Assembly (NCBI RefSeq): GCF_036327415.1
Contig: NZ_CP123961.1
Span: forward strand, 868,001-932,000
DNA length: 64,000 bases
Direction: 5' to 3'
Source of the DNA: Bartonella grahamii subsp. shimonis
Lineage (GTDB): Bacteria; Pseudomonadota; Alphaproteobacteria; Rhizobiales; Rhizobiaceae
How positions within the stretch are numbered: position 1 is the stretch's first letter; every line of letters begins with the position of its first letter. The notes under the pieces are model-generated. The model saw nothing but the letters and a program-made list of their open reading frames with translations. It was not told the DNA's origin and searched no databases. This document shows, one piece after another, positions 1 through 64,000 of the stretch. Position numbers and translations under genes: made by a program.

Positions 1-74
1 GATGAGGCAGGAGTAAAACTTATAATTTAATTCCCCTTAATTCAGTAAGCGATAATAGCAATTAGGAGGGCATT

Positions 75-464
75 ATGGCTGATCTAAAAGCTATTTGTAC
101 TGGGTTGCATGAGCTAAAATGGCGATAATTTCGAGGGAAGAAACACATTTTATCTGCTGGAAGATTGTATCAGTTTATAAATAGCAGAGCTCCAGGGTTT
201 GCAAGATCATTTTGGTTGGGAAGTCGTTGGTATGATAGGTGTGAGTTCAATGATCAACTGTCATTACTTAAACTATATATTAGACAGAGCACTTATAGAT
301 ACTAAATTGTATTTAGCGCATCAGAAATGGCAAAGAAAACAACGCAGATTCTTCAAAATTACATCAATAGAGTACAAATGATTGAATATCCTGTTGCTAA
401 TAAATGGCGCAACAATAGTATGGATTTAGATGATTTTATGAACCATGTATTCTATAAATGCTAG
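75..464 (+). pseudogene. Degenerate unrecognised coding remnant
   Basis: A strong ribosome-binding site (aggaggg, 6 nt before ATG 75) opens a frame that stops after 17 codons (MADLKAICTGLHELKWR). Protein-like sequence then continues in other frames up to the TAG at 462-464, with stretches such as PGFARSFWLGSRWYDRC and MDLDDFMNHVFYKC. A well-placed Shine-Dalgarno followed by multi-frame coding-like sequence is what a decayed gene looks like. I do not recognise the family. The stretch from 465 to 888 carries no other gene that I can see and is AT-rich; it would hold the pyrD promoter. Confidence 0.4.
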
Positions 465-888
465 GAAAAAAATAGCTTTATAGAGCAAGCTCTGTTTTTA
501 TTGGAAATAATATTACACAAAGGAACTTTGGGAATAGGGATAATTTGCGTGCATTTTTAAGAGAATTATGAGCTTGCCTGCATGAGATGTCACAAAACCA
601 TGGCTTTTATGAAGAGCCATTGATGTTTCAATTCATGCTGCATTTTATAAGATTAGGATTCACATTTTAATCTTTAAAAAATGTCGAAAAAGAGAAACGT
701 TTTTTTAAGAATAAAAAGTTTTTCACACAGTATACATCAATATAAACATGTATGGCTATTATGTGATAAATTTTCTTCTAGAAGGGAAATATTATTTGGA
801 TAATATGCTCTCTTTGATTGGTGATCTTTTGTGTTAAAAGATATAGGTGAGGTGCGATGGATCATTTTTATGTTGTGGAGAAGGATTG

Positions 889-1971
889 ATGAGTTTTTTT
901 CGTTGTATTGGCCGTTCTGCCTTATTTATGTTGGATCCAGAGCATGCACACTGTTTAGCAATTCTCGGGCTGAAAAGTGGATTAAATGGCTGTCAAAAGG
1001 TTATCGATAAACGTTTGTGTGTAGCTGTTGCTGGACTTGAGTTTGAAAATTTTATTGGTCTCGCAGCGGGGTTTGATAAAAATGCAGAGGTTATGGATGG
1101 TATTTTTCGTTTAGGATTTGGTTTTACTGAAATTGGGACAGTGACACCAAAGCCTCAGATTGGAAATCCTAAACCACGGCTTTTTCGTTTAAAAGAAGAT
1201 GAAGCGATTATTAATAGAATGGGCTTTAATAATGATGGACATCAAGTTGTTTACAACAGATTACGTGCGTGTAAAAAAACGGGTGTTGTAGGAGTCAACA
1301 TTGGAGCCAATAAGGATACGGTCGATAAGATTGATGATTATACTGTTGGTATTGCTCATTTTTATGATGTTGCTGATTATTTTACGGTTAATATCTCTTC
1401 TCCTAATACACCAGGTTTACGTGATTTACAGGCCCGTGACAGTTTGCATCTTTTGTTGAGTGCAATTTCGAAAGCGCGAAAAGAGCAAGAGAAAAAGCAT
1501 GGATTCTCCATTCCCATTTTTTTAAAAATTGCTCCAGATTTATCAGAGAAAGAATTGGATGATATTGCAGAAGAAATAAAACTTTCTGATTTTGATGGAC
1601 TGATTGTTTCTAATACAACTCTTTCACGTCAAGGTCTTAGCAATAGTCATTTCAGCAATGAAGAGGGGGGGCTTTCTGGACGTCCACTTTTTGAGCGCTC
1701 TACCATTGTGCTTGCAAAAATGCGTCAAAAATTAGGGAGGGAGATTGCAATTATTGGTGTTGGCGGTGTAAAGGACGCACAAACCGCTTTGGAAAAAGTA
1801 AAAGCTGGCGCAGATTTGGTACAATTGTATAGTGGGATGGTTTATGAAGGTCCAGATCTTGTAGTAACTATTCTGCAAGAGATTTTGCAGATGATGCAAC
1901 AAGACGGTGTTGATAACATAAAAGATTATCGTGATCATAGTCTTGAGCATTGGGCAAAATTTCCTTTGTAA
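889..1971 (+). CDS. pyrD: Dihydroorotate dehydrogenase (quinone), class 2
   Basis: Oxidises dihydroorotate to orotate in pyrimidine synthesis, passing electrons to membrane quinone. The 360-residue product has the class 2 layout: an N-terminal helical extension ([21 protein letters not shown]) that binds membrane and quinone, then an FMN barrel with [12 protein letters not shown] near residue 57, NRMGFNNDG near 109, and [14 protein letters not shown] near 168 carrying the catalytic serine. The C-terminal IIGVGGV and [13 protein letters not shown] segments bind the FMN phosphate. A GTG at 847 is also in frame, but ATG 889 has gagaagg just upstream and starts exactly where the family does. It stands alone, upstream of tRNA-His. 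A G7 run occurs inside the gene without breaking the frame. Confidence 0.97.
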
Positions 1972-2107
1972 AAAACATTTTTCTTCACAAAAAATTGCGA
2001 GATTTTTTTAAAGGGACTTGCAAACTTTGTTGAACTTCCTTATGTCACATAAACAAATAATAAATGTTTACGAAATCGTGAATAGTTATGATAGACTTGC
2101 TTTTTAT

Positions 2108-2184
2108 GCGGTTGTAGCTCAGTTGGTTAGAGCGCTGGTTTGTGGCACCAGAGGTCGTAGGTTCAAATCCCACCAACCGTACCA
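2108..2184 (+). tRNA. tRNA-His (anticodon GTG)
   Basis: A full cloverleaf of 77 nt with encoded CCA: acceptor arms GCGGTTG/CAACCGT, D arm with AGTTGGTTA, anticodon loop TTGTGGC (GTG, His), T loop TTCAAAT and discriminator A73. The base before G1 is T, so there is no extra G at -1, and A73 replaces the usual C73. Loss of G-1 with A73 is known in tRNA-His of a large alphaproteobacterial clade including Rhizobiales, paired with a divergent HisRS. Its 3' side borders the accessory island. Confidence 0.97.
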
Positions 2185-2238
2185 TTTATCTTGTTACAAC
2201 TTTTCTAATTCTTATTTAGTGCGATTTTTGCTGTGGTT

Positions 2239-2264
2239 AAAAGCCGTGCTTGGCGGGCTTTTTT
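2239..2264 (+). terminator. Rho-independent terminator after tRNA-His
   Basis: The arms AAAAGCC (2239-2245) and GGCTTTT (2256-2262) form a 7-bp stem with a 10-nt loop and run into a T6 tract. The site lies 55 nt past the tRNA end and ends its transcript. Confidence 0.8.
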
Positions 2265-2593
2265 GCGTGTGAGCCGTCACGGAGCAGAGATCTTGCGCGG
2301 ATGATTTTTCTCAAATTTTGCCCAAAACGGAATGATACGATCAATAATCGCTTGAAATATAAATGGGTTAACTAAATCTATGATTCTGATTGCAATTGCA
2401 ACAATAAATATCTCTATCAGTATATTTATATACTTTTAGTATATTTTGTAAACCAAGAGAATCTTATTTGCCTTTCATTATTATTGTTCATAATATAAAC
2501 ATTAAGCTTAAACACATAAAATAAGTAAGCATAAATTTACTAAAATATGCCATATTTTTGACACAATGTCCTTGATTTTGTCAACTATATATT
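2265..2593. other. AT-rich spacer at the island edge
   Basis: About 330 bases without a convincing gene. The stretch is strongly AT-rich with stop codons in all frames. It separates the tRNA-His terminator from the peptide cluster and probably carries that cluster's promoter, though I cannot place one with confidence. Confidence 0.5.
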
Positions 2594-2728
2594 ATGAATA
2601 TGAACTTGCATGAAAGTGCATTCATATCTCCAGGGGTGTTTCGGTGGTTGATTATGGGGAAGCCATTCTGGCGCGGGGACATAAGTAACCTTGGGGGATT
2701 TATTTATACACTAAATTGGAGAAAATAA
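2594..2728 (+). CDS. Possible 44-residue peptide ORF
   Basis: An open frame of 44 codons (starts MNMNLHESAF, ends YTLNWRK) whose TAA abuts the ATG of the next peptide gene (TAAATG). It contains SNLGG, a double-glycine-like sequence, followed by only nine residues. No good ribosome-binding site precedes ATG 2594. It may be a translated leader coupled to the bacteriocin-like gene, or chance. I do not recognise it. Confidence 0.25.
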   Translation: MNMNLHESAFISPGVFRWLIMGKPFWRGDISNLGGFIYTLNWRK

Positions 2729-3042
2729 ATGGGAAGTTCAAGTGGTTCGCACGATTATTGCAGTGCCGATAATTTTAGTAGCAAATATAACTCTGGTACT
2801 GCGTTTGGTAGCAAGTATGGTGGTAAGGTTGGCCTTGCGAGTGGTATTGTCGTAGGATTGGTAACGCGTAATCCTATGACTGGCATGGCCGCAGCAAGCT
2901 TGGGGCTAAAAGTGTAGGCGATCGATTCGGAGGCACCATAGGCGGTTATGCTGGTTATGGTGTGGCTGCTGCCCAGTGTGGCACACAGTTTTTGGGTCAA
3001 TCTATTGCTAATTCAGGTGGTGGGATGTTGACGCGCTTTTGA
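2729..3042 (+). pseudogene. Bacteriocin-like glycine-rich peptide, frameshifted
   Basis: The ribosome-binding site ttggag sits 7-8 nt before ATG 2729. The first frame (62 residues, from MGSSSGSHDYC) has small-residue stretches such as KYGGKVGLASGIVVGLV and stops at 2915-2917. One extra G in the GGGG run near 2900 would restore a frame reading GAKSVGDRFGGTIGGYAG and on to GGGMLTRF, stopping at 3042, for about 104 residues. GxxxG-rich hydrophobic segments and small size fit class II bacteriocins and colicin-V-type microcins. A terminator and then membrane-protein genes follow directly, as expected for a peptide with immunity, export or maturation partners. No canonical double-glycine leader is obvious. 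The shift could be a sequencing error. The family call is inference from composition and context. Confidence 0.5.
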
Positions 3043-3044
3043 TG

Positions 3045-3073
3045 TAGTTCTTTGGGTTATCCTAAAGCCTAGA
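3045..3073 (+). repeat. 29-bp direct repeat, copy 1
   Basis: This 29-bp sequence is repeated exactly at 4044-4072. Its core CTTTGGG-TTAT-CCTAAAG can fold into a 7-bp hairpin with one G-T pair. Copy 1 lies just after the bacteriocin-like gene, copy 2 just before a second peptide remnant, suggesting a duplicated peptide cassette. Confidence 0.85.
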
Positions 3074-3075
3074 AC

Positions 3076-3108
3076 GGTGGTACTGTAAAAGGTGCCACCT
3101 TTATGTTT
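3076..3108 (+). terminator. Terminator or attenuator after the peptide gene
   Basis: GGTGGTAC (3076-3083) pairs with GTGCCACC (3092-3099), 8 bp with one wobble and an 8-nt loop, followed by a T-rich tract. It sits between the peptide gene and the membrane genes, so it could let peptide mRNA exceed that of the downstream genes. Confidence 0.6.
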
Positions 3109-3130
3109 GGAATATTGCACAGGAGGAGCT

Positions 3131-3565
3131 ATGGGCGCGTTTGGTTTAGTGCTCGCTTATTTTTGTCTGTGGTTTGGCATGTATCTATTCTTCAAAACTA
3201 TTGCTATTAATGGAAAAAGCATGTTATACAAAGGGAGCATGGTTGCATTCATAGTGGCGGCATTGGTTGTTCCTCCCATCATATATATCTTTGAGTATAT
3301 AGACGATGTGCCGATAACATCTTCTCATGTTGCTATAATTATGTTCTTTCTTTCTTTTTGCATTGAATTTATACCCAATATAGTAAACAATATAAAATGC
3401 TTTAGTTTGGCCATTATCGCAAGTTGCCCCATTTTTTTCATCGCAGCTGGTTTTATTGTTATGAGTGATGACGTTCTGTTAGATTTTTTTGATCTGCAGC
3501 TTTGGAGCTATATTTATCTGCTTTTCATTATTCCGTTGATGATAGGGGGGCTCGCTATGTCCTAA
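3131..3565 (+). CDS. Small multi-spanning membrane protein in the peptide cluster
   Basis: A 144-residue protein with about five hydrophobic segments and few charged residues. ATG 3131 is chosen because aggagg lies 5 nt upstream; an upstream in-frame start at 3092 falls inside the terminator stem. I recognise no family motif. It follows a bacteriocin-like gene and precedes a protein of nearly the same size and topology, so an immunity or transport accessory role is plausible, as inference only. The following gene starts 26 nt past its stop, so the two are likely co-transcribed. Confidence 0.6.
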   Translation: MGAFGLVLAYFCLWFGMYLFFKTIAINGKSMLYKGSMVAFIVAALVVPPIIYIFEYIDDVPITSSHVAIIMFFLSFCIEFIPNIVNNIKCFSLAIIASCPIFFIAAGFIVMSDDVLLDFFDLQLWSYIYLLFIIPLMIGGLAMS

Positions 3566-3591
3566 TTACTAAAGCTTTGAAGGAAAAATCT

Positions 3592-4028
3592 ATGTCAGTG
3601 CTAGATTTAAGCATTTGCATTGGCTGTGGGTTTGCCATAGGCGTCTTTTTTGTGTCATCACTGCTTTTATCAGACCTTCGAGAAATCTATCAACAGATAG
3701 GTTTTGCAAACAGGGAGGCAGTGAAAAAAATGTTTGATTATGCGGTGTTTGGTTTCGCTATTCTAACGGGCCAAGTTTTTTGACATTTTTGATGGTTCTC
3801 TTTGTTACTACAAAGAAATATTATTGGTTGCTCCTTGATGTTCTTGCAGAGCTGTTTTTTAGCCTCTTTGTTTCTTATTATGTAGCGTTTGTTCATACAG
3901 ATGATGACTATGGAATGGTTAGAAATTGGATTTGTTTGATGTTTGTTGTTTATGTGTACGCGCATTACATTAAATCAAAGAATGTGAAGCTTAGCGTGAT
4001 TAACCCGTTTAAAAAGAAAACTGAGTGA
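3592..4028 (+). pseudogene. Small multi-spanning membrane protein, frameshifted at T6
   Basis: Starts at ATG 3592 with aagga 7 nt upstream. The first frame (MSVLDLSICIGCGFAIGVFF onward, two membrane segments) stops at 3781-3783 inside a TTTTTT run. The next frame carries straight on with two or three further membrane segments to a Lys-rich end (NPFKKKTE) at 4028. Joined, the product would be about 145 residues, matching the 144-residue neighbour at 3131 in size and hydrophobic pattern, so the two may be paralogues. A one-base slip in the T run explains the break. It could be mutation, sequencing error or slippage-dependent expression. Confidence 0.5.
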
Positions 4029-4043
4029 GAAGACAGGAAACTA

Positions 4044-4072
4044 TAGTTCTTTGGGTTATCCTAAAGCCTAGA
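4044..4072 (+). repeat. 29-bp direct repeat, copy 2
   Basis: Identical to 3045-3073. It lies 16 nt after the stop of the frameshifted membrane gene and directly before a second peptide remnant. Confidence 0.85.
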
Positions 4073-4084
4073 GCAGCCAACCCA

Positions 4085-4181
4085 GGAGGGGCAGTTTCTA
4101 GAGCAATAGTAGGCGGGGTCCCGTGGCGCAGCCGCGGATATTGCTAAAGCTGGTTGGGATTGTGCTCGCTCTAAGTGGTGA
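4085..4181 (+). pseudogene. Remnant of a second bacteriocin-like peptide
   Basis: Without a start codon, the frame from 4085 reads GGAVSRAIVGGV. After a frame change the sequence continues ADIAKAGWDCARSKW to a TGA at 4179-4181. The glycine/alanine-rich, GxxxG-like composition and a following strong terminator match the first peptide gene at 2729. It probably is the dead second peptide of the cluster. No start or ribosome-binding site survives except aggagg inside the remnant itself. Confidence 0.4.
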
Positions 4182-4218
4182 AATTGTTGTTTGATCTGGC
4201 TTTTTAACAAGGTAAAGT

Positions 4219-4262
4219 CCTTGCTAAGGGGTACGCTATCAGCCTCTTAGCAGGGAGTTTTT
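4219..4262 (+). terminator. Strong rho-independent terminator
   Basis: CCTTGCTAAG (4219-4228) pairs with CTTAGCAGGG (4246-4255) as a 10-bp stem with one wobble, followed by AG and T5. It ends transcription from the second peptide remnant. Confidence 0.85.
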
Positions 4263-4318
4263 CTCCCGCAATAATATCTTGCTATGCTTGGGAGGGCAAG
4301 GCGCTTTAAGGAAATTAT

Positions 4319-5150
4319 ATGTCTGACTTAATTTTTAGAATGCTGCTTAGTTTTGGGATAAGTTCCAGCCCTCGTCTCCTTAAAAACAATGGCTTGTTGG
4401 GCGAGCGCGTCATTTTGGGGGGCTAGCTGGCCTTTCCTGCGCTATCATCTTCGCTTATCCACATAGTGAAAGTGGGCTTCCAGACTTATCTTTGCTTTTG
4501 GTATGTTATATTGGCATGCTTTTAATTCTGCACGAGCACTACTTATATAAATATTTAGTTCTTGGATTCTGTGGTGCAGTTGCTGCCTTGTGTATTGGGG
4601 CAGGTTTTGTATATTTGAGCTCTTTGTTGCCATTGCCTGCTTTGTCTGCTGCTAATAATAGCCAGCAGCAGGTGGTGCATTACATGAGTTTGGTTGCTGT
4701 AAACTATCCCTTTTTTATCCTTTTGATATCAGTTTTAACTGCGGAGCTTTTGCGTTTGTGGTTGCTTCGCGTATATAAGCCAGAATTAGCTGCGCGTGAG
4801 GTCCTTTATTTCGGGCTGGGCTGGGGTGTTCTAGACTTATGCTATAGACCCTCCAAGCTCTTTTTCTTTACTTGAATTACCGTGTTGATAGGGCGCCACA
4901 AATGGTGGGCTATGTCGCATTTGAATCTTGTCCACAAGCGATCAGCTATCTTATTGCCGCGGGCATGATTGTATTGATGCATGTTGTAAATACGCGCTTT
5001 ATGTATCTTGGTTTCCAAGATAAGCGCAAGGCCTATTTCTATCTGCCTTTTGTAATTCATTTTGCGGTTGGTCTTTTGTCTATGTTTGACATTTCTTCAG
5101 GCTATGCAATATTAATAAATTCTATTTCTGAGGCTTACAATAATGCTTGA
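4319..5150 (+). pseudogene. YhfC/CPBP-like membrane protein, two frameshifts
   Basis: ATG 4319 follows taagga and opens MSDLIFRMLLSFGISSSPRL, which stops just after a GGGGGG run near 4406. A second frame continues to a TGA at 4873-4875, and a third to 5150. Joined, it gives about 275 residues with seven or eight membrane segments. It parallels the intact protein at 6033: TAELLRLWLL stands where that one has AEEAMRRWLV, FGLGWGVLDLCYR where it has IGIGWGLCELSYK, then LMHVVNTR and FVIHFAVG. Two of the acidic motif residues are changed (EE to AE, E to D). It is a broken paralogue of the 6033 gene. The next gene begins 8 nt before its end. Confidence 0.6.
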
Positions 5151-6030
5151 CAAATTGACATTATCTGTTATCGGCGCCGTTTTTTGTCTGGTGCTGATTA
5201 TTTTTCCTTTAATGAAGAAAAAAACATTGGTTGAACGTTTGGTTTTCTTGCTCGTTGTTTTGTGTCTTGTTTTTCTTTATGTTTATGGCGCTGTGAGTTA
5301 TTTTCCTTATTATGTTTTGGCGCTTTCGCTTATATTGGGGTACCGCTGGTTACTCTCTTTGGTTAAAGCGTTTAAAGGTACGAAGGCGATTATTGGGTCA
5401 AGCGCTGGTTGTTATGTGCTTTTGATTTTTTTTCTACACGGCTTTATGCGTATGATAGGCAGTTTGATTTTAGATTTTTCTGCTTATAGTACGCCTAATA
5501 TTGTTTTTGCTGTTGGTCTATTCCCTATAGGCATGGCGATTATGCAGTTTTTTTTGCTCTCTCATTGGGTGGCAGAAGATAATGGCAATGGTGTAGAGGC
5601 AGCACTGGGCGTGGGAATGGGGATTTGGGGGGCTGCTATAGGGCTTGCACTGCTTATATCTCTACCAGAAGCTGTGAAAATCCTAAAAGGGGCCTTTAGT
5701 CTTAATAGGGACGCCTTACTTTCTTTACTTGAGACGGTAATATATTATGCGTTTATTATCGGTCTGAATCTTTTATCAACTTTCTTAATGCTTGTGGTTT
5801 GCCTTGACAAGAAATGGCGTTTTTTTGTTCTTATCTTGCTTTTACAATGCTTGGCGGCTTGGGCGCGCTTTTCATGGCGGGCCGCTGAGCCAGAACTTCT
5901 TGCAATTGGGCATTATACAATCGCTACTATTCTTATGTTTGCTCTTATGCGGCAAATTTATGATTTTGTGCAAGACAGATTATCCATGAAGAAAAATAGC
6001 AGTTACGCTGTAGTAAATGAGGGGGCATAA
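5143..6030 (+). CDS. Multi-spanning membrane protein, inactive-looking YhfC-like paralogue
   Basis: A 295-residue protein with about eight membrane segments, starting 8 nt before the previous gene ends and ending 2 nt before the next start, so translation is probably coupled. Its middle (AALGVGMGIWGAAIGLAL, residues 153-170) lines up with the GxGWGxxE motif of the protein at 6033. The preceding EExxRR position is WVAEDNG, and both conserved histidines seem lost. If related, it is a non-catalytic member. Its partner role in bacteriocin immunity or peptide processing is inferred only from neighbours. The relationship rests on my alignment by eye. Confidence 0.6.
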   Translation: MLDKLTLSVIGAVFCLVLIIFPLMKKKTLVERLVFLLVVLCLVFLYVYGAVSYFPYYVLALSLILGYRWLLSLVKAFKGTKAIIGSSAGCYVLLIFFLHGFMRMIGSLILDFSAYSTPNIVFAVGLFPIGMAIMQFFLLSHWVAEDNGNGVEAALGVGMGIWGAAIGLALLISLPEAVKILKGAFSLNRDALLSLLETVIYYAFIIGLNLLSTFLMLVVCLDKKWRFFVLILLLQCLAAWARFSWRAAEPELLAIGHYTIATILMFALMRQIYDFVQDRLSMKKNSSYAVVNEGA

Positions 6031-6032
6031 TA

Positions 6033-6947
6033 ATGTTGGTTTTATTTATTACTTCGCTTCTCGCAGGCCTTATTTATGGCGCTGTCATTTATAATTTTTT
6101 TCGCTCTACATTTAGTTGGATAAATGTGCTGTTGAGCGGCATAGTTTTTGGGATGATTGTTCTGTTAGTATGGCGTTACTCGGAAACAGAACATAAACTT
6201 GATGCCTTACGTTTACTGCAAGTGCTTGGCGTTGTTTTTCTTCTATGTGTGTTTCATCATTTTCTGAAGTTCAAATTGGTTGTCGCTGGTGCTGTGGGAT
6301 GGTTTGTTGCTAGCTGCATTGCTGGCGGGCTTATTGCTTTTTGGGAGCAATCTGTAATAAAAACGCTTTATATGATGAGTATTGTTGAAACCAAGAGTCG
6401 TGCAGAGCAGGGGCTGGCGCTTGTTTTTTTATTTTTAACATTTACGGTTTTTTTTGTTGTAGCAGAAGAAGCCATGCGTCGTTGGTTAGTTACTAAGTTT
6501 TATCGGTGCTCGCCTAGTTTTTTGTGGCGTTTGCCGCTGAATATTGGCATAGGCTGGGGTTTATGCGAATTATCTTATAAGGCGCTAGGGCCTTTCCTTG
6601 TTTATAATGGCTGGCCTATTCGATCTAGGTTATTAGCCAGTGAGTATGTAATTTTTTATTCCTGGACGCAAGCGAGTATTTTTTTGTGTGCTTTAATGAG
6701 CGTCATACTCATGCATATTTTCAATACATGCTTGGCGTATCGAGGTGTTGTTACGCGCTCTAAATTTTATGCGTGTGCGCCTTTTTTTGTCCACGCTATT
6801 GTTAACTGTTTCGGTGCAACAGTGCTGGTTACAGACAAGGTTTGGTTTAATGTTGGGGGCTGCTTGTTTATTCTACTTTGTGTGATGTTGTTCGTATATT
6901 TTGAAAGCAAAAATCCTTTAATACAAAACATAAAATTGCACGCTTAA
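6033..6947 (+). CDS. Putative intramembrane protease of the YhfC/CPBP type
   Basis: A 304-residue protein with about eight membrane segments. It carries a motif set typical of membrane-embedded metalloproteases of the YhfC/CPBP/PrsW group: EExxRR at residues 145-150, GIGWGLCE at 172-179, LMHIFN with His228 and HAIVN with His254. Families of this type cleave prenylated or membrane proteins and occur next to bacteriocin genes as immunity proteins. Here it closes the cluster that starts with a bacteriocin-like peptide. The second motif has Trp where YhfC proteins usually have His (GxGHGxxE), so activity is uncertain. Start ATG 6033 is 2 nt past the previous stop, with gaggggg upstream. The family call is by motif, not search. 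Confidence 0.55.
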   Translation: MLVLFITSLLAGLIYGAVIYNFFRSTFSWINVLLSGIVFGMIVLLVWRYSETEHKLDALRLLQVLGVVFLLCVFHHFLKFKLVVAGAVGWFVASCIAGGLIAFWEQSVIKTLYMMSIVETKSRAEQGLALVFLFLTFTVFFVVAEEAMRRWLVTKFYRCSPSFLWRLPLNIGIGWGLCELSYKALGPFLVYNGWPIRSRLLASEYVIFYSWTQASIFLCALMSVILMHIFNTCLAYRGVVTRSKFYACAPFFVHAIVNCFGATVLVTDKVWFNVGGCLFILLCVMLFVYFESKNPLIQNIKLHA

Positions 6948-7030
6948 AGTGTTGTAGAGTGATGAATAACTTTGCGTACTCTAAGTATGGCTAGAGAGCC
7001 TGATACGCGCTTTCTGTTCTGCAAAAAAAT

Positions 7031-7069
7031 AGAGAAGGTTAGCACCGACGTAACGCGTCTAGTACCAAG
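7031..7069 (+). repeat. Dispersed repeat R2, copy 1
   Basis: A segment of about 37 bp (agagaaggttagcaccgacg onward) that recurs with few changes at 9954-9990 and 20899-20937. In one frame all three read E(K/N)V(S/R)TDV, so it may be the tail of a shared lost gene. Each copy lies in an intergenic space. Confidence 0.6.
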
Positions 7070-7084
7070 AGCGACGTCATTTCT

Positions 7085-7542
7085 GCACTAATTGGGGGGA
7101 GGGTGTGCCACTGGCCACGCGCTATGGGAGCCTGCAAATATGCTATCATGCGACTTTCTAGTGTCCTCCATGAGATTGAAGCCGGGAATCTTGAGGCGTC
7201 GATAACGCATTATTGCAAAGACAAACTCTGGTCAGGGTTTGGTCATCCAATTATGCAACGGGATGTCCGGGTTGATTTCTTTTTTCACGCTTTCAGGCGC
7301 CTATGCGCCCCTTCAGTTCGCTTGCGCGATCTATTTCGGACAATACAGGACTGCAAGCCAATGTCGATTTTCTAATTGCAAGCATCATGAGCAAACATCG
7401 GGCTGCTCCTGAGCTGGGATTGTTGGCTTTTTTCGTTTGTCGTATGCTGATACTTCTCGCGCACTATCAAGCGCGGTTTAGCTCTCATTCCTTCGGTTTA
7501 TTATCAAAGGATTTAAGAGAAAAATATAAAAAGGTCCCCTAA
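7085..7542 (+). pseudogene. Citrate-synthase-like remnant
   Basis: The first frame, from about 7085 (ALIGGRVCHWPRAMGACKYA), contains SGFGHPIMQRDVRVDF, matching the citrate synthase GFGHPVY..DPRA segment. A frame change near 7300 continues with GLQANVDFLIASIM, matching the conserved PNVDF segment, and LAHYQ near the family's C-terminus, ending at 7542. Only the C-terminal third remains and it is frameshifted, so it cannot be active. It does not look like a housekeeping gltA. Just before hot-dog dehydratase genes, it may come from a lipid or alkylcitrate-type pathway (inference). Confidence 0.6.
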
Positions 7543-7544
7543 TC

Positions 7545-8343
7545 ATGGCTATAAAGCATCGCACCGAGCCAAATTTCTTGGGTATATGTCAGAGTATCAC
7601 CTTAACCGCACCGATGCGTGCTTGCGAGAAAATCGATATTTCTCACTGGGATTTAGCCCATAACTATTTGAAACAGGGCTTGTTACTCGAAGCCTTGCAT
7701 CAGTTTTCAGTTCGATTCGCCACCGTGGTGGCTAAAAACTCGGATCTTACGTATCGCTATCTCCCTGTTATGGTTGAACAGTTTTTCTCTACCACCCATT
7801 TTGATAGCGATCGGTTACGCGCTGAAGGACATATTGAACGCATTAATGAGGCCTACCGTATTCACTGTAAGGCCAGCCCATACGACAATGGCAAGGTCGT
7901 TATTGCGCAGACAATCATCATTGTCAGTATAAGGTCTGCTTCCCTGGCTCGTGTTCTGAGAAAGCCGCTCTTCCATTACTAGGCGATTTATGTAAGATTT
8001 CCTCCGTAACCGGAGATTCTTGTACTTTTTCCTTTAATGTGCATCACCCGCTTTTTGAGGAACATTTCCTCTCCCGCGTCGTATGTCCTGGTTCACTATT
8101 GATTGAGATGGTTCTGGCTTTGGCCACGCAGGGTAGGGCGAAAAATATCGCATCTGTTGCGCTGAAAAAGTAAAGTTCATTGAAGCAGTTTATTCGGGAG
8201 ATACCTATCAGTTGACCATTAAACAGGATACAGAGTGTGAACCAGGTGGCGTTTTTTATATTCATACGGAAACTAAAAAACGAAGCACTTGCGGTAAGTT
8301 TTCTATCAAATATAAAAAGGAGGATGCACCATGTTTAACATAA
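7545..8343 (+). pseudogene. Tandem hot-dog (FabZ-like) dehydratase, broken
   Basis: The frame at 7545-7982 has a hot-dog pattern: YLKQGLLLEALHQFSV, then LRAEGHIERINEAYRI and NGKVVIAQTIIIV. A one-base shift near 7960 leads into a second domain reading FNVHHPLFEEHFLSRV and CPGSLLIEMVLALA, very like FabZ HPxFxGHFPxxPxxPGxLxxEA. This hits a TAA around 8170. After another shift it resumes VKFIEAVYSGDTYQLTIK and stops at 8343. Two dehydratase-like domains of a fatty-acid or polyketide-type pathway therefore stand in tandem, perhaps as one fused gene. At least two shifts make it non-functional as it stands. Confidence 0.6.
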
Positions 8344-8777
8344 TAATCTCTTTTATTCCGTGGAGTATTTACTCCTGGGTTATCAATGGAAACGTTTTAA
8401 CTCTGGTCGAACGCTCTCTCATCTTAACTGTGATTTTATTGTCTATTATTGTTGTGAATATTAAAATTGTCCGACAGGGAGAACCCGTGATGATTACTAA
8501 CATTCTGACAGTTATTGTTCTGTTTGTTAATTATTTCGTTGGATGGTCTACACTTTTACTGAACTACCTTACAGTTTTTTGCTATCTGTCACTTGCTCTG
8601 GTTTCATTGATTAGCTTGCTGGTAAAGAAACCCTTTACCATTTTTTATGCTAGTGCTAGCCTCAACGCTGCTAAAAAACGCAAACATATCCTATTGTATC
8701 TCATCAATAAATATATTACATGTATCTGGGTAATCATCATGCGATATTTTTATCGCGTCAAACACCATGGTGCATAA
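8331..8777 (+). CDS. Hydrophobic membrane protein of unknown role
   Basis: A 148-residue protein with four or five membrane segments; aaaggagg lies 7 nt before ATG 8331. The segment LLVKKPFTIFYAS resembles a short motif seen in several small membrane proteins near cell-envelope genes, but I cannot assign a family. Its start overlaps the end of the broken dehydratase gene, so it belongs to the same former operon. The C-terminus lies in a 21-bp tandem duplication that repeats its stop. Confidence 0.6.
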   Translation: MFNIIISFIPWSIYSWVINGNVLTLVERSLILTVILLSIIVVNIKIVRQGEPVMITNILTVIVLFVNYFVGWSTLLLNYLTVFCYLSLALVSLISLLVKKPFTIFYASASLNAAKKRKHILLYLINKYITCIWVIIMRYFYRVKHHGA

Positions 8778-8798
8778 GTCAAACACCATGGTGCATAA
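8757..8798 (+). repeat. 21-bp tandem duplication
   Basis: Two exact adjacent copies (8757-8777, 8778-8798), each containing the palindrome CACCATGGTG and a TAA. The first TAA ends the upstream gene; the second precedes ATG 8800 by 2 nt. Confidence 0.9.
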
Positions 8799-8799
8799 T

Positions 8800-9303
8800 A
8801 TGTCATTGTTTAACATTCTGACCGGAACCCCTTTATGGGTCTGGATTTTGCTTATTTTTCTCATTACGATGGGAATAAGCGCATTGAAAGATAGGGAAAT
8901 GGGGGTTAACCGCCTTTTTCTATTGCCGTTAATCTTTCTTTTTTTGGGCGGAAGCGATGTGATTAACGAGCTGGCGTTCCCGCGCTGGGGAGCAATCTCA
9001 ATGTTGGCGGGGCTTATGATCGGCGTTGGCGTTGGCTGGTTGCTCTGGCGTGCCGCTCCGCGTTTAAAAATCAAAGAGGGAACGGATTTAATTATTCGGC
9101 CTGGTACGCCGTTGCCACTGATATTTATTCTTATCACTTTTGTCATCAAATTCACATTGATTGTTTTTCTCAAGGTTGAACCTGATTTGAAATATGCATT
9201 TGATTTTAACCTTCTTTTTGGTCTTTTAAGTGGGTTCACTGGTGGTGTGTTTTGGGGCGGCACATTAAATTTATATATAACATTTCGAAAGAATCCAAAT
9301 TAA
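8800..9303 (+). CDS. Small membrane protein, DUF6622-like
   Basis: A 167-residue protein with about five membrane segments. Its N-terminus NILTGTPLWVWILLIFLI followed by ALKDREMGVNRLFLLPLIF matches, from memory, a widespread proteobacterial family of unknown function (DUF6622-like). I use ATG 8800, where that conserved N-terminus begins; earlier in-frame ATGs (8767, 8788) lie inside the tandem duplication. It ends the citrate-synthase/hot-dog module. Confidence 0.65.
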   Translation: MSLFNILTGTPLWVWILLIFLITMGISALKDREMGVNRLFLLPLIFLFLGGSDVINELAFPRWGAISMLAGLMIGVGVGWLLWRAAPRLKIKEGTDLIIRPGTPLPLIFILITFVIKFTLIVFLKVEPDLKYAFDFNLLFGLLSGFTGGVFWGGTLNLYITFRKNPN

Positions 9304-10317
9304 TCCCTATACCATTAGCTGTGGGTGTTTCCCATCAGAACTATCTCAATAGAAGCTTATTCCTAACAACAACGCTGCATACAAACGCAGCATTGCCTCA
9401 TAGTTTCAGATTTTTTTGTCCCAGCGCGTGAATACGTGACGGAAGTGATATATCTGACTATGCCTCCCTTGGGGGCAGAGCGAGCCTAAAGGTTTAGAAT
9501 GCTATGAGTTTAAGCTAGCTGGACTTTGAGCAGATGGTTGATCGCTAATGGTAAATCATTTTGTTTTACGATTCAAAAAGAGGATAGTGATGGTCTCATT
9601 GGCCTAGGTGGGCAAGAGAACTCTTAGCTTGGCAATGCGTCAACAGTTTGTAGAACTATATTATGGACCCCATACGCAAAGCGGTTGCTATGATGCCATG
9701 ATGCTTTTGTCAAGCATTGTGATATGGTAAGAACCGGTGTTTAAGGGTGCAACTGCGGTCACTGCACGACCCAGTAGCATTACGTCTGAGTATTTAGGAG
9801 CGGTAAACTCCGTACAGGCTACGCGTACAATATGTGAAGCACGCTTGCGGGAATTAGTGTGTCATTATTGCGTTGTGCACGCAACCCTCTAGCTAGTACT
9901 TCATTGGTAAGGCTGTTTTTTGAAGTTGGTTGTAATTATCTGTGTGTTTTTAAAGAGAACGTTAGCACCGATGTATCGCGTGCAGTACCAAAAAATCTTC
10001 CAAAAATTTATTGAAAATACTGAAAATGGATGTGCAAGACGAACAAAGGCTTGCTAAGGATATTTTATCAACAATTGTAACTGCTTGGGGGCATAATATT
10101 GTACAAAAAAAATGCATGGCATGAAGTCCAAAAAACGAATAAAGGCGCATTGCGCTTCTCCTTTAAGAACTGGGTATCTCCTCTTAGCTTAATGAGTTCT
10201 CATTATGCATCTTTTACGCAAGATTTGCGATGGAAAGACTTGACAAAAAAAATCAATACGTTTTGTTTAAAAGATCCGGGTTTAATATGCCCTTCAATAG
10301 GGAAGGGTATTTCACAA
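9304..10317. other. Decayed stretch before the MATE gene
   Basis: About 1 kb without an intact gene. Around 9740-9890 one frame reads GATAVTARPSSITSEYLGAV and on to VHATL and a stop, which looks like former coding sequence that I cannot identify. A copy of repeat R2 lies at 9954-9990. A 76-codon frame at 10099-10329 overlaps the MATE start and has no supporting signal. Confidence 0.45.
9954..9990 (+). repeat. Dispersed repeat R2, copy 2
   Basis: Begins agagaacgttagcaccgatg and runs through a CGCGTGCAGTACCAA core shared with the copies at 7031 and 20899. It lies 330 bp upstream of the MATE gene. Confidence 0.6.
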
Positions 10318-11660
10318 TGTTTGTTGTGATGAAGAAATTACTCCTTCTTGGTATGCCACTGGCTATTGGTTTTATCTCTCAGATGATGATTTCCTTCACA
10401 GATGCGGCACTTGTAGCGCATTTAGGCGTTCAAGCCTTGAGTGGTACAATGTTAGCTCTAAGTATGTTTAGTTTTGTTATGTTGTTGGGACTAGGGATTA
10501 TTACCGCAGTTGCACCAAAACTTGCGGAAAGTTTTCGCAAACAAGATAGAGATGCATTGAAGGCATGGTTTGATCAAGGAATATGGCTTTCCCTTTTGAT
10601 TGGAATAATAAGTGCAATCATTTTACTCAATACGAGGAATATTTTATGTCTTCTCGGCCAAAATGAGGCAATTGCCAATATAGCGCAGAAATATAATAGT
10701 GGCGCTGCTATAGGGGTAGTGTTTTTTTATCTTTATGTAAATAGCCGTGGATTACTGTCAGCAATTGGTCATCCAAAGCCCTTAACTTGGATTATGCTTG
10801 CCGCTATTCCTGTAAATTTTCTCATCTCTTGGCTGCTTATTTTTGGTATAGGTCCTGCAAGCGGATTTGGTGTCTTTGGTGCTGGAATTGCGAGTAGTTT
10901 GGTCCGTATTTTGATTGTTATGGCAGTAGCAATAATTCTGTCCCGCAATTCTACTTTTAGTTCCTTTCACTTTAATTATTTAAGACCAAAGTTAGAAATT
11001 TCACGAATAATACAATTACTGTTCATAGGACTTCCCATTGGTATCCGTATTCTTATTGCGGAGGGCTTTCCTTCTGTTATTGCCTTCATGATTACAGCTT
11101 TTGGGGTCGAAGCTTTGGCTGCGCATACGATTGGAATGCGTCTTGATATGCTTATTTCTGTGGTAGCTTTGGGGATTTCCAGCGCAGCTGCGACCATAGC
11201 AGCGTGGTATCAAGCCGATCGGAATCATATGGCTCTAAAACAGTTACGTATGAATGTCACAATTTTTGCTATAGCTTATGTCTTGTTTTTATCAGGGGGT
11301 GTTTATTTTTCTTATGAATTCATTCTTTCAATCATCTTTGACATTTCTTCAGTCCACGTTATTGTTTTCTCTTGGGAGTTGCTTCCGTTTATCTTATTGT
11401 CTTTTGCTTTTGGCACTTTAGGAGCCATGCTCAATGGCATACTTGTGGGTTTGCTTGATACGTTTTGGCCAACAATTGTTGTAACAATAAGCTATTGGGG
11501 GATAGGCTTATTTGGGGGAGCTCTCATGGCACATTTTTTTGAATATGGTTTTATGGGTTATTGGCTTGGCATGATTGGTGCCAGCTTAATCGTTTCTATC
11601 TTTAACTATATGCGCGTGGGTTATTTAATAAAACGCAATTCTATGTTTGGGGCGAAGTGA
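10318..11660 (+). CDS. MATE family multidrug efflux transporter (NorM-like)
   Basis: An inner-membrane antiporter that exports cationic drugs or metabolites against Na+ or H+. About 447 residues with twelve membrane segments in two homologous halves. MATE signatures include LGMPLAIGFISQMMISFTDA at the N-terminus, then TRNILCLLGQN, GLPIGIRILIAEGFPS and AAHTIGMRLDML in the second half. The open frame reaches back to TTG 10230. I favour ATG 10318, which has gggaaggg upstream and begins close to the family's first helix; ATG 10330 is another option. It stands alone in the island, with R2 upstream and R1 directly at its stop, so it may have arrived as a cassette. Its substrate is unknown. Confidence 0.88.
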
Positions 11661-11803
11661 GTGTTATAAAAGCACTGTAAGCACGAGCTGTGAAAGCATA
11701 GCACCTCATCCCGTCCATAGGGGCTGTTTTGCTTCTATGGAGATAACAATATAGGTTACAAAATTGGCTTAATATGAAAAAGAAGTGCCTTTGTTTGTAT
11801 CCT
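11657..11803 (+). repeat. Dispersed repeat R1, copy 1
   Basis: The sequence from the MATE stop codon (tgagtgttataaaagcactg) to about 11803 is imperfectly repeated at 20646-20775. Shared blocks include GTAAGCAC, AGCTGT, TTGTTTGC-like and CTTCTATG.GATAACA followed by an A-rich stretch. Both copies begin at a gene's stop codon. From 11804 to 12001 I see nothing but AT-rich sequence. Confidence 0.55.
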
Positions 11804-12001
11804 TAATATTATCTATTGAGTTTTAAGGTAATATGAGTTTATTAAAATCATTCGGATTCAATTTAAGAGTAAGTTTAGTAAATTGGAATGGTTTAATACC
11901 ATAAAAAATGACTAGAAAAAACGTGCCTATATTTATACGCCGTTGAGGAGTCATTTAAAAAAGTTATTGTTTTTATAAGTCATTACAATCGCGGTGCTAA
12001 A

Positions 12002-12437
12002 ATGCATGCGTTTGTTAAAACAATCGCTGCCGCTGACGATGTTATTCTTGCAAGTTCTGTTTATACGGGTCTTATTCAGAGGGATAAAGAATGCTCTTGA
12101 TAATTTAGATTATCATTCTTTTGGGGATAAAGCTGTTGGTCTTTTCTCTCATGGCAGTACAGCCAAAAATGCGCTACTGTCATGTGAATATTTGGGAACA
12201 GTTGTGCATACGCTTTATGGACAAGCACTGCAATGTCAAGTTGCTTCAGCTAAAGATGATTTTGCGTCTGAGAATGAAAACCATACATGGAGACTTAGCA
12301 GCGAAGATGCACAAGCTCGCTGCACATATCTTGCTGATGAAACGTATTATAGATTTTTAAAAGTGACACCCCTATGGACGGGCTTGAAATATTGCATATT
12401 ATGGGGGGCATTCGCCTGCACATGCATTTTCGTGTAG
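12002..12437 (+). pseudogene. NADPH-dependent FMN reductase (SsuE-type) remnant
   Basis: ATG 12002 reads MHAFVKTIAAADDVILASSV then YTGLIQ, matching the ADGVILASPVYTG segment of flavodoxin-fold FMN reductases. A one-base shift leads into GIKNALDNLDYHSFGDKAVG and LFSHGSTAKNALLSCEYL, matching the KNALDWL...GKPV segment and the following strand. The frame degrades after 12360. The N-terminal third is missing and the gene is shifted, so it is dead. Its link to neighbouring genes is unknown. Confidence 0.6.
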
Positions 12438-12611
12438 GTTGACTGAGCGGCGCGCTTGCCTTATTAGCGAAGCCGCTGCGTATTGTTCATGTTTTTGGCT
12501 CTAATGCAGAGGATAAAATAATCTCTGGATGTGCGCATCATAATAAGATTGACGCCACATCTGTAAAATTAGGTCGGAAAAGGCGACCAAATGGCTGGCG
12601 GTGATCAACGA

Positions 12612-12869
12612 GAAAAGTTTATGATCATGTGATTTGTGAGAGCCGTATTGAGAAAGAGTTTGCGCAAAATCTCGATAATGACCCGGATGTAAGATTATTT
12701 TTTTAATTGCCAAGGAGTTTTAAAATTGCAACGCTAATCGGCTCTTATACCAGATTAGGCGGTATTAGAGCGTGAGAGCGAACAAAAGCTTTATTTTGCG
12801 CATTTTGCGGCGCTTGAGATGAGTTTTGAGTGTAGTGCATAGCCGGTGACAAATTGGCGTGAATATAAG
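12612..12869 (+). pseudogene. Type III restriction enzyme (Res) C-terminal remnant, copy 1
   Basis: The frame reads KVYDHVICESRIEKEFAQNL then DNDPDVRLFF, the conserved VYDHV..DS..EKEFA...LFxKLP block found near the endonuclease domain of type III Res subunits. After shifts, LYFAHFAALEM and PVTNWRE follow, which parallel the end of the second copy at 14915-15573. It is only a small, frameshifted C-terminal piece. Confidence 0.6.
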
Positions 12870-12928
12870 TGCACTTTGCCCGAAGCGGCGCATGATTTTC
12901 CAAGTGCTGCGGTGGTTGTTGCAGAATG

Positions 12929-13333
12929 ATTGGTGCATGAAATACTTAATCTCGGCGCGGGGAGGAGAGCAAAGCTTTTTATATCAAAATAATAAATTGA
13001 CAAAGCTAGCTATAAAGTAGCTATAATGTGTACTTCATGTGAAATTTAATTGTTTTCATTAGCATTGGTGCACGAAATACTTAACCTTGGCGCGGGGAGG
13101 ACAGCCAAACTTTTTATATCAAAATAATAAATTGACAAAAGGTAGCTATAAAGTAGCTATAATGTGTACTTCATATTAAATTTAATTGTTTTCATTAGTA
13201 TTGGTGCACGAAATACTTAATCTCGGCGCGGGGAGGACAGCCAAACTTTTTATATCAAAATAATAAATTGATAAAAGCTAGCTAAAAAGTAGCTATAATG
13301 TGTACTTTATGTGAAATTTAATTGTTTTCATTT
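12929..13333 (+). repeat. Three tandem ~135-bp repeats carrying a promoter
   Basis: Copies start at 12929, 13064 and 13200 (periods 135 and 136) and differ at few positions. Each begins with the tail of a former gene (reading LVHEILNLGAGR..AKLFIS), then carries TTGACA or TTGATA, a tandem TAGCTATAA-like direct repeat and TATAAT. The array leads straight into the 40-residue peptide gene at 13352. Three stacked copies could raise or modulate its transcription. Confidence 0.9.
13268..13299 (+). promoter_or_regulatory. Promoter of the 40-residue peptide gene (proximal copy)
   Basis: TTGATA at 13268-13273 and TATAAT at 13294-13299, spaced 20 nt, 52 nt before ATG 13352. Equivalent elements in the other copies are TTGACA 12997-13002 with TATAAT 13022-13027 (19 nt), and TTGACA 13132-13137 with TATAAT 13158-13163 (20 nt). 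The long spacers and the repeated TAGCTAWAA-like motif between the boxes suggest activator or repressor dependence. Confidence 0.6.
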
Positions 13334-13351
13334 AATACAGGAGGTAAAATT

Positions 13352-13474
13352 ATGAAAACTAAAGATGTGTATAAACCACTGAAAAAAATTCAAATTAAGC
13401 GGGTTGATGTTACTTCGCTTAAAGCCCAAACAAGTGAGCAGAAAATGACTGCTCGACGCTCCCTTCTGAATTGA
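13352..13474 (+). CDS. 40-residue peptide ending in Asn, MccA-like precursor candidate
   Basis: A near-perfect ribosome-binding site (caggaggt, 7-8 nt from ATG 13352) opens a 40-codon gene. The product is Lys/Arg-rich, with no signal peptide or Cys, beginning MKTKDVYKPLKKIQIKR and ending ARRSLLN. It is followed by a 15-bp perfect hairpin and then an MFS exporter, and preceded by three tandem promoters. In microcin C systems a tiny MccA gene ending in Asn is separated by a hairpin terminator from mccB, and an MFS pump (MccC) exports the product. Longer Asn-ending MccA peptides are known. The match is in layout and C-terminus; the adenylating enzyme MccB is not in this window, so the function stays a hypothesis. 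Confidence 0.7.
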   Translation: MKTKDVYKPLKKIQIKRVDVTSLKAQTSEQKMTARRSLLN

Positions 13475-13485
13475 GGTTAAAAATA

Positions 13486-13526
13486 TATAAAGCTGGCAGC
13501 AAAAAAAGCTGCCAGCTTTATAGCTT
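13486..13526 (+). terminator. 15-bp perfect hairpin between peptide and MFS genes
   Basis: TATAAAGCTGGCAGC (13486-13500) and its exact complement (13508-13522) flank an A7 loop, followed by gctttt. It is either a terminator that allows partial read-through into the MFS gene, or an mRNA-stabilising 3' end for the peptide transcript. In the E. coli mcc operon a hairpin at the same place sets the high mccA-to-downstream ratio. Confidence 0.85.
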
Positions 13527-13538
13527 TTGGATATATTA

Positions 13539-14789
13539 ATGACGATAGATTATGAAGTTAAAAAGTTGCTCTATGGCTGTGCGGCAATGAGCGGGGTTCG
13601 GCTGATTACAGGTTCATTCCATGCTTTTTTTTTCTTGTCTATGGGCGTTAGTATGACACAGTTAGCTTTATTGCAAATTGTGTTTAGCGTAGCTATTTGT
13701 ATTTTTGAAGTGCCTTGTGGGATTTTAGGAGATAAAATCGGCGTTAAACAAAATGTTATCTTATCATGTTTCTTTTTTTCGCTCTTTTTCTTTTTATGTA
13801 TCTACGCGCCTAATCTTTTTGTCTTAATTCCGGCAGAAATTATTTATGCTTTAGGCTTTGCTTTATGTTCTGGCGCTGATAGCACATGGATTAAAGGCTT
13901 AATTGATAGCGGTGGTTACAAGGGTAGTTTGATCTATCACCAAGTAAACGCCTATAAGCGGGAACTAACGGCATTCATGAATATGGTTGCTGGTGCGCTA
14001 GGTGTTCTTATTGTTTTGTGTATGGATAATTATCAGTCGGCATATTATTTTTGTTCTTTCGGGTTTCTCGTGCTTGTATTCTTGTTTAGTCGGGTGACGG
14101 GGATAGCTATTGCATCCGTTTCGGGCAGTAAGCCAATAAAATCGGGTTCTTTGTTGCATGCAACAGAAGCTTTTGCTTATTTAGTTACCTCAAAGATCGG
14201 GTTGTATTATATATTGATATGTGGTTTTATTGTTGCCGCATTGCAGCCTATATTTCATTTTTGGCAACCTTTTATTTTGGGACAAACAGGAGTATTAGAC
14301 AATGCAACAGGAAAGACTAAAATTCTTATTCTTGGTCTATGCTTTGTGTCTTATACTCTCGTAAAATACTTATTTAATCGCTTTGTAATTAAATATCTTA
14401 TGCAAAAATACGCTCCTATGGCGATAACTTTGTGCTCACTCGTCCTGAGTGCTGTTATTATGCTTGCTCTGCTCCTCGTTGCAAACAGTTGGGCCCCCCT
14501 TATTTTATTCACTGTATTTCACAGTTTTTTTTCTGTCCCTATGACGCAGTTTGAAGCAGAATTTTTTAAACATATTCAACAAAAGAATGCAAATACGGTT
14601 TTATCCATTGTTAGTTTTCTTGCGCGTATTTTTGGTATTTTAGCGCTTGTGCTGATTGGTTGGTTGGCGAATAATGTTTGTATAGAAGCAGCTTTTTGTT
14701 TCGCCTTGCTTTGTATATGTTTAGTTATTCCGCTTAATTTGGCCTGGCTTTATACTGATAAAAAGTTAATAAAAAACGAAGAGCTCTGA
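13539..14789 (+). CDS. MFS exporter next to the MccA-like peptide
   Basis: A 416-residue major facilitator protein with about twelve membrane segments. It has an MFS-like loop after helix 2 (GILGDKIGVKQN, equivalent to the GxLaDrxGrr motif) and EVPCGILGD in helix 2. It starts at ATG 13539 (TTG 13527 also in frame), 64 nt past the peptide gene and 16 nt past the hairpin. Position suggests that it exports the peptide or its modified product, as MccC does. Apart from scattered remnants, nothing intact follows for 1.7 kb. The MFS assignment is secure; the substrate is inferred from neighbours. Confidence 0.82.
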   Translation: MTIDYEVKKLLYGCAAMSGVRLITGSFHAFFFLSMGVSMTQLALLQIVFSVAICIFEVPCGILGDKIGVKQNVILSCFFFSLFFFLCIYAPNLFVLIPAEIIYALGFALCSGADSTWIKGLIDSGGYKGSLIYHQVNAYKRELTAFMNMVAGALGVLIVLCMDNYQSAYYFCSFGFLVLVFLFSRVTGIAIASVSGSKPIKSGSLLHATEAFAYLVTSKIGLYYILICGFIVAALQPIFHFWQPFILGQTGVLDNATGKTKILILGLCFVSYTLVKYLFNRFVIKYLMQKYAPMAITLCSLVLSAVIMLALLLVANSWAPLILFTVFHSFFSVPMTQFEAEFFKHIQQKNANTVLSIVSFLARIFGILALVLIGWLANNVCIEAAFCFALLCICLVIPLNLAWLYTDKKLIKNEEL

Positions 14790-14914
14790 GAGAGAAAATA
14801 CAATTGAATAGGGACTTGCCCGTGACTTACATAAAGACACAAGAAAAAATAGTGTGTGGGTCATCTTATATGGATTTAGTCGAAATTAATAGCTGTCCAT
14901 CGTTTTAAGTAGAG

Positions 14915-15573
14915 ATGCTTATCGATTTGAATACGCCAAATGATTGTACTGCTATTAGCCAGAAATATCGCGAACGAGCATACCAAGAGGCTTATGATAT
15001 TGATGTTTTGCTAAATAGTGGGCACGTATTAGATTTTGCAAAAAAACGTAAGCTTTTTTAGAGTGCGCGGAGGAAATCCTCAATAAAGCGTATGTCAATC
15101 TTACTATTGCTGGTATTAAATATTTAACACTAGTTAGCCAAGACTATAGTGTGCAAGAATGTTTTGCAAGTAGCGAACTTTTGGCGAATTTAGAGCGTAC
15201 AGCGCTGGTGAGTGAGAAGAGTGTATATGATCATGTGGTTTATAAGAGTAATATTGAGAAAGAATTTGCGCAAAATTAATGATAATGCCTCCGAAGTAAA
15301 ATTATTTTTTAAATTGCCAAGGAGCTTTAAAATCGTGACGCTCATAGGCTCTTACACGCCGGATTTTTGCGTGTTTTAGAGTGAGATGGCGCGCAAAAGC
15401 TTGATTTTGTACTGGAAACAAAAGGAACGAATAGCGAGTTTGATTTGCGCCTTAAAGAAATGCTGAAGATTAAATGCGGCAAGGCGCATTTTACCGCCCT
15501 TAAGACTGGTGTGGTGTTTAACGAGGCACCGGTGATGAGTTGGCGCGATTCTAAAGCGGGGGGATGGCGGTAG
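14915..15573 (+). pseudogene. Type III restriction enzyme (Res) C-terminal remnant, copy 2
   Basis: From ATG 14915 the reading is MLIDLNTPNDCTAISQKYRE and ends in HVLDFAKKRKLF at a TAG. In the next frame ECAEEILNKAY follows at once, then SEKSVYDHVVYKSNIEKEFA, stop, FFKLPRSFKI, GSYTPDF, LDFVLETKGTNSEFDLRLKE and IKCGKAHFTAL to a TAG at 15571-15573. VYDHVVYDS, GTYNPDW, FVxETKG and KIxCGKAHF are the conserved blocks of the Res nuclease domain. At least four shifts or stops are present and the helicase part is gone. Together with copy 1 this shows that two type III systems, or a duplication, once stood here. Confidence 0.72.
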
Positions 15574-16074
15574 AGAGAGGGGGGGGAGGAGTGGGCGGCA
15601 CGAATGACGCTGTCTTTAGTTGCGTACCGCCAAGCTAATTTTGTGCTTTGCGAAATTTGCCAAGGCTTTTGGACGTACTGTGTTTACTGCGTAATAACAT
15701 CTTATGAATACCATGTAGAAGGCGCGCAGAAATGGGTGATTGCGTGTCTAGCTTCCCAATGCCGTAATTAAGTACAGCCACATAATGAGATAGCTCTTCA
15801 ATATCGTCAGTCGCACTGATATTTTTTCTTTATTTTCAAACAATAATAGGTCAGATGGTAACGATTATGTCCTTTCTATCTGAGAAAGAGTAGCACCGCT
15901 TGCGTATATGCACGAGTAAAAGTCAATCAACATTGGTCTGAGGTAAAAAACGCAAATTATTTCTAATACACCTAAGGATTTCATAGCTTGCTCTAACGGT
16001 TTATATAAAACCGCCCTTTTTAAAGGTGGATTGGGTGGCAAATTTATTGGGATATAGGCTTTATGAATCTCTCA
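15551..16074 (-). pseudogene. Fic family protein remnant (N-terminal two thirds)
   Basis: On the minus strand from about 16074 the frame reads YIPINLPPNPPLKRAVLYKP then LEQAMKSLGVLE and SQIERT-stop-SLPSDLLLFENKEK, the SSQIEGTQSSLxDLL block of DUF4172-type Fic proteins. After a one-base shift come DDIEELSHYVAVLNYG, SPISARLLHGIHKMLL, LGKFRKAQN-stop-LGGT and ASFVPP, corresponding to tPGEFRxSQNWIGGT..ArFVPP. In both motifs a codon has become a stop (Q to TAA, W to TAG). The catalytic HPFxxGNGR block is absent downstream; the remnant meets the Res remnant tail to tail. Fic proteins AMPylate targets; this one cannot. Confidence 0.75.
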
Positions 16075-16560
16075 AACTAAGCTTTCTACTATGCAGGTCC
16101 TAAGGCGTGATTGCATATATGGTCGTATCTGTTGCTGCGTTGTGTAGGTAGAGATCCTAAATTAGGAAAGGAGGACTGCTCTTTTAATTACAAAGGAAGA
16201 ATACGGCGCGTAAGTGCAGCAAAATGTATTTTGAGGAGCAGTAAAGGGGTGAGGCATTTGATGTCCAGCGGATGACCGATTAACTGGAGTATAAGTGGGC
16301 ATTGCTAGGGCGGATTTTAGTTAAGAATTGCGCTCCGTACGCCATAAGCTCTCTGCATCCTTCATATAGGCGTTGAGATCATCGCCCAATCAACGTAAAG
16401 GGGCTATTTTGCCTTTAACGCTTGTTTGGCTGCTTCCATTAGTGCCGCTGGCTCTATCAGCCATTACGGTTATAATTTCCTCGTCCAAAGAACAGATCAA
16501 TTGATTGCGTAATAGGGTATGTGTGCCTTTTTTGACCGTGTCTTTTTTAAAAAGCAGCCG
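16075..16560. other. Decayed stretch without a recognisable gene
   Basis: Nearly 500 bases with short coding-like pieces on both strands, for example RNQLICSLDEEIITVMADRA on the minus strand near 16450-16510. None has a start, ribosome-binding site or known motif. I identify nothing functional. Confidence 0.45.
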
Positions 16561-17778
16561 TTACCTCCTGGCAGGGTTGGGTGTTATATGATCAGCCTGC
16601 CAAAGAAATGGAAGCGTTATTGCGATAGCCACCAATAGTAGTCCAGCGATAAAGGCGGCAGCAAATTGCAATGATATAAAAGAACCAAGGACGCCGACCA
16701 AAAAGCTTCCGACTGGCATTCCAGCATAACCGATCACCCGAAAAGCAGAATTAGCTCGCCCGAGAAGTTGCTTTGGTGTGAGGCGCTGCCTGAAGGCGGT
16801 AACACCAATAAACCATAAGCTTGCTCCAACGCCAGCGATAAAGGTGACGCCCCATACGACGACAGCACTTTTTGAAAAGGCTGGAATCAGCAGCAAGACA
16901 ACCGTTCCTAAACCGTCAGTGAGAACAGCTAGGCGCACCGGTGCATAGCGTATACGCGGCGCAAATAGGGCACCTGCCATTGTACCAAGCGCGTAGGCTG
17001 CAAACATCACGCCATATTGGCTGCTATGTAGGCCCAGATACCGATCGTCGGTAACGAAGAAGATGAACGAGGTTAGGAATGCTCCAAATACCACCGATAG
17101 AAAGAATGTGAGTAATGTAAGGGAGGTAAGATGCCGATTTGAAAAAATAAAACGAAAGCCGGCAATGATATAACGGAAAGAGATATTTTCTTTATCAGGT
17201 GTTGGCGATGTCGGAACAGCACGGCGAGCGGTAAAAATCAATGTGATAAAAAGCAGGATTAACAGGCCAAGAAATAGCAGTGTGCTATGCGCTAAAATGC
17301 TGCTTGTTATAACAGGGGCAAGAAAATATGAGACCCCGAAATCTAAAAACAAGACAATTGAGTAGAAGGTCATCAATCGCTCTCCCTCCATGATAAGTGG
17401 TGGAATCGTCATTATATAAGCTTCGGCAGAAACGACGATGAATCCAGCAATGGTTGCATAGAAGAAAATTTGTTCGGCTGGAGCAATCTGTATCATGAGC
17501 AGTACGAACAGTACAATATGCAGTAGCATGAAGATGAGGAGAGCCGAGGTGGCAAGTTTTATTTTGTCGCAGCGATCAAGTAAAGTGCCTGCAAGGATGC
17601 CGAAAATTGGCCACGCTAATGAGAAGAGACCTTGCGCCCAACTTACTCCGACTACGCCATATCCAGATTGTCTTGCTAATAGCGGGATGGCAGTGTGCAA
17701 AGCACCGCTGAGTAAGGCGAGCAGACTAACGGTTAGGCAAAAATAGCGTATGTTCTTATTGGCAAAAAGCGTGAACAT
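16561..17778 (-). CDS. MFS exporter in operon with a radical SAM enzyme
   Basis: A 405-residue MFS protein with twelve membrane segments, resembling the EntS/MFS_3 type of drug or siderophore exporters (GTLLDRCDKIKLATSALLIF after helix 2, LGTMAGALFAPRIR in the second half). ATG 17778 has aaggag 6 nt upstream; an in-frame ATG at 17823 would overlap the radical SAM gene. It starts 10 nt after that gene's stop, so the two form one operon. The operon seems richer in G+C than its surroundings, suggesting horizontal arrival. It probably exports whatever the radical SAM enzyme makes. Confidence 0.85.
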   Translation of the reverse strand: MFTLFANKNIRYFCLTVSLLALLSGALHTAIPLLARQSGYGVVGVSWAQGLFSLAWPIFGILAGTLLDRCDKIKLATSALLIFMLLHIVLFVLLMIQIAPAEQIFFYATIAGFIVVSAEAYIMTIPPLIMEGERLMTFYSIVLFLDFGVSYFLAPVITSSILAHSTLLFLGLLILLFITLIFTARRAVPTSPTPDKENISFRYIIAGFRFIFSNRHLTSLTLLTFFLSVVFGAFLTSFIFFVTDDRYLGLHSSQYGVMFAAYALGTMAGALFAPRIRYAPVRLAVLTDGLGTVVLLLIPAFSKSAVVVWGVTFIAGVGASLWFIGVTAFRQRLTPKQLLGRANSAFRVIGYAGMPVGSFLVGVLGSFISLQFAAAFIAGLLLVAIAITLPFLWQADHITPNPARR

Positions 17779-17788
17779 TCTTTTCTCC

Positions 17789-19210
17789 TTAAGATGCCAC
17801 ACAGGTTTCCGCTGGTCCATCAAGTACGGCGGTTGTATTCAGCATGTTTGCGACATAGCCGTCCAAGATATTCCTATCTTCCTGAGGTAGAAGAAAATAC
17901 ATAAGGTTGGAATACCATTGCCAACCACGCTGAGTCAGCTGGAGATCGTTATCACTTTCTGCGATGAGACCTGCGCCTATAAGCTGTTGTAGGTTATTGT
18001 ATACAAAAGAGGGGAGTGCGGTCCAGTCAATTCTTTCTTTTTGGACATAGCCGTTATAAGGTAGCCGCATACACAAAGCCTTGGAGGCTTGTTGCTCCGC
18101 TGATACCCAATTGTAGTATACTTTGGATTTGCCTTTAAGTTGTATGTCGGTAATGTATCCGCTTCTACTGGGATTGGCTCGTGTGACGAGTGAGCCGAGA
18201 AGCGACATTGCTGACGCCCCGAAGCCAACCACATAATCGTCATGATAATCATGCAAATATTTGTGATAGCGGAAATAATTAGCTGAACTCGTTTTAGCGA
18301 GCGTTAGAGGAGTGTTATTGGCAATTTTGATATAGGAATGTCCATTACACGGCGCATAGCCGCAGCTGCGCATAACGATGTCGCTAAATAAGCGAAGCAT
18401 CTGTCGATGTTGTAGGCTGGATGGCTTTAGCCCTTTTTGTGTGTAAGACTTATGCAGTTGCGACGTGATAGCCAGATTGTTGATTGCATAGAGGTTGATG
18501 GTTTCAGGATGAAGCTCGCTGGCTTGCTTCAAATCGTATAATAGTTCTTCAGTTTGCTGGCTGTGCATGCCATATAGTAGGTCGAAACCGACATGTCCAA
18601 TGATCTCTTGTGACCAAGCCACGGTATTGTTGATTTGTTCACGTGTTGAGGTGAGGTTAAACAATGATCGGAAACGCTCAATGAAACTCTGTATACCGAA
18701 GCTGATCCGGTTAACGCCGATCTCACGGGCAGCATAAAGTTTATCACGTGTGACGCTCTTCGGTTCGCTTTTCAGTGTAAACTCGGTTAAGGAAGAAAGC
18801 TCAAATTCGGCATGCAATACTTTTCCGATGTGTCGGATATTATCTGCGGACAAAAGCGACGGTGTGCCGCCCCCTATATAGATGCTGCGGATGGGCCCTC
18901 TAAGCGAGCGAATGAAATTTCCTTTGGTTCTGATCTCTGTGGTAAGCGCTGACATATAAGATTCGATTTGCTTAACGTGCTTGTAGGCCCCTTTCTGAAA
19001 GGGACAGAAGGAACAGATGGTTTCGCAAAAGGGAATATGCAAATAAAGAGAAATGGTACGCGCTTGTGGAATCTGCTTACTTTGCGCTAGTTTATTAAAG
19101 TCTAGGTAATCGTAAAATTCATTTGAAATAGTGCGAAATAGCGGATATATGAAGCTGTAAATCGGCTTGAGTTGATCGAACTTTTCAAAAGGATGATCCA
19201 CGAGTTGCAT
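17789..19210 (-). CDS. HemN/HemW-like radical SAM protein
   Basis: A 473-residue radical SAM enzyme of the coproporphyrinogen-oxidase-like group. LYLHIPFCETICSFCPFQK holds the CxxxCxxC cluster motif (Cys62, Cys66, Cys69). IYIGGGTPSLL (110-120) binds SAM, RISFGIQSF is near 168-176, GFDLLYGM follows, and a winged-helix-like C-terminus reads NNLQQLIGAGLIAESDNDLQ. Relatives include HemN, HemW, the haem-degrading ChuW/HutW and class C methylases of peptide antibiotics. The layout before the cluster (about 60 residues) is closest to ChuW/HutW or class C methylases, but I cannot choose. gggggagg lies 6 nt before the ATG. Upstream is a seven-codon ORF under a palindromic promoter, downstream an MFS exporter. 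Either peptide modification or haem chemistry is possible. Confidence 0.8.
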   Translation of the reverse strand: MQLVDHPFEKFDQLKPIYSFIYPLFRTISNEFYDYLDFNKLAQSKQIPQARTISLYLHIPFCETICSFCPFQKGAYKHVKQIESYMSALTTEIRTKGNFIRSLRGPIRSIYIGGGTPSLLSADNIRHIGKVLHAEFELSSLTEFTLKSEPKSVTRDKLYAAREIGVNRISFGIQSFIERFRSLFNLTSTREQINNTVAWSQEIIGHVGFDLLYGMHSQQTEELLYDLKQASELHPETINLYAINNLAITSQLHKSYTQKGLKPSSLQHRQMLRLFSDIVMRSCGYAPCNGHSYIKIANNTPLTLAKTSSANYFRYHKYLHDYHDDYVVGFGASAMSLLGSLVTRANPSRSGYITDIQLKGKSKVYYNWVSAEQQASKALCMRLPYNGYVQKERIDWTALPSFVYNNLQQLIGAGLIAESDNDLQLTQRGWQWYSNLMYFLLPQEDRNILDGYVANMLNTTAVLDGPAETCVAS

Positions 19211-19284
19211 AGCTTACCTCCCCCAACTTCTTAACTTGCACTATATTATTGACGGGCGACTGATTATCCTATCACCCGAGTGTA

Positions 19285-19308
19285 TTACCAAAGATTTTCA
19301 CGGAACAT
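19285..19308 (-). CDS. Seven-codon ORF MFRENLW with perfect ribosome-binding site
   Basis: On the minus strand AAAAGGAGG, spaced 7 nt, precedes ATG 19308; the reading is MFRENLW then TAA. It lies 20 nt downstream of a promoter-like palindrome and 74 nt upstream of the radical SAM gene in the same direction. A Shine-Dalgarno this good in front of a tiny ORF is unlikely by chance. It could be a peptide substrate for the radical SAM enzyme, comparable in size to the heptapeptide MccA, exported by the MFS pump. It could also be a leader peptide that controls the operon by attenuation. It lacks the C-terminal Asn of MccA. No gene finder would report it. Confidence 0.55.
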   Translation of the reverse strand: MFRENLW

Positions 19309-19328
19309 AATGAATCCTCCTTTTGTAG

Positions 19329-19355
19329 AAGTTATATGTATTATACATATAACTT
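19329..19355 (-). promoter_or_regulatory. 12-3-12 perfect palindrome containing the -10 box
   Basis: AAGTTATATGTA and TACATATAACTT flank TAA (minus-strand reading). The centre forms TATAAT, placing a consensus -10 box exactly in the dyad; no good -35 lies 17 nt upstream. This is the usual geometry of a repressor operator over a promoter driving the heptapeptide / radical SAM / MFS operon. The regulator is not identifiable here. It is followed by a ribosome-binding site rather than a T tract, which argues against a terminator. Confidence 0.65.
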
Positions 19356-19519
19356 ATCATACGAACGGGCTAGCTTGTTTAAGAGGCAATGTAAAAATAA
19401 AAATATAAAAGAACTTTCTCTTGCAGCCTTATGGTCTGATATTGTAATTGGTATCCTGTTTTACGTGGTCGGGCTATGAATGCCTAGGGCGAGAAAAAGC
19501 AGGTATTTTAATGGACGTG

Positions 19520-20169
19520 CGGGGCATCATTGTTATGTTGCTGGGACTTTGGATTTGCGTCTGGTCATGAAATATCATTAGCGCAAAAAGATGGTTTTAA
19601 AGGTAGGTATATATTTTTAATATCCCTGTAAAACTATCGAGAAGAGATAGAATTATCTATTAGAAAACATATAAATGTCCAGTGTGATAATATTATTGAA
19701 TTACATGACATCACCGCTCTTGCCCGCTATTTTGACATATTGCCTAAAATCTCATTGAGATTGTGCCATGTACTGGCAAACGGGGATAGATCGCGTTTTG
19801 GGATGACAGCGGCGGAGTTACATGCCGCATTATCTTTGCTAGAATCCAATAAGATTAGGCTTAATGGGGTGCCTTTGCATGTGGGCTCTAATTTGAATTC
19901 GACTGAGTTAATAGTATCCACCTTAAACTAAGGTTGGAAAGGATATTTACGCATTGAAGGATCAGATAAGTTTTATCAGTCTAGGCAAGGGATATCCGAC
20001 TTCCACAGCGTTCTGCGGTGCCGTGACGGTCAATGACGAACACCCTCGTAAAATTTATGAGGCATTGTCACAATTGGGTTGTGATTTACATAAGCTTACG
20101 GTAATTATCAAACTTGGGCGTATTATATCTAAAGATTATGGTTATTTTTTTCAAATATTAGCTCTATAA
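19520..20169 (+). pseudogene. PLP-dependent fold-III decarboxylase remnant
   Basis: Across several frames the sequence follows the diaminopimelate/ornithine decarboxylase pattern: FGFASGHEISLAQKDGFKGR near 19550 (GxGFDvASxxEl), ELHDITALARYFDILPKISL, then SRFGMTAAEL, GVPLHVGSNLNS (GLhfHvGSq), and KLGRIISKDYGYFF (EPGR..v..aGy) at 20108-20149. The PLP-lysine segment upstream is missing and stops interrupt it. The MccE N-terminal domain of microcin C operons belongs to this fold and acts with MccD, and a methyltransferase remnant follows here too. It may equally be an unrelated amino-acid decarboxylase. Confidence 0.6.
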
Positions 20170-20281
20170 AAGAGCAGAATGGTACGAACTTAATTACAAT
20201 CTGCACAGTAACTAGATCATAAGTCAAAGTATGTGAAAGCAACTGATACAAAAAAGATTTTACGATGGTGGAAGATCAAGG

Positions 20282-20649
20282 ATGAAGGATTTTAGTTCAA
20301 AGGAAATTGATATCATTGTGTTCTCATATCCTGATTTTTGGGATTTTTAGATATAAATAACACACCTCCTAGTGGGCTGGAGACTATCAAATATTGGATC
20401 ACACATGACGCAATTAGCAAAAAATCTTATCTATTGGATTTAGCGTGCTCTACTGAATTCCCAGCTCTAAATATTGTGTGCAAAGTACAATGTCAAGCGG
20501 TGGGAGTTGATATAAGTGCAGAGTCTGTAGCATCCGCTCAGAACAAGGTTGATAGCTCTGTTATGCAGGGGATGGTTAAGTTTCATGTCGGAAATGCTAA
20601 ACGTATGTCTTATCCTGAAAATACATTTATGCATATTACGGCGGGGTGA
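20282..20649 (+). pseudogene. SAM-dependent methyltransferase-like remnant
   Basis: ATG 20282 reads MKDFSSKEIDIIVFSYPDFW and stops; a one-base shift joins the frame from about 20338. That frame has SYLLDLACSTEFPALN (degenerate motif I, DLACSTGFxxLN), GVDISAESVASAQNKV (motif II) and VKFHVGNAKRMSYPENTF (motif III), then stops at 20647-20649 where a full domain would go on. The second half is lost. Just after a PLP-decarboxylase remnant it recalls the MccD/MccE pair, which builds the aminopropyl group on microcin C. That link is inference. Confidence 0.55.
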
Positions 20650-20775
20650 GTGTTTGTAAGCACTAGCTGTAAAGGCTACTTACCCTAGGTTGTTTACTTC
20701 TATGTGGATAACAGTAAAGTTTGCAAAACTTGCTTCATATTGAAAGAAAAGTTCCTTTTCTTTCAATTAAGCATT
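20646..20775 (+). repeat. Dispersed repeat R1, copy 2
   Basis: Begins at the stop of the methyltransferase remnant (gtgagtgtttgtaagcacta) and follows the sequence after the MATE gene at 11657-11803, with small gaps. Both contain TTCTATG.GATAACA and a later TTCCTTT/TGCCTTT block. Confidence 0.5.
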
Positions 20776-20898
20776 GTTACAGCCAAAAGGAAATTAAATA
20801 TCTCGCCTTTATGATTCTTGCCAATGTTTGCTTATGTCTGATTATTTGAATCGGAATTAGGTTACGGTCCACTATAGTATTTCTTGCTGTTTTATATA

Positions 20899-20937
20899 AG
20901 GAGAAGGTTCGCACCGATGTATTGCGTGCAATATCAA
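20899..20937 (+). repeat. Dispersed repeat R2, copy 3
   Basis: ggagaaggttcgcaccgatg followed by TATTGCGTGCAATATCAA; matches the copies at 7031 and 9954. It lies 170 bp before the puuA-like gene. The whole interval 20650-21105 contains only R1, R2 and AT-rich sequence. Confidence 0.6.
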
Positions 20938-21105
20938 TTTTTTCACTATGGTTGATAGGATAGCTTGTTGAGCATAAGGTTCTTTTACCTTGATGGATCT
21001 TGTAGTATTCTTTAAAAATATCAGTTGAGGAATTTTTTTCGTGTCGTTTATGCAGGGGCTGATACAATAAGAATAGGGCTTGATTATTTTTAAAGTTGGT
21101 ATGTT

Positions 21106-22533
21106 ATGGCTGTAAAAAATGGTAAACAAACGAAAAGTAAGAATTTTAAACCTATTTCTCGTTTTCTCAAAAGTTTACGTGGTGTACACAATTGGGAACA
21201 GGTCTCACAATGGCTTGCTTTCCGTAAGGTAGAGGATATTGAATGTATTACACCCGATCAAGCAGGGGTACCACGGGGCAAGATGATGCTTTCTAAAAAA
21301 TTTACATCAGAAACATCATTGGCATTGCCTTCAGCAGTTTTTATGGCAACAATTTCAGGGGATTATCCGGAAGATGGTCATGGTTTTGAATATCCTAAAG
21401 CAGATGGTGATTTACGCCTTGAGCCTGATCTTTCTACGTTAAGCATTGTTCCATGGGAAGATGCTCCTACGGCACAGGTGATTTGTGATCTTGTGTATCA
21501 AAATGGTCAGGTTGTGGATTACACACCACGCAATGTTTTACGAACGGTGGTCCATCTTTATACAAAAATGGGTTTAAGCCCTGTTGTTTCACCAGAAATT
21601 GAGTTTTATTTGGTACAAAAAAATCCCGATCCTGATTATCCATTAGTTCCACCGGTTGGTCGTTCTGGGCGTTCAATTGGTGGTGGACAGGGGTATTCCA
21701 TTGCTGGTGTTAATGAATTTGATGATTTGATTGATGATATTTACCAATTTTCAGAGGCACAAGGATTGGAAATTGATACCCTCATTCATGAAGAAGGAGC
21801 AGGTCAGTTTGAAATTAATTTACGTCATGGTGATCCTATTGAATTAGCGGATCAAGTTTTTATGTTTAAACGAACAATTCGTGAAGCAGCTCTAAAACAT
21901 AATATGTATGCAACTTTTATGGCAAAACCCATTCAAGGGCAGCCGGGTTCTGCTATGCATATTCACCAATCGGTTGTTGATAAGAAAACCGGTATGAATA
22001 TTTTTACACAGGAAAATGGTGAAGAAAGTATCTGTTTTCGCCATTTTATTGGTGGATTGCAAAAACATATGCCAGGGGTACTCGTGATGCTTGCGCCTTA
22101 TGTGAATTCTTATCGACGTCTTGTTCCTGATAATTCGGCGCCCGTTAATTTGCGATGGGGATATGATAATCGTACGACAGCTTTTCGTGTTCCCCGTTCT
22201 GCTCCTCAAGCGCGGCGTGTTGAGAATAGACTTCCTTCATCAGATGCGAATCCTTATTTAGCCTTAGCAGCTTCTTTAGCGTGTGGTCTCATTGGTTTGC
22301 AACAAAAAATTGAGCCGGATGAGCCTGCTACAAATAATGTAAACGCTGATAATATTGAGTTACCGCGTGGACTCATTGAGGCCGTCAATTTGTTTGAACA
22401 AGATACAGCAATACATGCTATTTTAGGGGATGTGTTTGTCAGTACTTATGCTGCAATTAAACGACAAGAGTTTGAAACTTTTATGGAAGTCATTAGTCCA
22501 TGGGAGCGTGAATATCTCCTGCTGAATGTTTAG
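21106..22533 (+). CDS. puuA: Glutamine-synthetase family ligase, PuuA-like
   Basis: A 475-residue member of the glutamine synthetase superfamily, of the gamma-glutamylputrescine synthetase branch: ATP-dependent coupling of glutamate to an amine. Catalytic blocks include VSPEIEFYLV (metal-binding Glu), EEGAGQFEINLRHGDPI, KPIQGQPGSAMHIHQS and YDNRTTAFRVPRSAPQARRV; DANPYLALAASLACGL closes the fold. No adenylylation-site Tyr region of GlnA is seen. An FAD oxidase of the PuuB kind follows 5 nt later, which supports putrescine rather than ammonia as acceptor. Start ATG 21106 has only a weak ribosome-binding site. This is the first intact core gene after the island. Confidence 0.82.
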   Translation: MAVKNGKQTKSKNFKPISRFLKSLRGVHNWEQVSQWLAFRKVEDIECITPDQAGVPRGKMMLSKKFTSETSLALPSAVFMATISGDYPEDGHGFEYPKADGDLRLEPDLSTLSIVPWEDAPTAQVICDLVYQNGQVVDYTPRNVLRTVVHLYTKMGLSPVVSPEIEFYLVQKNPDPDYPLVPPVGRSGRSIGGGQGYSIAGVNEFDDLIDDIYQFSEAQGLEIDTLIHEEGAGQFEINLRHGDPIELADQVFMFKRTIREAALKHNMYATFMAKPIQGQPGSAMHIHQSVVDKKTGMNIFTQENGEESICFRHFIGGLQKHMPGVLVMLAPYVNSYRRLVPDNSAPVNLRWGYDNRTTAFRVPRSAPQARRVENRLPSSDANPYLALAASLACGLIGLQQKIEPDEPATNNVNADNIELPRGLIEAVNLFEQDTAIHAILGDVFVSTYAAIKRQEFETFMEVISPWEREYLLLNV

Positions 22534-22538
22534 ATTTT

Positions 22539-23828
22539 ATGACGATGATTGATGATAATCCAATTTCTCCAGGGGTTTCTTGGTATGAAGATACTTTAAG
22601 AGAACGTCCCTCTTATCCTTCTTTTTGTGAAAACAGACAGTGTGATGTGGTCATTATTGGAGGCGGATTTACGGGTCTTTCGGCTGCTTATCACTTAGCC
22701 AAGTCTGGAGTAGATGTTATTTTATTAGAAGCATCACGTTTTGGTGATGGTGCTTCAGGGCGCAATGGTGGACAGCTGGGAACAGGACAACGGCAATGGG
22801 TAGAAACATTAGAAAAAAAGTATGGTTTTGAGCGAAGTAAGGCTCTGTTTGATTTAGCAGAAGAAGCTAAAAGAGATATTTTATCTTTATGCGCGATGCC
22901 TAATTGTCCGTGTGATTTGATAAGAGGACAGCTTTCTGTAACGCATAAAAGGCGTGAGCTTCTCTCTTATCAACGGCATATTGAGGTGATGGAGCGTTAT
23001 GGCTATCACGCACTTACTTTTATGGATAGGGCTGAAACATCTAGACGACTTGGATCGTCTTTTTATTGTGGTGGTATTTATGATGCGGATACCGGCCATA
23101 TAAATCCCTTAAAATTGATTATTGGGTTGGCAAAAAAAGCTAAAGATACTGGTGCTAAGCTTTATGAAAAGTCACAAGTAACGACCGTAAGGCGCAAGGG
23201 AGCCTATTGGAAAGTGATAACAGAAAAAGGCAGTGTAACAGCAGAGCATGTTTTACTTGCAACAAATGGGTATAAACTTGGTCTTGAGCGTTTTGTTGAA
23301 AAAAATATTGTTTCTATTCGCTCTTATATTGGAGCAACGGACCCATTACCAAAGCATAGTTCAATTCTCAAGGGGGGGGAAGCGGTCGATGATTCTCGTT
23401 TTATGGTTCGTTATTTTCGCAAAAGCATTGATAATCGTTTATTATTTGGTGGCGTAGAAAGTTATAATAATAAGTATCCTGTAAATTTAGATGAACGTAT
23501 AAAACGGCAAATTGCTGAGATTTACCCTCAATTACACTCTATCAATTTAAGCCATCATTGGGGAGCAACGGTTGCTATCACAGTTGAGCGCATGCCTTAT
23601 GTTCGACAACTTTTTTCAAAGATGACTTATTGTGGCGGCTATTCAGGGCATGGTGTTATGCTGGCTCCGTTCATGGGAAAATTATACGCAGAATGGTTGA
23701 CTGGAAAATATGAACGTTTTTCCTATTTCCAGGACTTAAAGATTTCATGCTTTCCTGGGGGAAGAGCTTTGCGTTATCCGCTTATATTTTTAGCAATGCG
23801 TTGGTTTTCTTTAATGGATCGCCTTTAA
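22539..23828 (+). CDS. puuB: FAD-dependent oxidoreductase, PuuB-like
   Basis: A 429-residue DAO-family flavoprotein that would oxidise gamma-glutamylputrescine, releasing H2O2 and the aldehyde. The N-terminal Rossmann motif IIGGGFTGLSAAYHLA lies near residues 36-51, followed by GASGRNGGQLGTGQR, typical of this subgroup. VLLATNGYKLG closes the FAD domain, and YCGGYSGHGVMLAPFMGKLYAEW is the C-terminal flavin-binding block. It forms an operon with the PuuA-like ligase. ATG 22539 or ATG 22545 may start it. A G7 run near 23371 stays in frame. Confidence 0.82.
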   Translation: MTMIDDNPISPGVSWYEDTLRERPSYPSFCENRQCDVVIIGGGFTGLSAAYHLAKSGVDVILLEASRFGDGASGRNGGQLGTGQRQWVETLEKKYGFERSKALFDLAEEAKRDILSLCAMPNCPCDLIRGQLSVTHKRRELLSYQRHIEVMERYGYHALTFMDRAETSRRLGSSFYCGGIYDADTGHINPLKLIIGLAKKAKDTGAKLYEKSQVTTVRRKGAYWKVITEKGSVTAEHVLLATNGYKLGLERFVEKNIVSIRSYIGATDPLPKHSSILKGGEAVDDSRFMVRYFRKSIDNRLLFGGVESYNNKYPVNLDERIKRQIAEIYPQLHSINLSHHWGATVAITVERMPYVRQLFSKMTYCGGYSGHGVMLAPFMGKLYAEWLTGKYERFSYFQDLKISCFPGGRALRYPLIFLAMRWFSLMDRL

Positions 23829-23948
23829 TGGAAACATTGCTTGAAATGAAGAAAATTAATGGCTTATTTAGTATCTGTCTGCTTTAATGATGGAAGCTTT
23901 TATAAGTGATATGGGATTTCATAATCGAATAGAAAAATAAACAAGTTC

Positions 23949-25421
23949 ATGGTGCGTAAAATTATTCCAGTTTCTTCCTTTGATTGTATTGTTTTTGGTG
24001 GCAATGGTGATCTGGCGTCGCGCAAGCTTTTGCCGGCTTTGTATCATTGTCAGTGTGCTGGTCAATTCAGTGAGCCAACACGTATTATTGGAGTTTCGCG
24101 CACTTCTTTAAGTCATGAAGAATATCAAAATTTTGTCCGCATTTCTTTAGAAAAATATATCCATCCAAACGATCTCAATTCAACTGAACTCTATCGTTTT
24201 CTTGCACGTTTAAGCTATGTTTCTGTTGATGTTTCCTCAAATCGAGGGTGGGAGGATTTAGCTCTCCTTCTGTCACAAGATTCAGCGGATATTCGAGCTT
24301 TTTATTTGGCTGTTGGTTCGTCACTTTTTGCTGATATTGCAATGAAGTTGGGAAAAAATGAGTTGGTGACACCACAAACACGGATTATCATTGAAAAACC
24401 AATTGGTTGCGATGTAAAAACAGCTGTTTCACTTAATGATGCATTTGCAAGCGCCTTTAATGAAGAGCAGATCTTTCGTATTGATCATTATCTTGGGAAG
24501 GAAACTGTTCAAAATTTAATGGCATTGCGGTTTGTTAATACACTTTATGAACCGCTATGGAATTCCAATTATATTGATCATGTTCAGATAACCGTTGCTG
24601 AATCTCTAGGGTTAGAGGGGCGTACAGAATATTATGAAAGCACTGGTGCTTTACGCGATATGGTTCAAAACCATATGCTACAATTACTTTGTTTGGTTGC
24701 GATGGAAATACCATTTACCAACAGTGCTAATGCTGTGCGCGATGAAAAACTTAAAATTTTACATTCTTTAACACCGCTTGATGTACATAATGTAGGGCAG
24801 CATACTGTACGTGGGCAGTATCTTTCTGGTCTATCAAATGGTATATTTGTAGAGTCTTATTTTGATGATCTGGGAAGAGTGAGTAAGAGTGAAACATTTG
24901 TCGCGCTTAAGGTTAAGATTGATAACTGGCGTTGGGCTAATACGCCTTTTTATTTACGAACAGGTAAGCGCATGTTTACGCGAATGTCTGAAATTGTTGT
25001 GGTTTTTAAACCTATTCCTCATAATATCTTTAATGTGGATTTAGATGAAATTTTTTCTAATCGGCTTGTTATTCGTCTCCAACCTGATGAAGGTGTAAAA
25101 CAATGGTTGATGATTAAGGATCCAAGTTATGGCGGTATGCGGTTTCGTCATATTCCATTAGACATGAGTTTTTCTTCCGCATTTTCTGAACGTAATCCGG
25201 ATGCTTATGAACGTTTATTAATGGATGTTATTCGTGGAGATCAAACACTGTTTATGCGTCGTGATGAAGTTGAGGCTGCATGGCGTTGGATTGATCCAAT
25301 CATTGAGGGATGGGAAGCAATAAAACAGCCGTTTCACAGTTATAACGCTGGTACGTGGGGGCCACCTGCTTCAACCATTCTCATGGAACGTGATGGGCGT
25401 ATATGGAACAATTTAGTTTAG
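23949..25421 (+). CDS. zwf: Glucose-6-phosphate 1-dehydrogenase
   Basis: Oxidises glucose 6-phosphate to 6-phosphogluconolactone with NADP+. The 490-residue length is normal. FGGNGDLASRKLLPALY (residues 16-32) is the NADP-binding motif; IEKPIG (148-153) and RIDHYLGKE (177-185) are the substrate and catalytic signatures. It is the first gene of zwf-pgl-edd, with pgl 10 nt downstream. Together they feed the Entner-Doudoroff route, or the oxidative pentose phosphate route if gnd exists elsewhere. Confidence 0.97.
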   Translation: MVRKIIPVSSFDCIVFGGNGDLASRKLLPALYHCQCAGQFSEPTRIIGVSRTSLSHEEYQNFVRISLEKYIHPNDLNSTELYRFLARLSYVSVDVSSNRGWEDLALLLSQDSADIRAFYLAVGSSLFADIAMKLGKNELVTPQTRIIIEKPIGCDVKTAVSLNDAFASAFNEEQIFRIDHYLGKETVQNLMALRFVNTLYEPLWNSNYIDHVQITVAESLGLEGRTEYYESTGALRDMVQNHMLQLLCLVAMEIPFTNSANAVRDEKLKILHSLTPLDVHNVGQHTVRGQYLSGLSNGIFVESYFDDLGRVSKSETFVALKVKIDNWRWANTPFYLRTGKRMFTRMSEIVVVFKPIPHNIFNVDLDEIFSNRLVIRLQPDEGVKQWLMIKDPSYGGMRFRHIPLDMSFSSAFSERNPDAYERLLMDVIRGDQTLFMRRDEVEAAWRWIDPIIEGWEAIKQPFHSYNAGTWGPPASTILMERDGRIWNNLV

Positions 25422-25431
25422 AGCAATAAGT

Positions 25432-26184
25432 ATGTATAGAATGAATATTGACCGTTTAGATTTTGAAACCCCTCAGACTTTAGCCTTGGCATTAGCAGAT
25501 CGAGTAGCCGCAGAGCTTAGTGTATCTGTTCTTGAGCGCAAGAGAGCAGTTTTAGCGGTGTCTGGTGGTAAAACACCAGAATTGTTTTTTCATTATTTGT
25601 CAAAAGCGGATATTGATTGGCAAAATATCATTATCACTTTGATCGATGAACGTTTTGTCCCTACACACGATGAACGTTCAAATGAACATATAGTACGGTG
25701 TCATTTGTTACAAAATTTTGCCGCAAAAGCGCGTTTTGTAGGGCTTTATCATAAAGCAATTACTGCTGAACTTGCTGCTTTTTCAGCGGCGAGTCGTATT
25801 AATACTTTGCCTAAACCCTTTGATGTTGTTGTTTTAGGAATGGGGGTTGATGGACATACGGCTTCTTTTTTTCCTGATGCTGATCGTTTAAAGCAAGCGC
25901 TTGATCTGCGAACACAAGCACTTGTTTTACCCCTTCATGCTAAGAGTGCTGTTGAGCCAAGACTCTCACTAACTTTGCCAGTTATTATGCAGTCTCGTTG
26001 TATTATTCTCCATATCGAAGGTTTTCAGAAACGCGATTGTTTTGAAAAAGCTTGTCAAGATGGATCTGAAATCGAAATGCCTATTCGGGCAATTTTACGT
26101 AATTCCCCTCATCTTGTGCAGGTTTATTGGTCGCCTGCAGAAAATGAAATAAGTGAATCAGAATATGAGAGACAAGGTGAATAA
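25432..26184 (+). CDS. pgl: 6-phosphogluconolactonase
   Basis: Hydrolyses 6-phosphogluconolactone. At 250 residues it is of normal size, with VSGGKTPELFF near residue 44, LIDERFVPTHDERSNE near 70, and VVLGMGVDGHTASFFP near 137 carrying the family's catalytic His region. It starts 10 nt after zwf (ATG 25432; ATG 25441 possible) and is followed by edd after 56 nt, so the three genes are likely one operon. Confidence 0.95.
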   Translation: MYRMNIDRLDFETPQTLALALADRVAAELSVSVLERKRAVLAVSGGKTPELFFHYLSKADIDWQNIIITLIDERFVPTHDERSNEHIVRCHLLQNFAAKARFVGLYHKAITAELAAFSAASRINTLPKPFDVVVLGMGVDGHTASFFPDADRLKQALDLRTQALVLPLHAKSAVEPRLSLTLPVIMQSRCIILHIEGFQKRDCFEKACQDGSEIEMPIRAILRNSPHLVQVYWSPAENEISESEYERQGE

Positions 26185-26240
26185 AAACGTAATCTCCCTC
26201 AATGAATGATGGGAAGCAACAATGAAAGGGGGAGGGGAAT

Positions 26241-28064
26241 ATGGCACTTTCCAAGACAATTTCCACAGTTACAAGAAGGATTTATGAACGTTCTCGATCA
26301 ACACGAGAAATTTACTTAGATCGTATTGCGAAAGCACAAGCTCATCGCCCAAAACGGAGTTTTTTAGGATGTGCCAATCAGGCGCATGGTTTTGCTGCTT
26401 GTGGTGCAATAGATAAAGAGCGTTTGAAGGAAAATATTGTTGGGAATATTGGCATTATCACGGCATATAACGATTTACTTTCAGCTCATCAACCTTTTGA
26501 AAAATTTCCGCACTTAATTAAAGAGGCGGCCCGTATGGTTGGTGGTGTTGCACAGGTTGCCGGTGGTGTTCCCGCGATGTGTGATGGTGTTACGCAGGGA
26601 AATGCGGGGATGGAGCTTTCCCTTTTTTCGCGTGAAGTAATTGCAATGGCGACAGCTATAAGCTTATCACACGATGTTTTTGATGCAGCATTGTATCTTG
26701 GGGTGTGTGATAAAATTGTACCAGGTTTATTGATTGGTGCACTAACATTTGGTCATTTACCAGGAATTTTTATACCAGCTGGTCCCATGACAAGTGGTCA
26801 AGGTAATGATGAAAAAGTGAAGATACGTCAACTTTACGCGGAAAATAAAATAGATCGCCAAACACTTCTGGCATCAGAATCACGTTCTTATCATGGACCA
26901 GGAACATGTACATTTTATGGAACAGCTAACTCAAATCAGGTGATACTGGAGATGATGGGGCTTCATATGCCTGGAGCTTCTTTTATTAATGCGAATACAC
27001 CGTTGCGTGATGCTTTAACAAAAGAAGCTACGAAACGTGTACTTGAAATGACAGATCTTGGTGATCATTATAGTCCACTTGGTATGATCATTGATGAACG
27101 TTCTTTTGTGAATGCCATTGTAGGATTAAATGCAACAGGAGGCTCTACCAATCATACGATTCATTTGATTGCTATGGCTGCTGCTTGCGGTATTAAATTG
27201 ACATGGCATGATATTGCAGAAATTTCAAGCCATGTGCCTCTTTTAGCGCGCATTTATCCTAACGGTTTAGCGGATATCAATCATTTTTATGCTGCTGGGG
27301 GGATGGGATTTATTATTCGCGAGCTTATTGAAGCAGGTTTAGTACATGAAGATGTTTCAACGGTTTTTGGTAAAGATCTCAATGCTTATGCCATTGAAGC
27401 AAAGCTTTCTGCTGATGGTCATGTGGTGCGTGAAGCGGCTCTCAAGGAAAGTGGTGATCATAAGGTGTTAGCAGGGTGGAGAAAGCCATTTCAGCTTGAT
27501 GGTGGTCTTCGTGTTTTATCGGGAGATTTGGGAACAGCTATTATAAAAGTTTCCTCTGTTAAATCAGAGTATTGGCAGATTAAAGCACCAGTCTTTGTTT
27601 TTAATGATCAAGAAGAACTACAAAAATCTTTTAAATCTGGAGTGTTACACGATAAAGATTTTATCGCTGTCATTCGCTATCAAGGACCAAAAGCTAATGG
27701 TATGCCAGAGCTTCATAAATTAACGACCATTTTAGGCGTTTTACAAGATCGCGGTCAAAAGGTAGCATTGATAACCGATGGGCGTATGTCAGGGGCGTCA
27801 GGAAAAATTCCTGCTGCCATCCATGTGACACCAGAAGCAGTGGATAATGGCCCCATTGCACGTTTGCAGGATGGTGATATTGTTTTTCTTGATGCTCATG
27901 AGGGTAAATTAACTCTTTTAGAGGATTTAGCAAAATTTAACGCGCGAAAAATCATATCTCCTGATCTTTCAAAAAACGAACATGGTGTTGGACGCGAACT
28001 TTTTCATGTTTTTCGTCAATCCGTTAATTGTGCAGATCAAGGGGCATCTGTTTTTATGGCATGA
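26241..28064 (+). CDS. edd: Phosphogluconate dehydratase
   Basis: Dehydrates 6-phosphogluconate to KDPG, the first dedicated step of the Entner-Doudoroff pathway. A 607-residue IlvD/Edd family 4Fe-4S enzyme. [35 protein letters not shown] and [15 protein letters not shown] hold the cluster-binding cysteines, and [20 protein letters not shown] lies near the C-terminus. Length and the Edd-type N-terminus separate it from IlvD. ATG 26241 follows ggggagggg. The partner aldolase eda is not in this window. Confidence 0.95.
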
Positions 28065-28130
28065 AAAATGCAAAAATAAACAAGCTGAATCATGTGCAAT
28101 GAAACCATATACAAGGAATTGTTACAATTC

Positions 28131-29030
28131 TTAGAATTTTGGTATAGGCAGATTGTGTGATCGCGCGGCAGCTTTGAGGGTATTAACCATAAGCATGGCA
28201 ATTGTCATTGGTCCAACGCCTCCTGGAACAGGGGTGATCGCAGCGGCTTTTTCTTTTACGTTTTCAAAATCGACATCACCAACAAGACGTGTTTCGCCTA
28301 CACCTTTTTCTGGTGCAGCAACGCGGTTAATACCGACATCAATAACAATTGCACCATTTTTTATCCAGTCTTTTTTAATCATTTGTGGGCGGCCTACAGC
28401 TGCTACTAGAATATCAGCGCTTCGACACACATCATCAAGGTCACGGGTACGACTATGGGCAATTGTCACAGTGGCATTGGCTGCTGTTAAAAGGGCAGCC
28501 ATAGGTTTTCCAACAATATTAGAGCGTCCAACAACGACAGCATCAAGTCCAGATAAATCTTGCCCACAGTGTTGTTCAATCATCATCATAGCACCAGCTG
28601 GTGTGCAGGGAATAATTGCATCTTCAAGTGCATTTGCCGTGAGTTTTCCTACATTAATATAATGGAAACCATCAACATCTTTTTGGAAAGAAACGGCTTG
28701 TGTTATGCGATTTGTATTCATATGAGCAGGGAGAGGTAGCTGTACCAAAATACCATGAATTTTGGGATCGGAATTTAATGTTGCAATAAGTTGAAGGAGC
28801 TCTTTTTCTTGCGTTTCTTTGGAAACAACGTGTTTGATTGAAAGAAACCCACATTCTTCAGCCTTTTTATTTTTTGAGGTGACATATATTTGACTTGCGG
28901 GATCATCTCCAACGATAATAACAGCGATACCAGGTTGTATATTATAGTGATGGCGGAGCTTTGTTGTTTCAGCCTTAACTTTCGCAATAATCTCTTCAGC
29001 AAGTTTTTTTCCGTCGATAATATTATTCAT
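28131..29030 (-). CDS. folD: Bifunctional methylene-THF dehydrogenase/cyclohydrolase
   Basis: Interconverts 5,10-methylene- and 10-formyl-tetrahydrofolate with NADP+. The 299-residue protein has [13 protein letters not shown] with the catalytic Lys, [13 protein letters not shown], the folate motif [14 protein letters not shown], the NADP motif [11 protein letters not shown] and [14 protein letters not shown] near the end. It converges with edd. A small GAATTG-TTA-CAATTC dyad (28116-28130) lies between their ends. Confidence 0.97.
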
Positions 29031-29343
29031 TCAGAGATCCTTTCGGTAAGGCTATTTGTTTTTTTGTAAAGCATTTTCTAATAATACGATAGAGTTTTAT
29101 AGCAATATTCATATGAGAACAGTAAGAATGGTTTGATAATGTTGTGGATTTATAGTTTTGAAGACTTTTAAATAATTGCTTTATAAAGAAGCAACAACAT
29201 TGCTGTTTGAATAAATTTTGGATAAAGAACAAAAATAATGAAGATACAAAGTGGATATAGTGAATTATAGGATTATCAAAACTTTTTATGATCATTTAAG
29301 TTTGTTTTAATCTGTTATAGGGGGATAAGTGTAGAGGGATATT
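29031..29343. other. AT-rich divergent spacer
   Basis: About 310 bases between folD (minus) and the AsmA-like gene (plus). I see no gene; both promoters should lie here. Confidence 0.5.
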
Positions 29344-31245
29344 GTGCGCATCAGAATAATAAAATTTTTGAGCGGAATTTTTATAACAATTATCTTTTTA
29401 TTTGGAGTGGGGATTCTCGTTTTACCTTATCTTATCTCTACAGATGCGATTCGTATTCGTTTAGCGCAGGATTTGAGTGCATGGACCGGTTACAATGTGC
29501 AATTGCGTGATCCACCGCGGTTACATCTTTTTCCTTATCCTAAAGCATTTCTTTCTGGCGTTACTTTAACATCAAAAATGGATGATGTTGCGCCATTAAT
29601 GGAAGCTGAATCAATAGAAGTTGATCTTTCTGTCGTCGATCTTCTTTGGGGACATGTTTCTTTTTCAGAGACGCGGATTATGCGTCCTCAATTTGTTATG
29701 GGAAAGCCTGTTAAAACAATAGCTGATTTTTTTGATCGGTTTTCTCGTTCACAAGGTGCATTAGGGTTAGCTATACGCAATGCGCGTGAAATATTAAAAC
29801 ATAATCCTGAACATCCAGAGATAGAGCACCTTTTAAAACAACCTTTTGGGCGGGTTGTTATTAAAAATGGTGCTCTTGTGTATCACGATAGTCTTTCAGG
29901 GATCGCAGAAAAAATAACAGGATTAAATGCGACTTTAGATTGGCCGGAATCGATTCAGGAAGTACGGTTACGTGCAGATGCGCGTTGGCGCGGAGAATTT
30001 ACAAAATTATCAATTGATGCTTCTCAAGCATTGCTGCTTCTGGCAGGAGGCAAAAGCCATATTAGGGCAAGTCTTAACTCTGTGCGTGGGGGAATAACTT
30101 TTACAGGAAAGGTTCGGTTATCTGAATATTATATTTTTGATGGAAAGGTATCGATGCGTTCTCCGGGATGGAATCAGACATTGTCTTGGGTTGGTGGGAA
30201 TCAGTTTTGGGGACATAAATTAAAAATACCCATTGTATGGGAATCTTATTTTCTAGCGCAACCAATGCATATCCAAATGGACAATGTTACATTTGCGATG
30301 GGGAAAACCAATGCGCGAGGAGCTTTAAAATTCGATTTTCAAGATTATGTACCAAATGTCATGGGCTCTTTAGCCTTTGATAACCTAGACCTTAGCCTCT
30401 TGGGCTCGATGTTTTTTTCAGGTAACTCGATGTTTTTTTCAGGTAAAAAGAAAAATGCCTTCTTTGATATGAAAATTTTTGATCGTATTGGAGTGGATAT
30501 ACGACTTTCTGCATCACAAGCTAAAATAGAAAATATTTCACTCACAAATTTAGCTGCTGCAATACAAATAAGAAATGGACATGGTATTTTTGATCTTGGA
30601 CATGCAAATATTTTTGGTGGATCTGTGCAAAGTAATATTGAAGTTACGTCAGCTGGACAGAAAGCGCATATTGGAGGAAATATTTCAGGTGCTTCTATTG
30701 ATATGCGGGAGATTTTAGAAACCTTGGGATTTATTCCATTTCTACAAAGCAAAACGAATTTCACTGCAACGGTACAAACACTTGCTGATTCTTGGCCAGA
30801 AATTTTTACGAAAATGCAGGGTGAATTAACACTGAAGATGTCTTCTGGTCGGCTCTTAGGGTATGATTTGAATGAATTACAAACAAGGCTTTTAAATAAA
30901 CAACAATTTCTTTTAATGAAGAATGATACTTTTTCAACAACATTTGATCACTGGGATATTCAGACAAGCTTTTCAGAAGGTATGATGAAGGTGACAGAGT
31001 CATTAATGCATACAGCAGATTTGAGCTTATCTATTCAAGGAACTGTTGCAACTTCTACTGCGCAAGGGAAGCAGAATGAATTGATATTACAGGCACAACT
31101 ACGTAAAAATTATAGATCAGAAACTTTATGTAAAGATGTCCAATGTCTTGCTAATAGCCTTACATGGCCTTTTAGATTTTCTCTAAGCTCTAAAGGACAA
31201 AATCATGGTAATTTTTGGGTTACAAAAGACATTGACGCAGATTGA
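29344..31245 (+). CDS. AsmA family envelope protein
   Basis: A 633-residue protein with one N-terminal membrane anchor (about residues 8-30) and a long periplasmic part. The start has the AsmA pattern: YLISTDAIRIRLAQDLSAWT then GYNVQLRDPPRLHLFPYPKA. The C-terminal region (FTATVQTLADSWPEIFTKMQ and SGRLLGYDLNEL) fits the conserved AsmA C-terminus. Such proteins form bridge-like beta-grooves and influence outer-membrane lipid transport and biogenesis. The start is GTG 29344, preceded by agaggg. It contains an in-frame 21-bp tandem duplication giving SMFFSG twice around residues 354-368. Confidence 0.85.
   Translation: MRIRIIKFLSGIFITIIFLFGVGILVLPYLISTDAIRIRLAQDLSAWTGYNVQLRDPPRLHLFPYPKAFLSGVTLTSKMDDVAPLMEAESIEVDLSVVDLLWGHVSFSETRIMRPQFVMGKPVKTIADFFDRFSRSQGALGLAIRNAREILKHNPEHPEIEHLLKQPFGRVVIKNGALVYHDSLSGIAEKITGLNATLDWPESIQEVRLRADARWRGEFTKLSIDASQALLLLAGGKSHIRASLNSVRGGITFTGKVRLSEYYIFDGKVSMRSPGWNQTLSWVGGNQFWGHKLKIPIVWESYFLAQPMHIQMDNVTFAMGKTNARGALKFDFQDYVPNVMGSLAFDNLDLSLLGSMFFSGNSMFFSGKKKNAFFDMKIFDRIGVDIRLSASQAKIENISLTNLAAAIQIRNGHGIFDLGHANIFGGSVQSNIEVTSAGQKAHIGGNISGASIDMREILETLGFIPFLQSKTNFTATVQTLADSWPEIFTKMQGELTLKMSSGRLLGYDLNELQTRLLNKQQFLLMKNDTFSTTFDHWDIQTSFSEGMMKVTESLMHTADLSLSIQGTVATSTAQGKQNELILQAQLRKNYRSETLCKDVQCLANSLTWPFRFSLSSKGQNHGNFWVTKDIDAD
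30405..30446 (+). repeat. In-frame 21-bp tandem duplication inside the AsmA-like gene
   Basis: Two exact adjacent copies (30405-30425 and 30426-30446) encode a seven-residue repeat SMFFSGN / SMFFSGK. Each contains a T7 run. The frame is kept, so copy number could vary without killing the gene. Confidence 0.9.
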
Positions 31246-31558
31246 GTATTATTTTTCATCTGTGTAACACTCTACCTTATAATAGTAATTCGTCTTTTTT
31301 GCAACTTAGAATTGTCTTTTAAATTTAAATCAGAGCTCCTACTATCGGAAGCTTCTCTCATTTTAAATCCGTTCGTGATGAAGCAATAAAAATCGTCTTC
31401 TCCGTCATAAATGTGGTTGATATAGATTAATGATTGAAAAGAGTAATAAAAATCCCTCTTATGAAATCTTTCAAATACAAGAGATTCATAATATCGGTGC
31501 AAATCTTATAAAAGTTGCTAAAAAACATTAAAATTTTAAGGGGGATGTCGGCCAGTGC
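31246..31558. other. Spacer with a short repeated coding remnant
   Basis: No intact gene. On the plus strand near 31350-31430 a frame reads SHFKSVRDEAIKIVFS, similar to SHFKLVHGEFKIVA near 40950-41000. A lost, duplicated gene of unknown kind is the likely source. Confidence 0.35.
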
Positions 31559-31702
31559 TTATTGAATCCCAGAAGAAATACCATAGCCATCTTTGGTAAT
31601 TGTATGCTTCCCGTCTGCTCCAACAGAACCAATACCCACTGTAATCAAAATAAAGGCTAAGAGGGTTGTAATCGTAATAATTGTAGCTTTTTTAGCAGAC
31701 AT
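31559..31702 (-). CDS. 47-residue single-span membrane or secreted peptide
   Basis: On the minus strand ggagg, 5 nt before ATG 31702, opens a 47-codon gene. MSAKKATII is followed by a hydrophobic stretch (ITITTLLAFILITVGIG) and a short polar tail ending YGISSGIQ. It has the form of a signal peptide or membrane anchor with about 20 residues outside. It stands alone between the AsmA-like gene and rsmE. I know no family for it. The excellent ribosome-binding site and signal-like N-terminus make it a likely real gene. Confidence 0.6.
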   Translation of the reverse strand: MSAKKATIITITTLLAFILITVGIGSVGADGKHTITKDGYGISSGIQ

Positions 31703-31934
31703 ATTTTTCCTCCACGGATGCATCAATGACTGAATGCAAAAATGAATGGTGCATTATTTAAACTTTTATGAAAGTAGAATCATTTAAAGATCTATAAGTT
31801 CCTATTATTATCTCATAAAGATAAAAAAACTCTATAATTCTTTAATATATTATAGTTCTATAGATATAATTTTTTCTTTGCTATATATTTTCTTTATTTT
31901 CTCGATGGCAATAGTGAGTATTGGCAAAATTTTT

Positions 31935-32678
31935 ATGCGCATAAATTATAAACTTAAAAGATTATTTATCCGACAGACATTGGCTTTGAATGAAGAAATA
32001 AAGATAGAAGGGGCACAAGCTTCTTATCTTGTGCATGTTTTGCGTATGAAAGAAGGAGCAGAGATTTTACTTTTTAATGGACAGGATGGTGAGTGGCTTG
32101 CTAAACTCATCATTGTTAAGAAAAAATTTGTTGTGGTTCAGCTTATCCATCAAGAAAGATTACAAACGACGCATTCCAATCTTATTTATTGCTTTGCTCC
32201 ACTCAAAAACGCGCGGTTAGATTATATGGTACAGAAAGCTGTTGAAATGGGGGTATCGATTTTGCAGCCTGTTATAACGGATCATACGCAGGTTACGCGT
32301 ATCAATATGGCGCGTATGGAAGCCAATGTTATTGAAGCTTCTGAACAGTGTGGCATTTTATCTCTCCCTGAATGCGTATCTGCTCTATCATTAGCAGAAC
32401 TTTTAGCACGGTGGGATGAAACACAGCCTTTATTCTTTTGTGATGAAGAGCATAAATTGCATAATCCATTACCTTCTTTTAAAAAGCGTGACGTTACAAC
32501 ACCTGGTATTCTTATTGGACCGGAAGGTGGCTTTAGTGAAGAAGAACGGAGCTTTTTAAAAGAACATCCTTTTGTGGTCCCAATATCATTAGGTCCGCGT
32601 ATTCTACGCGCTGACACTGCCGCTGTTGCTGCTTTGGCTCTTCTTAATGCTACCGTGGGGGATTGGGCCCTGGATTGA
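31935..32678 (+). CDS. rsmE: 16S rRNA (uracil1498-N3)-methyltransferase
   Basis: Methylates U1498 of 16S rRNA. A SPOUT-fold protein of 247 residues: an N-terminal PUA-like domain (MRINYKLKRLFIRQTLAL), then CFAPLKNARLDYMVQKAVEM, ILIGPEGGFSEEE and LGPRILRADTAAVAALALL, the knot and SAM-binding signatures. The open frame extends to 31878, but ATG 31935 fits the family's start. gshA follows 71 nt downstream in the same direction. Confidence 0.93.
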   Translation: MRINYKLKRLFIRQTLALNEEIKIEGAQASYLVHVLRMKEGAEILLFNGQDGEWLAKLIIVKKKFVVVQLIHQERLQTTHSNLIYCFAPLKNARLDYMVQKAVEMGVSILQPVITDHTQVTRINMARMEANVIEASEQCGILSLPECVSALSLAELLARWDETQPLFFCDEEHKLHNPLPSFKKRDVTTPGILIGPEGGFSEEERSFLKEHPFVVPISLGPRILRADTAAVAALALLNATVGDWALD

Positions 32679-32749
32679 GAAATCTGTAAAATCACTCTAA
32701 ACAATTCATTTAAGATGATGATGATACCAATGATAGGATACGATAAGTT

Positions 32750-34123
32750 ATGGCGCTTGATATAACTGATGAAAGTGAAATTTATAACTTAGATTCCTTG
32801 GTTAGCTATTTCCAAGGGGGGTATAAAGCAGAAGATGATTGGCGTATCGGTACAGAACATGAAAAGTTTCCGTTTTATAGAGATGGTTTTCACCCAGTTC
32901 CTTATGAAGGAGAGAGGGGAATCCGAGCGCTTTTAGAGAGGATGCAAAGCGCTTTAGGATGGAAACCTATTTTAGATGAAGAGAATATTATTGGGCTCGT
33001 AGGATCAGTTGATCAGGGAGCCATTTCTTTGGAACCTGGGGGACAATTTGAATTATCTGGTGCACCATTAAAAACAGTCGGTCATACATATCACGAGTTG
33101 ATGGAGCATTTAACTCTTCTCAAGAAAATTGCAGAACCATTGGGTATTGGTTTTTTGGGAATGGGAGCTAGTCCAAAGTGGACTTTAGCTGAAACGCCGC
33201 GAATGCCTAAATCACGTTATCAGATTATGACTGATTATATGCCTAAAGTGGGGCATGATGGTCTTAATATGATGTATCGCACATCAACAGTTCAGGTTAA
33301 TCTTGATTTCTCATCTGAAAGTGATATGCGGCGAAAAATGCAAGTATCTATGAAGTTACAGCCCATTGCAACAGCATTATTTGCAAGTTCACCTTTTACA
33401 GAAGGACACCCAAATGGCTTTTTGTCGTGGCGTTCTGAAATTTGGCGTAATACTGATAATCAGAGGACAGGCGTTCTTCCCTTTATATTTTCTGAGCGTT
33501 TTGGTTTTGCTGATTATGTTGAATGGGCCCTTGATGTTCCAATGTATTTTGTTGTGCGTGATGGTCGTTATTATGATTGTACACATATAACATTTCGTCA
33601 GTTTATGAATGGAGCATTAAAAGGACAAGTTGCAAATTCAATTCCAAACATGGGAGATTGGATTAATCACTTATCAACATTATTTCCTGAAGTCCGCTTA
33701 AAAAGATTTTTAGAAATGAGAGGAGCTGATTGCGGTTCTTGGAAGCGCATTTGTGCGTTGTCGGCTTTTTGGGTTGGGCTTCTTTATGATAGGGAAGCAC
33801 TTAATGAGGCAGAGGCTTTGACAAAAGATTGGTGTTTTGAAGAAGTTTTAGATATGCGCCAACGTGTTCCTAAAGGAGGGTTAAGAACTCCTTTCCGTCA
33901 AACTATTCTTTTAGAGTTAGCACGCCAAGCTCTTGCTATTGCCCGCAAAGGCTTAAAAAATCGCAAACAGTATGATATGAATGGTTTTGATGAAACAAAT
34001 TTTCTTAATCCTTTAGAAGAGGTTGTTGCAATGGGACAAACAGATGCTGAAAAATTTTTGTCCCATTACTATTCTATTTGGAATGAGTCTGTAGAACCTT
34101 TATTTTTAGAATGTGCCTATTAA
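32750..34123 (+). CDS. gshA: Glutamate-cysteine ligase (alphaproteobacterial GCS2 type)
   Basis: Makes gamma-glutamylcysteine, the first step of glutathione synthesis. The 457-residue protein matches the plant/alphaproteobacterial type: RIGTEHEKFPFYRDG, SLEPGGQFELSGAPLKTVGH, MMYRTSTVQVNLDF, FMNGALKG and EMRGADCGSWKRICALSAFW. Start ATG 32750. It likely shares a transcript with rsmE. Confidence 0.95.
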   Translation: MALDITDESEIYNLDSLVSYFQGGYKAEDDWRIGTEHEKFPFYRDGFHPVPYEGERGIRALLERMQSALGWKPILDEENIIGLVGSVDQGAISLEPGGQFELSGAPLKTVGHTYHELMEHLTLLKKIAEPLGIGFLGMGASPKWTLAETPRMPKSRYQIMTDYMPKVGHDGLNMMYRTSTVQVNLDFSSESDMRRKMQVSMKLQPIATALFASSPFTEGHPNGFLSWRSEIWRNTDNQRTGVLPFIFSERFGFADYVEWALDVPMYFVVRDGRYYDCTHITFRQFMNGALKGQVANSIPNMGDWINHLSTLFPEVRLKRFLEMRGADCGSWKRICALSAFWVGLLYDREALNEAEALTKDWCFEEVLDMRQRVPKGGLRTPFRQTILLELARQALAIARKGLKNRKQYDMNGFDETNFLNPLEEVVAMGQTDAEKFLSHYYSIWNESVEPLFLECAY

Positions 34124-35099
34124 ATTTGAAGCAAAGATACTTCCTACTTTTTAAAAAATGCATATCACCGTGGTGGCTGATTCACTCATTTGCTCTAGAG
34201 AGTATATCCTACCTTCCTTTTAACATCTCTCATAAAGCACACAATACAAAAGTCTTTTGGACAAAAGCCTTTTGGGTAGTGTGATTTTTATACCCAATAA
34301 TATCACGATATTTCCGTAATCTTAATGTTGTACCTTTGTTGCTAAAGATAGTTCATAAGAGATATACGATGCTTATATGAAAGAGCATTTTATTATACAA
34401 AAATTACGATATCAATACTTTCAGTAAGCTAAAAAGACAGTAGGAAAATACCGATAGATCTATGTATGTATAACTCGAATTTATTTTTATATAAAAGAAA
34501 TATATTATGTAGATAGATAGAAATAGAGATTATAATATATAGAATTAATGTGTTAATTACATCATTAAATATTAATAAATAAAAGCTTTCATTGAGAGCA
34601 AAGAAAGAACGTATAAAAGGTATTTTCAATAAAATAATTATATTTGAAGTGCTGATCAAAACTGTTGAGAGGGCAGTTCATAAAATTAGCAAAAGTAGCT
34701 TGTTGGCGTATTTTCTAGAAAAATCATGAATGTTTGATTGTTAATTCATTCTTGCCTGGAAAGCTCGCTTCAGTTCAAATAACAAAAGAGAGTGGTAAGA
34801 GCATTTATAGGATAAGATATGCTGGAATTATTCAGTATTAAGATGCAATGAATGTTGTTTATATTTCTCTTTTTTAACTATTTTATGAGAGCGTAAATTT
34901 AAAGAATAGAAAAATAATTTTATTTATTTTCTTTAAACAGTTATTAGTAGATAAAAAATTCTCTTTTAATCTATAAATTAAAAAATAATGATTTTGTAAA
35001 AGCCTTGTAAGCTTTATGTTAATTTTAAATATCATGCATTGATTTTGTATTATGCAGATTATTGACCTCAATCATAACAATGGTAAGTGAGCATAGACA
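34124..35099. other. 976-base AT-rich gap
   Basis: No gene with a credible start or motif on either strand; open frames here are short and of random composition. Probably decayed sequence plus the promoter of the cystine symporter gene. Confidence 0.5.
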
Positions 35100-36455
35100 A
35101 TGACATTTAATTTTTTCGTCAATTTATTTCTATTTGTTATTTTTTTATTGTTGGTTTCTCAAAGTAAGAGAATGCAATGGAGTCTTTCACTACGTGTTAT
35201 GTTAGGGCTTATCCTTGGCTTGATTTTTGGAAGTGTTTTGCAGTTTATTTATGGAGAGGGTGAAAGCACTTTATTGAAATCCGTTGAATGGTTTAACATT
35301 GTCGGTGAGGGCTATATCTTATTGTTGCAAATGATTGTTATGCCACTAGTTTTTATCTCTATCGTTTCAGCAGTTGCTCATTTACATTCTGTTTATGCTG
35401 TTGGAAAGATGAGTATAATAGCAATTTCAATATTGCTCTTTACAACGGCTCTTTCAGCGTTGGTTGGCGTTTTGGTAGTGAATGCCTTTGGTTTAACTGC
35501 AAATGGTTTGGTACATGAAGGGCAAAATGTTTCTGCTGTTCTTGGAGATCGTATTTCTCAACTTGGAGATATGAATATACCAAAGATGATTTTATCTTTG
35601 ATTCCTAAAAACCCCTTTGCTGAGTTAAGTGGAGTTAAGCGTACATCAATTATCAGTGTTGTTATTTTTGCGTCATTTTTAGGTGCATCGGTTCTTCTTT
35701 TAAAGAAAGATGAGCCAGAAAAAGGAGAAAAAGCGCTTTTATTTATTCAAGTGGGACAAGCTTGGATTCTGCGGTTAGTCCGTATTGTGATTGCTTTGAC
35801 ACCTTATGGTATTTTTGCACTTATGACGAAAGTAGGAGCAATATCGCGTATTGCAGATATTTTAAATTTACTGGTTTTTATCATTGCTTCTTATGTCGGT
35901 ATTATTTTAATTTTTGGAATTCATGGTGTATTGCTTGGTATTTCTGGGGTGAATCCCCTTCGTTTTTTCAAAAAGGTTTTACCGGTTTTAACGTTTGCTT
36001 TTAGCAGTCGTTCAAGTGCTGCAAGTATTCCTTTGAATATTGAAGCGCAAACACAGTGGATAGGTGTACCACAACCCATTGCGAGTTTTGCAGCTTCTTT
36101 TGGGGCAACAATTGGACAAAATGGTTGTGCTGGTCTTTATCCAGCGATGCTTGCGACCATGATTGCACCGACCGTGGGGATTAATCCTCTTGATCCTACT
36201 TGGATTGCCACGCTTGTTGGGGTTGTGACGTTGAGTTCTATTGGTGTTGCTGGTGTAGGGGGAGGCGCTATTTTTGCTGCATTGATTGTGTTACCAATTA
36301 TGGGGCTTCCTGTTACTTTGGTTGCTGTACTTATCTCTATTGAACCGCTAATTGATATGGGACGCACCGCTCTAAACGTGAGCGATTCAATGATAGCTGG
36401 AACGATCACCAGCCAAATGTTACAGGCAACAGATAAAAGTGTTTTAAAAAAATGA
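35100..36455 (+). CDS. tcyP: Cation:dicarboxylate-type symporter, TcyP-like (L-cystine)
   Basis: A 451-residue DAACS (SLC1) family transporter with a full set of membrane segments and re-entrant loops: [54 protein letters not shown] (serine-rich hairpin 1), [19 protein letters not shown], and [18 protein letters not shown]. The [16 protein letters not shown] hairpin and the extra N-terminal membrane segment match the YdjN/TcyP cystine branch rather than DctA or GltP. It stands alone. A cysteine supply fits with gshA upstream, but no co-regulation is visible. Confidence 0.82.
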
Positions 36456-36462
36456 TTTTAGG

Positions 36463-37353
36463 TTATGTTTTTTGAGGTTGCAAAACATCTGTAAGAGACA
36501 TTTGCGCTGAACCAGGTTGTAAGGGTTTTTGTTGATTGGGATGAGGAGCCCAACCAGAAAGCCAGATGAAAGAAAAATGTGCACGAATACGTCCATCAGG
36601 ATCACTAAATCGTTGTGCATAGATTTCAGCTGCGCGGAGAAAAAAACGTTTGGATACAGGGCGTCGTGAACGATTGATGAGTGCATTTTGCATTCCCATA
36701 GCTTTAAGATCGTGCATAAGGTCAAACATTGTATTATAACGTATTGTGATATCTTCAACGTCTACTACAGGCAGAGCAAAGCCAACATGCTGTAAAAGAG
36801 TGCCTGCATCATGAATGTCGGCAAAAGGATAGATTCTAGGGCTTGCTCCACCATAAATTTCACTTTCAGCTTGCAGCAGACTTTCGCGCAATTCTCTTAA
36901 TGTACCAGCTCCTGTCATAACAGCAAGAAATAAGCCATCTGGTTTAAGGGTGTTTTTTATCTGGCTTAGAACACCAGGGGTATCATTGGTCAATTGTAAT
37001 GAAAGAAGTGAAACAATAAGGTCACAGTAACTTTGAGGTAAATCAAGAAATTCTCGATGACGTAAATAAAATTTTTTATCATGGCTTTGATAAAGCGGAT
37101 CGGTCTCAATACGTTCTATGGAACAAACTTTTCCAGATTTCATTAAAGCTTGCGCAGCAAGGTCTGTATGGCTGTGTAAATCGAGAGCTAATGTAAAGAG
37201 GCGATCAACAGTGCTAAGACGTTTATAGAGATCTTCTGCCATGTGAGAGAGTAAAAAGTCATATCCTTTTTTTGCTTTTTGAAAGGCACGTTTTCGGAAT
37301 TGTTCAATGCGGTTATGATCAAAAATTAAAGGATGCGACATATTGTGGGACAC
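36463..37353 (-). CDS. SAM-dependent methyltransferase, BioC/NDUFAF5-like
   Basis: A 296-residue class I methyltransferase. The N-terminus IFDHNRIEQFRKRAFQKAKK and the block SLLSLQLTNDTPGVLSQIKN followed by TLKPDGLFLAVMTGAGTLREL match the alphaproteobacterial homologue of the human complex I assembly factor NDUFAF5, which hydroxylates an Arg. BioC is the other close family. Motif I is weak (FTLALDLHSHTDLAAQAL). It converges with the cystine symporter gene. Confidence 0.75.
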   Translation of the reverse strand: MSHNMSHPLIFDHNRIEQFRKRAFQKAKKGYDFLLSHMAEDLYKRLSTVDRLFTLALDLHSHTDLAAQALMKSGKVCSIERIETDPLYQSHDKKFYLRHREFLDLPQSYCDLIVSLLSLQLTNDTPGVLSQIKNTLKPDGLFLAVMTGAGTLRELRESLLQAESEIYGGASPRIYPFADIHDAGTLLQHVGFALPVVDVEDITIRYNTMFDLMHDLKAMGMQNALINRSRRPVSKRFFLRAAEIYAQRFSDPDGRIRAHFSFIWLSGWAPHPNQQKPLQPGSAQMSLTDVLQPQKT

Positions 37354-37538
37354 TTTCGATCTATAAAAGAATATATTTTGAAAAGGTTCATTATTTGTGC
37401 AAGCTCTGTCAAGTTTATAATATGAAAGAAAAATAAATTTATAGAAGGTAAGAATTTTTAAAGGAATTAAAATTATAGATTGAGAAAATACAAAGGAACT
37501 TTTGTTCTGAGGGAAACTTGTAAAAGCCTAAATTTATA

Positions 37539-38324
37539 ATGTTGTATTTTCGAGAAGCGGCGTTAAATAGCGGGGATATACTCAGTAAGTTCATTGAACG
37601 CTTGAAAGTGATGCTTTATCCACCAATTTGTCCTGGATGTAAGCAAAATGTTTCTACTTATGGCACAATTTGCCCGGAATGTTGGAAAGGCCTTCAATTT
37701 ATCACGAAACCTTATTGTCCTGTTATGGGGACTCCTTTTGTTTGTGATATGGGTGATGGTTTTCTCAGTGGTGAAGCACTTCGTAATTCTCATCCTTTTT
37801 CACGTGTTCGCTCAGTCATTGTTCATAAAGGGCTTGCACGAACTTTAGTAACGCGCTTAAAATATGGTGATCATATAGAATTGGCATCATTTATGGCCAA
37901 TTGGATGATGTTTGCTGGACGCGAGGTTATTGATGATTGTGATGTTATTATTCCCATTCCATTGCATTTTCGTCGTTTTTGGGAAAGGCGTTATAATCAA
38001 TCTGCTGAGCTTGCGCGTTATATTGCAGCATCACAAAAAAAGCTTTTAAAACCGAGTTGGCTTGTTCGTTGTCGGCATACCCGTCCACAGGTTAGTCTTT
38101 CTTCGAGAGAGAGAAAACTTAACGTAAAAAATGCTTTTAAGGTTTCACATAAGGTTAAAAAATATCTCAAAGGATGTTCTATTTTGCTGATTGATGATGT
38201 ATTTACAACGGGTGCAACAGTTACAGCAGCAGCTGCTGCATTAAAATATGCAGGTGCACGACAAGTTGATGTGCTAACATTTTCGCGTGTTCTCAAAGAA
38301 GATTCTATTTTTCCCTCTTCTTGA
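37539..38324 (+). CDS. comF: ComF family phosphoribosyltransferase-like protein
   Basis: A 261-residue protein: an N-terminal zinc-finger part (YPPICPGCKQNV with CPECWKG), a double-zinc-ribbon-like region, and a C-terminal type I phosphoribosyltransferase domain with SILLIDDVFTTGATVTAAAA, the PRPP loop. ComF is needed for DNA uptake in competent bacteria; in others its role is unclear. grxC follows 46 nt later in the same direction, as in related alphaproteobacteria. Confidence 0.9.
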   Translation: MLYFREAALNSGDILSKFIERLKVMLYPPICPGCKQNVSTYGTICPECWKGLQFITKPYCPVMGTPFVCDMGDGFLSGEALRNSHPFSRVRSVIVHKGLARTLVTRLKYGDHIELASFMANWMMFAGREVIDDCDVIIPIPLHFRRFWERRYNQSAELARYIAASQKKLLKPSWLVRCRHTRPQVSLSSRERKLNVKNAFKVSHKVKKYLKGCSILLIDDVFTTGATVTAAAAALKYAGARQVDVLTFSRVLKEDSIFPSS

Positions 38325-38370
38325 GAGGAATTTAAAGTGAACATTATAAAAAATATTGGAGGATAATACT

Positions 38371-38625
38371 ATGAAAGAGATAATAATTTATACACGCCCT
38401 AACTGTCCTTATTGCACAAAAGCACGTGATTTGCTTGATAAAAAAGGCGTAAAGTATACGGATATTGATGCTTCCACATCCCTTCGCCAAGAAATGGTAC
38501 AGCGCGCCAATGGGCGTAATACATTTCCACAAATTTTCATAGGTGATTATCACGTTGGCGGTTGTGATGATCTTTATGCTTTAGAGGCTGAGGGAAAGCT
38601 CAATTCTTTATTACAAGGCATATAA
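38371..38625 (+). CDS. grxC: Glutaredoxin 3
   Basis: An 84-residue thiol oxidoreductase using glutathione. YTRPNCPYCTKARDLL holds the active site CPYC (Cys12, Cys15), and TFPQIFIGDYHVGGCDDLYAL holds the cis-Pro and glutathione-binding GG-D. An earlier in-frame TTG at 38356 lies within the ribosome-binding region; ATG 38371 has tggagg 7-8 nt upstream. Confidence 0.96.
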   Translation: MKEIIIYTRPNCPYCTKARDLLDKKGVKYTDIDASTSLRQEMVQRANGRNTFPQIFIGDYHVGGCDDLYALEAEGKLNSLLQGI

Positions 38626-38645
38626 TATTTGTAAATTACATATCC

Positions 38646-39389
38646 TTAAGATCGTTTTGCGAGAAGGAGATAGTTAACGCTCATGTCTTTTGAGCGATTC
38701 CAGCTGTCGTTTAATGGGTTATAAGTAATACCGATCTCATCAATGACGGTCAGAGCGTTTTTTGATAAGAAATTTTTAAGTTCTAGAGGTTTTAGGAATT
38801 TTTTATAATCATGTGTTCCTTTAGGTAGCCAACGGAGGATATATTCAGCGCCTACAATAGCAAGCCCCCATGCTTTCCATGTGCGGTTGAGTGTTGAGAC
38901 AAACATTAACCCTTGTGGTTTCAACATTTTTGCTGTAGCTTCTATGAAGAGATTAACGTCAGCGACATGTTCAACAACTTCCATATTAAGGATGATATCA
39001 AATTTTTCTCCTTCATTGGCAAGTGCTTCTGCTGTCGTCGTGCGGTAATCAATGGAAAGATCATTTTGAGCTGCATGGGCTTTTGCGACTTCAATATTTG
39101 TTTGTGCAGCATCAACGCCTACGACCATAGCGCCAAGACGTGCCATTGGTTCACATAACAAGCCTCCTCCACAGCCAATATCAAGAATTTTTAAATTGTC
39201 AAAGGGCGTAAGTGAAGCAGGGTCACGATTAAACTCTAAACAGATTTTTTCTCTGATGTAAGCAAGGCGCGTTGGGTTAAATTGGTGAAGAGGCCGAAAT
39301 TTTCCTTGTGGATTCCACCATTCTGTAGCAATACGTGAAAAGTAATCAATTTCACTTTGATCAATAGTTGTTTGTGTTTCATCTATCAT
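38646..39389 (-). CDS. ubiG: Ubiquinone biosynthesis O-methyltransferase
   Basis: Performs both O-methylations in ubiquinone synthesis. A 247-residue class I methyltransferase with the N-terminus [22 protein letters not shown] characteristic of UbiG, motif [39 protein letters not shown] and [15 protein letters not shown]. It diverges from lysC, a neighbourhood common in Rhizobiales. Confidence 0.96.
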
Positions 39390-39578
39390 GTTGCCTTCCT
39401 TTTATTTTTAATGATCAGGTCAAGTAGATTTTATACAAAGTCAAGAGAAATTGATATAATCATAATGAAACTTGCACAAATGATAGATATTCGCTATGTC
39501 GAGAAAATGGTTAGTTGATACAGCATCTAATTCTCATTACCGTTTGAGATAAGAGATGTAAAGGTAAGAGTGTTATTA

Positions 39579-40835
39579 ATGGCGCGCATTGTCATGAAAT
39601 TCGGTGGAACATCTGTAGCAAATATTGAATGTATATATAATGTTGCACGGCATGTCAAAAGAGAGATTGATGCAGGCAATGAGGTTGCAGTTGTCGTATC
39701 TGCGATGGCTGGTAAAACCAATGAGCTTGTTCAGTGGACGTGTGATGCTTCCTCCATGCATAGAGATGCTCGCGAATATGATGTTGTGGTTGCTTCTGGT
39801 GAACAGGTTACTTCAGGTTTGTTGGCTTTGACACTTCAAAAAATGGGGGTGAATGCACGTTCATGGCTTGGTTGGCAAATTCCTATTCATACAGACAATG
39901 CACATGGTCGTGCACGTATTACTAATATTGATGGATCTTGTTTAATCGAGTGTTTTCAGGAAGGTCAGGTTGCCGTTATTGCTGGTTTTCAGGGGTTAGC
40001 TCCGGATAACCGGATTTCTACCTTAGGGCGTGGAGGATCAGATACAAGTGCTGTTGCTATAGCCGCTGCTGTACAAGCTGATCGCTGTGATATTTATACG
40101 GATGTGGATGGTGTTTATACAACGGATCCACGTATAGAACCAAAAGCGCGTCGTTTACCAAAAGTAGCTTTTGAAGAAATGCTAGAAATGGCTTCTCTTG
40201 GTGCAAAGGTTTTACAGGTTCGTTCTGTTGAATTGGCAATGGTTCATAAGGTTCGTACCTTTGTACGTTCAAGTTTTGAGGATCCCGATGCGTTAGGCAT
40301 GGAGGATCCAATGAGTTCTTCTGGAACACTTATTTGCGATGAGGATGAAATCGTGGAACAACAAAATGTTACTGGTATTGCTTTTGCTAAGGATGAAGCG
40401 CAAATTTCCCTTCGTCGACTTGCGGATCGTCCAGGGATTTCAGCAGCAATTTTTGGTCCCTTGGCTGAAGAACGCATTAATGTTGATATGATTGTGCAAA
40501 ATATTTCTGAAGATGGCTCAAAAACTGATATGACTTTTACTGTACCATCATCAGATGTAGAAAAAGCCGTTACACTTCTTGAGAAGAATCGCAAAGAAAT
40601 TGGATTTGATGTTCTCCAATTTGAAAGCGATCTTGCCAAGGTATCTGTGATTGGTATTGGAATGCGTAGCCATGCAGGTGTTGCTGCTACAGCCTTTAAA
40701 GCTTTGGCTGAAAAGGGTATTAATATTCAAGCAATTACGACCTCAGAAATTAAAATTTCTATTTTGATTGATAGTGCTTACACTGAACTTGCGGTTAGAA
40801 CATTACATGCCGTTTATGCCCTTGATAAGGGATAA
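39579..40835 (+). CDS. lysC: Aspartokinase
   Basis: Phosphorylates aspartate, the first step to lysine, threonine, methionine and diaminopimelate. 418 residues: kinase domain with MKFGGTSVANIE, VVVSAMAGKTNEL, STLGRGGSDTSAVAIAAA and YTDVDGVYTTDPR, then two ACT domains (ISLRRLADRPGISAAIFGPL; VSVIGIGMRSHAGVAATAFK) for feedback control. ATG 39579 gives the standard N-terminus MARIVMKFGG; a TTG at 39570 is also in frame. Downstream is a 3.4-kb gene-poor gap. Confidence 0.96.
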   Translation: MARIVMKFGGTSVANIECIYNVARHVKREIDAGNEVAVVVSAMAGKTNELVQWTCDASSMHRDAREYDVVVASGEQVTSGLLALTLQKMGVNARSWLGWQIPIHTDNAHGRARITNIDGSCLIECFQEGQVAVIAGFQGLAPDNRISTLGRGGSDTSAVAIAAAVQADRCDIYTDVDGVYTTDPRIEPKARRLPKVAFEEMLEMASLGAKVLQVRSVELAMVHKVRTFVRSSFEDPDALGMEDPMSSSGTLICDEDEIVEQQNVTGIAFAKDEAQISLRRLADRPGISAAIFGPLAEERINVDMIVQNISEDGSKTDMTFTVPSSDVEKAVTLLEKNRKEIGFDVLQFESDLAKVSVIGIGMRSHAGVAATAFKALAEKGINIQAITTSEIKISILIDSAYTELAVRTLHAVYALDKG

Positions 40836-42442
40836 ACATTTTTTAGTTTCAATAAAGTTTCAATAACATAAAGCTTTAATATATTAATAATTTTTGTTAA
40901 GGATAATTTATATTTTTAACTTAAATAGAATATTTGATACAGCAGAACTCTCACATTTTAAACTCGTTCATGGTGAATTTAAAATAGTTGCTTATACATT
41001 ACAAGAGAAAGATGTTTGGTAAAAAACTGTTTAAGAAGGGATATAAAATATGCCGTCCATAAACGTTTTAGAGCCTATAGAGAGGGATGGAGAAGTCTTT
41101 AAGATAAGCCTTAATAGAATAAGGAACAATGCACTGCCTTTATTCAAAGGATGCATGTGACATGAGGGACAGCCTCGTGAATACAGATTTAATATTATAA
41201 ATCTTAGAGAAATTGGAGCTCATTGGATTAGTGATGGAATTACAAAAAATAGAATTGAAGATGTATTTTCTAGAGATGTTTAGCTTGTCTCAAATGATTG
41301 TTTATGACTTTATATGTATCTTGTAAATTTAATTTTTTCCGTATTATGAGGCAATAAAAAAATCTATCTCTATAGACAATATTTATATTGCGCTATAATT
41401 TATAAAATTACTATATCTTATGCAGTGATGGCGTATAGCTCTTCAGAAGTATTTTTCATAAAATCATGTAACTACACATCAAAATTAATGATAATGTTAT
41501 AGTGTGTTGCTTTATGATTTCATTACTTAAATTTTTTCTCATGTCTATTTATCTTTTTTTGAATTATGATTAAGATTTTCAGAGTTTTCGCTACCTTCAT
41601 ATGTTCTTTAGGTTAATTTTCTTTCCTTAACTACTCTATTACAAGTATTTTCTGTATCATGTTGCCAATCACGCATGAAATACATTCTTTCGTTTGTGCA
41701 GTATATCGTGCTATTTTTTTATCATATTTACATATTTTTCAAATGGTGGTCTTTGTAAGTAAAACTCTTCTTGTAAGAAATATAGCAATTTTTATTATTC
41801 TAATTTCGTTAAATATTTTTCCACAATGTGTTCATATTCAATATATGAATTCGAAACGTATTCTCTTATTTTTTAATTACTTTTTAATAGCATAATGCAT
41901 TCGAATGGAGATGTTCATTTGAAGTTAATATAAGATATATTATCAAAGTGCGATAATTAATACACTTATTCCCAATAAAGATATTTTAATAAATATTATT
42001 TTCTATAGTCTTTTGTATTTTTTTAGTTTGTTCTTGTCTATTTTTTATTGCTTAATTATTTTATCTTGAATGTATAAATATGTTCCATTTTTTACATTGA
42101 GTATTAATAATCACTCCTTACGCACATAATTTTGAGCTTCAATTTTTGCTATATATCTCAGTTTTGCAGTATTCTGCAGGTAAAGTGACTCCTTCAACTT
42201 GTTTCTTTTATGCATCTTTGTGCGTTTTCTTACTGGAAATAGTTGCGATTCTATATTTTGTGTATCTAGGCAGAATAATTGGTTTTTCTATCAATCTTCC
42301 ACTATATTATTTCAAATATCTAGACTATTAATTTAATATCAACTGCGATAATAGTAAGCATCTTGAGTACTACAACCTTTAATTTGTAAATATGCTATAC
42401 CATTTCATTATATGCTTTCTCACCAGGGATAAGATAATACGC
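40836..42442. other. Gene-poor AT-rich stretch
   Basis: No intact gene. It contains the remnant at 41050-41283, a piece reading SHFKLVHGEFKIVA (about 40950-41000) resembling one at 31350, and at about 42350-42410 on the minus strand IAYLQIKGCSTQDAYYYRS, a fragment of the lipoprotein remnant next door. Open frames at 41659-41895 and 42146-42331 have no ribosome-binding sites and look random. Confidence 0.45.
41050..41283 (+). pseudogene. Short unrecognised gene with an internal TGA
   Basis: From ATG 41050 (aagggata upstream) 36 codons read MPSINVLEPIERDGEVFKIS and on to LPLFKGCM, then a TGA at 41158. The same frame stays open for another 40 codons (NIINLREIGAHWISDGIT and on to FSRDV) to the TAG at 41281. 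One nonsense change in a 77-codon gene is the simplest reading. I do not recognise the family. Confidence 0.4.
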
Positions 42443-42747
42443 TTAAGCATTCAGTACATAGGGGGCGTTTAAAAGTTCTCTGTCATCATTAGTTGTATTA
42501 AATTGCCTACAATTAATTTGCTTCTTGAACAATTCAGAACTATGCACAATGAAAAAAGCATCTTGAGTAGTATAGCCTATAGTTTTTAGATAGTTTACGA
42601 TTTTTTTATTTGTAAAGAGCTTTTTTGATATGCAGATGTCTTTGATTTTACAACTTTTGGTATCTGTACCTGTGTGGTATTATGTTCACAACCAGCAACA
42701 AATATTCCACTGGAGATTACAGCTGATAGAATAAGATTTTTAAATAT
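42443..42747 (-). pseudogene. Lipoprotein remnant, frameshifted
   Basis: On the minus strand from about 42747 the frame reads IFKNLILSAVISSGIFVAGC then EHNTTQVQIPKV, a lipoprotein signal with lipobox VAGC. It stops after QIKKS at an A7 run; one base later IVNYLKTIGYTTQDAFFIVH follows, ending NAPYVLNA at 42443. The start codon appears changed to ATA. A second fragment with the same TQDA motif lies downstream (about 42350-42410), so the gene was duplicated. Product about 100 residues; function unknown. Confidence 0.5.
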
Positions 42748-43070
42748 GAGGTAGTTTACTAAATGTTCTCTATAATTTATTTTTATACAATGTGTATTAA
42801 CTTTACGTGATTAATATATATAAAAATTTTAATGACAATATTATTTTACTCTTATTCTAGTTAATGTGGTGTTGTGTAATTCGAAAGTCTCGGCAATATT
42901 GTTTTTAAATTATCTGTAAAGAGTATTTTATGGTATCAAGAAATATAGAGCTAACTCTGTAAACAAAAAGAAAATAAATATCAACTAAGAGCGGGAAAAG
43001 GGGAGAGCAACGATATATATGCTCTATTTTTCTACTCCATTGTCAATCTAGTAGTGATTTTATGACGTTG

Positions 43071-43560
43071 TTATTCCAAATAAATCTTTTGTTTTTTGTT
43101 ACCTGTACCAATATTTAATGTCAGCGCAGATGTATGTTTGACGATATATATTGAGACGGATAAGGGGTCTATGAGCAACTCCTGTTTTTGTATGCCAGAT
43201 AGGAACAAGAATGTTGCGTATACCTGTTGGGGTAATTTCTGAAATGGAGATAAAACCTAATTGGGGGAGGATATGAAGCCATAAAAGTGAAAACCAGTTT
43301 CCATTTTACAACTTCCTTTTAATTCTACTTTATAACTTTCAAAGGTATTGACAGCAATATCTTTTAAATAATGGATATTACACATTGGTTCACGTTTTTG
43401 TTTGTTGCGTTATTTAAATCGTATATGACTTTCACGTAAAACAAAATGCTATTATATTGCCAATTTACGCGCTTGTTTTGAAAAAATATCTCTCTCCAAA
43501 CCCATTACGGTGCCTGTGGATGGTGTAACGTAAAATTTATTGGGGGCCATCTCCTTTACT
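43071..43560 (-). pseudogene. P4-type phage integrase remnant
   Basis: A minus-strand reading in changing frames: LKDIAVNTFESYKVELKG, then ITPTGIRNILVPIWHTKT followed by GVAHRPLIRLNIY. This matches the core-binding domain of alphaproteobacterial P4-type tyrosine recombinases (seITptdIRnvLaPIWhtKaeTArkalnRLNi). A possible start at ATG 43560 has aaggag 1-2 nt upstream. The catalytic C-terminal R-H-R-Y part is absent. It marks a former mobile element in the gap between lysC and nhaA. Confidence 0.6.
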
Positions 43561-43776
43561 TAGATCAAAGGTGTCAGTTGGTCGTCATCATTTAATTTTT
43601 AGTTTTCGTGTTGAACAGCTCTTGTATTGATATGATGAAGCATTCTTATTTCTTTCTTCAAATAATTTTACTACATGCTCCTCCTCAGTTTGTGACGTGT
43701 AAGCGAATAATCTTGATTGATTCATCATGTACAGATTTGAAATGAGAAAATCTTATGATATTTGGGCTCCATTCAA

Positions 43777-43807
43777 GATTTATAATGATAAATTATCATT
43801 ATAAATC
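43777..43807. repeat. 31-bp palindrome (15-1-15)
   Basis: GATTTATAATGATAA, one A, then its exact complement. The core ATAATGATAA-A-TTATCATTAT recalls Fur-type iron boxes but with an extra central base. It has T-rich sequence on its plus side, so it could also be a terminator. No gene starts nearby. The remaining sequence from 43808 to 44287 shows nothing recognisable. Confidence 0.7.
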
Positions 43808-44287
43808 AAATATTTTTACCAAAAAATAATGGACTTTTAAGAAGATAAAAATTAAAGTTGTTTAGAACACTAGCAATAAAATCAGTAACGAGGAGGGTGG
43901 TTTATTGGGAAAAATAAGCCATGGAGTTACTTAACTGATTATTGAATTTTGCTCATTCTTATCTGTTTGTTATAATTAAATATAAGATATTGATTTATAA
44001 GAATTGTTTTTATAGTGAATAATAGTCCCGACGAAAAGAAGCTTCTCTAAAGCCATGAAACTTTTTATATTGAAACAATTAAAATCATTCCTGTGCACAT
44101 CACAAGTGGAGCTGGTGTATGAATAAAAGATTATTGAAGAAAGGAATAAAAATATCTATTATGAAGCTCCATAAGTGTAAAGATGAGACGAGACAACGGA
44201 TTTTACATTAAATATTGCCCGAATTCAACAAAAGAGCAAAATCACTTTTTAAAAGTTTTGCATAAAAATGTATTTCCAGTTAATTTG

Positions 44288-45646
44288 TTAGGGACTATGA
44301 GAAATTCCTTTATTGCGCTTAATATAAATAAATCCGTATCCCAGACCGATAAGGGCAGATAAACCAGAGCCACAAAGGACCCCAATTTTTGCAGCGTCAA
44401 GCAGAATAATATCTTTAAAAGCGAGCATTGAAACAAAGATAGACATTGTAAAGCCAATTCCTGCTAAAAAACCAATGAGTAAAACACCTGTCCATGTCAT
44501 ACGAGGGGGTAGGCGGCATAGCCCTGATTTTACGGCGACATAACTGGCTGTGATAATACCAAGAGGCTTACCAACGAAAAGACCAATGATAACACCCAGA
44601 ACAATCAAGAATGATTTGTCAGAAGAAAGATCAAAGTTTGCAAAACTTACTCCTGCATTTGCGAAGGCAAAAATTGGCATGATACCGTATGCAACCCATG
44701 GATGCAACGCTTTTTGAACACGTGTTACTGGGGCAATCATGGCTCGTTGTCCTTTGCGCATTTTTTTCAATGCGGTTGAAATATGATGCAGATCTGTTTT
44801 TGTATTTTTTTCTTGGAGAATTTGCATAGCGTTACTAAGCATAGTGAGTGGCGCTACAAGAGTACGGGTAGGAAGAACGGGAGTCATCATCCCTAAGATT
44901 ACGCCAGCAAGTGATGGGTGAACGCCTGTTACCATTAAACCCCACCAGATGATTGTACCAGGTAAAATATAAAGCCATGCTGATGCAAGCCCGATCCACT
45001 GAAAAAATAGCACCAAAGTAATACCTGCCCCTGCAATCATTAAACCGCTAGGATCAATATTTGTTGAGTAGAAAAAAGCAATAATAAGAACAGCGATAAT
45101 ATCATCAATAATCGCTAATGATAGAAGAATGATATGAAGATTAGAAGGAATTTTTTTTCCAAGAAGAGCAAGAATACCTAGAGCAAAGGCAATATCTGTT
45201 GCTGTTGGCACCGCCCAACCGCGTATGTTCCCCTCGTTAAAGTTGAAGATAAAGTAAATAATTGCAGGAACACAAACGCCCCCTATTGCAGCAACAATTG
45301 GTAAGATTGCTTGTTTAAAATCGGCAAGAGCACCTTCATGAATTTCACGTCGAATTTCCATTCCTGCGACGAGAAAGAAAATAGTCATAAGAGCATCATT
45401 AACCCAGAAATGTAAATCCCATGAAAGAGTGAAATGACCCAAATTAAAGCCAAGAGGTGTATGCCAAAAAGATTCATAGGAAGCAGCATATTTAGAATTA
45501 GCAAAAATAAGTGCAGAAGCAGCAGCTAATAAAAGAACAATACCACTAAGAGCTTCAATATGGAGAAAACGCTCGATAGCAGAAAGCGCTTGATGGGTGA
45601 CACGAGAAGCGCGATTAGGCAGGCGATTTGAAGATAAATCAGACAT
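44288..45646 (-). CDS. nhaA: Na+/H+ antiporter NhaA
   Basis: Exchanges internal Na+ for protons in pH and salt balance. 452 residues, longer than the E. coli protein, with all the usual membrane segments. Key blocks: WVNDALMTIFFLVAGMEIRRE, VPTATDIAFALGILALLGKK and LLSLAIIDDIIAVLIIAFFY carrying the paired Asp residues for ion binding, and IGFLAGIGFTMSIFVSMLAF. ATG 45646 has cttggag 6 nt upstream; TTG 45658 is also in frame. It follows the AsmA-like hypothetical gene by 145 nt. Confidence 0.95.
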   Translation of the reverse strand: MSDLSSNRLPNRASRVTHQALSAIERFLHIEALSGIVLLLAAASALIFANSKYAASYESFWHTPLGFNLGHFTLSWDLHFWVNDALMTIFFLVAGMEIRREIHEGALADFKQAILPIVAAIGGVCVPAIIYFIFNFNEGNIRGWAVPTATDIAFALGILALLGKKIPSNLHIILLSLAIIDDIIAVLIIAFFYSTNIDPSGLMIAGAGITLVLFFQWIGLASAWLYILPGTIIWWGLMVTGVHPSLAGVILGMMTPVLPTRTLVAPLTMLSNAMQILQEKNTKTDLHHISTALKKMRKGQRAMIAPVTRVQKALHPWVAYGIMPIFAFANAGVSFANFDLSSDKSFLIVLGVIIGLFVGKPLGIITASYVAVKSGLCRLPPRMTWTGVLLIGFLAGIGFTMSIFVSMLAFKDIILLDAAKIGVLCGSGLSALIGLGYGFIYIKRNKGISHSP

Positions 45647-45791
45647 GAACAACTCCAAGCATCGACAATTTTAGATTTTATATCTCTGTATAAATGACTC
45701 TGTATGATACCTTCTGTATCATATAAAAGAAAAAAGCGGAATAAAGTTCTTAATTTATAGACAAGATCATCATGTTTAAAGCACAAAATGT

Positions 45792-47498
45792 TTAAGGTAA
45801 TGCTTCATTTTTAATAGTGAGATGTACTTTGCTTAAAATCTTGGATAGATCATTTTGTAAAGCAGATTCGAGATCAACCATTGTGAGCCCTTTATTATCT
45901 TTTGCTTTAATTTTAACGATCAATGTTTGTGGATTTTTAGCAAATTCACCTAAGGATTTTGAAATTTTTTCTGCTTCGTCATGATTTTTTAGCAGCATTT
46001 TTGGGGTCTGCGTCATCATTAGATAGAAATCGTCATAGAGTTCCTTTTTAAGATCATGTTGGCTGTCATTAAGGTTTTGCGCAAGATAAGAAAAAAGCTT
46101 ATCAATGAAACCTGCATCCCTATATTGCACATCAATTTCATTGATGCCAAAGTCTTGAGAAGCAGCAATCATTAAATTTTGCTGACCAGAAAAAAGCTTT
46201 TCATCAACATCAATAACCTTAGCTGATATATTCCCAGATCCAACGTCTTTCATATTGAAAGACATTGCATCAAGAAGGAGCATATGTTTTTTTTCATCAT
46301 AAGAAATATCAATTTTTCCTGAAATGTCAAAGCGCTCAAAGTTCAGATTTTTGAAGAACTCTAAGTCTTTTTCATTCATTTTTTTAGGTGAAACGGAAAG
46401 GTTATTGAGAGAAAGAAAAAGCTTTTTGGGGATAGGTTGTTTCCACAAGCTTGGTTTAAATTGGAGTGATTCGAGCGTTGCTTTCAACTGAGGTATATCA
46501 ACGGTGATATTATCAACTTTGGCATCCGCTGAGGTAATGGCAAGCAGTATGTTTAGAAGAAGACCATTTTGTGCTATTTTTTCAGCAACTTTATTATTCT
46601 CTTTTCTTGCATTAAGATAAGCTTTGATCAATTTTTCAGGAGTTTGTTCAAGCGGCTTCATTTTTAAACCAGATGTTTTAAACTGCCCGAGGAAGAAAGA
46701 ACTGCTTTTTTCCGCTTTTTCAAAAACGTTGACACTTACATTATTCAGAGAAATGGGGCCAGTAACAGTTTTACCTTGGTTGAGAGCGCTGTTTTTTCCA
46801 AAAATGATAGAATAGGCGTAGTTAATGTCGATATCATGGGCTTTTATTGTATCACTTTTAGCCATAAGATGCATCTGTTTGGCACCATTTACTGCAACTG
46901 TTTTAAGATCCATATTTTTAATACTAACTGAACGGATATGGCCATTTTTAAAATCAGAAAGCTGAAAATTCTTGACTTCAACCGTTTCTATTCGGTTATT
47001 TTTGTTTTTTATAGAAAGTTGTATATTGGGTGCAATAATTGAAGAAAGCTCAATACGCATCATTGATTGTAAAAGACGTGATGTTATCGTTCTATCTTTT
47101 TCTTTTAAGGATACACTCCGAAGAGAAATTTGAGGAATTTGCACATGAATATTATTATGCTTTAAATCAACATTATAAAATGTAAAAGTTCCGGGAATAA
47201 AGGAAAGAGGAGGACGGGCAGAAATGGCACCAATTTTAAGTGATGTACCAGCTGGAACGGGTAATGTCACATTCTTCAAATTGACTTTACCTAGAATGCT
47301 TACTTCAGATTTTTCGGCTTTTATGGCACGACGGGCTATTTCTTGTCTTACAAAACTGTCAAGATAGGGTTTTGCGATATAAAATCCACCAACAATTATA
47401 ATTGCTAAGATAGCAACAAACCCAATAATGCAAGTGAGCCAATATCTGAGGTTACTTTGATACCCACTATTAAGATTGACCATTCTTTCTTCTTTCAT
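45792..47498 (-). CDS. Large single-anchor envelope protein of unknown function
   Basis: A 568-residue protein with a short cytoplasmic N-terminus, one membrane segment (about residues 20-47, WLTCIIGFVAILAIIIVGGF) and a long extracytoplasmic part rich in beta-strand patterns. Repeated phrases of the kind VDNITVDIPQLKATLESLQF and NVDLKHNNIHVQIPQISL resemble AsmA/DUF748-type lipid-bridge proteins, but I see no diagnostic motif. ATG 47483 (codon 6) is an alternative start. It precedes nhaA on the same strand. Confidence 0.7.
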   Translation of the reverse strand: MKEERMVNLNSGYQSNLRYWLTCIIGFVAILAIIIVGGFYIAKPYLDSFVRQEIARRAIKAEKSEVSILGKVNLKNVTLPVPAGTSLKIGAISARPPLSFIPGTFTFYNVDLKHNNIHVQIPQISLRSVSLKEKDRTITSRLLQSMMRIELSSIIAPNIQLSIKNKNNRIETVEVKNFQLSDFKNGHIRSVSIKNMDLKTVAVNGAKQMHLMAKSDTIKAHDIDINYAYSIIFGKNSALNQGKTVTGPISLNNVSVNVFEKAEKSSSFFLGQFKTSGLKMKPLEQTPEKLIKAYLNARKENNKVAEKIAQNGLLLNILLAITSADAKVDNITVDIPQLKATLESLQFKPSLWKQPIPKKLFLSLNNLSVSPKKMNEKDLEFFKNLNFERFDISGKIDISYDEKKHMLLLDAMSFNMKDVGSGNISAKVIDVDEKLFSGQQNLMIAASQDFGINEIDVQYRDAGFIDKLFSYLAQNLNDSQHDLKKELYDDFYLMMTQTPKMLLKNHDEAEKISKSLGEFAKNPQTLIVKIKAKDNKGLTMVDLESALQNDLSKILSKVHLTIKNEALP

Positions 47499-47707
47499 TT
47501 TATCACTCTTTGAATTGAGAGTGAAGATAAATTCTTTTAAGCAACGACAAAGGTTTAAATATAGCGTGTACCAGTTTCAACAATTATCTACTCTCTATAT
47601 TAGAGTTATTCTTATCTTTTTTGCAATATAGCTTTATCAACTTTTATCAATTTTCTTTGGGTTCAGCACTTTATAGAAAAGCACGCGTAATAAGGAGAGG
47701 TAAGTTT

Positions 47708-47797
47708 ATGCGCATCATAATTTTTTATCACTTTAAAATTATCCTAAAATATTCCGATGTCTACTTTTATCTTGCTGCTGTTTATAGGAATATTTAA
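47708..47797 (+). CDS. Possible 29-codon leader ORF
   Basis: ATG 47708 follows aaggagaggt by 5-10 nt and reads MRIIIFYHFKIILKYSDVYF and on to a TAA at 47795-47797. It lies 55 nt before the SLC13-type permease gene on the same strand. Hydrophobic/aromatic composition and position suggest an upstream leader, but chance is not excluded. The rest of 47499-47851 is AT-rich spacer between divergent genes. Confidence 0.25.
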   Translation: MRIIIFYHFKIILKYSDVYFYLAAVYRNI

Positions 47798-47851
47798 AAC
47801 ATAAAAAATATGTTTTTATACATTATAATTTAATGGGGAGAGGTGAGTGTT

Positions 47852-49624
47852 ATGACAGAAAATCAAATAATGGCTTTTTCGATCATTGGTCTCATGATGG
47901 TTGTTTTTATTTGGGATCGATTTCGTTATGATCTTGTTGCTATTTGTACGTTATTAATAGCCTGTGCTCTTGGTCTTGTCAGTCCGAAGGAAGCTTTTAG
48001 CGGTTTTAGTAATGATATTGTTATTATTGTGGGGAGTGTGTTTGTTGTCAGTACAGCCGTATCGCGCTCTGGTATAATGGAATTTATTATTCAACGGATA
48101 TGGACAGACGTAAAATCGGTGCGTCTTCAATTAGCTTTTTTAGTTCTTTCTGTTGTCGTGTTATCAATGTTTGTTAAAAACATTGGTGCTTTGGCTATTA
48201 TGCTTCCAATAGCTTTTCAGTTTGCACGTCGTTCTCAGATTTCTCCTTCTGTCTTTTTGATGCCTATGGCCTTTGGTTCTTTGTTGGGGGGGCTTATGAC
48301 ACAGATAGGAACATCTCCCAATGTTGTTATTTCAGCGATGCAAGAACGTTTAGCAGGAACACCTTTTACTATGTTTGATTTTACACCAGTTGGTGCGGTT
48401 GTTGCGGCGGCTGGTGTTATATATTTAGTCTTTTTTTATTGGCTTTTGCCTGTGCGTGTGCGCTCAGGTGTATCATTTGATGATGCCATTGATATTCGTA
48501 ATTATGTTGCAGAAGTGCATATTCCAATAAATTCACCGATTATAGGGAAAAATATTGTTGATTTGGTTAAGCCATCAAGTGGTGACGTTATGGTGATTCA
48601 AATCATCAGAAATAAAGTATTTATTTCACCATTACCAGATTTTGTCTTGTCTGAAAATGATATTATCTTGCTGGAAGGATCGCATACAGGGTTAGATAGC
48701 GTGATGAACTCTGCTCGTTTAGAGTTTTCTAAGGGGCGAACTATTGCTGCAGGTGATAAGGACAGTGACATTGATATTATTGAAGCAGTCATCACCCATA
48801 ATTCACCTCTCATTGGTATTAGTGCGAAAGAGTTTTCCCTATTTGATCGCTATAATGTAAATTTACTTGCGTTAAGTCGTCAACATGAAAGGGTGCGGGG
48901 AAGACTTGATGATACTATTTTCCATCTTGGAGATGTGATTGTTTTGCAAGGACAGGATGCAGTTATTCCAAATTTATTAAGAGAATTGAAATGCTTGCCC
49001 CTAGCAAAACGAAATATTGTGTTTGGAAATTTACGACATGGTTTCATCTCTTTAGCTGTTTTATTTATAGCAATTATTTTTACAGCTTTTCATATTGTTC
49101 CAGTTGCTTTTTCTTTTTTTTCTGCTGCTGCTGCAATGGTTATCTTTCGCGTTTTGCCCGCGCGTGATCTGTATCAGGCATTAGATGGCCCAATATTAGT
49201 ACTATTAGCGGCTCTTATTCCAGTGAGTGAAGCGTTAGAGAAAACAGGATGTACGGATCTCATTGGTCAATGGCTGAGCCAATTGGCAATATTTTTCCCG
49301 CCATCAGGTGCCTTAGCGCTTATGTTGGTGACAGCTATGTTGGTCACGCCATTTTTGAATAATGCAGCAACAGTGATGATGGTAGCACCAATTGCGTCAA
49401 GTTTTGCTCATTCCCTTCATTATAAGCCTGAAGCTTTTTTGATGGCTGTTGCAATTGGTGCGGGCTGTGAGTTTCTTACACCCATTGGACATCAAAGTAA
49501 TATGCTCGTGATGGCGCCAGGAGGATATCGTTTTAGTGATTATCCACGTTTGGGTGCTCCATTGGCGGTGTTGATCATTATTATTGCTGTTCCAATGCTT
49601 ATGTGGGTTTGGCCCTTACAATAG
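47852..49624 (+). CDS. SLC13-type permease with two RCK_C domains
   Basis: A 590-residue inner-membrane transporter of the citrate/sulphate (ArsB/DASS) group. Membrane segments 1-6 occupy the first ~210 residues (KNIGALAIMLPIAFQFARRS; MTQIGTSPNVVISAMQER is the first N-P helix-break motif). Two TrkA-C/RCK_C domains follow (EVHIPINSPIIGKNIVDLV; ITHNSPLIGISAKEFSLFDR), then the second half (TPFLNNAATVMMVAPIASSF; EFLTPIGHQSNMLVMAPGGY, the second motif). Such proteins carry sulphate, dicarboxylates or other anions; the substrate is unknown. I use ATG 47852, with ggggagagg 9 nt before it; GTG 47843 is too close to that site. Confidence 0.88.
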   Translation: MTENQIMAFSIIGLMMVVFIWDRFRYDLVAICTLLIACALGLVSPKEAFSGFSNDIVIIVGSVFVVSTAVSRSGIMEFIIQRIWTDVKSVRLQLAFLVLSVVVLSMFVKNIGALAIMLPIAFQFARRSQISPSVFLMPMAFGSLLGGLMTQIGTSPNVVISAMQERLAGTPFTMFDFTPVGAVVAAAGVIYLVFFYWLLPVRVRSGVSFDDAIDIRNYVAEVHIPINSPIIGKNIVDLVKPSSGDVMVIQIIRNKVFISPLPDFVLSENDIILLEGSHTGLDSVMNSARLEFSKGRTIAAGDKDSDIDIIEAVITHNSPLIGISAKEFSLFDRYNVNLLALSRQHERVRGRLDDTIFHLGDVIVLQGQDAVIPNLLRELKCLPLAKRNIVFGNLRHGFISLAVLFIAIIFTAFHIVPVAFSFFSAAAAMVIFRVLPARDLYQALDGPILVLLAALIPVSEALEKTGCTDLIGQWLSQLAIFFPPSGALALMLVTAMLVTPFLNNAATVMMVAPIASSFAHSLHYKPEAFLMAVAIGAGCEFLTPIGHQSNMLVMAPGGYRFSDYPRLGAPLAVLIIIIAVPMLMWVWPLQ

Positions 49625-50201
49625 GATATTTTTAGAAACTTTAAGGATCAATGACAAAAGATTGTTAATCGTATGAAGATAAGTTGAAGGGATACACTTT
49701 GTATAAAGAGCTTTAACTGAAGATTTGGAATTATACCACATTTTATCATGGCACTTTGGTATTTTTGATACAGATAAAAATTTATCTATTTGATTTTAAT
49801 AAATATTCGCGGAAATTTACTTTTTGTTCAAGTTTTTTATAGAATTGTTTTTTCTATTATATTCTATAATCCAATACAATCAACGATTGCGTTAAAGACT
49901 TTAAAAGATCATTTCTCTCTGTAATGGGGAGAGAGTCTGCTTGAGATGATAGGCAATCATGATAAATATTAAAACAGTGAATTTTTTACAAGGTTTAATA
50001 TGTAAAAGCTGTAATGTGAACAAACAATGCATTTACATCATTTTCGATTAAGACTATTGCAAAAATCCGATTGATTTGGCTACATGTTGATTTAAAACAA
50101 ATAAACGAGCAATTTAAAGATTTTTAGTTAATTAGGACTACCATCTTTGTCCATTTATGCGTAAAAGCACAGATAAAGTAACTTTTTTCAAGGTATGATA
50201 T
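49625..50201. other. 577-base intergenic stretch
   Basis: No gene seen. A small dyad CTCTCT...AGAGAG lies near 49915-49937. AT-rich throughout, with the promoter for the YfgM-like gene presumably at its end. Confidence 0.5.
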
Positions 50202-50873
50202 ATGTCGTATGATAGTTTTATTGCTGAAGTGAATGCAGAATTTCGTCAGGAAAAGGCGCTTGCTTTTTGGAGACGGTATGGTTTTTCAATTATTGGAGCA
50301 GCTATTCTTTTTATATTCATGATAGTTGCTTATCAAATTTACCATCATCAGCAAATAAAGAAAGCTGGTTATATTGGTGATGCATTTATAAAAAGTCTTG
50401 ATTTTGCGGATACACGTCATTTTGATAAAGCGATAAAGCAATTAGAAATTGTTAAAACCTCTCATTTTGGGGGGTATCCTTTTCTTGCTCGTTTACGTGA
50501 GGCTTCTTTACTCGTGGAGAAAGGTGATATTATTAAGTCAGTGGAGATCTTTGATTCTGTTGCCGCGGATGAGAAAGCACCGCAGATTTTGCAGAAAGTT
50601 GCAAAAATTCGGGCGGCTTATATTCTGGTTGATACAGGGACATTAGCTGATGTTGAAAAGCGCATCAAAGATATGACAAGTGATACCGATCCTATGCGTA
50701 TGTCTGCAAGAGAGGCTTTAGGCTTAGCTGCTTATAAGGCGGATAAAATGGACGAGGCGGTTTATTATTTTAAGAAAATTTCTGAAAATGGTGCTTTGGG
50801 TTCAAAAATAACAGATCGGGCTCGAATGATGCTTGAGCTTATACAAGCTGAGGGCAAGGCAAATAAGGAATAA
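50202..50873 (+). CDS. YfgM-like tetratricopeptide membrane protein
   Basis: A 223-residue protein with a short cytoplasmic N-terminus ([20 protein letters not shown]), one membrane segment ([19 protein letters not shown], about residues 26-44) and a periplasmic TPR-like domain ([35 protein letters not shown]). This matches the YfgM family, a partner of the Sec translocon and periplasmic chaperones. der follows 4 nt after its stop. In many Proteobacteria yfgM and der lie together with bamB between them; bamB is absent here. Confidence 0.85.
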
Positions 50874-50877
50874 ATCG

Positions 50878-52302
50878 ATGAGCCTTACCATTGCTATCGT
50901 TGGTCGTCCCAATGTTGGGAAGTCAACACTATTTAATCGTTTGGTTGGGCAAAAATTGGCTTTGGTTGATGATAAGCCTGGTGTAACACGTGATCGGCGT
51001 ATTCATGCGGCAAAACTTCAAGATCTACGTTTTGATGTGATTGATACGGCTGGGCTGGAAGAAGCAGGTGATCATACACTTGAGGGGCGTATGCGTTCTC
51101 ATACAAAAGCTGCGATTGATGAAGCTGATCTTATTTTATTTGTATTTGATGCAAAGGGCGGAATAACACCAAGTGATTTAAATTTTGCTTCATTGGTTCG
51201 CAAATCAGGAAAGCCAATAGTGCTTGTTGCCAATAAGTCTGAGTCAAGAGCGGCAACAGGAGGAGAGTATGAGGCATGGTCATTAGGTTTGGGGGAGCCG
51301 TGTCCAATATCGGCTGAACATGGTTTAGGGCTTAGTGATCTGCGTGATGCAATTATAGATGCTGTTGGGTCAGAGCATGCTTTTGGCAATAACAAAGAAC
51401 AAGATATTACGATACAGCCTGCATCTGTTGGTGATGATGTAAACGGTTTGGAAGAAGAGGAGCTTATTTACGATGAAAATAAGCCCATTAGGATTGCAAT
51501 TGCGGGGCGTCCCAATACAGGGAAATCCACTCTTATCAATAGTATGTTGAAACAAGAACGATTGTTAACAGGACCAGAAGCAGGACTCACGCGTGATTCT
51601 ATTTCTGTAGATTGGGAATGGCGTGGTCGTCATATTAAACTTTTTGATACTGCAGGTTTACGTCGAAAATCGAAAATTCAAGAAAAATTAGAAAAACTAT
51701 CTGTTGCAGATACTTTGCGTGCTATTCGTTTTGCAGAAGTGGTGGTCATTGTTTTTGATGCAACGATACCTTTTGAAAAACAGGATTTACAAATTGCTGA
51801 TCTTGTGATTCGTGAAGGGCGTGTTCCAGTTATTGCTTTCAATAAGTGGGATCTTATTGAAAATAGTCAGACCACATTGAGTGATTTGCATGAAAAATGT
51901 GCGCGATTTCTTCCTCAAGTTCGTGGTTTGAGAGCTGTTCCTTTATCAGGACAATATGGTCAAGGGATTGATAAACTGATGGAAAATGTCACGATGATGC
52001 ACCGTGTATGGAATCGTCGCATTTCAACGGCTAAATTGAACCAATGGCTTGGAACTGTTGTGGCACATCATCCACCTCCTGCGGTTTCTGGACGTCGACT
52101 TAAGGTTAAATACATCACACAGGTTAAGATACGTCCTCCTGGATTTATGATTTCTTGCTCGCGCCCCAAAAGTATGCCCCAGTCGTATTTGCGCTATATT
52201 GTCAATGGGTTACGTGAAACATTTGATATGTCTGGTATACCCATTCGCATATCATTACGAGCCTCTGATAATCCTTTTGCGACACGTTCCAAGAAGAAAT
52301 GA
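50878..52302 (+). CDS. der: Ribosome assembly GTPase Der (EngA)
   Basis: An essential tandem GTPase for 50S subunit assembly. 474 residues: first G domain with [14 protein letters not shown] and DTAGLE, an acidic linker with [13 protein letters not shown], second G domain with [33 protein letters not shown] and NKWDLIE, then the C-terminal KH-like domain ([19 protein letters not shown]). ATG 50878 gives the exact family N-terminus [12 protein letters not shown]; an in-frame start at 50833 would overlap the upstream gene. Confidence 0.97.
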
Positions 52303-52800
52303 TAACTCTTTAAGTTTTTAAATGAATGAAATCTATACTTAAGAATCTTAAAAATAAGTTCTTTCAATGATCTCTCTTTTCATAAAATAAAAAGTGCAAG
52401 TTTATTTGAATAAAAGGAGCAAACCAACGCTCTCATACTTTTTTAGCTTTCTATGTTCTCTTTCAACACTAGAATTGATATAACATTGGGAGCTGGAAAA
52501 TAAGAGGGTATCAGTTTACACCTTTTGTTAAGCGTAAAAATGACAGTTCTATGAATTTTATATTATTCGCGGGAACTTTTCATTATACATTCACGGGTAC
52601 TGTCGTGAAATCGGTTTAAATGCTCAAAATATCTTTTTAAGAAAGAATATAAATTGAAAAATACGTTATTTATGAAATAAAATTTATACGATAACTTGTG
52701 ATAGATTTCTTTTAGTATCTTGACGAATAAATTCGAGAACAATATGATGTGCACGGTTTTATGAAATGCATTCTTACTTTGCTTTTTAATTAAGGAGCCA
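52303..52800. other. 498-base intergenic stretch
   Basis: No gene seen; AT-rich with stops in all frames. It must carry the promoter of the F0 operon just before atpI. Confidence 0.5.
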
Positions 52801-53238
52801 ATGATGGCGATGGGCGAGAAACCCGTTATAAGCCGTAAAGAGGCTGAAGAGAAAAAGCAAGAAGAGTGTCTTCACTCAGAGGATTTGGAATGTCGTAGTA
52901 GGAACTTAAGCGTAGCTTTAGGGCGCAAGCAAGCATTAAAAAAACAGGAGAATAAGAATAAGCGGGAGAAATCACAAGGAAGGATGGCAGATGCAATTAA
53001 GCTTTCCAGTGAGTTTCTGGCGAGTGTTATAGTTGGTGTTGTTTTGGGGTTAGGGTTTGACAAGTTAGCTGGTTCATGGCCTTGGGGATTGGTATTTTTT
53101 CTCTTCTTTGGATTTGCTGCTGGTGTAGTGAGTATTTTTCGGTCTGTGGGGTATATTTCCTCCAGTCAATTAGGAAAAAAAGGCGTATTGCGCCAAGATA
53201 AACAAGATAAAGGGGCCAATGAGAGGTCCGATAAATGA
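52801..53238 (+). CDS. atpI: ATP synthase subunit I (AtpI)
   Basis: An assembly helper for the c-ring. 145 residues, with a long charged N-terminus (about 65 residues, Lys/Glu-rich) and two membrane segments ([38 protein letters not shown]). ATG 52801 or ATG 52804/52810 may be used; taaggagcc is directly upstream. Its end overlaps atpB by 20 nt. In Rhizobiales the F0 genes form an operon apart from the F1 genes, as here. Confidence 0.9.
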
Positions 53239-54004
53239 GGTTGAAGTGACAGCGTACGCTCCAGATCCTATTCATCAGTTTGAGGTTTCAAGGCTGATTA
53301 AGATTTCCATAGGAAATATGGATTTATCATTTACAAATGTATCATTATTTACAGTTTTCACGGTTGTTATAACTTCTATTTTTCTCTTTATTTCTTCATC
53401 AAGTCGTGGATTGGTTCCAACGCGGATGCAGTCTCTTTCGGAAATGGCATATGAGTTTGTAGCATCGACTCTGCGGGAAGCATCTGGTGTGCAGGGAATG
53501 CAGTTTTTTCCTTTAGTTTTTTCTCTGTTTACTTTTATTTTGGTTGCTAACTTTATTGGTCTTTTTCCTTATTTTTATACGATTACATCTCAGATCATGA
53601 TCACGTTTTCGTTAGCAATGGTGGTAATTTTGACAGTGATTGGTTATGGCTTTTATAAGCATGGGGTCAGTTTTTTGAAACTATTCGTTCCCAGTGGAGT
53701 TCCTGTTGTGGTTTTGCCTCTGGTGACAATGATTGAGGTTATTTCTTTTCTCTCCCGTCCAATTAGTCTTTCTCTTCGTCTTTTTGCGAATATGCTTGCT
53801 GGTCATATTACGCTCAAAGTGTTTTCTGGGTTTGTTGTTTCAATGATTGGGGTAGGACTTGTAGGCGTGGGTGGTTCGGTTCTACCGCTTATTATGACTG
53901 TAGCGATTACTGCTCTTGAGTTTTTGGTCGCATTTCTTCAGGCTTACGTCTTTACGGTTTTAACTTGTATGTATCTTAATGATGCAATTCATCCAGGACA
54001 TTAA
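53219..54004 (+). CDS. atpB: ATP synthase F0 subunit a
   Basis: The proton-channel subunit. 261 residues, about six membrane segments; [15 protein letters not shown] and [20 protein letters not shown] include the essential Arg (in [12 protein letters not shown]), and [20 protein letters not shown] closes it. ATG 53219 overlaps atpI, with aaggggcc upstream, so translation is probably coupled. Confidence 0.97.
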
Positions 54005-54058
54005 CAGAACTGGCGGTTTTCCGTCGAATAATGCAATTTCGCTTTAAAGGAGAATAAC

Positions 54059-54289
54059 ATGGAAATGGTGCTTGCAGCAAAATATATTGGCGCTGGTCTT
54101 GCTTGCTTTGGTATGGCTGGAACAGCTTTAGGACTTGGTAATATTTTTGGTAGCTATCTTTCTGGTGCATTACGAAATCCGTCAGCGGCAGATAGTCAGT
54201 TTGGTCGTCTCGTTTTTGGTTTTGCTGTGACAGAAGCTTTAGGAATTTTTTCATTGCTCATTGCTTTATTACTTCTTTTTGGGGTTTGA
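54059..54289 (+). CDS. atpE: ATP synthase F0 subunit c
   Basis: The rotor-ring subunit. 76 residues, two helices joined by a polar loop (RNPSAADSQFGRL). The first helix has GAGLACFGMAGTALGLGNIF, and the second carries the proton-binding Glu in FAVTEALGIFSLLIALLLLF. aaggag sits 7 nt before ATG 54059. A hairpin follows the gene. Confidence 0.97.
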   Translation: MEMVLAAKYIGAGLACFGMAGTALGLGNIFGSYLSGALRNPSAADSQFGRLVFGFAVTEALGIFSLLIALLLLFGV

Positions 54290-54298
54290 TCATCATAA

Positions 54299-54343
54299 AA
54301 AGGGTATATCATCTGTTCTTGCATGAGGAAAGATTTACCCTTT
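54299..54343 (+). promoter_or_regulatory. Hairpin between atpE and the b' gene
   Basis: AAAGGGTA (54299-54306) pairs with TACCCTTT (54336-54343), with a 29-nt loop. No T tract follows, so it is more likely an RNA-processing or stability element that favours atpE mRNA than a terminator. Confidence 0.4.
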
Positions 54344-54421
54344 AGCTCTTAACCAGAGAGATGTCAGTCAGTTATCATCGGTTATAGAGGGCTTAATAAG
54401 CTATTTAAAGGATGAGAGAAG

Positions 54422-54988
54422 ATGTTTGTTTCAACCGTTTATGCACAGAACACTGAAACGTCGATAGAACATATTAAAAAGGTGGCAGAGCATGCAAATC
54501 GCGTGTTTCCGCCTTTTGAGTTTGTACATTTTGGTTCGCATTTTTTCTGGTTGGCAATTTCTTTCGGACTTTTTTATCTTTTTATCTCTCGTGTAATTGT
54601 ATCACGTATTGGTGGTGTTATTGAAACACGACGAGATCGAATCGCATCTGATTTAGATCAGGCAATGCGCATGAAGCAGGAAGCAGACATTGTTGTTGAA
54701 ACTTATGAGCGGAAATTAGCAGAAGCGCGTTTGAAAGCGCATGCTATAGCGCAGGTAGCTAGTGAAGAATTAAAAGAAAAAGCAGAGCTTGAACGCAAAG
54801 AAATTGAAGAGAGTTTAGAAAAAAAACTCGCAGGTGCTGAAAAACAGATAGCAGAAATTCGGGATAGAGCGATGCAAAATGTTGGTTCTATCGCTGAAGA
54901 AGTAGCCCTTGAAATTGTGAAAAAATTGATTGACGTTAATATCAGCAAAGAGGCTGTTCGTTCAGTTGTTAAAACTGTGGATTATTGA
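54422..54988 (+). CDS. atpF': ATP synthase F0 subunit b'
   Basis: The diverged second b subunit of the peripheral stalk. 188 residues: an N-terminal extension, one membrane segment ([20 protein letters not shown]) and a long coiled coil of heptads rich in Ala, Glu and Lys ([20 protein letters not shown]). The next gene follows after 11 nt. Paired b' and b genes are typical of alphaproteobacteria. Confidence 0.93.
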
Positions 54989-54999
54989 GGAAAACAAAG

Positions 55000-55494
55000 A
55001 TGACTGATACTTTTTGGGCATTTGTTGGGTTAGTTCTTTTTTTGGCTCTTTTAGTCTATTTCCAAATTCCACAGAAGCTTATACACTATCTTGATGCGCG
55101 CGCGAAGCGTATCAAAGATGAACTGGATGAGGCTCTGCGTCTTCGTGAAGAAGCACAGGAAATATTGGCTGAATATCAACGCAAACATGCAGAAGCAGAA
55201 AAAGATGCGCAAGAAATTATTGCGGCAGCAAAGCATGAAGTTGAATCTGTTATTGCTGAGGCTCGTACAAAAGCAGAAGAATATGTAAAAAACCGCAATA
55301 AATTGGCAGAGCAAAAAATTGCTCAAGCAGAAGCGGATGCAATACGCATGGTTTCTTCATCGGCTATTGATTTGGCAATTTCTACAGCACGTATCCTTAT
55401 TGCAAAGGAATTAGATTCTAACAATGCAGATGAACTTATTAAAGAGTCTCTTGAGAAAGAATCATTTATCAAAATGAAAACATATCTCAATTAA
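55000..55494 (+). CDS. atpF: ATP synthase F0 subunit b
   Basis: The peripheral stalk subunit. 164 residues starting MTDTFWAFVGLVLFLALLVY, a single membrane segment, then a coiled coil (LDEALRLREEAQEILAEYQR and on). ATG 55000 is the natural start, as the family begins there; an in-frame start at 54985 overlaps the b' stop. It is the last gene of the F0 operon and converges with glyS. Confidence 0.93.
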   Translation: MTDTFWAFVGLVLFLALLVYFQIPQKLIHYLDARAKRIKDELDEALRLREEAQEILAEYQRKHAEAEKDAQEIIAAAKHEVESVIAEARTKAEEYVKNRNKLAEQKIAQAEADAIRMVSSSAIDLAISTARILIAKELDSNNADELIKESLEKESFIKMKTYLN

Positions 55495-55570
55495 TGATAT
55501 TTGAGAGATAGAGATAAAGAACTGCTTCTTCGGTTTCATAATTTTTACCAGTTAATAAGGCCTTTTGATT

Positions 55571-57793
55571 TTAAATGACAAGTTTTGAGAAGTCCGCAAC
55601 CGATTGTGTAACAATGTGAATACGTTTGAGAAGAGCAAGACGGTTAGCACGAACAGCAGGTTTTTTATCATTCACCAATACTTTTTCAAAAAATATATCA
55701 ATCAACTTTCCAAGTGGTGCTAGCACACTGAGCGCAAATGATAAATTTGTTGCATTGATGGGAGCAAGAACCTTTTTTTCTACTTCACAGATTGCGTGAT
55801 AGAGCTGCTTTTCTTCTTTCTCGACAAAGAGCTCAGGATTAATTTCATTTGCTATTGTTGTGCTTTTTTGAAATTCATTTTCAAGAATATTGGCAGTACG
55901 TTTTACAGAGGCTACAAAGTTCATTCCATCATGGGTATTGATAAAAGCGATAAGCGATTCGACACGACGTGCAATCAATAAAAAATCATCAGAATCTTTA
56001 TTTAAAACGGCTTCAAGGGCATCGTAACGAGCACCTTCCTCTTTTAGATAGATTTTCAAACGGTCATGAAAAAAGAATAACAGGTCTGATAAAATATATT
56101 CTGTTTTTTCTGGAAGCAGATTCTGCAATTGTGAATTTTTTCTTTGAGAGACTTCATATTTATTTTTTTGTTGTAGGAAAAGATTCGTTGCTAACTGAAA
56201 CAGTGGCATAAGATTGATTTTCCAGTCTCGCGAAAGTACAAGCCTAATAATTCCCAATGCTGCTCGTCTTAACGCATAGGGATCTTTTGAGCCCGTTGGT
56301 TTTTCATTAATGAGCCAAAAGCCAACAAGCATGTCAATTTTATCGGCGAGCATAACGGTTATAGCAAGTGGTTCTTGTGGAAGACGATCTGTTGGTCCTT
56401 GAGGTTTATAATGGTCCTCGATTGCTACAGCTACGCGAGGATCTTCCCCTTGAAGAAGAGCATATTTTTGCCCCATGACCCCTTGTAGTTCAGGAAACTC
56501 TCCAACAACTTCTGTTTGCAAATCAGCTTTTGCAAGGATTGCTGCACGTTTTGCTAAAAGAGGATCTGTTTTTATCAAAGGTGCAATTTCTTGTGCGAGT
56601 GTAGCAATGCGTTCTACTCTTGCACCTTGCGTACCTAATTTAGCATGAAAAGTTACATTCAAATGATCAAGTCGTGCCATTCTTTGATCAAAAGGTTTTT
56701 TTATATCAAGATCAAATTTTTTTATAGAAGATTCCAATTGTTGAATATCAGGCAAATTACGCTGATCGGTTTGCCAAAAATAAAGTGCATCAGAAAGACG
56801 GGCACGGACAACTTTACTATTTCCTTTTGAAATTTCTTTACCTTCATCATTTGCAAGAATATTAGAAACGAGAATAAAATGATGAGAAAGTTTTACTTTT
56901 TCTCCTTGTTTACGGGTGACAAAACATTTTTGATTGGTTCGAATGGTCAAACGAATAATTTCTGGAGGAATATCAAGGAATGATTTGTCAAAATCACCCA
57001 TCAGGATAACAGGCCATTCAACAAGACCAGCAACTTCTTCTAGGAGGGGATTATCTTGAACCAATTCTAAACCGTTTGCAAAGCAGAGATTTTGGGCATC
57101 GGCTAAAATAATATTCTTTCGTCTCTCGGCATCCAGAATGACTTTATGGGTTTCAAGTTGAGTAACATAATCATCAAAGCGGCGCACTTGAAATGGCTTT
57201 CCATCACTTAAGAAACGATGACCATAAGTTAAATTATTGCTTTTAAGAGAACCAATTGTGAACGGAATAACATGTGTTTCACCAATTTCTGGTCCGAAGA
57301 TGCAAAGAATGTTTTGTAAAGGTCGAATCCACTTCAGAGCACCACTTTTCGTTGAATCTTTTCCCCAACGCATAGATTTCGTCCACGGAAAATTGCGGAT
57401 AATATCCGGTAAAATATCGGCAATAATTTCTTCTGCAGCTCGACCTTTTTTAACAATTTTAGCAATATAAAAATACCCTTTTTTATCATCATGTCCAATA
57501 TGTGCTTCAGAAATATCATTTAATCCTGTTGCACGTAGAAAACCATCAATTACATGCTGTGGTGATTTTATACTAGGACCTTTGCGTTCTTCATGGATAT
57601 CTTTTGAGCGTATGGAAAGTCCGCGTATGTCCAATGTTAGCCGACGAGGTGTCCAATATTCACGAGCAGCTTTATAGATTAATCCAGCATTCACAAGTTG
57701 ATCTGTAACAGATTTTTTAAGATCAGCAGCAGCTTTTCGTTGCATACGTGCAGGAATTTCTTCACTGAAAAGTTCAAGAAGAAGATCAGACAT
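55571..57793 (-). CDS. glyS: Glycyl-tRNA synthetase beta subunit
   Basis: The tRNA-recognising subunit of the alpha2beta2 bacterial enzyme. About 740 residues, beginning [20 protein letters not shown], with the family blocks [20 protein letters not shown] and [27 protein letters not shown] and a C-terminal anticodon-binding domain ([16 protein letters not shown]). Its ATG overlaps the glyQ stop (TAATG), which fixes the start at 57793. Confidence 0.97.
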
Positions 57794-58734
57794 TAGGCTT
57801 CTCCAGTGTATATTTGTCCAGCTTCTGTGAGTAAGAAGGCTTCCCCACAACGGCGTGCGAGATCACGAACACGAAGAATGTAATTTTGTCGTTCGGTTAC
57901 AGAAATAACACCACGTGCTTGCAAAAGATTAAAGATATGGCTCGCTTTAATACATTGATCATAGGCAGGAAAAACACAGCGATGTAATACATTTTCTTTA
58001 TTTGGTTTTCCAGCATCAAGAAGTGCGCTGCATTCGCGTTCTGCATCGATAAAGTGCTGATGTAACAGTTTTGTATCAGCAAATTCGAAGTTGTAATATG
58101 AGTATTCCTGTTCTGCCTGTAAAAAAATATCTCTATAACTTATTTTGTTTTCTCCCTCCAATCCATTAAAGTTAAGGTCATAGACGTTATCAACCCCTTG
58201 GATATACATCGCTAGACGCTCAAGACCGTATGTGAGCTCCCCTGAAACTGGAGCACACTCAATGCCACAAACTTGTTGAAAATAAGTAAATTGAGAGACT
58301 TCCATTCCATCGCACCAGCATTCCCATCCAAGCCCCCAAGCACCAAGGGTGGGACTTTCCCAATCATCTTCAACAAAGCGAATATCATGCAGTTTTATAT
58401 CAAGCCCGATAGCTTGTAGCGACTTTATATAAAGTTCTTGTAGATTGAGCGGGGAGGGTTTGAGAAGCACTTGGAATTGATAATAGTGTTGTAAACGATT
58501 TGGATTCTTACCATATCGGCCATCTGTTGGACGTCTGGAGGGTTGGACATAAGCAACTTTCCAAGGGCGTGGACCTAGAGAGCGTAATGTTGTTGCTGGA
58601 TGAAAAGTCCCAGCTCCGACTTCCATATCGTAAGGTTGCAAAATTGCACATCCATAGTATGCCCAATAATTTTGCAAAGTTAAGATTAGTCCCTGAAAAG
58701 AACGTTTGGGGTTAAGATGTTCAGGTAGTTTCAC
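57793..58734 (-). CDS. glyQ: Glycyl-tRNA synthetase alpha subunit
   Basis: The catalytic class II synthetase subunit for glycine. 313 residues with [20 protein letters not shown] at the start, [39 protein letters not shown] (motif 2 region) and [20 protein letters not shown] (motif 3). It is upstream of and translationally coupled to glyS. Confidence 0.97.
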
Positions 58735-58825
58735 GCTTTATACTCTTTATATTGGACTAAACAAAAAACAAAGTAATTTTAGTTTCTCTGTTTATTATTT
58801 CATGTTGTTTATGGTTAAGCATTGT

Positions 58826-60520
58826 TTATTGCAAACCAAATTTCAACTTTTCTTGAATTTGTTCAGAATTTTCTGGTTTTCCGTCAATTGCGTGGTTCCA
58901 TTGAAAGATTGCTTCACGTTTACGTCCAACTTTCCAATAGGCATCCCCTAAATGATCATTCAGTGTTGGGTCCTCAGGTTGTAATCTGACAGCATTTTCT
59001 AATATTTGCACTGCTTTATTATATTCTTTTAATTTATAATAAGCCCACCCTAAAGAATCGAGAATATGACTGTTGTGAGCTTGCAAAGCAGAAGCTTTTT
59101 GCAGCATACGGAGCGATTCTTCAAGCTTCTCACCACGTTCCACAAGGGAATAGGCTAAATAATTAAGAACCTGCGGTTGGTTTGGGAAAAATTCAAGTGA
59201 TTTTCGCAAATTAATTTCCGCTTTTGGCCATTGCTTTAAACGTTCAAAAGCAATACCACGCTGATAAAAGAGTTTCCAATCGTCCTGCTGAAAGTTTTTT
59301 ATCTGAGCAATAGCGTAGTCTAGAGTTTTAATGGCCTCAAGAAATTTATTGTTCTGCATATAAAAAGCAACGAGCGTTATCAAAATATTACGATCATTGG
59401 GAAATTTTTCATTTAACAATGTGAGTAATTTTATTGCTTCTTTGTAATTATTGTTATTGGCAAGAAGGAATGCAAGATGAAGTTGTCCATCTTTGTAATA
59501 AGGAGATTTAGGGGATAAAGCGCGATAAAGTTTAATTGCTTGATGAGGATCACTCAATTTAGCAGAAATGTGTGCGAGCTGAAACAGTGTTGCGTTATTT
59601 TGAGGGTATAAGGCGAAAGATAATTGCTTAAAAATACGTGCAATTCGCCCTGAGTTTTTGTGGTTGAGGGCTGTTCCAAAATTATACAATACCTCGGCTG
59701 CTCCTTGTTGAGGTGTTTTAATAACTCTCTCTAAGAAAGAATTTTTTTCAATTTTTTCTCGAAAGTTCTTAAGGACTTCTCGACCTGACAACATTTGTTC
59801 GCCATGTTGGATTGTTTGAAGAGCTTGGTTGCGCATATTATGGCGCAATTGGAATGAGGCATAGGCGATGATAATACGTTCATAGGTATTAGGAGCGATA
59901 AGAGTCCCCTGTTTGTTACTAAGTGCTTTAATGAAATATTGTTTTGCATCCTTTGGCCGTTCTGCAAGGTCGCTCATAAGTGCTAGATGATAAGATATAA
60001 AAAGGTCATACCAGACAGGACCTTTGAGTTTCTTAAGGTCAGCGATTGCTTGAGATTTTTGTCCAGATCCAAATGTAATCCAAGCACCGATGAGTTCAGG
60101 TATTGGATTATTGGATGTCGGAGGTTCTTTTGATTTCAGAAGAAAATTGGCATTCTTATAGTCTTTTTTGATGAGACTTTCTACTGACAAAGTTAAGGAA
60201 ACAAAGGGAGTTATAACACCTTGCTCTTTGAGTTTTTGGGCTTGTTGGACAGCTTCTTTAAAGTTTCCTACCGAGAGCATAGCTTCAAGGAGCTCTTTTT
60301 GTGTTTCAATGTTATCAGGTTGATAAACGAGTGCTTGTTTAAAGTAATTGATAGCAAGTTCTGTTTTATTTTCATGATTTGCAACCCTTCCAGCTAAATA
60401 AGCACCTGTAAATGAGCTTGTATGAATTGTGGTGCTTATTTTACTGTAGGTGGGGGATGGCATCAGCATGATACCCACGATAAAGAGGGTAAAAAGTCGA
60501 GATACCGTTGCAGAGCACAT
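58826..60520 (-). CDS. Secreted tetratricopeptide repeat protein
   Basis: A 564-residue protein with an N-terminal signal peptide (RLFTLFIVGIMLMPSPTYS) and many TPR units (ELAINYFKQALVYQPDNIET; WPKAEINLRKSLEFFPNQPQ; YNKAVQILENAVRLQPEDPT). Proteins of this layout act as periplasmic scaffolds in envelope assembly. ATG 60520 has aagga 8-9 nt upstream and begins at the signal peptide; the frame continues back to 60571. It faces away from the polyprenyl synthase only by a short gap on the same strand. Confidence 0.88.
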   Translation of the reverse strand: MCSATVSRLFTLFIVGIMLMPSPTYSKISTTIHTSSFTGAYLAGRVANHENKTELAINYFKQALVYQPDNIETQKELLEAMLSVGNFKEAVQQAQKLKEQGVITPFVSLTLSVESLIKKDYKNANFLLKSKEPPTSNNPIPELIGAWITFGSGQKSQAIADLKKLKGPVWYDLFISYHLALMSDLAERPKDAKQYFIKALSNKQGTLIAPNTYERIIIAYASFQLRHNMRNQALQTIQHGEQMLSGREVLKNFREKIEKNSFLERVIKTPQQGAAEVLYNFGTALNHKNSGRIARIFKQLSFALYPQNNATLFQLAHISAKLSDPHQAIKLYRALSPKSPYYKDGQLHLAFLLANNNNYKEAIKLLTLLNEKFPNDRNILITLVAFYMQNNKFLEAIKTLDYAIAQIKNFQQDDWKLFYQRGIAFERLKQWPKAEINLRKSLEFFPNQPQVLNYLAYSLVERGEKLEESLRMLQKASALQAHNSHILDSLGWAYYKLKEYNKAVQILENAVRLQPEDPTLNDHLGDAYWKVGRKREAIFQWNHAIDGKPENSEQIQEKLKFGLQ

Positions 60521-60615
60521 GGAGCTAATCCTTTTCAAGATAATCAATCGATGGTGTTGTTTATAGATCATATCTCATTACTTTGTTGAGGAATACTGCG
60601 ATTCTTACAAAGAAT

Positions 60616-61632
60616 TCAGTTTACGCGCGCAATACAAAATTCAACAGTCTCAACGAGAGCATTGTAAGCAAGATTTTTGTTTATGGGAACAAGAGCATCA
60701 ATTGCATGTTTTCCATAGATGCGCGCTTGTTCTACTGTATCTGTGATACTATCATACTTTTCTATTAAGTGTTGCGCGTATGCGAAGGCTTCATTATTGT
60801 TATTGCCATCTTCAAGTGCTTGTTTCCAGAATTTTTTTTCTACCATATTTCCACGTTCATATGCTATAATAACAGGCATTGTTATTTTTCCTTCTCTAAA
60901 ATCATCCCCTATATTTTTTCCTAAGTTTTCAGCACTACCGCTATAGTCAAGTGCATCATCAATCAATTGGAAAGCTAAACCTAAAGATGTTCCATATTCA
61001 CGTAATGAAGAACGCTCGTTATGTCCATAGCCAGCAACAATCGGTCCTACTTCAGCGGCTGCTGAAAAAAGTGCGGCTGTTTTTGCATTGATGATTTTGA
61101 GATAGTCTGAAGGGCTAGTTTTGATATTTTTTGCAGCAGAAAGTTGCATAACTTCTCCTTCAGCAATAATTGCAGCAGCGTTCGCTAGGACAGAGAGCGC
61201 TTCTATGGAACCGACATCGACCATCATTTTAAAAGCCTGACCCAACAGGAAATCACCAACAAGTACACTTGCTTGATTTCCCCAAATCATCCGTGCAGTG
61301 GATTTTCCACGTCGCAAATTACTTTCATCAATCACATCATCGTGTAATAATGTTGCTGTATGCATAAATTCAACAGCTGTTGCGAGTTTTATATGCCCGT
61401 CACTTTGATAACCGAACATATGAGCAGAAGCGAGCGTAATCATTGGGCGTAATCGCTTTCCACCTGATGAAATAAGATGGTTAGAAATTTCAGGGATCAT
61501 CTCAATCTCTGATTTGGTCATAGAGAGAATAAATTGATTTACGCGCTCCATATCTTTTTGAGTAAGATTGACAAGAGATTGAAGAGAAATTCGATTATTT
61601 TTTATTTTTTCTGGTTTGATAGCTGCACTCAA
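60616..61632 (-). CDS. ispB: Polyprenyl diphosphate synthase (octaprenyl/decaprenyl type)
   Basis: Makes the long isoprenoid side chain of ubiquinone. 338 residues: LISSGGKRLRPMITLASAHM, first Asp-rich motif LLHDDVIDESNLRRGK, and second motif AFQLIDDALDYSGSAENLGK with GDDFREGKITMPVI. I choose TTG 61632 because aggag sits 7 nt upstream and the preceding frame (to 61716) lacks family character. The chain length is not readable from sequence alone. Confidence 0.92.
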   Translation of the reverse strand: MSAAIKPEKIKNNRISLQSLVNLTQKDMERVNQFILSMTKSEIEMIPEISNHLISSGGKRLRPMITLASAHMFGYQSDGHIKLATAVEFMHTATLLHDDVIDESNLRRGKSTARMIWGNQASVLVGDFLLGQAFKMMVDVGSIEALSVLANAAAIIAEGEVMQLSAAKNIKTSPSDYLKIINAKTAALFSAAAEVGPIVAGYGHNERSSLREYGTSLGLAFQLIDDALDYSGSAENLGKNIGDDFREGKITMPVIIAYERGNMVEKKFWKQALEDGNNNNEAFAYAQHLIEKYDSITDTVEQARIYGKHAIDALVPINKNLAYNALVETVEFCIARVN

Positions 61633-61872
61633 TGTGTTTACTCCTAGAGTATTGCAATGGACATATATAAAATTTACTTTGTTTACTAGCATAAAGGGGG
61701 TTTGGTTTTGACTCAAGCTTTTGATGGCGCTTTGAAGTGTAAGCTTGGAATGTTATTGGCAAGGAATGTTCTTTAGTGAGTGTAATTTTGTTGTTATGAA
61801 ATAATAAAAAAATTTAAAATAGAAGCTGAATGGCAAAAATGTGGTTTGTAAAGGTGAACATTAGGCTTTTAA

Positions 61873-62661
61873 ATGGATAAGACAGCGAATCAGAGTGGTG
61901 AAACAATTGACAGTTTTCACCGCGGGAAATTTTATTTGGTTCAACCCCATAAATATGGTCATCGTTCTGGAATGGATGCGATGTTATTAGCTAGTTTGGT
62001 TCCAAGTAATTTAAAGGGCAAGGTTGTTGATTTAGGTGCAGGCGCTGGAGCTGCAGGGTTGGCTGTTGCTTCGCGTTGTCTGAAAGTTCATGTTACCTTA
62101 GTTGAACGTTCAGCTTTTATGGTATCTTATGCTCAAAAAACGCTTATGCTAAAACAAAATAAACAATTTGCTAGCCGAATTTGTTTGCTAGAAGCAGATG
62201 TTACCTTCAAAGGGAATGCTCGTATAAGAGCAGGTTTGATAGATAATAGCTTTGATTTTGCGATTATGAATCCACCTTTTAATAAGCCTACTGATCGCAA
62301 GACACCTGATAAACAAAAATCTGAAGCACATGTTATGTCTGAAGCGATGTTTGATAATTGGTTGCGGAGTGCAGCAGCCATTGTTAAACCAGGTGGATAC
62401 TTAGGACTCATTGCGCGTCCACAATCGCTGACAGATATCTTGCGTGCTTTAGAAGGGCGTTTCGGTGGTATTTGTATAATTCCTGTGCATGCACGCGCGA
62501 AAACAGCAGCAATTCGTCTTTTATTTTACGCAAAACGAGGAAGCAGAACAGCTTTATCTATTTTACCGGCATTGGTTATACATGAAGGCAATAACCATAC
62601 TTTTTCACCACGGGTTGATGCAATTAATAATGGATATATAAGCTTGTGGGAACTTTTCTAA
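61873..62661 (+). CDS. tRNA1(Val) A37-N6 methyltransferase-like protein
   Basis: A 262-residue class I methyltransferase of the TrmN6/YfiC group. YGHRSGMDAMLLASLVP precedes motif I VVDLGAGAGAAGLAVASR; the amino-methylation motif is FDFAIMNPPFNKPTDRK (NPPF). Related enzymes methylate N6 of adenine in tRNA or rRNA. Start ATG 61873. It diverges from the polyprenyl synthase gene and is followed by the S49 peptidase, an order shared with other Rhizobiales. Confidence 0.88.
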   Translation: MDKTANQSGETIDSFHRGKFYLVQPHKYGHRSGMDAMLLASLVPSNLKGKVVDLGAGAGAAGLAVASRCLKVHVTLVERSAFMVSYAQKTLMLKQNKQFASRICLLEADVTFKGNARIRAGLIDNSFDFAIMNPPFNKPTDRKTPDKQKSEAHVMSEAMFDNWLRSAAAIVKPGGYLGLIARPQSLTDILRALEGRFGGICIIPVHARAKTAAIRLLFYAKRGSRTALSILPALVIHEGNNHTFSPRVDAINNGYISLWELF

Positions 62662-62725
62662 TAGTATCTTGTGTTTTTTAGTTTATTATTTAAAGTCTAA
62701 ACTTTGTTATTAGAGAGGTTTGACT

Positions 62726-62830
62726 TTGGGTGAAATTATATTTCTGCTTGTAATGTGGGGATTGATCGGCGCTTTTGGATGTTATCGCGTTCTTCCTTTT
62801 TGTTGTCCTTGCCTATTTAACTGTTCTTAA
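62726..62830 (+). CDS. Possible 34-residue Cys-rich membrane peptide
   Basis: TTG 62726 follows gagagg by 7 nt and reads LGEIIFLLVMWGLIGAFGCY and on to a Cys-rich end CCPCLFNCS before TAA 62830. One membrane-length hydrophobic stretch. It lies 22 nt before the S49 peptidase gene on the same strand. Weak evidence; may be chance. Confidence 0.3.
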   Translation: MGEIIFLLVMWGLIGAFGCYRVLPFCCPCLFNCS

Positions 62831-62852
62831 TTTATAAGGAGATTTTGTTTTG

Positions 62853-63701
62853 ATGGATGTTATTAAAAGTTTTATTCCACGCCGTTTTTTTTCCGAGAAA
62901 CTTGAAGTTCCAGTGGTGCGCCTTCAAGGAGCAATTATGGATTCATCAGCATCTATATCTCGTACCCTTTCCTTTAGTAGGTGTGCAAATCTTTTAGAGA
63001 AGGCTTTTGCACACAAAAAGTCACCGGCTGTTGCACTTATTATTAATTCTCCTGGTGGTTCACCTGTACAATCGCGTTTTATCTTCAAGCGTATTCGTGA
63101 CTTGGCAGAAGAAAAAAATAAAAAGGTTCTTGTGTTTATTGAAGATATTGCAGCATCCGGTGGTTATATGATTGCTTGTGCGGGGGATGAAATTTTTGCA
63201 GATCCTTCTTCAATTGTTGGTTCCATTGGAGTGGTTTCAGCTTCCTTTGGTTTTCCGGAGCTTTTGAAGAAAATTGGTATCGAACGGCGTGTATATACAG
63301 CAGGAAAGAACAAAGTTACCTTAGATCCATTTCAGCCAGAAAAAAAGGCAGATATTGAGCATTTGAAATCTCTCCAACTTGAAGTGCATCAAACTTTTAT
63401 CGATTTGGTTAAAGAACGGCGTGCTGAAAAATTATCAGATGATTCGAATCTCTTTACAGGAATGTTTTGGAGTGGAAAACAAAGCGTTGAGCTTGGTCTG
63501 GTTGATGGATTGAATGATGTACGTTCTGTTATTAAGGAGCGCTTTGGTAAGGATGCAAAACTTCGACTTATTATGCCTCCAAAAAGTTTTTTAGGACCTA
63601 AAACGCCTTCAGGAGTGACAGCACATACGGTTTATACAGTTGTTGATAGCGTATTGATGGCAGCAGAAGAGCGAGCACTTTGGCAGCGTTACGGTTTGTG
63701 A
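62853..63701 (+). CDS. S49 family peptidase (SppA-like)
   Basis: A 282-residue serine protease of the signal-peptide-peptidase A type, single-domain form. LIINSPGGSPVQSRFIFKRI, FIEDIAASGGYMIACAGDEI with the catalytic Ser of ASGGY, and IVGSIGVVSASFGF; a Lys some 50 residues later completes the Ser/Lys dyad of the family. No clear N-terminal membrane segment is present, unlike full-length SppA. TTG 62850 or ATG 62853 starts it, with aaggag 8-11 nt upstream. Confidence 0.9.
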   Translation: MDVIKSFIPRRFFSEKLEVPVVRLQGAIMDSSASISRTLSFSRCANLLEKAFAHKKSPAVALIINSPGGSPVQSRFIFKRIRDLAEEKNKKVLVFIEDIAASGGYMIACAGDEIFADPSSIVGSIGVVSASFGFPELLKKIGIERRVYTAGKNKVTLDPFQPEKKADIEHLKSLQLEVHQTFIDLVKERRAEKLSDDSNLFTGMFWSGKQSVELGLVDGLNDVRSVIKERFGKDAKLRLIMPPKSFLGPKTPSGVTAHTVYTVVDSVLMAAEERALWQRYGL

Positions 63702-64000
63702 TGGAAAGGATCATTCAAGTCAGAGAGATTTTTATCTAAAAACAGATGCTAGAAGAAAAAAGGCTTGAAATGATACGAATCAGAGCATGTCGTTTATTTT
63801 GTATGAGAACTCTTTATTTATTGTTTGTTTAGAAAACGATTAAGAATATTCCAAGCTGTTTATAGGGCTTGTGCTAAAAGTATGGATAAAAGGGGGGAAT
63901 TGTAAAAGGACCCTATGCAGGTGAATATTACGTCATATGATATCAAATGTACAAGCTTCGTTTCAAAGACATTCCTATTTATTTACACCTATTAAATTGA
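63702..64000. other. Intergenic end of window
   Basis: AT-rich, with no gene or motif that I can support before the window ends. Confidence 0.5.

Follow-up and report, generated by a model that had tools for sequence, protein, structure and literature searches.

Front half of a probable decayed long-precursor microcin C cluster in Bartonella grahamii subsp. shimonis

Introduction

The 64,000-nucleotide stretch of Bartonella grahamii subsp. shimonis DNA analyzed here (hereafter the window; positions without a prefix refer to it, and the features described lie on its plus strand) very probably holds what is left of a long-precursor microcin C cluster that has decayed, namely its front half. As shown by comparison with related loci, the ancestral gene order was mccA (encoding a 40-amino acid precursor), a hairpin, mccC (an MFS exporter), mccB (a ThiF protein with a methyltransferase domain), mccS (CmoA-like), and one or two small genes. 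The same comparison shows that other sequence has taken the place of the segment that began at about codon 75 of mccB and ended close to the 3' end of the final gene.

Microcin C operons have been noted in Bartonella before and were reported to be inactivated in B. quintana and B. henselae (available part of PMC10949449), and "mccB proteins" appear in a list in the available text of the B. florencae genome paper (PMC3910550). Our finding is therefore of modest novelty, as neither the kind of cluster nor the presence of mcc operons in Bartonella is new. Among the matches listed by our literature search, which covered subscription literature only to a small extent, there was no report of the long-precursor ThiF-methyltransferase type in Bartonella, of its graded decay, or of both types together, and the parts of PMC10927894 and PMC7857480 that were available do not mention Bartonella mcc loci. 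The finding points to a predicted product of this vector-borne genus. Bartonella presents stages that run from an intact enzyme (protein record P0001) through broken clusters to orphan peptide-pump pairs, and these graded stages thus form a natural series in which to ask whether exporter and immunity outlive biosynthesis.

Results

A short precursor gene with an invariant C-terminal asparagine codon

The mccA gene (13352–13474, stop included) was identified by its open reading frame and its conservation. The ATG at 13352 opens a 40-codon ORF (MKTKDVYKPLKKIQIKRVDVTSLKAQTSEQKMTARRSLLN) with the C-terminus ...RRSLLN and Asn as last residue, and the stop codon ends at 13474. It is preceded by a Shine-Dalgarno sequence (CAGGAGGT, 13338–13345). 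An earlier note on this DNA, written from the sequence alone, had described a 40-codon gene with a Shine-Dalgarno sequence and an ...LLN end, a 15-bp hairpin, and an MFS gene, and all of these were found where it had placed them. The note had also let its reading depend on conservation of the C-terminal Asn, which was borne out: the codon AAT and the stop TGA at the end of mccA are invariant in all 17 Bartonella loci that have the peptide region. This ending is kept even in those copies of mccA that are frameshifted or interrupted by a stop, and codons 33–39 directly before it are each variable across the same 17 loci (55 of the 123 ORF columns are invariant). The gene is open from the start to the Asn codon in 7 of these loci, those of the genome of the window (G000, a single contig of 2.19 Mb; the other G-numbers denote the genomes compared) and of G013, G038, G040, G046, G047, and G050. 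Searching 5.8 billion proteins with the peptide produced 7 matches, of which the 3 named ones are all from Bartonella. The 6 distinct 40-amino acid variants in the database, one of them that of the window, all end in Asn, and the seventh match is a 38-amino acid protein that is out of frame before its end. Precursors encoded near MccB homologues are described as ending in Asn and having a strong Shine-Dalgarno sequence, and one MccB clade goes with Asn-ending precursors of 17–56 amino acids (available part of PMC6495379). The mccA gene of the window has this length, this C-terminal residue, and a strong Shine-Dalgarno sequence.

Repeat comparison revealed three tandem copies of a block with a period of 136 upstream of mccA (13002–13332). 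Their 59-nt cores (13002–13060, 13138–13196, and 13274–13332) are 95–97% alike, and the last copy forms the region directly 5' of mccA. The core motif occurs three times in the window, once in 12 of the 13 other loci, and is absent from G027, so that the triplicated block was found in the window alone among 14 loci. A consensus scan detected no plus-strand sigma-70 promoter in the repeated block. Three Rfam matches in the leader were rejected, all of them scoring under the respective gathering score (26.4/60, 24/35, and 20.9/55 bits).

Two homopolymeric runs coincide with changes of frame. An A run in the peptide gene (13382–13388) is a frame-change site in G019, G027, G032, and G108, among others, and a T run early in the MFS gene (13625–13633) is one in G027, G032, G046, G050, and G106. 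These runs could be phase-variable or simply mutation hot spots.

A hairpin follows the precursor gene

Folding and conservation identified a hairpin with a perfect 15-bp stem and a 7-nt loop (13486–13522), separated from the mccA stop codon by a spacer of 11 nt. The region 13475–13535 folds at -27.2 kcal/mol, compared with a mean of -12.0 (sd 2.5) for shuffled sequences (z -6.0), and none of 200 shuffles folded as well. The stem is the longest of 6 terminator-like stems in 12600–14900, a region for which shuffles average 2.2. A hairpin was present 3' of the peptide gene in all 14 loci examined for it, being cut to a 9-bp stem in G013 and G027 (where 6 and 15 of 200 shuffles, respectively, fold equally well). 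Over the 12 full-length copies, 96.7% of the cells are paired, a percentage that 332 of 500 shuffles reach. The changes in these 12 loci are one-sided only, and no two-sided compensatory change was found among them, so covariation gives no proof of the hairpin. In the E. coli cluster, mccA and mccB are separated by a terminator hairpin (available part of PMC6495379). A hairpin after mccA is present in the window as well, and by analogy with E. coli it may act in termination.

The precursor gene is coupled to an MFS gene in Bartonella

The next gene, mccC (13539–14789), encodes an MFS protein (PF07690, 6.1e-12) and thus supplies the exporter of a long-precursor cluster, export of the peptide being predicted by analogy. 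Twelve of 12 named loci encoding relatives of this protein belong to Bartonella (B. grahamii, B. tribocorum, B. queenslandensis, B. florencae, B. gabonensis, and others). Named relatives outside the genus are 50–55% identical and come from Serratia fonticola and Pantoea cypripedii (50% in the latter). In P. cypripedii, the contigs listed for the MFS protein and for an MccB homologue are equal in size (4,354,992), which suggests that the two genes are neighbours.

We searched for the MFS gene in 71 Bartonella genomes (61 from a set of 101, and 10 more), counting as window-type those copies whose best piece was at least 66% identical and setting aside distant MFS hits at about 22–47%. A window-type copy was found in 18 genomes. 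The peptide region lies directly 5' of it in 17 of the 18 loci (in the eroded G107 locus, it gave no match 5' of the MFS gene), and the pair thus occurs together in 17 of 71 genomes, which is more than chance. The MFS gene is stop-free over its full length in 7 loci (G000, G001, G013, G024, G038, G047, and G108), and the 11 other copies are damaged by a stop, a frameshift, or fragmentation, that of G019 only near its end. Peptide and MFS genes are both open in 4 genomes (G000, G013, G038, and G047). Three genomes have an intact MFS gene beside a broken peptide gene (G001, G024, and G108), and 3 have an open peptide gene beside a broken MFS gene (G040, G046, and G050).

Relatives that keep more of the cluster

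In G024, the gene order is mccA - hairpin - mccC - mccB - mccS, followed by one or two small genes that have no match better than one to YqcI/YcgG under the cut-off. G032 has a shorter, broken version. The MccB of G024 combines a ThiF domain (7e-17) with a C-terminal methyltransferase domain (1.1e-10), both above the Pfam cut-offs. Among solved structures, MccB entries are the top three hits of the G024 MccB piece (1.3e-12). A 143-amino acid piece of G024 mccS matches CmoA (TIGR00740, 1.6e-26; 93.5 bits against a full-length cut-off of 193.3). With this combination of a ThiF-methyltransferase MccB and a CmoA-like MccS, G024 shows the signature described for the Yersinia-type class, in which the peptide is cytidylated and carboxymethylated. 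The G024 cluster is itself damaged, since stops interrupt its mccB, and its mccA no longer has a start codon and has acquired a stop. At the DNA level, a complete and intact cluster was found in none of the 18 loci, and mccD and mccE were not recognized among the scanned pieces of the G024 cluster. An intact MccB-class protein of 550 amino acids, P0001, has 13 member sequences from unclassified Bartonella outside the compared genomes and is known as a protein record alone, without DNA context. Over 553 columns, P0001 shares 48% identity with a ThiF-methyltransferase protein of Yersinia similis. The next matches of the G024 MccB piece after P0001 are from Serratia marcescens (51%) and Yersinia similis (44%).

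These relatives settle two points of the earlier note. An MccB homologue should occur in relatives that have the peptide, and indeed MccB or its remains adjoin the same peptide and MFS genes. The order peptide-mccB-MFS for which it proposed to look has to be corrected, because relatives show mccA-mccC-mccB, as in G024.

The window retains a 5' stub of mccB

Identity to G024 and P0001 revealed a stretch with the 5' stub of mccB at 14762–15013; roughly its first 10 codons lie before or across the mccB start and are still part of the end of mccC. The stretch is 89% identical to G024 over 84 residues, and the stub, which contains one TAA, is 94% identical to residues 1–49 of P0001. Counted from the start inferred in G024, the stub comprises about 74 of ~577 codons, a full size taken from the Serratia and Yersinia proteins. 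It has no start codon at the G024 start position, an in-frame stop, and a cut 3' end. A bifunctional MccB with ThiF and methyltransferase domains is therefore represented in the window by a 5' stub only.

The sequence joined to the stub (15014–15410) was delimited by alignment and by a repeat. From 15223 on, it repeats a stretch located 5' of mccA (12617–12798), and 15014–15222 was assigned to it by position only. Because the G024 copy of the repeated stretch has a marginal match to the PF19778 endonuclease domain (23.9 bits against a cut-off of 23.4), we read the joined sequence as a putative restriction-enzyme remnant. In the alignment, judged by eye, the junction at about 15014 is common to 7 of the 13 stub-bearing loci (G000, G011, G013, G017, G027, G040, and G047). 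The far side of the lost mccB-mccS segment is marked by a 3' stub of the final cluster gene (20203–20292, the last 30 codons), which was recognized by comparison with G024 and G032 and matches YqcI/YcgG under the cut-off. A similar far-side junction is present in G011, G013, and G027. A carboxy-SAM synthase gene, mccS, was not found in the window: the pieces present in G024 and G032 have no match in 8001–20500. Remains of mccB lie 3' of the MFS gene in 17 of the 18 loci (none was found there in G046), and mccB is broken or missing in all 18. The earlier note had proposed a locus for a peptide-nucleotide antibiotic and either loss or relocation of its mccB. The loss stands and the relocation does not, because the window still contains the 5' part of the gene, as far as about 15013.

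The segment between the two stubs (16561–20200) encodes an MFS protein with a match to EntS and a radical SAM protein with a match to HutW/HemN, both under the cut-off. It also contains part of a gene for a PLP-dependent decarboxylase (PF02784, 24.2 bits with the cut-off at 23.4). Siderophore decarboxylases and MccE share the PLP-dependent decarboxylase fold family (available part of PMC7857480).

The remains of mccB also bear on a reading that does without microcin C, namely that the 40-amino acid ORF and the hairpin are an attenuator, with a leader peptide, of a multidrug MFS pump. A leader ORF and a hairpin are known to precede some pump genes, and the sole NCBIfam match of the window MFS is to tetracycline efflux, at 24.2 bits against a cut-off of 750. 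However, mccB remains follow the MFS gene in nearly every locus, a fixed C-terminal Asn after a variable stretch is unexpected in a leader peptide, and equal-sized contigs are listed for the MFS and MccB homologues of P. cypripedii. We thus consider an attenuator extremely improbable.

A second, canonical mcc locus carries a split mccB

The search of the whole genome for a ThiF-like MccB that the earlier note had proposed was successful in part: it disclosed a canonical locus with a frame-split mccB, and no intact MccB was found in this genome. The second locus (G000:C1:2044986–2047362) lies 1.16 Mb along the contig and consists of a 7-amino acid MccA ending in Asn, a hairpin, MccB, and an MFS gene, in this order. 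Its mccA is the ORF MDHSECN (G000:C1:2044986–2045009), its hairpin has a z of -2.9 (1 of 200 shuffles folded as well), its MccB matches the E. coli MccB structures at 3.4e-102, and its MFS protein is 33% identical to that of the window. In G000, the mccB of this locus is split between frames near an adenine run. Asn-ending heptapeptides of the MDH type were found 5' of canonical MccB in 6 of the 15 loci examined, G000 included (MDHSECN, MDHLECN, MDHMGCN, MDHRGFN, and MDHIGFN twice), and the other 9 loci, mostly broken, are without one.

The existence of this locus raises the question of whether the window pair is still in use, its mccB having moved rather than been lost, so that the canonical MccB would modify the 40-mer in trans. 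The peptide and MFS genes are indeed both open in G000, G013, G038, and G047. However, canonical MccB is intact only in G013, being split in G000 and broken in G038 and G047, and therefore a trans enzyme does not explain the open pair in the other three genomes. Moreover, canonical MccB is 31% identical to P0001, fits the E. coli enzyme for 7-amino acid precursors far better, and has its own heptapeptide. Modification in trans is thus highly improbable.

Two other ThiF-related genes were rejected as partners. The gene at 206 kb is of a third ThiF type and is broken, and that at 715 kb is a housekeeping MoeB (325 bits to NF004281, cut-off 266). The third ThiF type, which in G024 is accompanied by an AAA ATPase and a different MFS protein, belongs to a third Bartonella ThiF cluster composed of an AAA ATPase, ThiF (about 370–380 amino acids), and MFS, observed at G000:C1:206011–206738 (ThiF broken), L085:3931–6990, and L136. 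A Pantoea ananatis plasmid has MFS, AAA ATPase, and ThiF in a row. A further cluster with a ThiF protein, L074:8252–14000 in G019, lies beside the B. tribocorum copy and contains, by eye, cupin/JmjC-like proteins, a peptide-binding protein, and an MFS protein; it is possibly another modified-peptide pathway.

An MccF-type S66 immunity peptidase gave no match in the genome at E 0.001. Two PmbA/TldD proteins are encoded in the genome, so TldD/TldE are represented, but the match is weak because the same search is positive in 10 of 14 control genomes. The title of a 2017 paper reportedly links TldD/TldE proteases to McC-Yps.

Selection on the exporter after loss of mccB

After biosynthesis was lost, the MFS gene could have persisted as that of a pump giving immunity to microcin C-type compounds of neighbours, with the peptide as a passenger. 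Such a role is compatible with the origin of the window pair in a decayed cluster and is no alternative to that origin. It is consistent with an MFS gene that is stop-free in 7 of 18 loci when mccB is intact in none, and with the 3 genomes that combine an intact MFS gene with a broken peptide gene. The upstream block, triplicated in the window alone among 14 loci, also speaks for selection on the pair. The dN/dS ratio between the window MFS gene and the six other intact copies (G001, G013, G024, G038, G047, and G108) is 0.13–0.25, that of the neighbouring MATE gene is 0.26–0.32 in the 4 of 6 comparisons where it was countable, and the MFS ratio was under the mccB-stub ratio in all 15 pairs of six genomes, although these pairs are non-independent. 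However, the dN/dS ratio of the dead mccB stub is also below 1 (0.17–0.82), and thus probably much of the divergence arose before mccB was lost, or else recombination spread the junction. When all pairs are pooled, MFS and stub differ little (0.37 and 0.42, respectively), and when the window is compared with G046 and G110, the MFS gene has a higher ratio than the MATE gene. In addition, most MFS copies are damaged (11 of 18, G019 only near the end), and the peptide gene is open beside a broken MFS gene in G040, G046, and G050. An immunity pump is unlikely, and we consider it unlikely as well that the orphan pair came under selection after the loss of mccB, the exporter (and in some genomes also the peptide) serving as self-protection or as a cheater's answer to peptidyl-cytidylates of co-infecting Bartonella that have an intact cluster, as P0001 would imply.

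Discussion

The window contains the precursor, the hairpin, and the exporter but neither an intact MccB nor MccS, which identifies it as a remnant of a long-precursor microcin C cluster and not a working one. Because no intact MccB was found in the genome, the microcin product is probably no longer made there.

By analogy with characterized relatives, in the complete cluster MccB would couple a nucleotide, cytidylate in those relatives, to the C-terminal Asn of MccA and carboxymethylate the coupled nucleotide with a donor made by MccS. MccC would then export the modified peptide, which after uptake and proteolysis would inhibit aspartyl-tRNA synthetase. Most transcripts would end at the hairpin behind mccA, leading to an excess of precursor over exporter. 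The earlier note had expected the terminal Asn to be adenylated. Because the enzyme belongs to the bifunctional long-precursor class, a carboxymethylated cytidylate would be expected instead, and we infer that the ancestral product was a peptide-carboxymethylcytidylate.

The closest of the known systems in kind are McC-Yps of Y. pseudotuberculosis and the system of Nocardia vaccinii. The Y. pseudotuberculosis and Nocardia MccB enzymes are described as bifunctional with a C-terminal carboxymethyltransferase domain, MccS as a carboxy-SAM synthase, and the Nocardia MccB as having cytidylated and carboxymethylated its 21-amino acid precursor in vitro (available part of PMC9239234). The Bartonella cluster resembles them in its long Asn-ending precursor, bifunctional MccB, CmoA-like MccS, and exporter. 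It differs in that no mccD or mccE was recognized among the scanned G024 cluster pieces and in that, in the window, mccB is a stub and mccS is absent. In Bartonella, mccC lies between mccA and mccB. The carboxymethyl-cytidine microcin C of Bacillus amyloliquefaciens, compared by description only, likewise has an MccB with a carboxymethyltransferase domain and MccS, with four key genes, but its precursor is 19 amino acids long compared with 40 in the window (available part of PMC12250964). E. coli microcin C7 (mccABCDE) shares the Asn-ending peptide, the hairpin terminator after mccA, and the pump MccC (available part of PMC6495379). Unlike the cluster of the window, it is a heptapeptide adenylate made by an MccB without a methyltransferase domain, with the order A-B-C. 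It is the second locus of G000, and not the window locus, that resembles the E. coli system.
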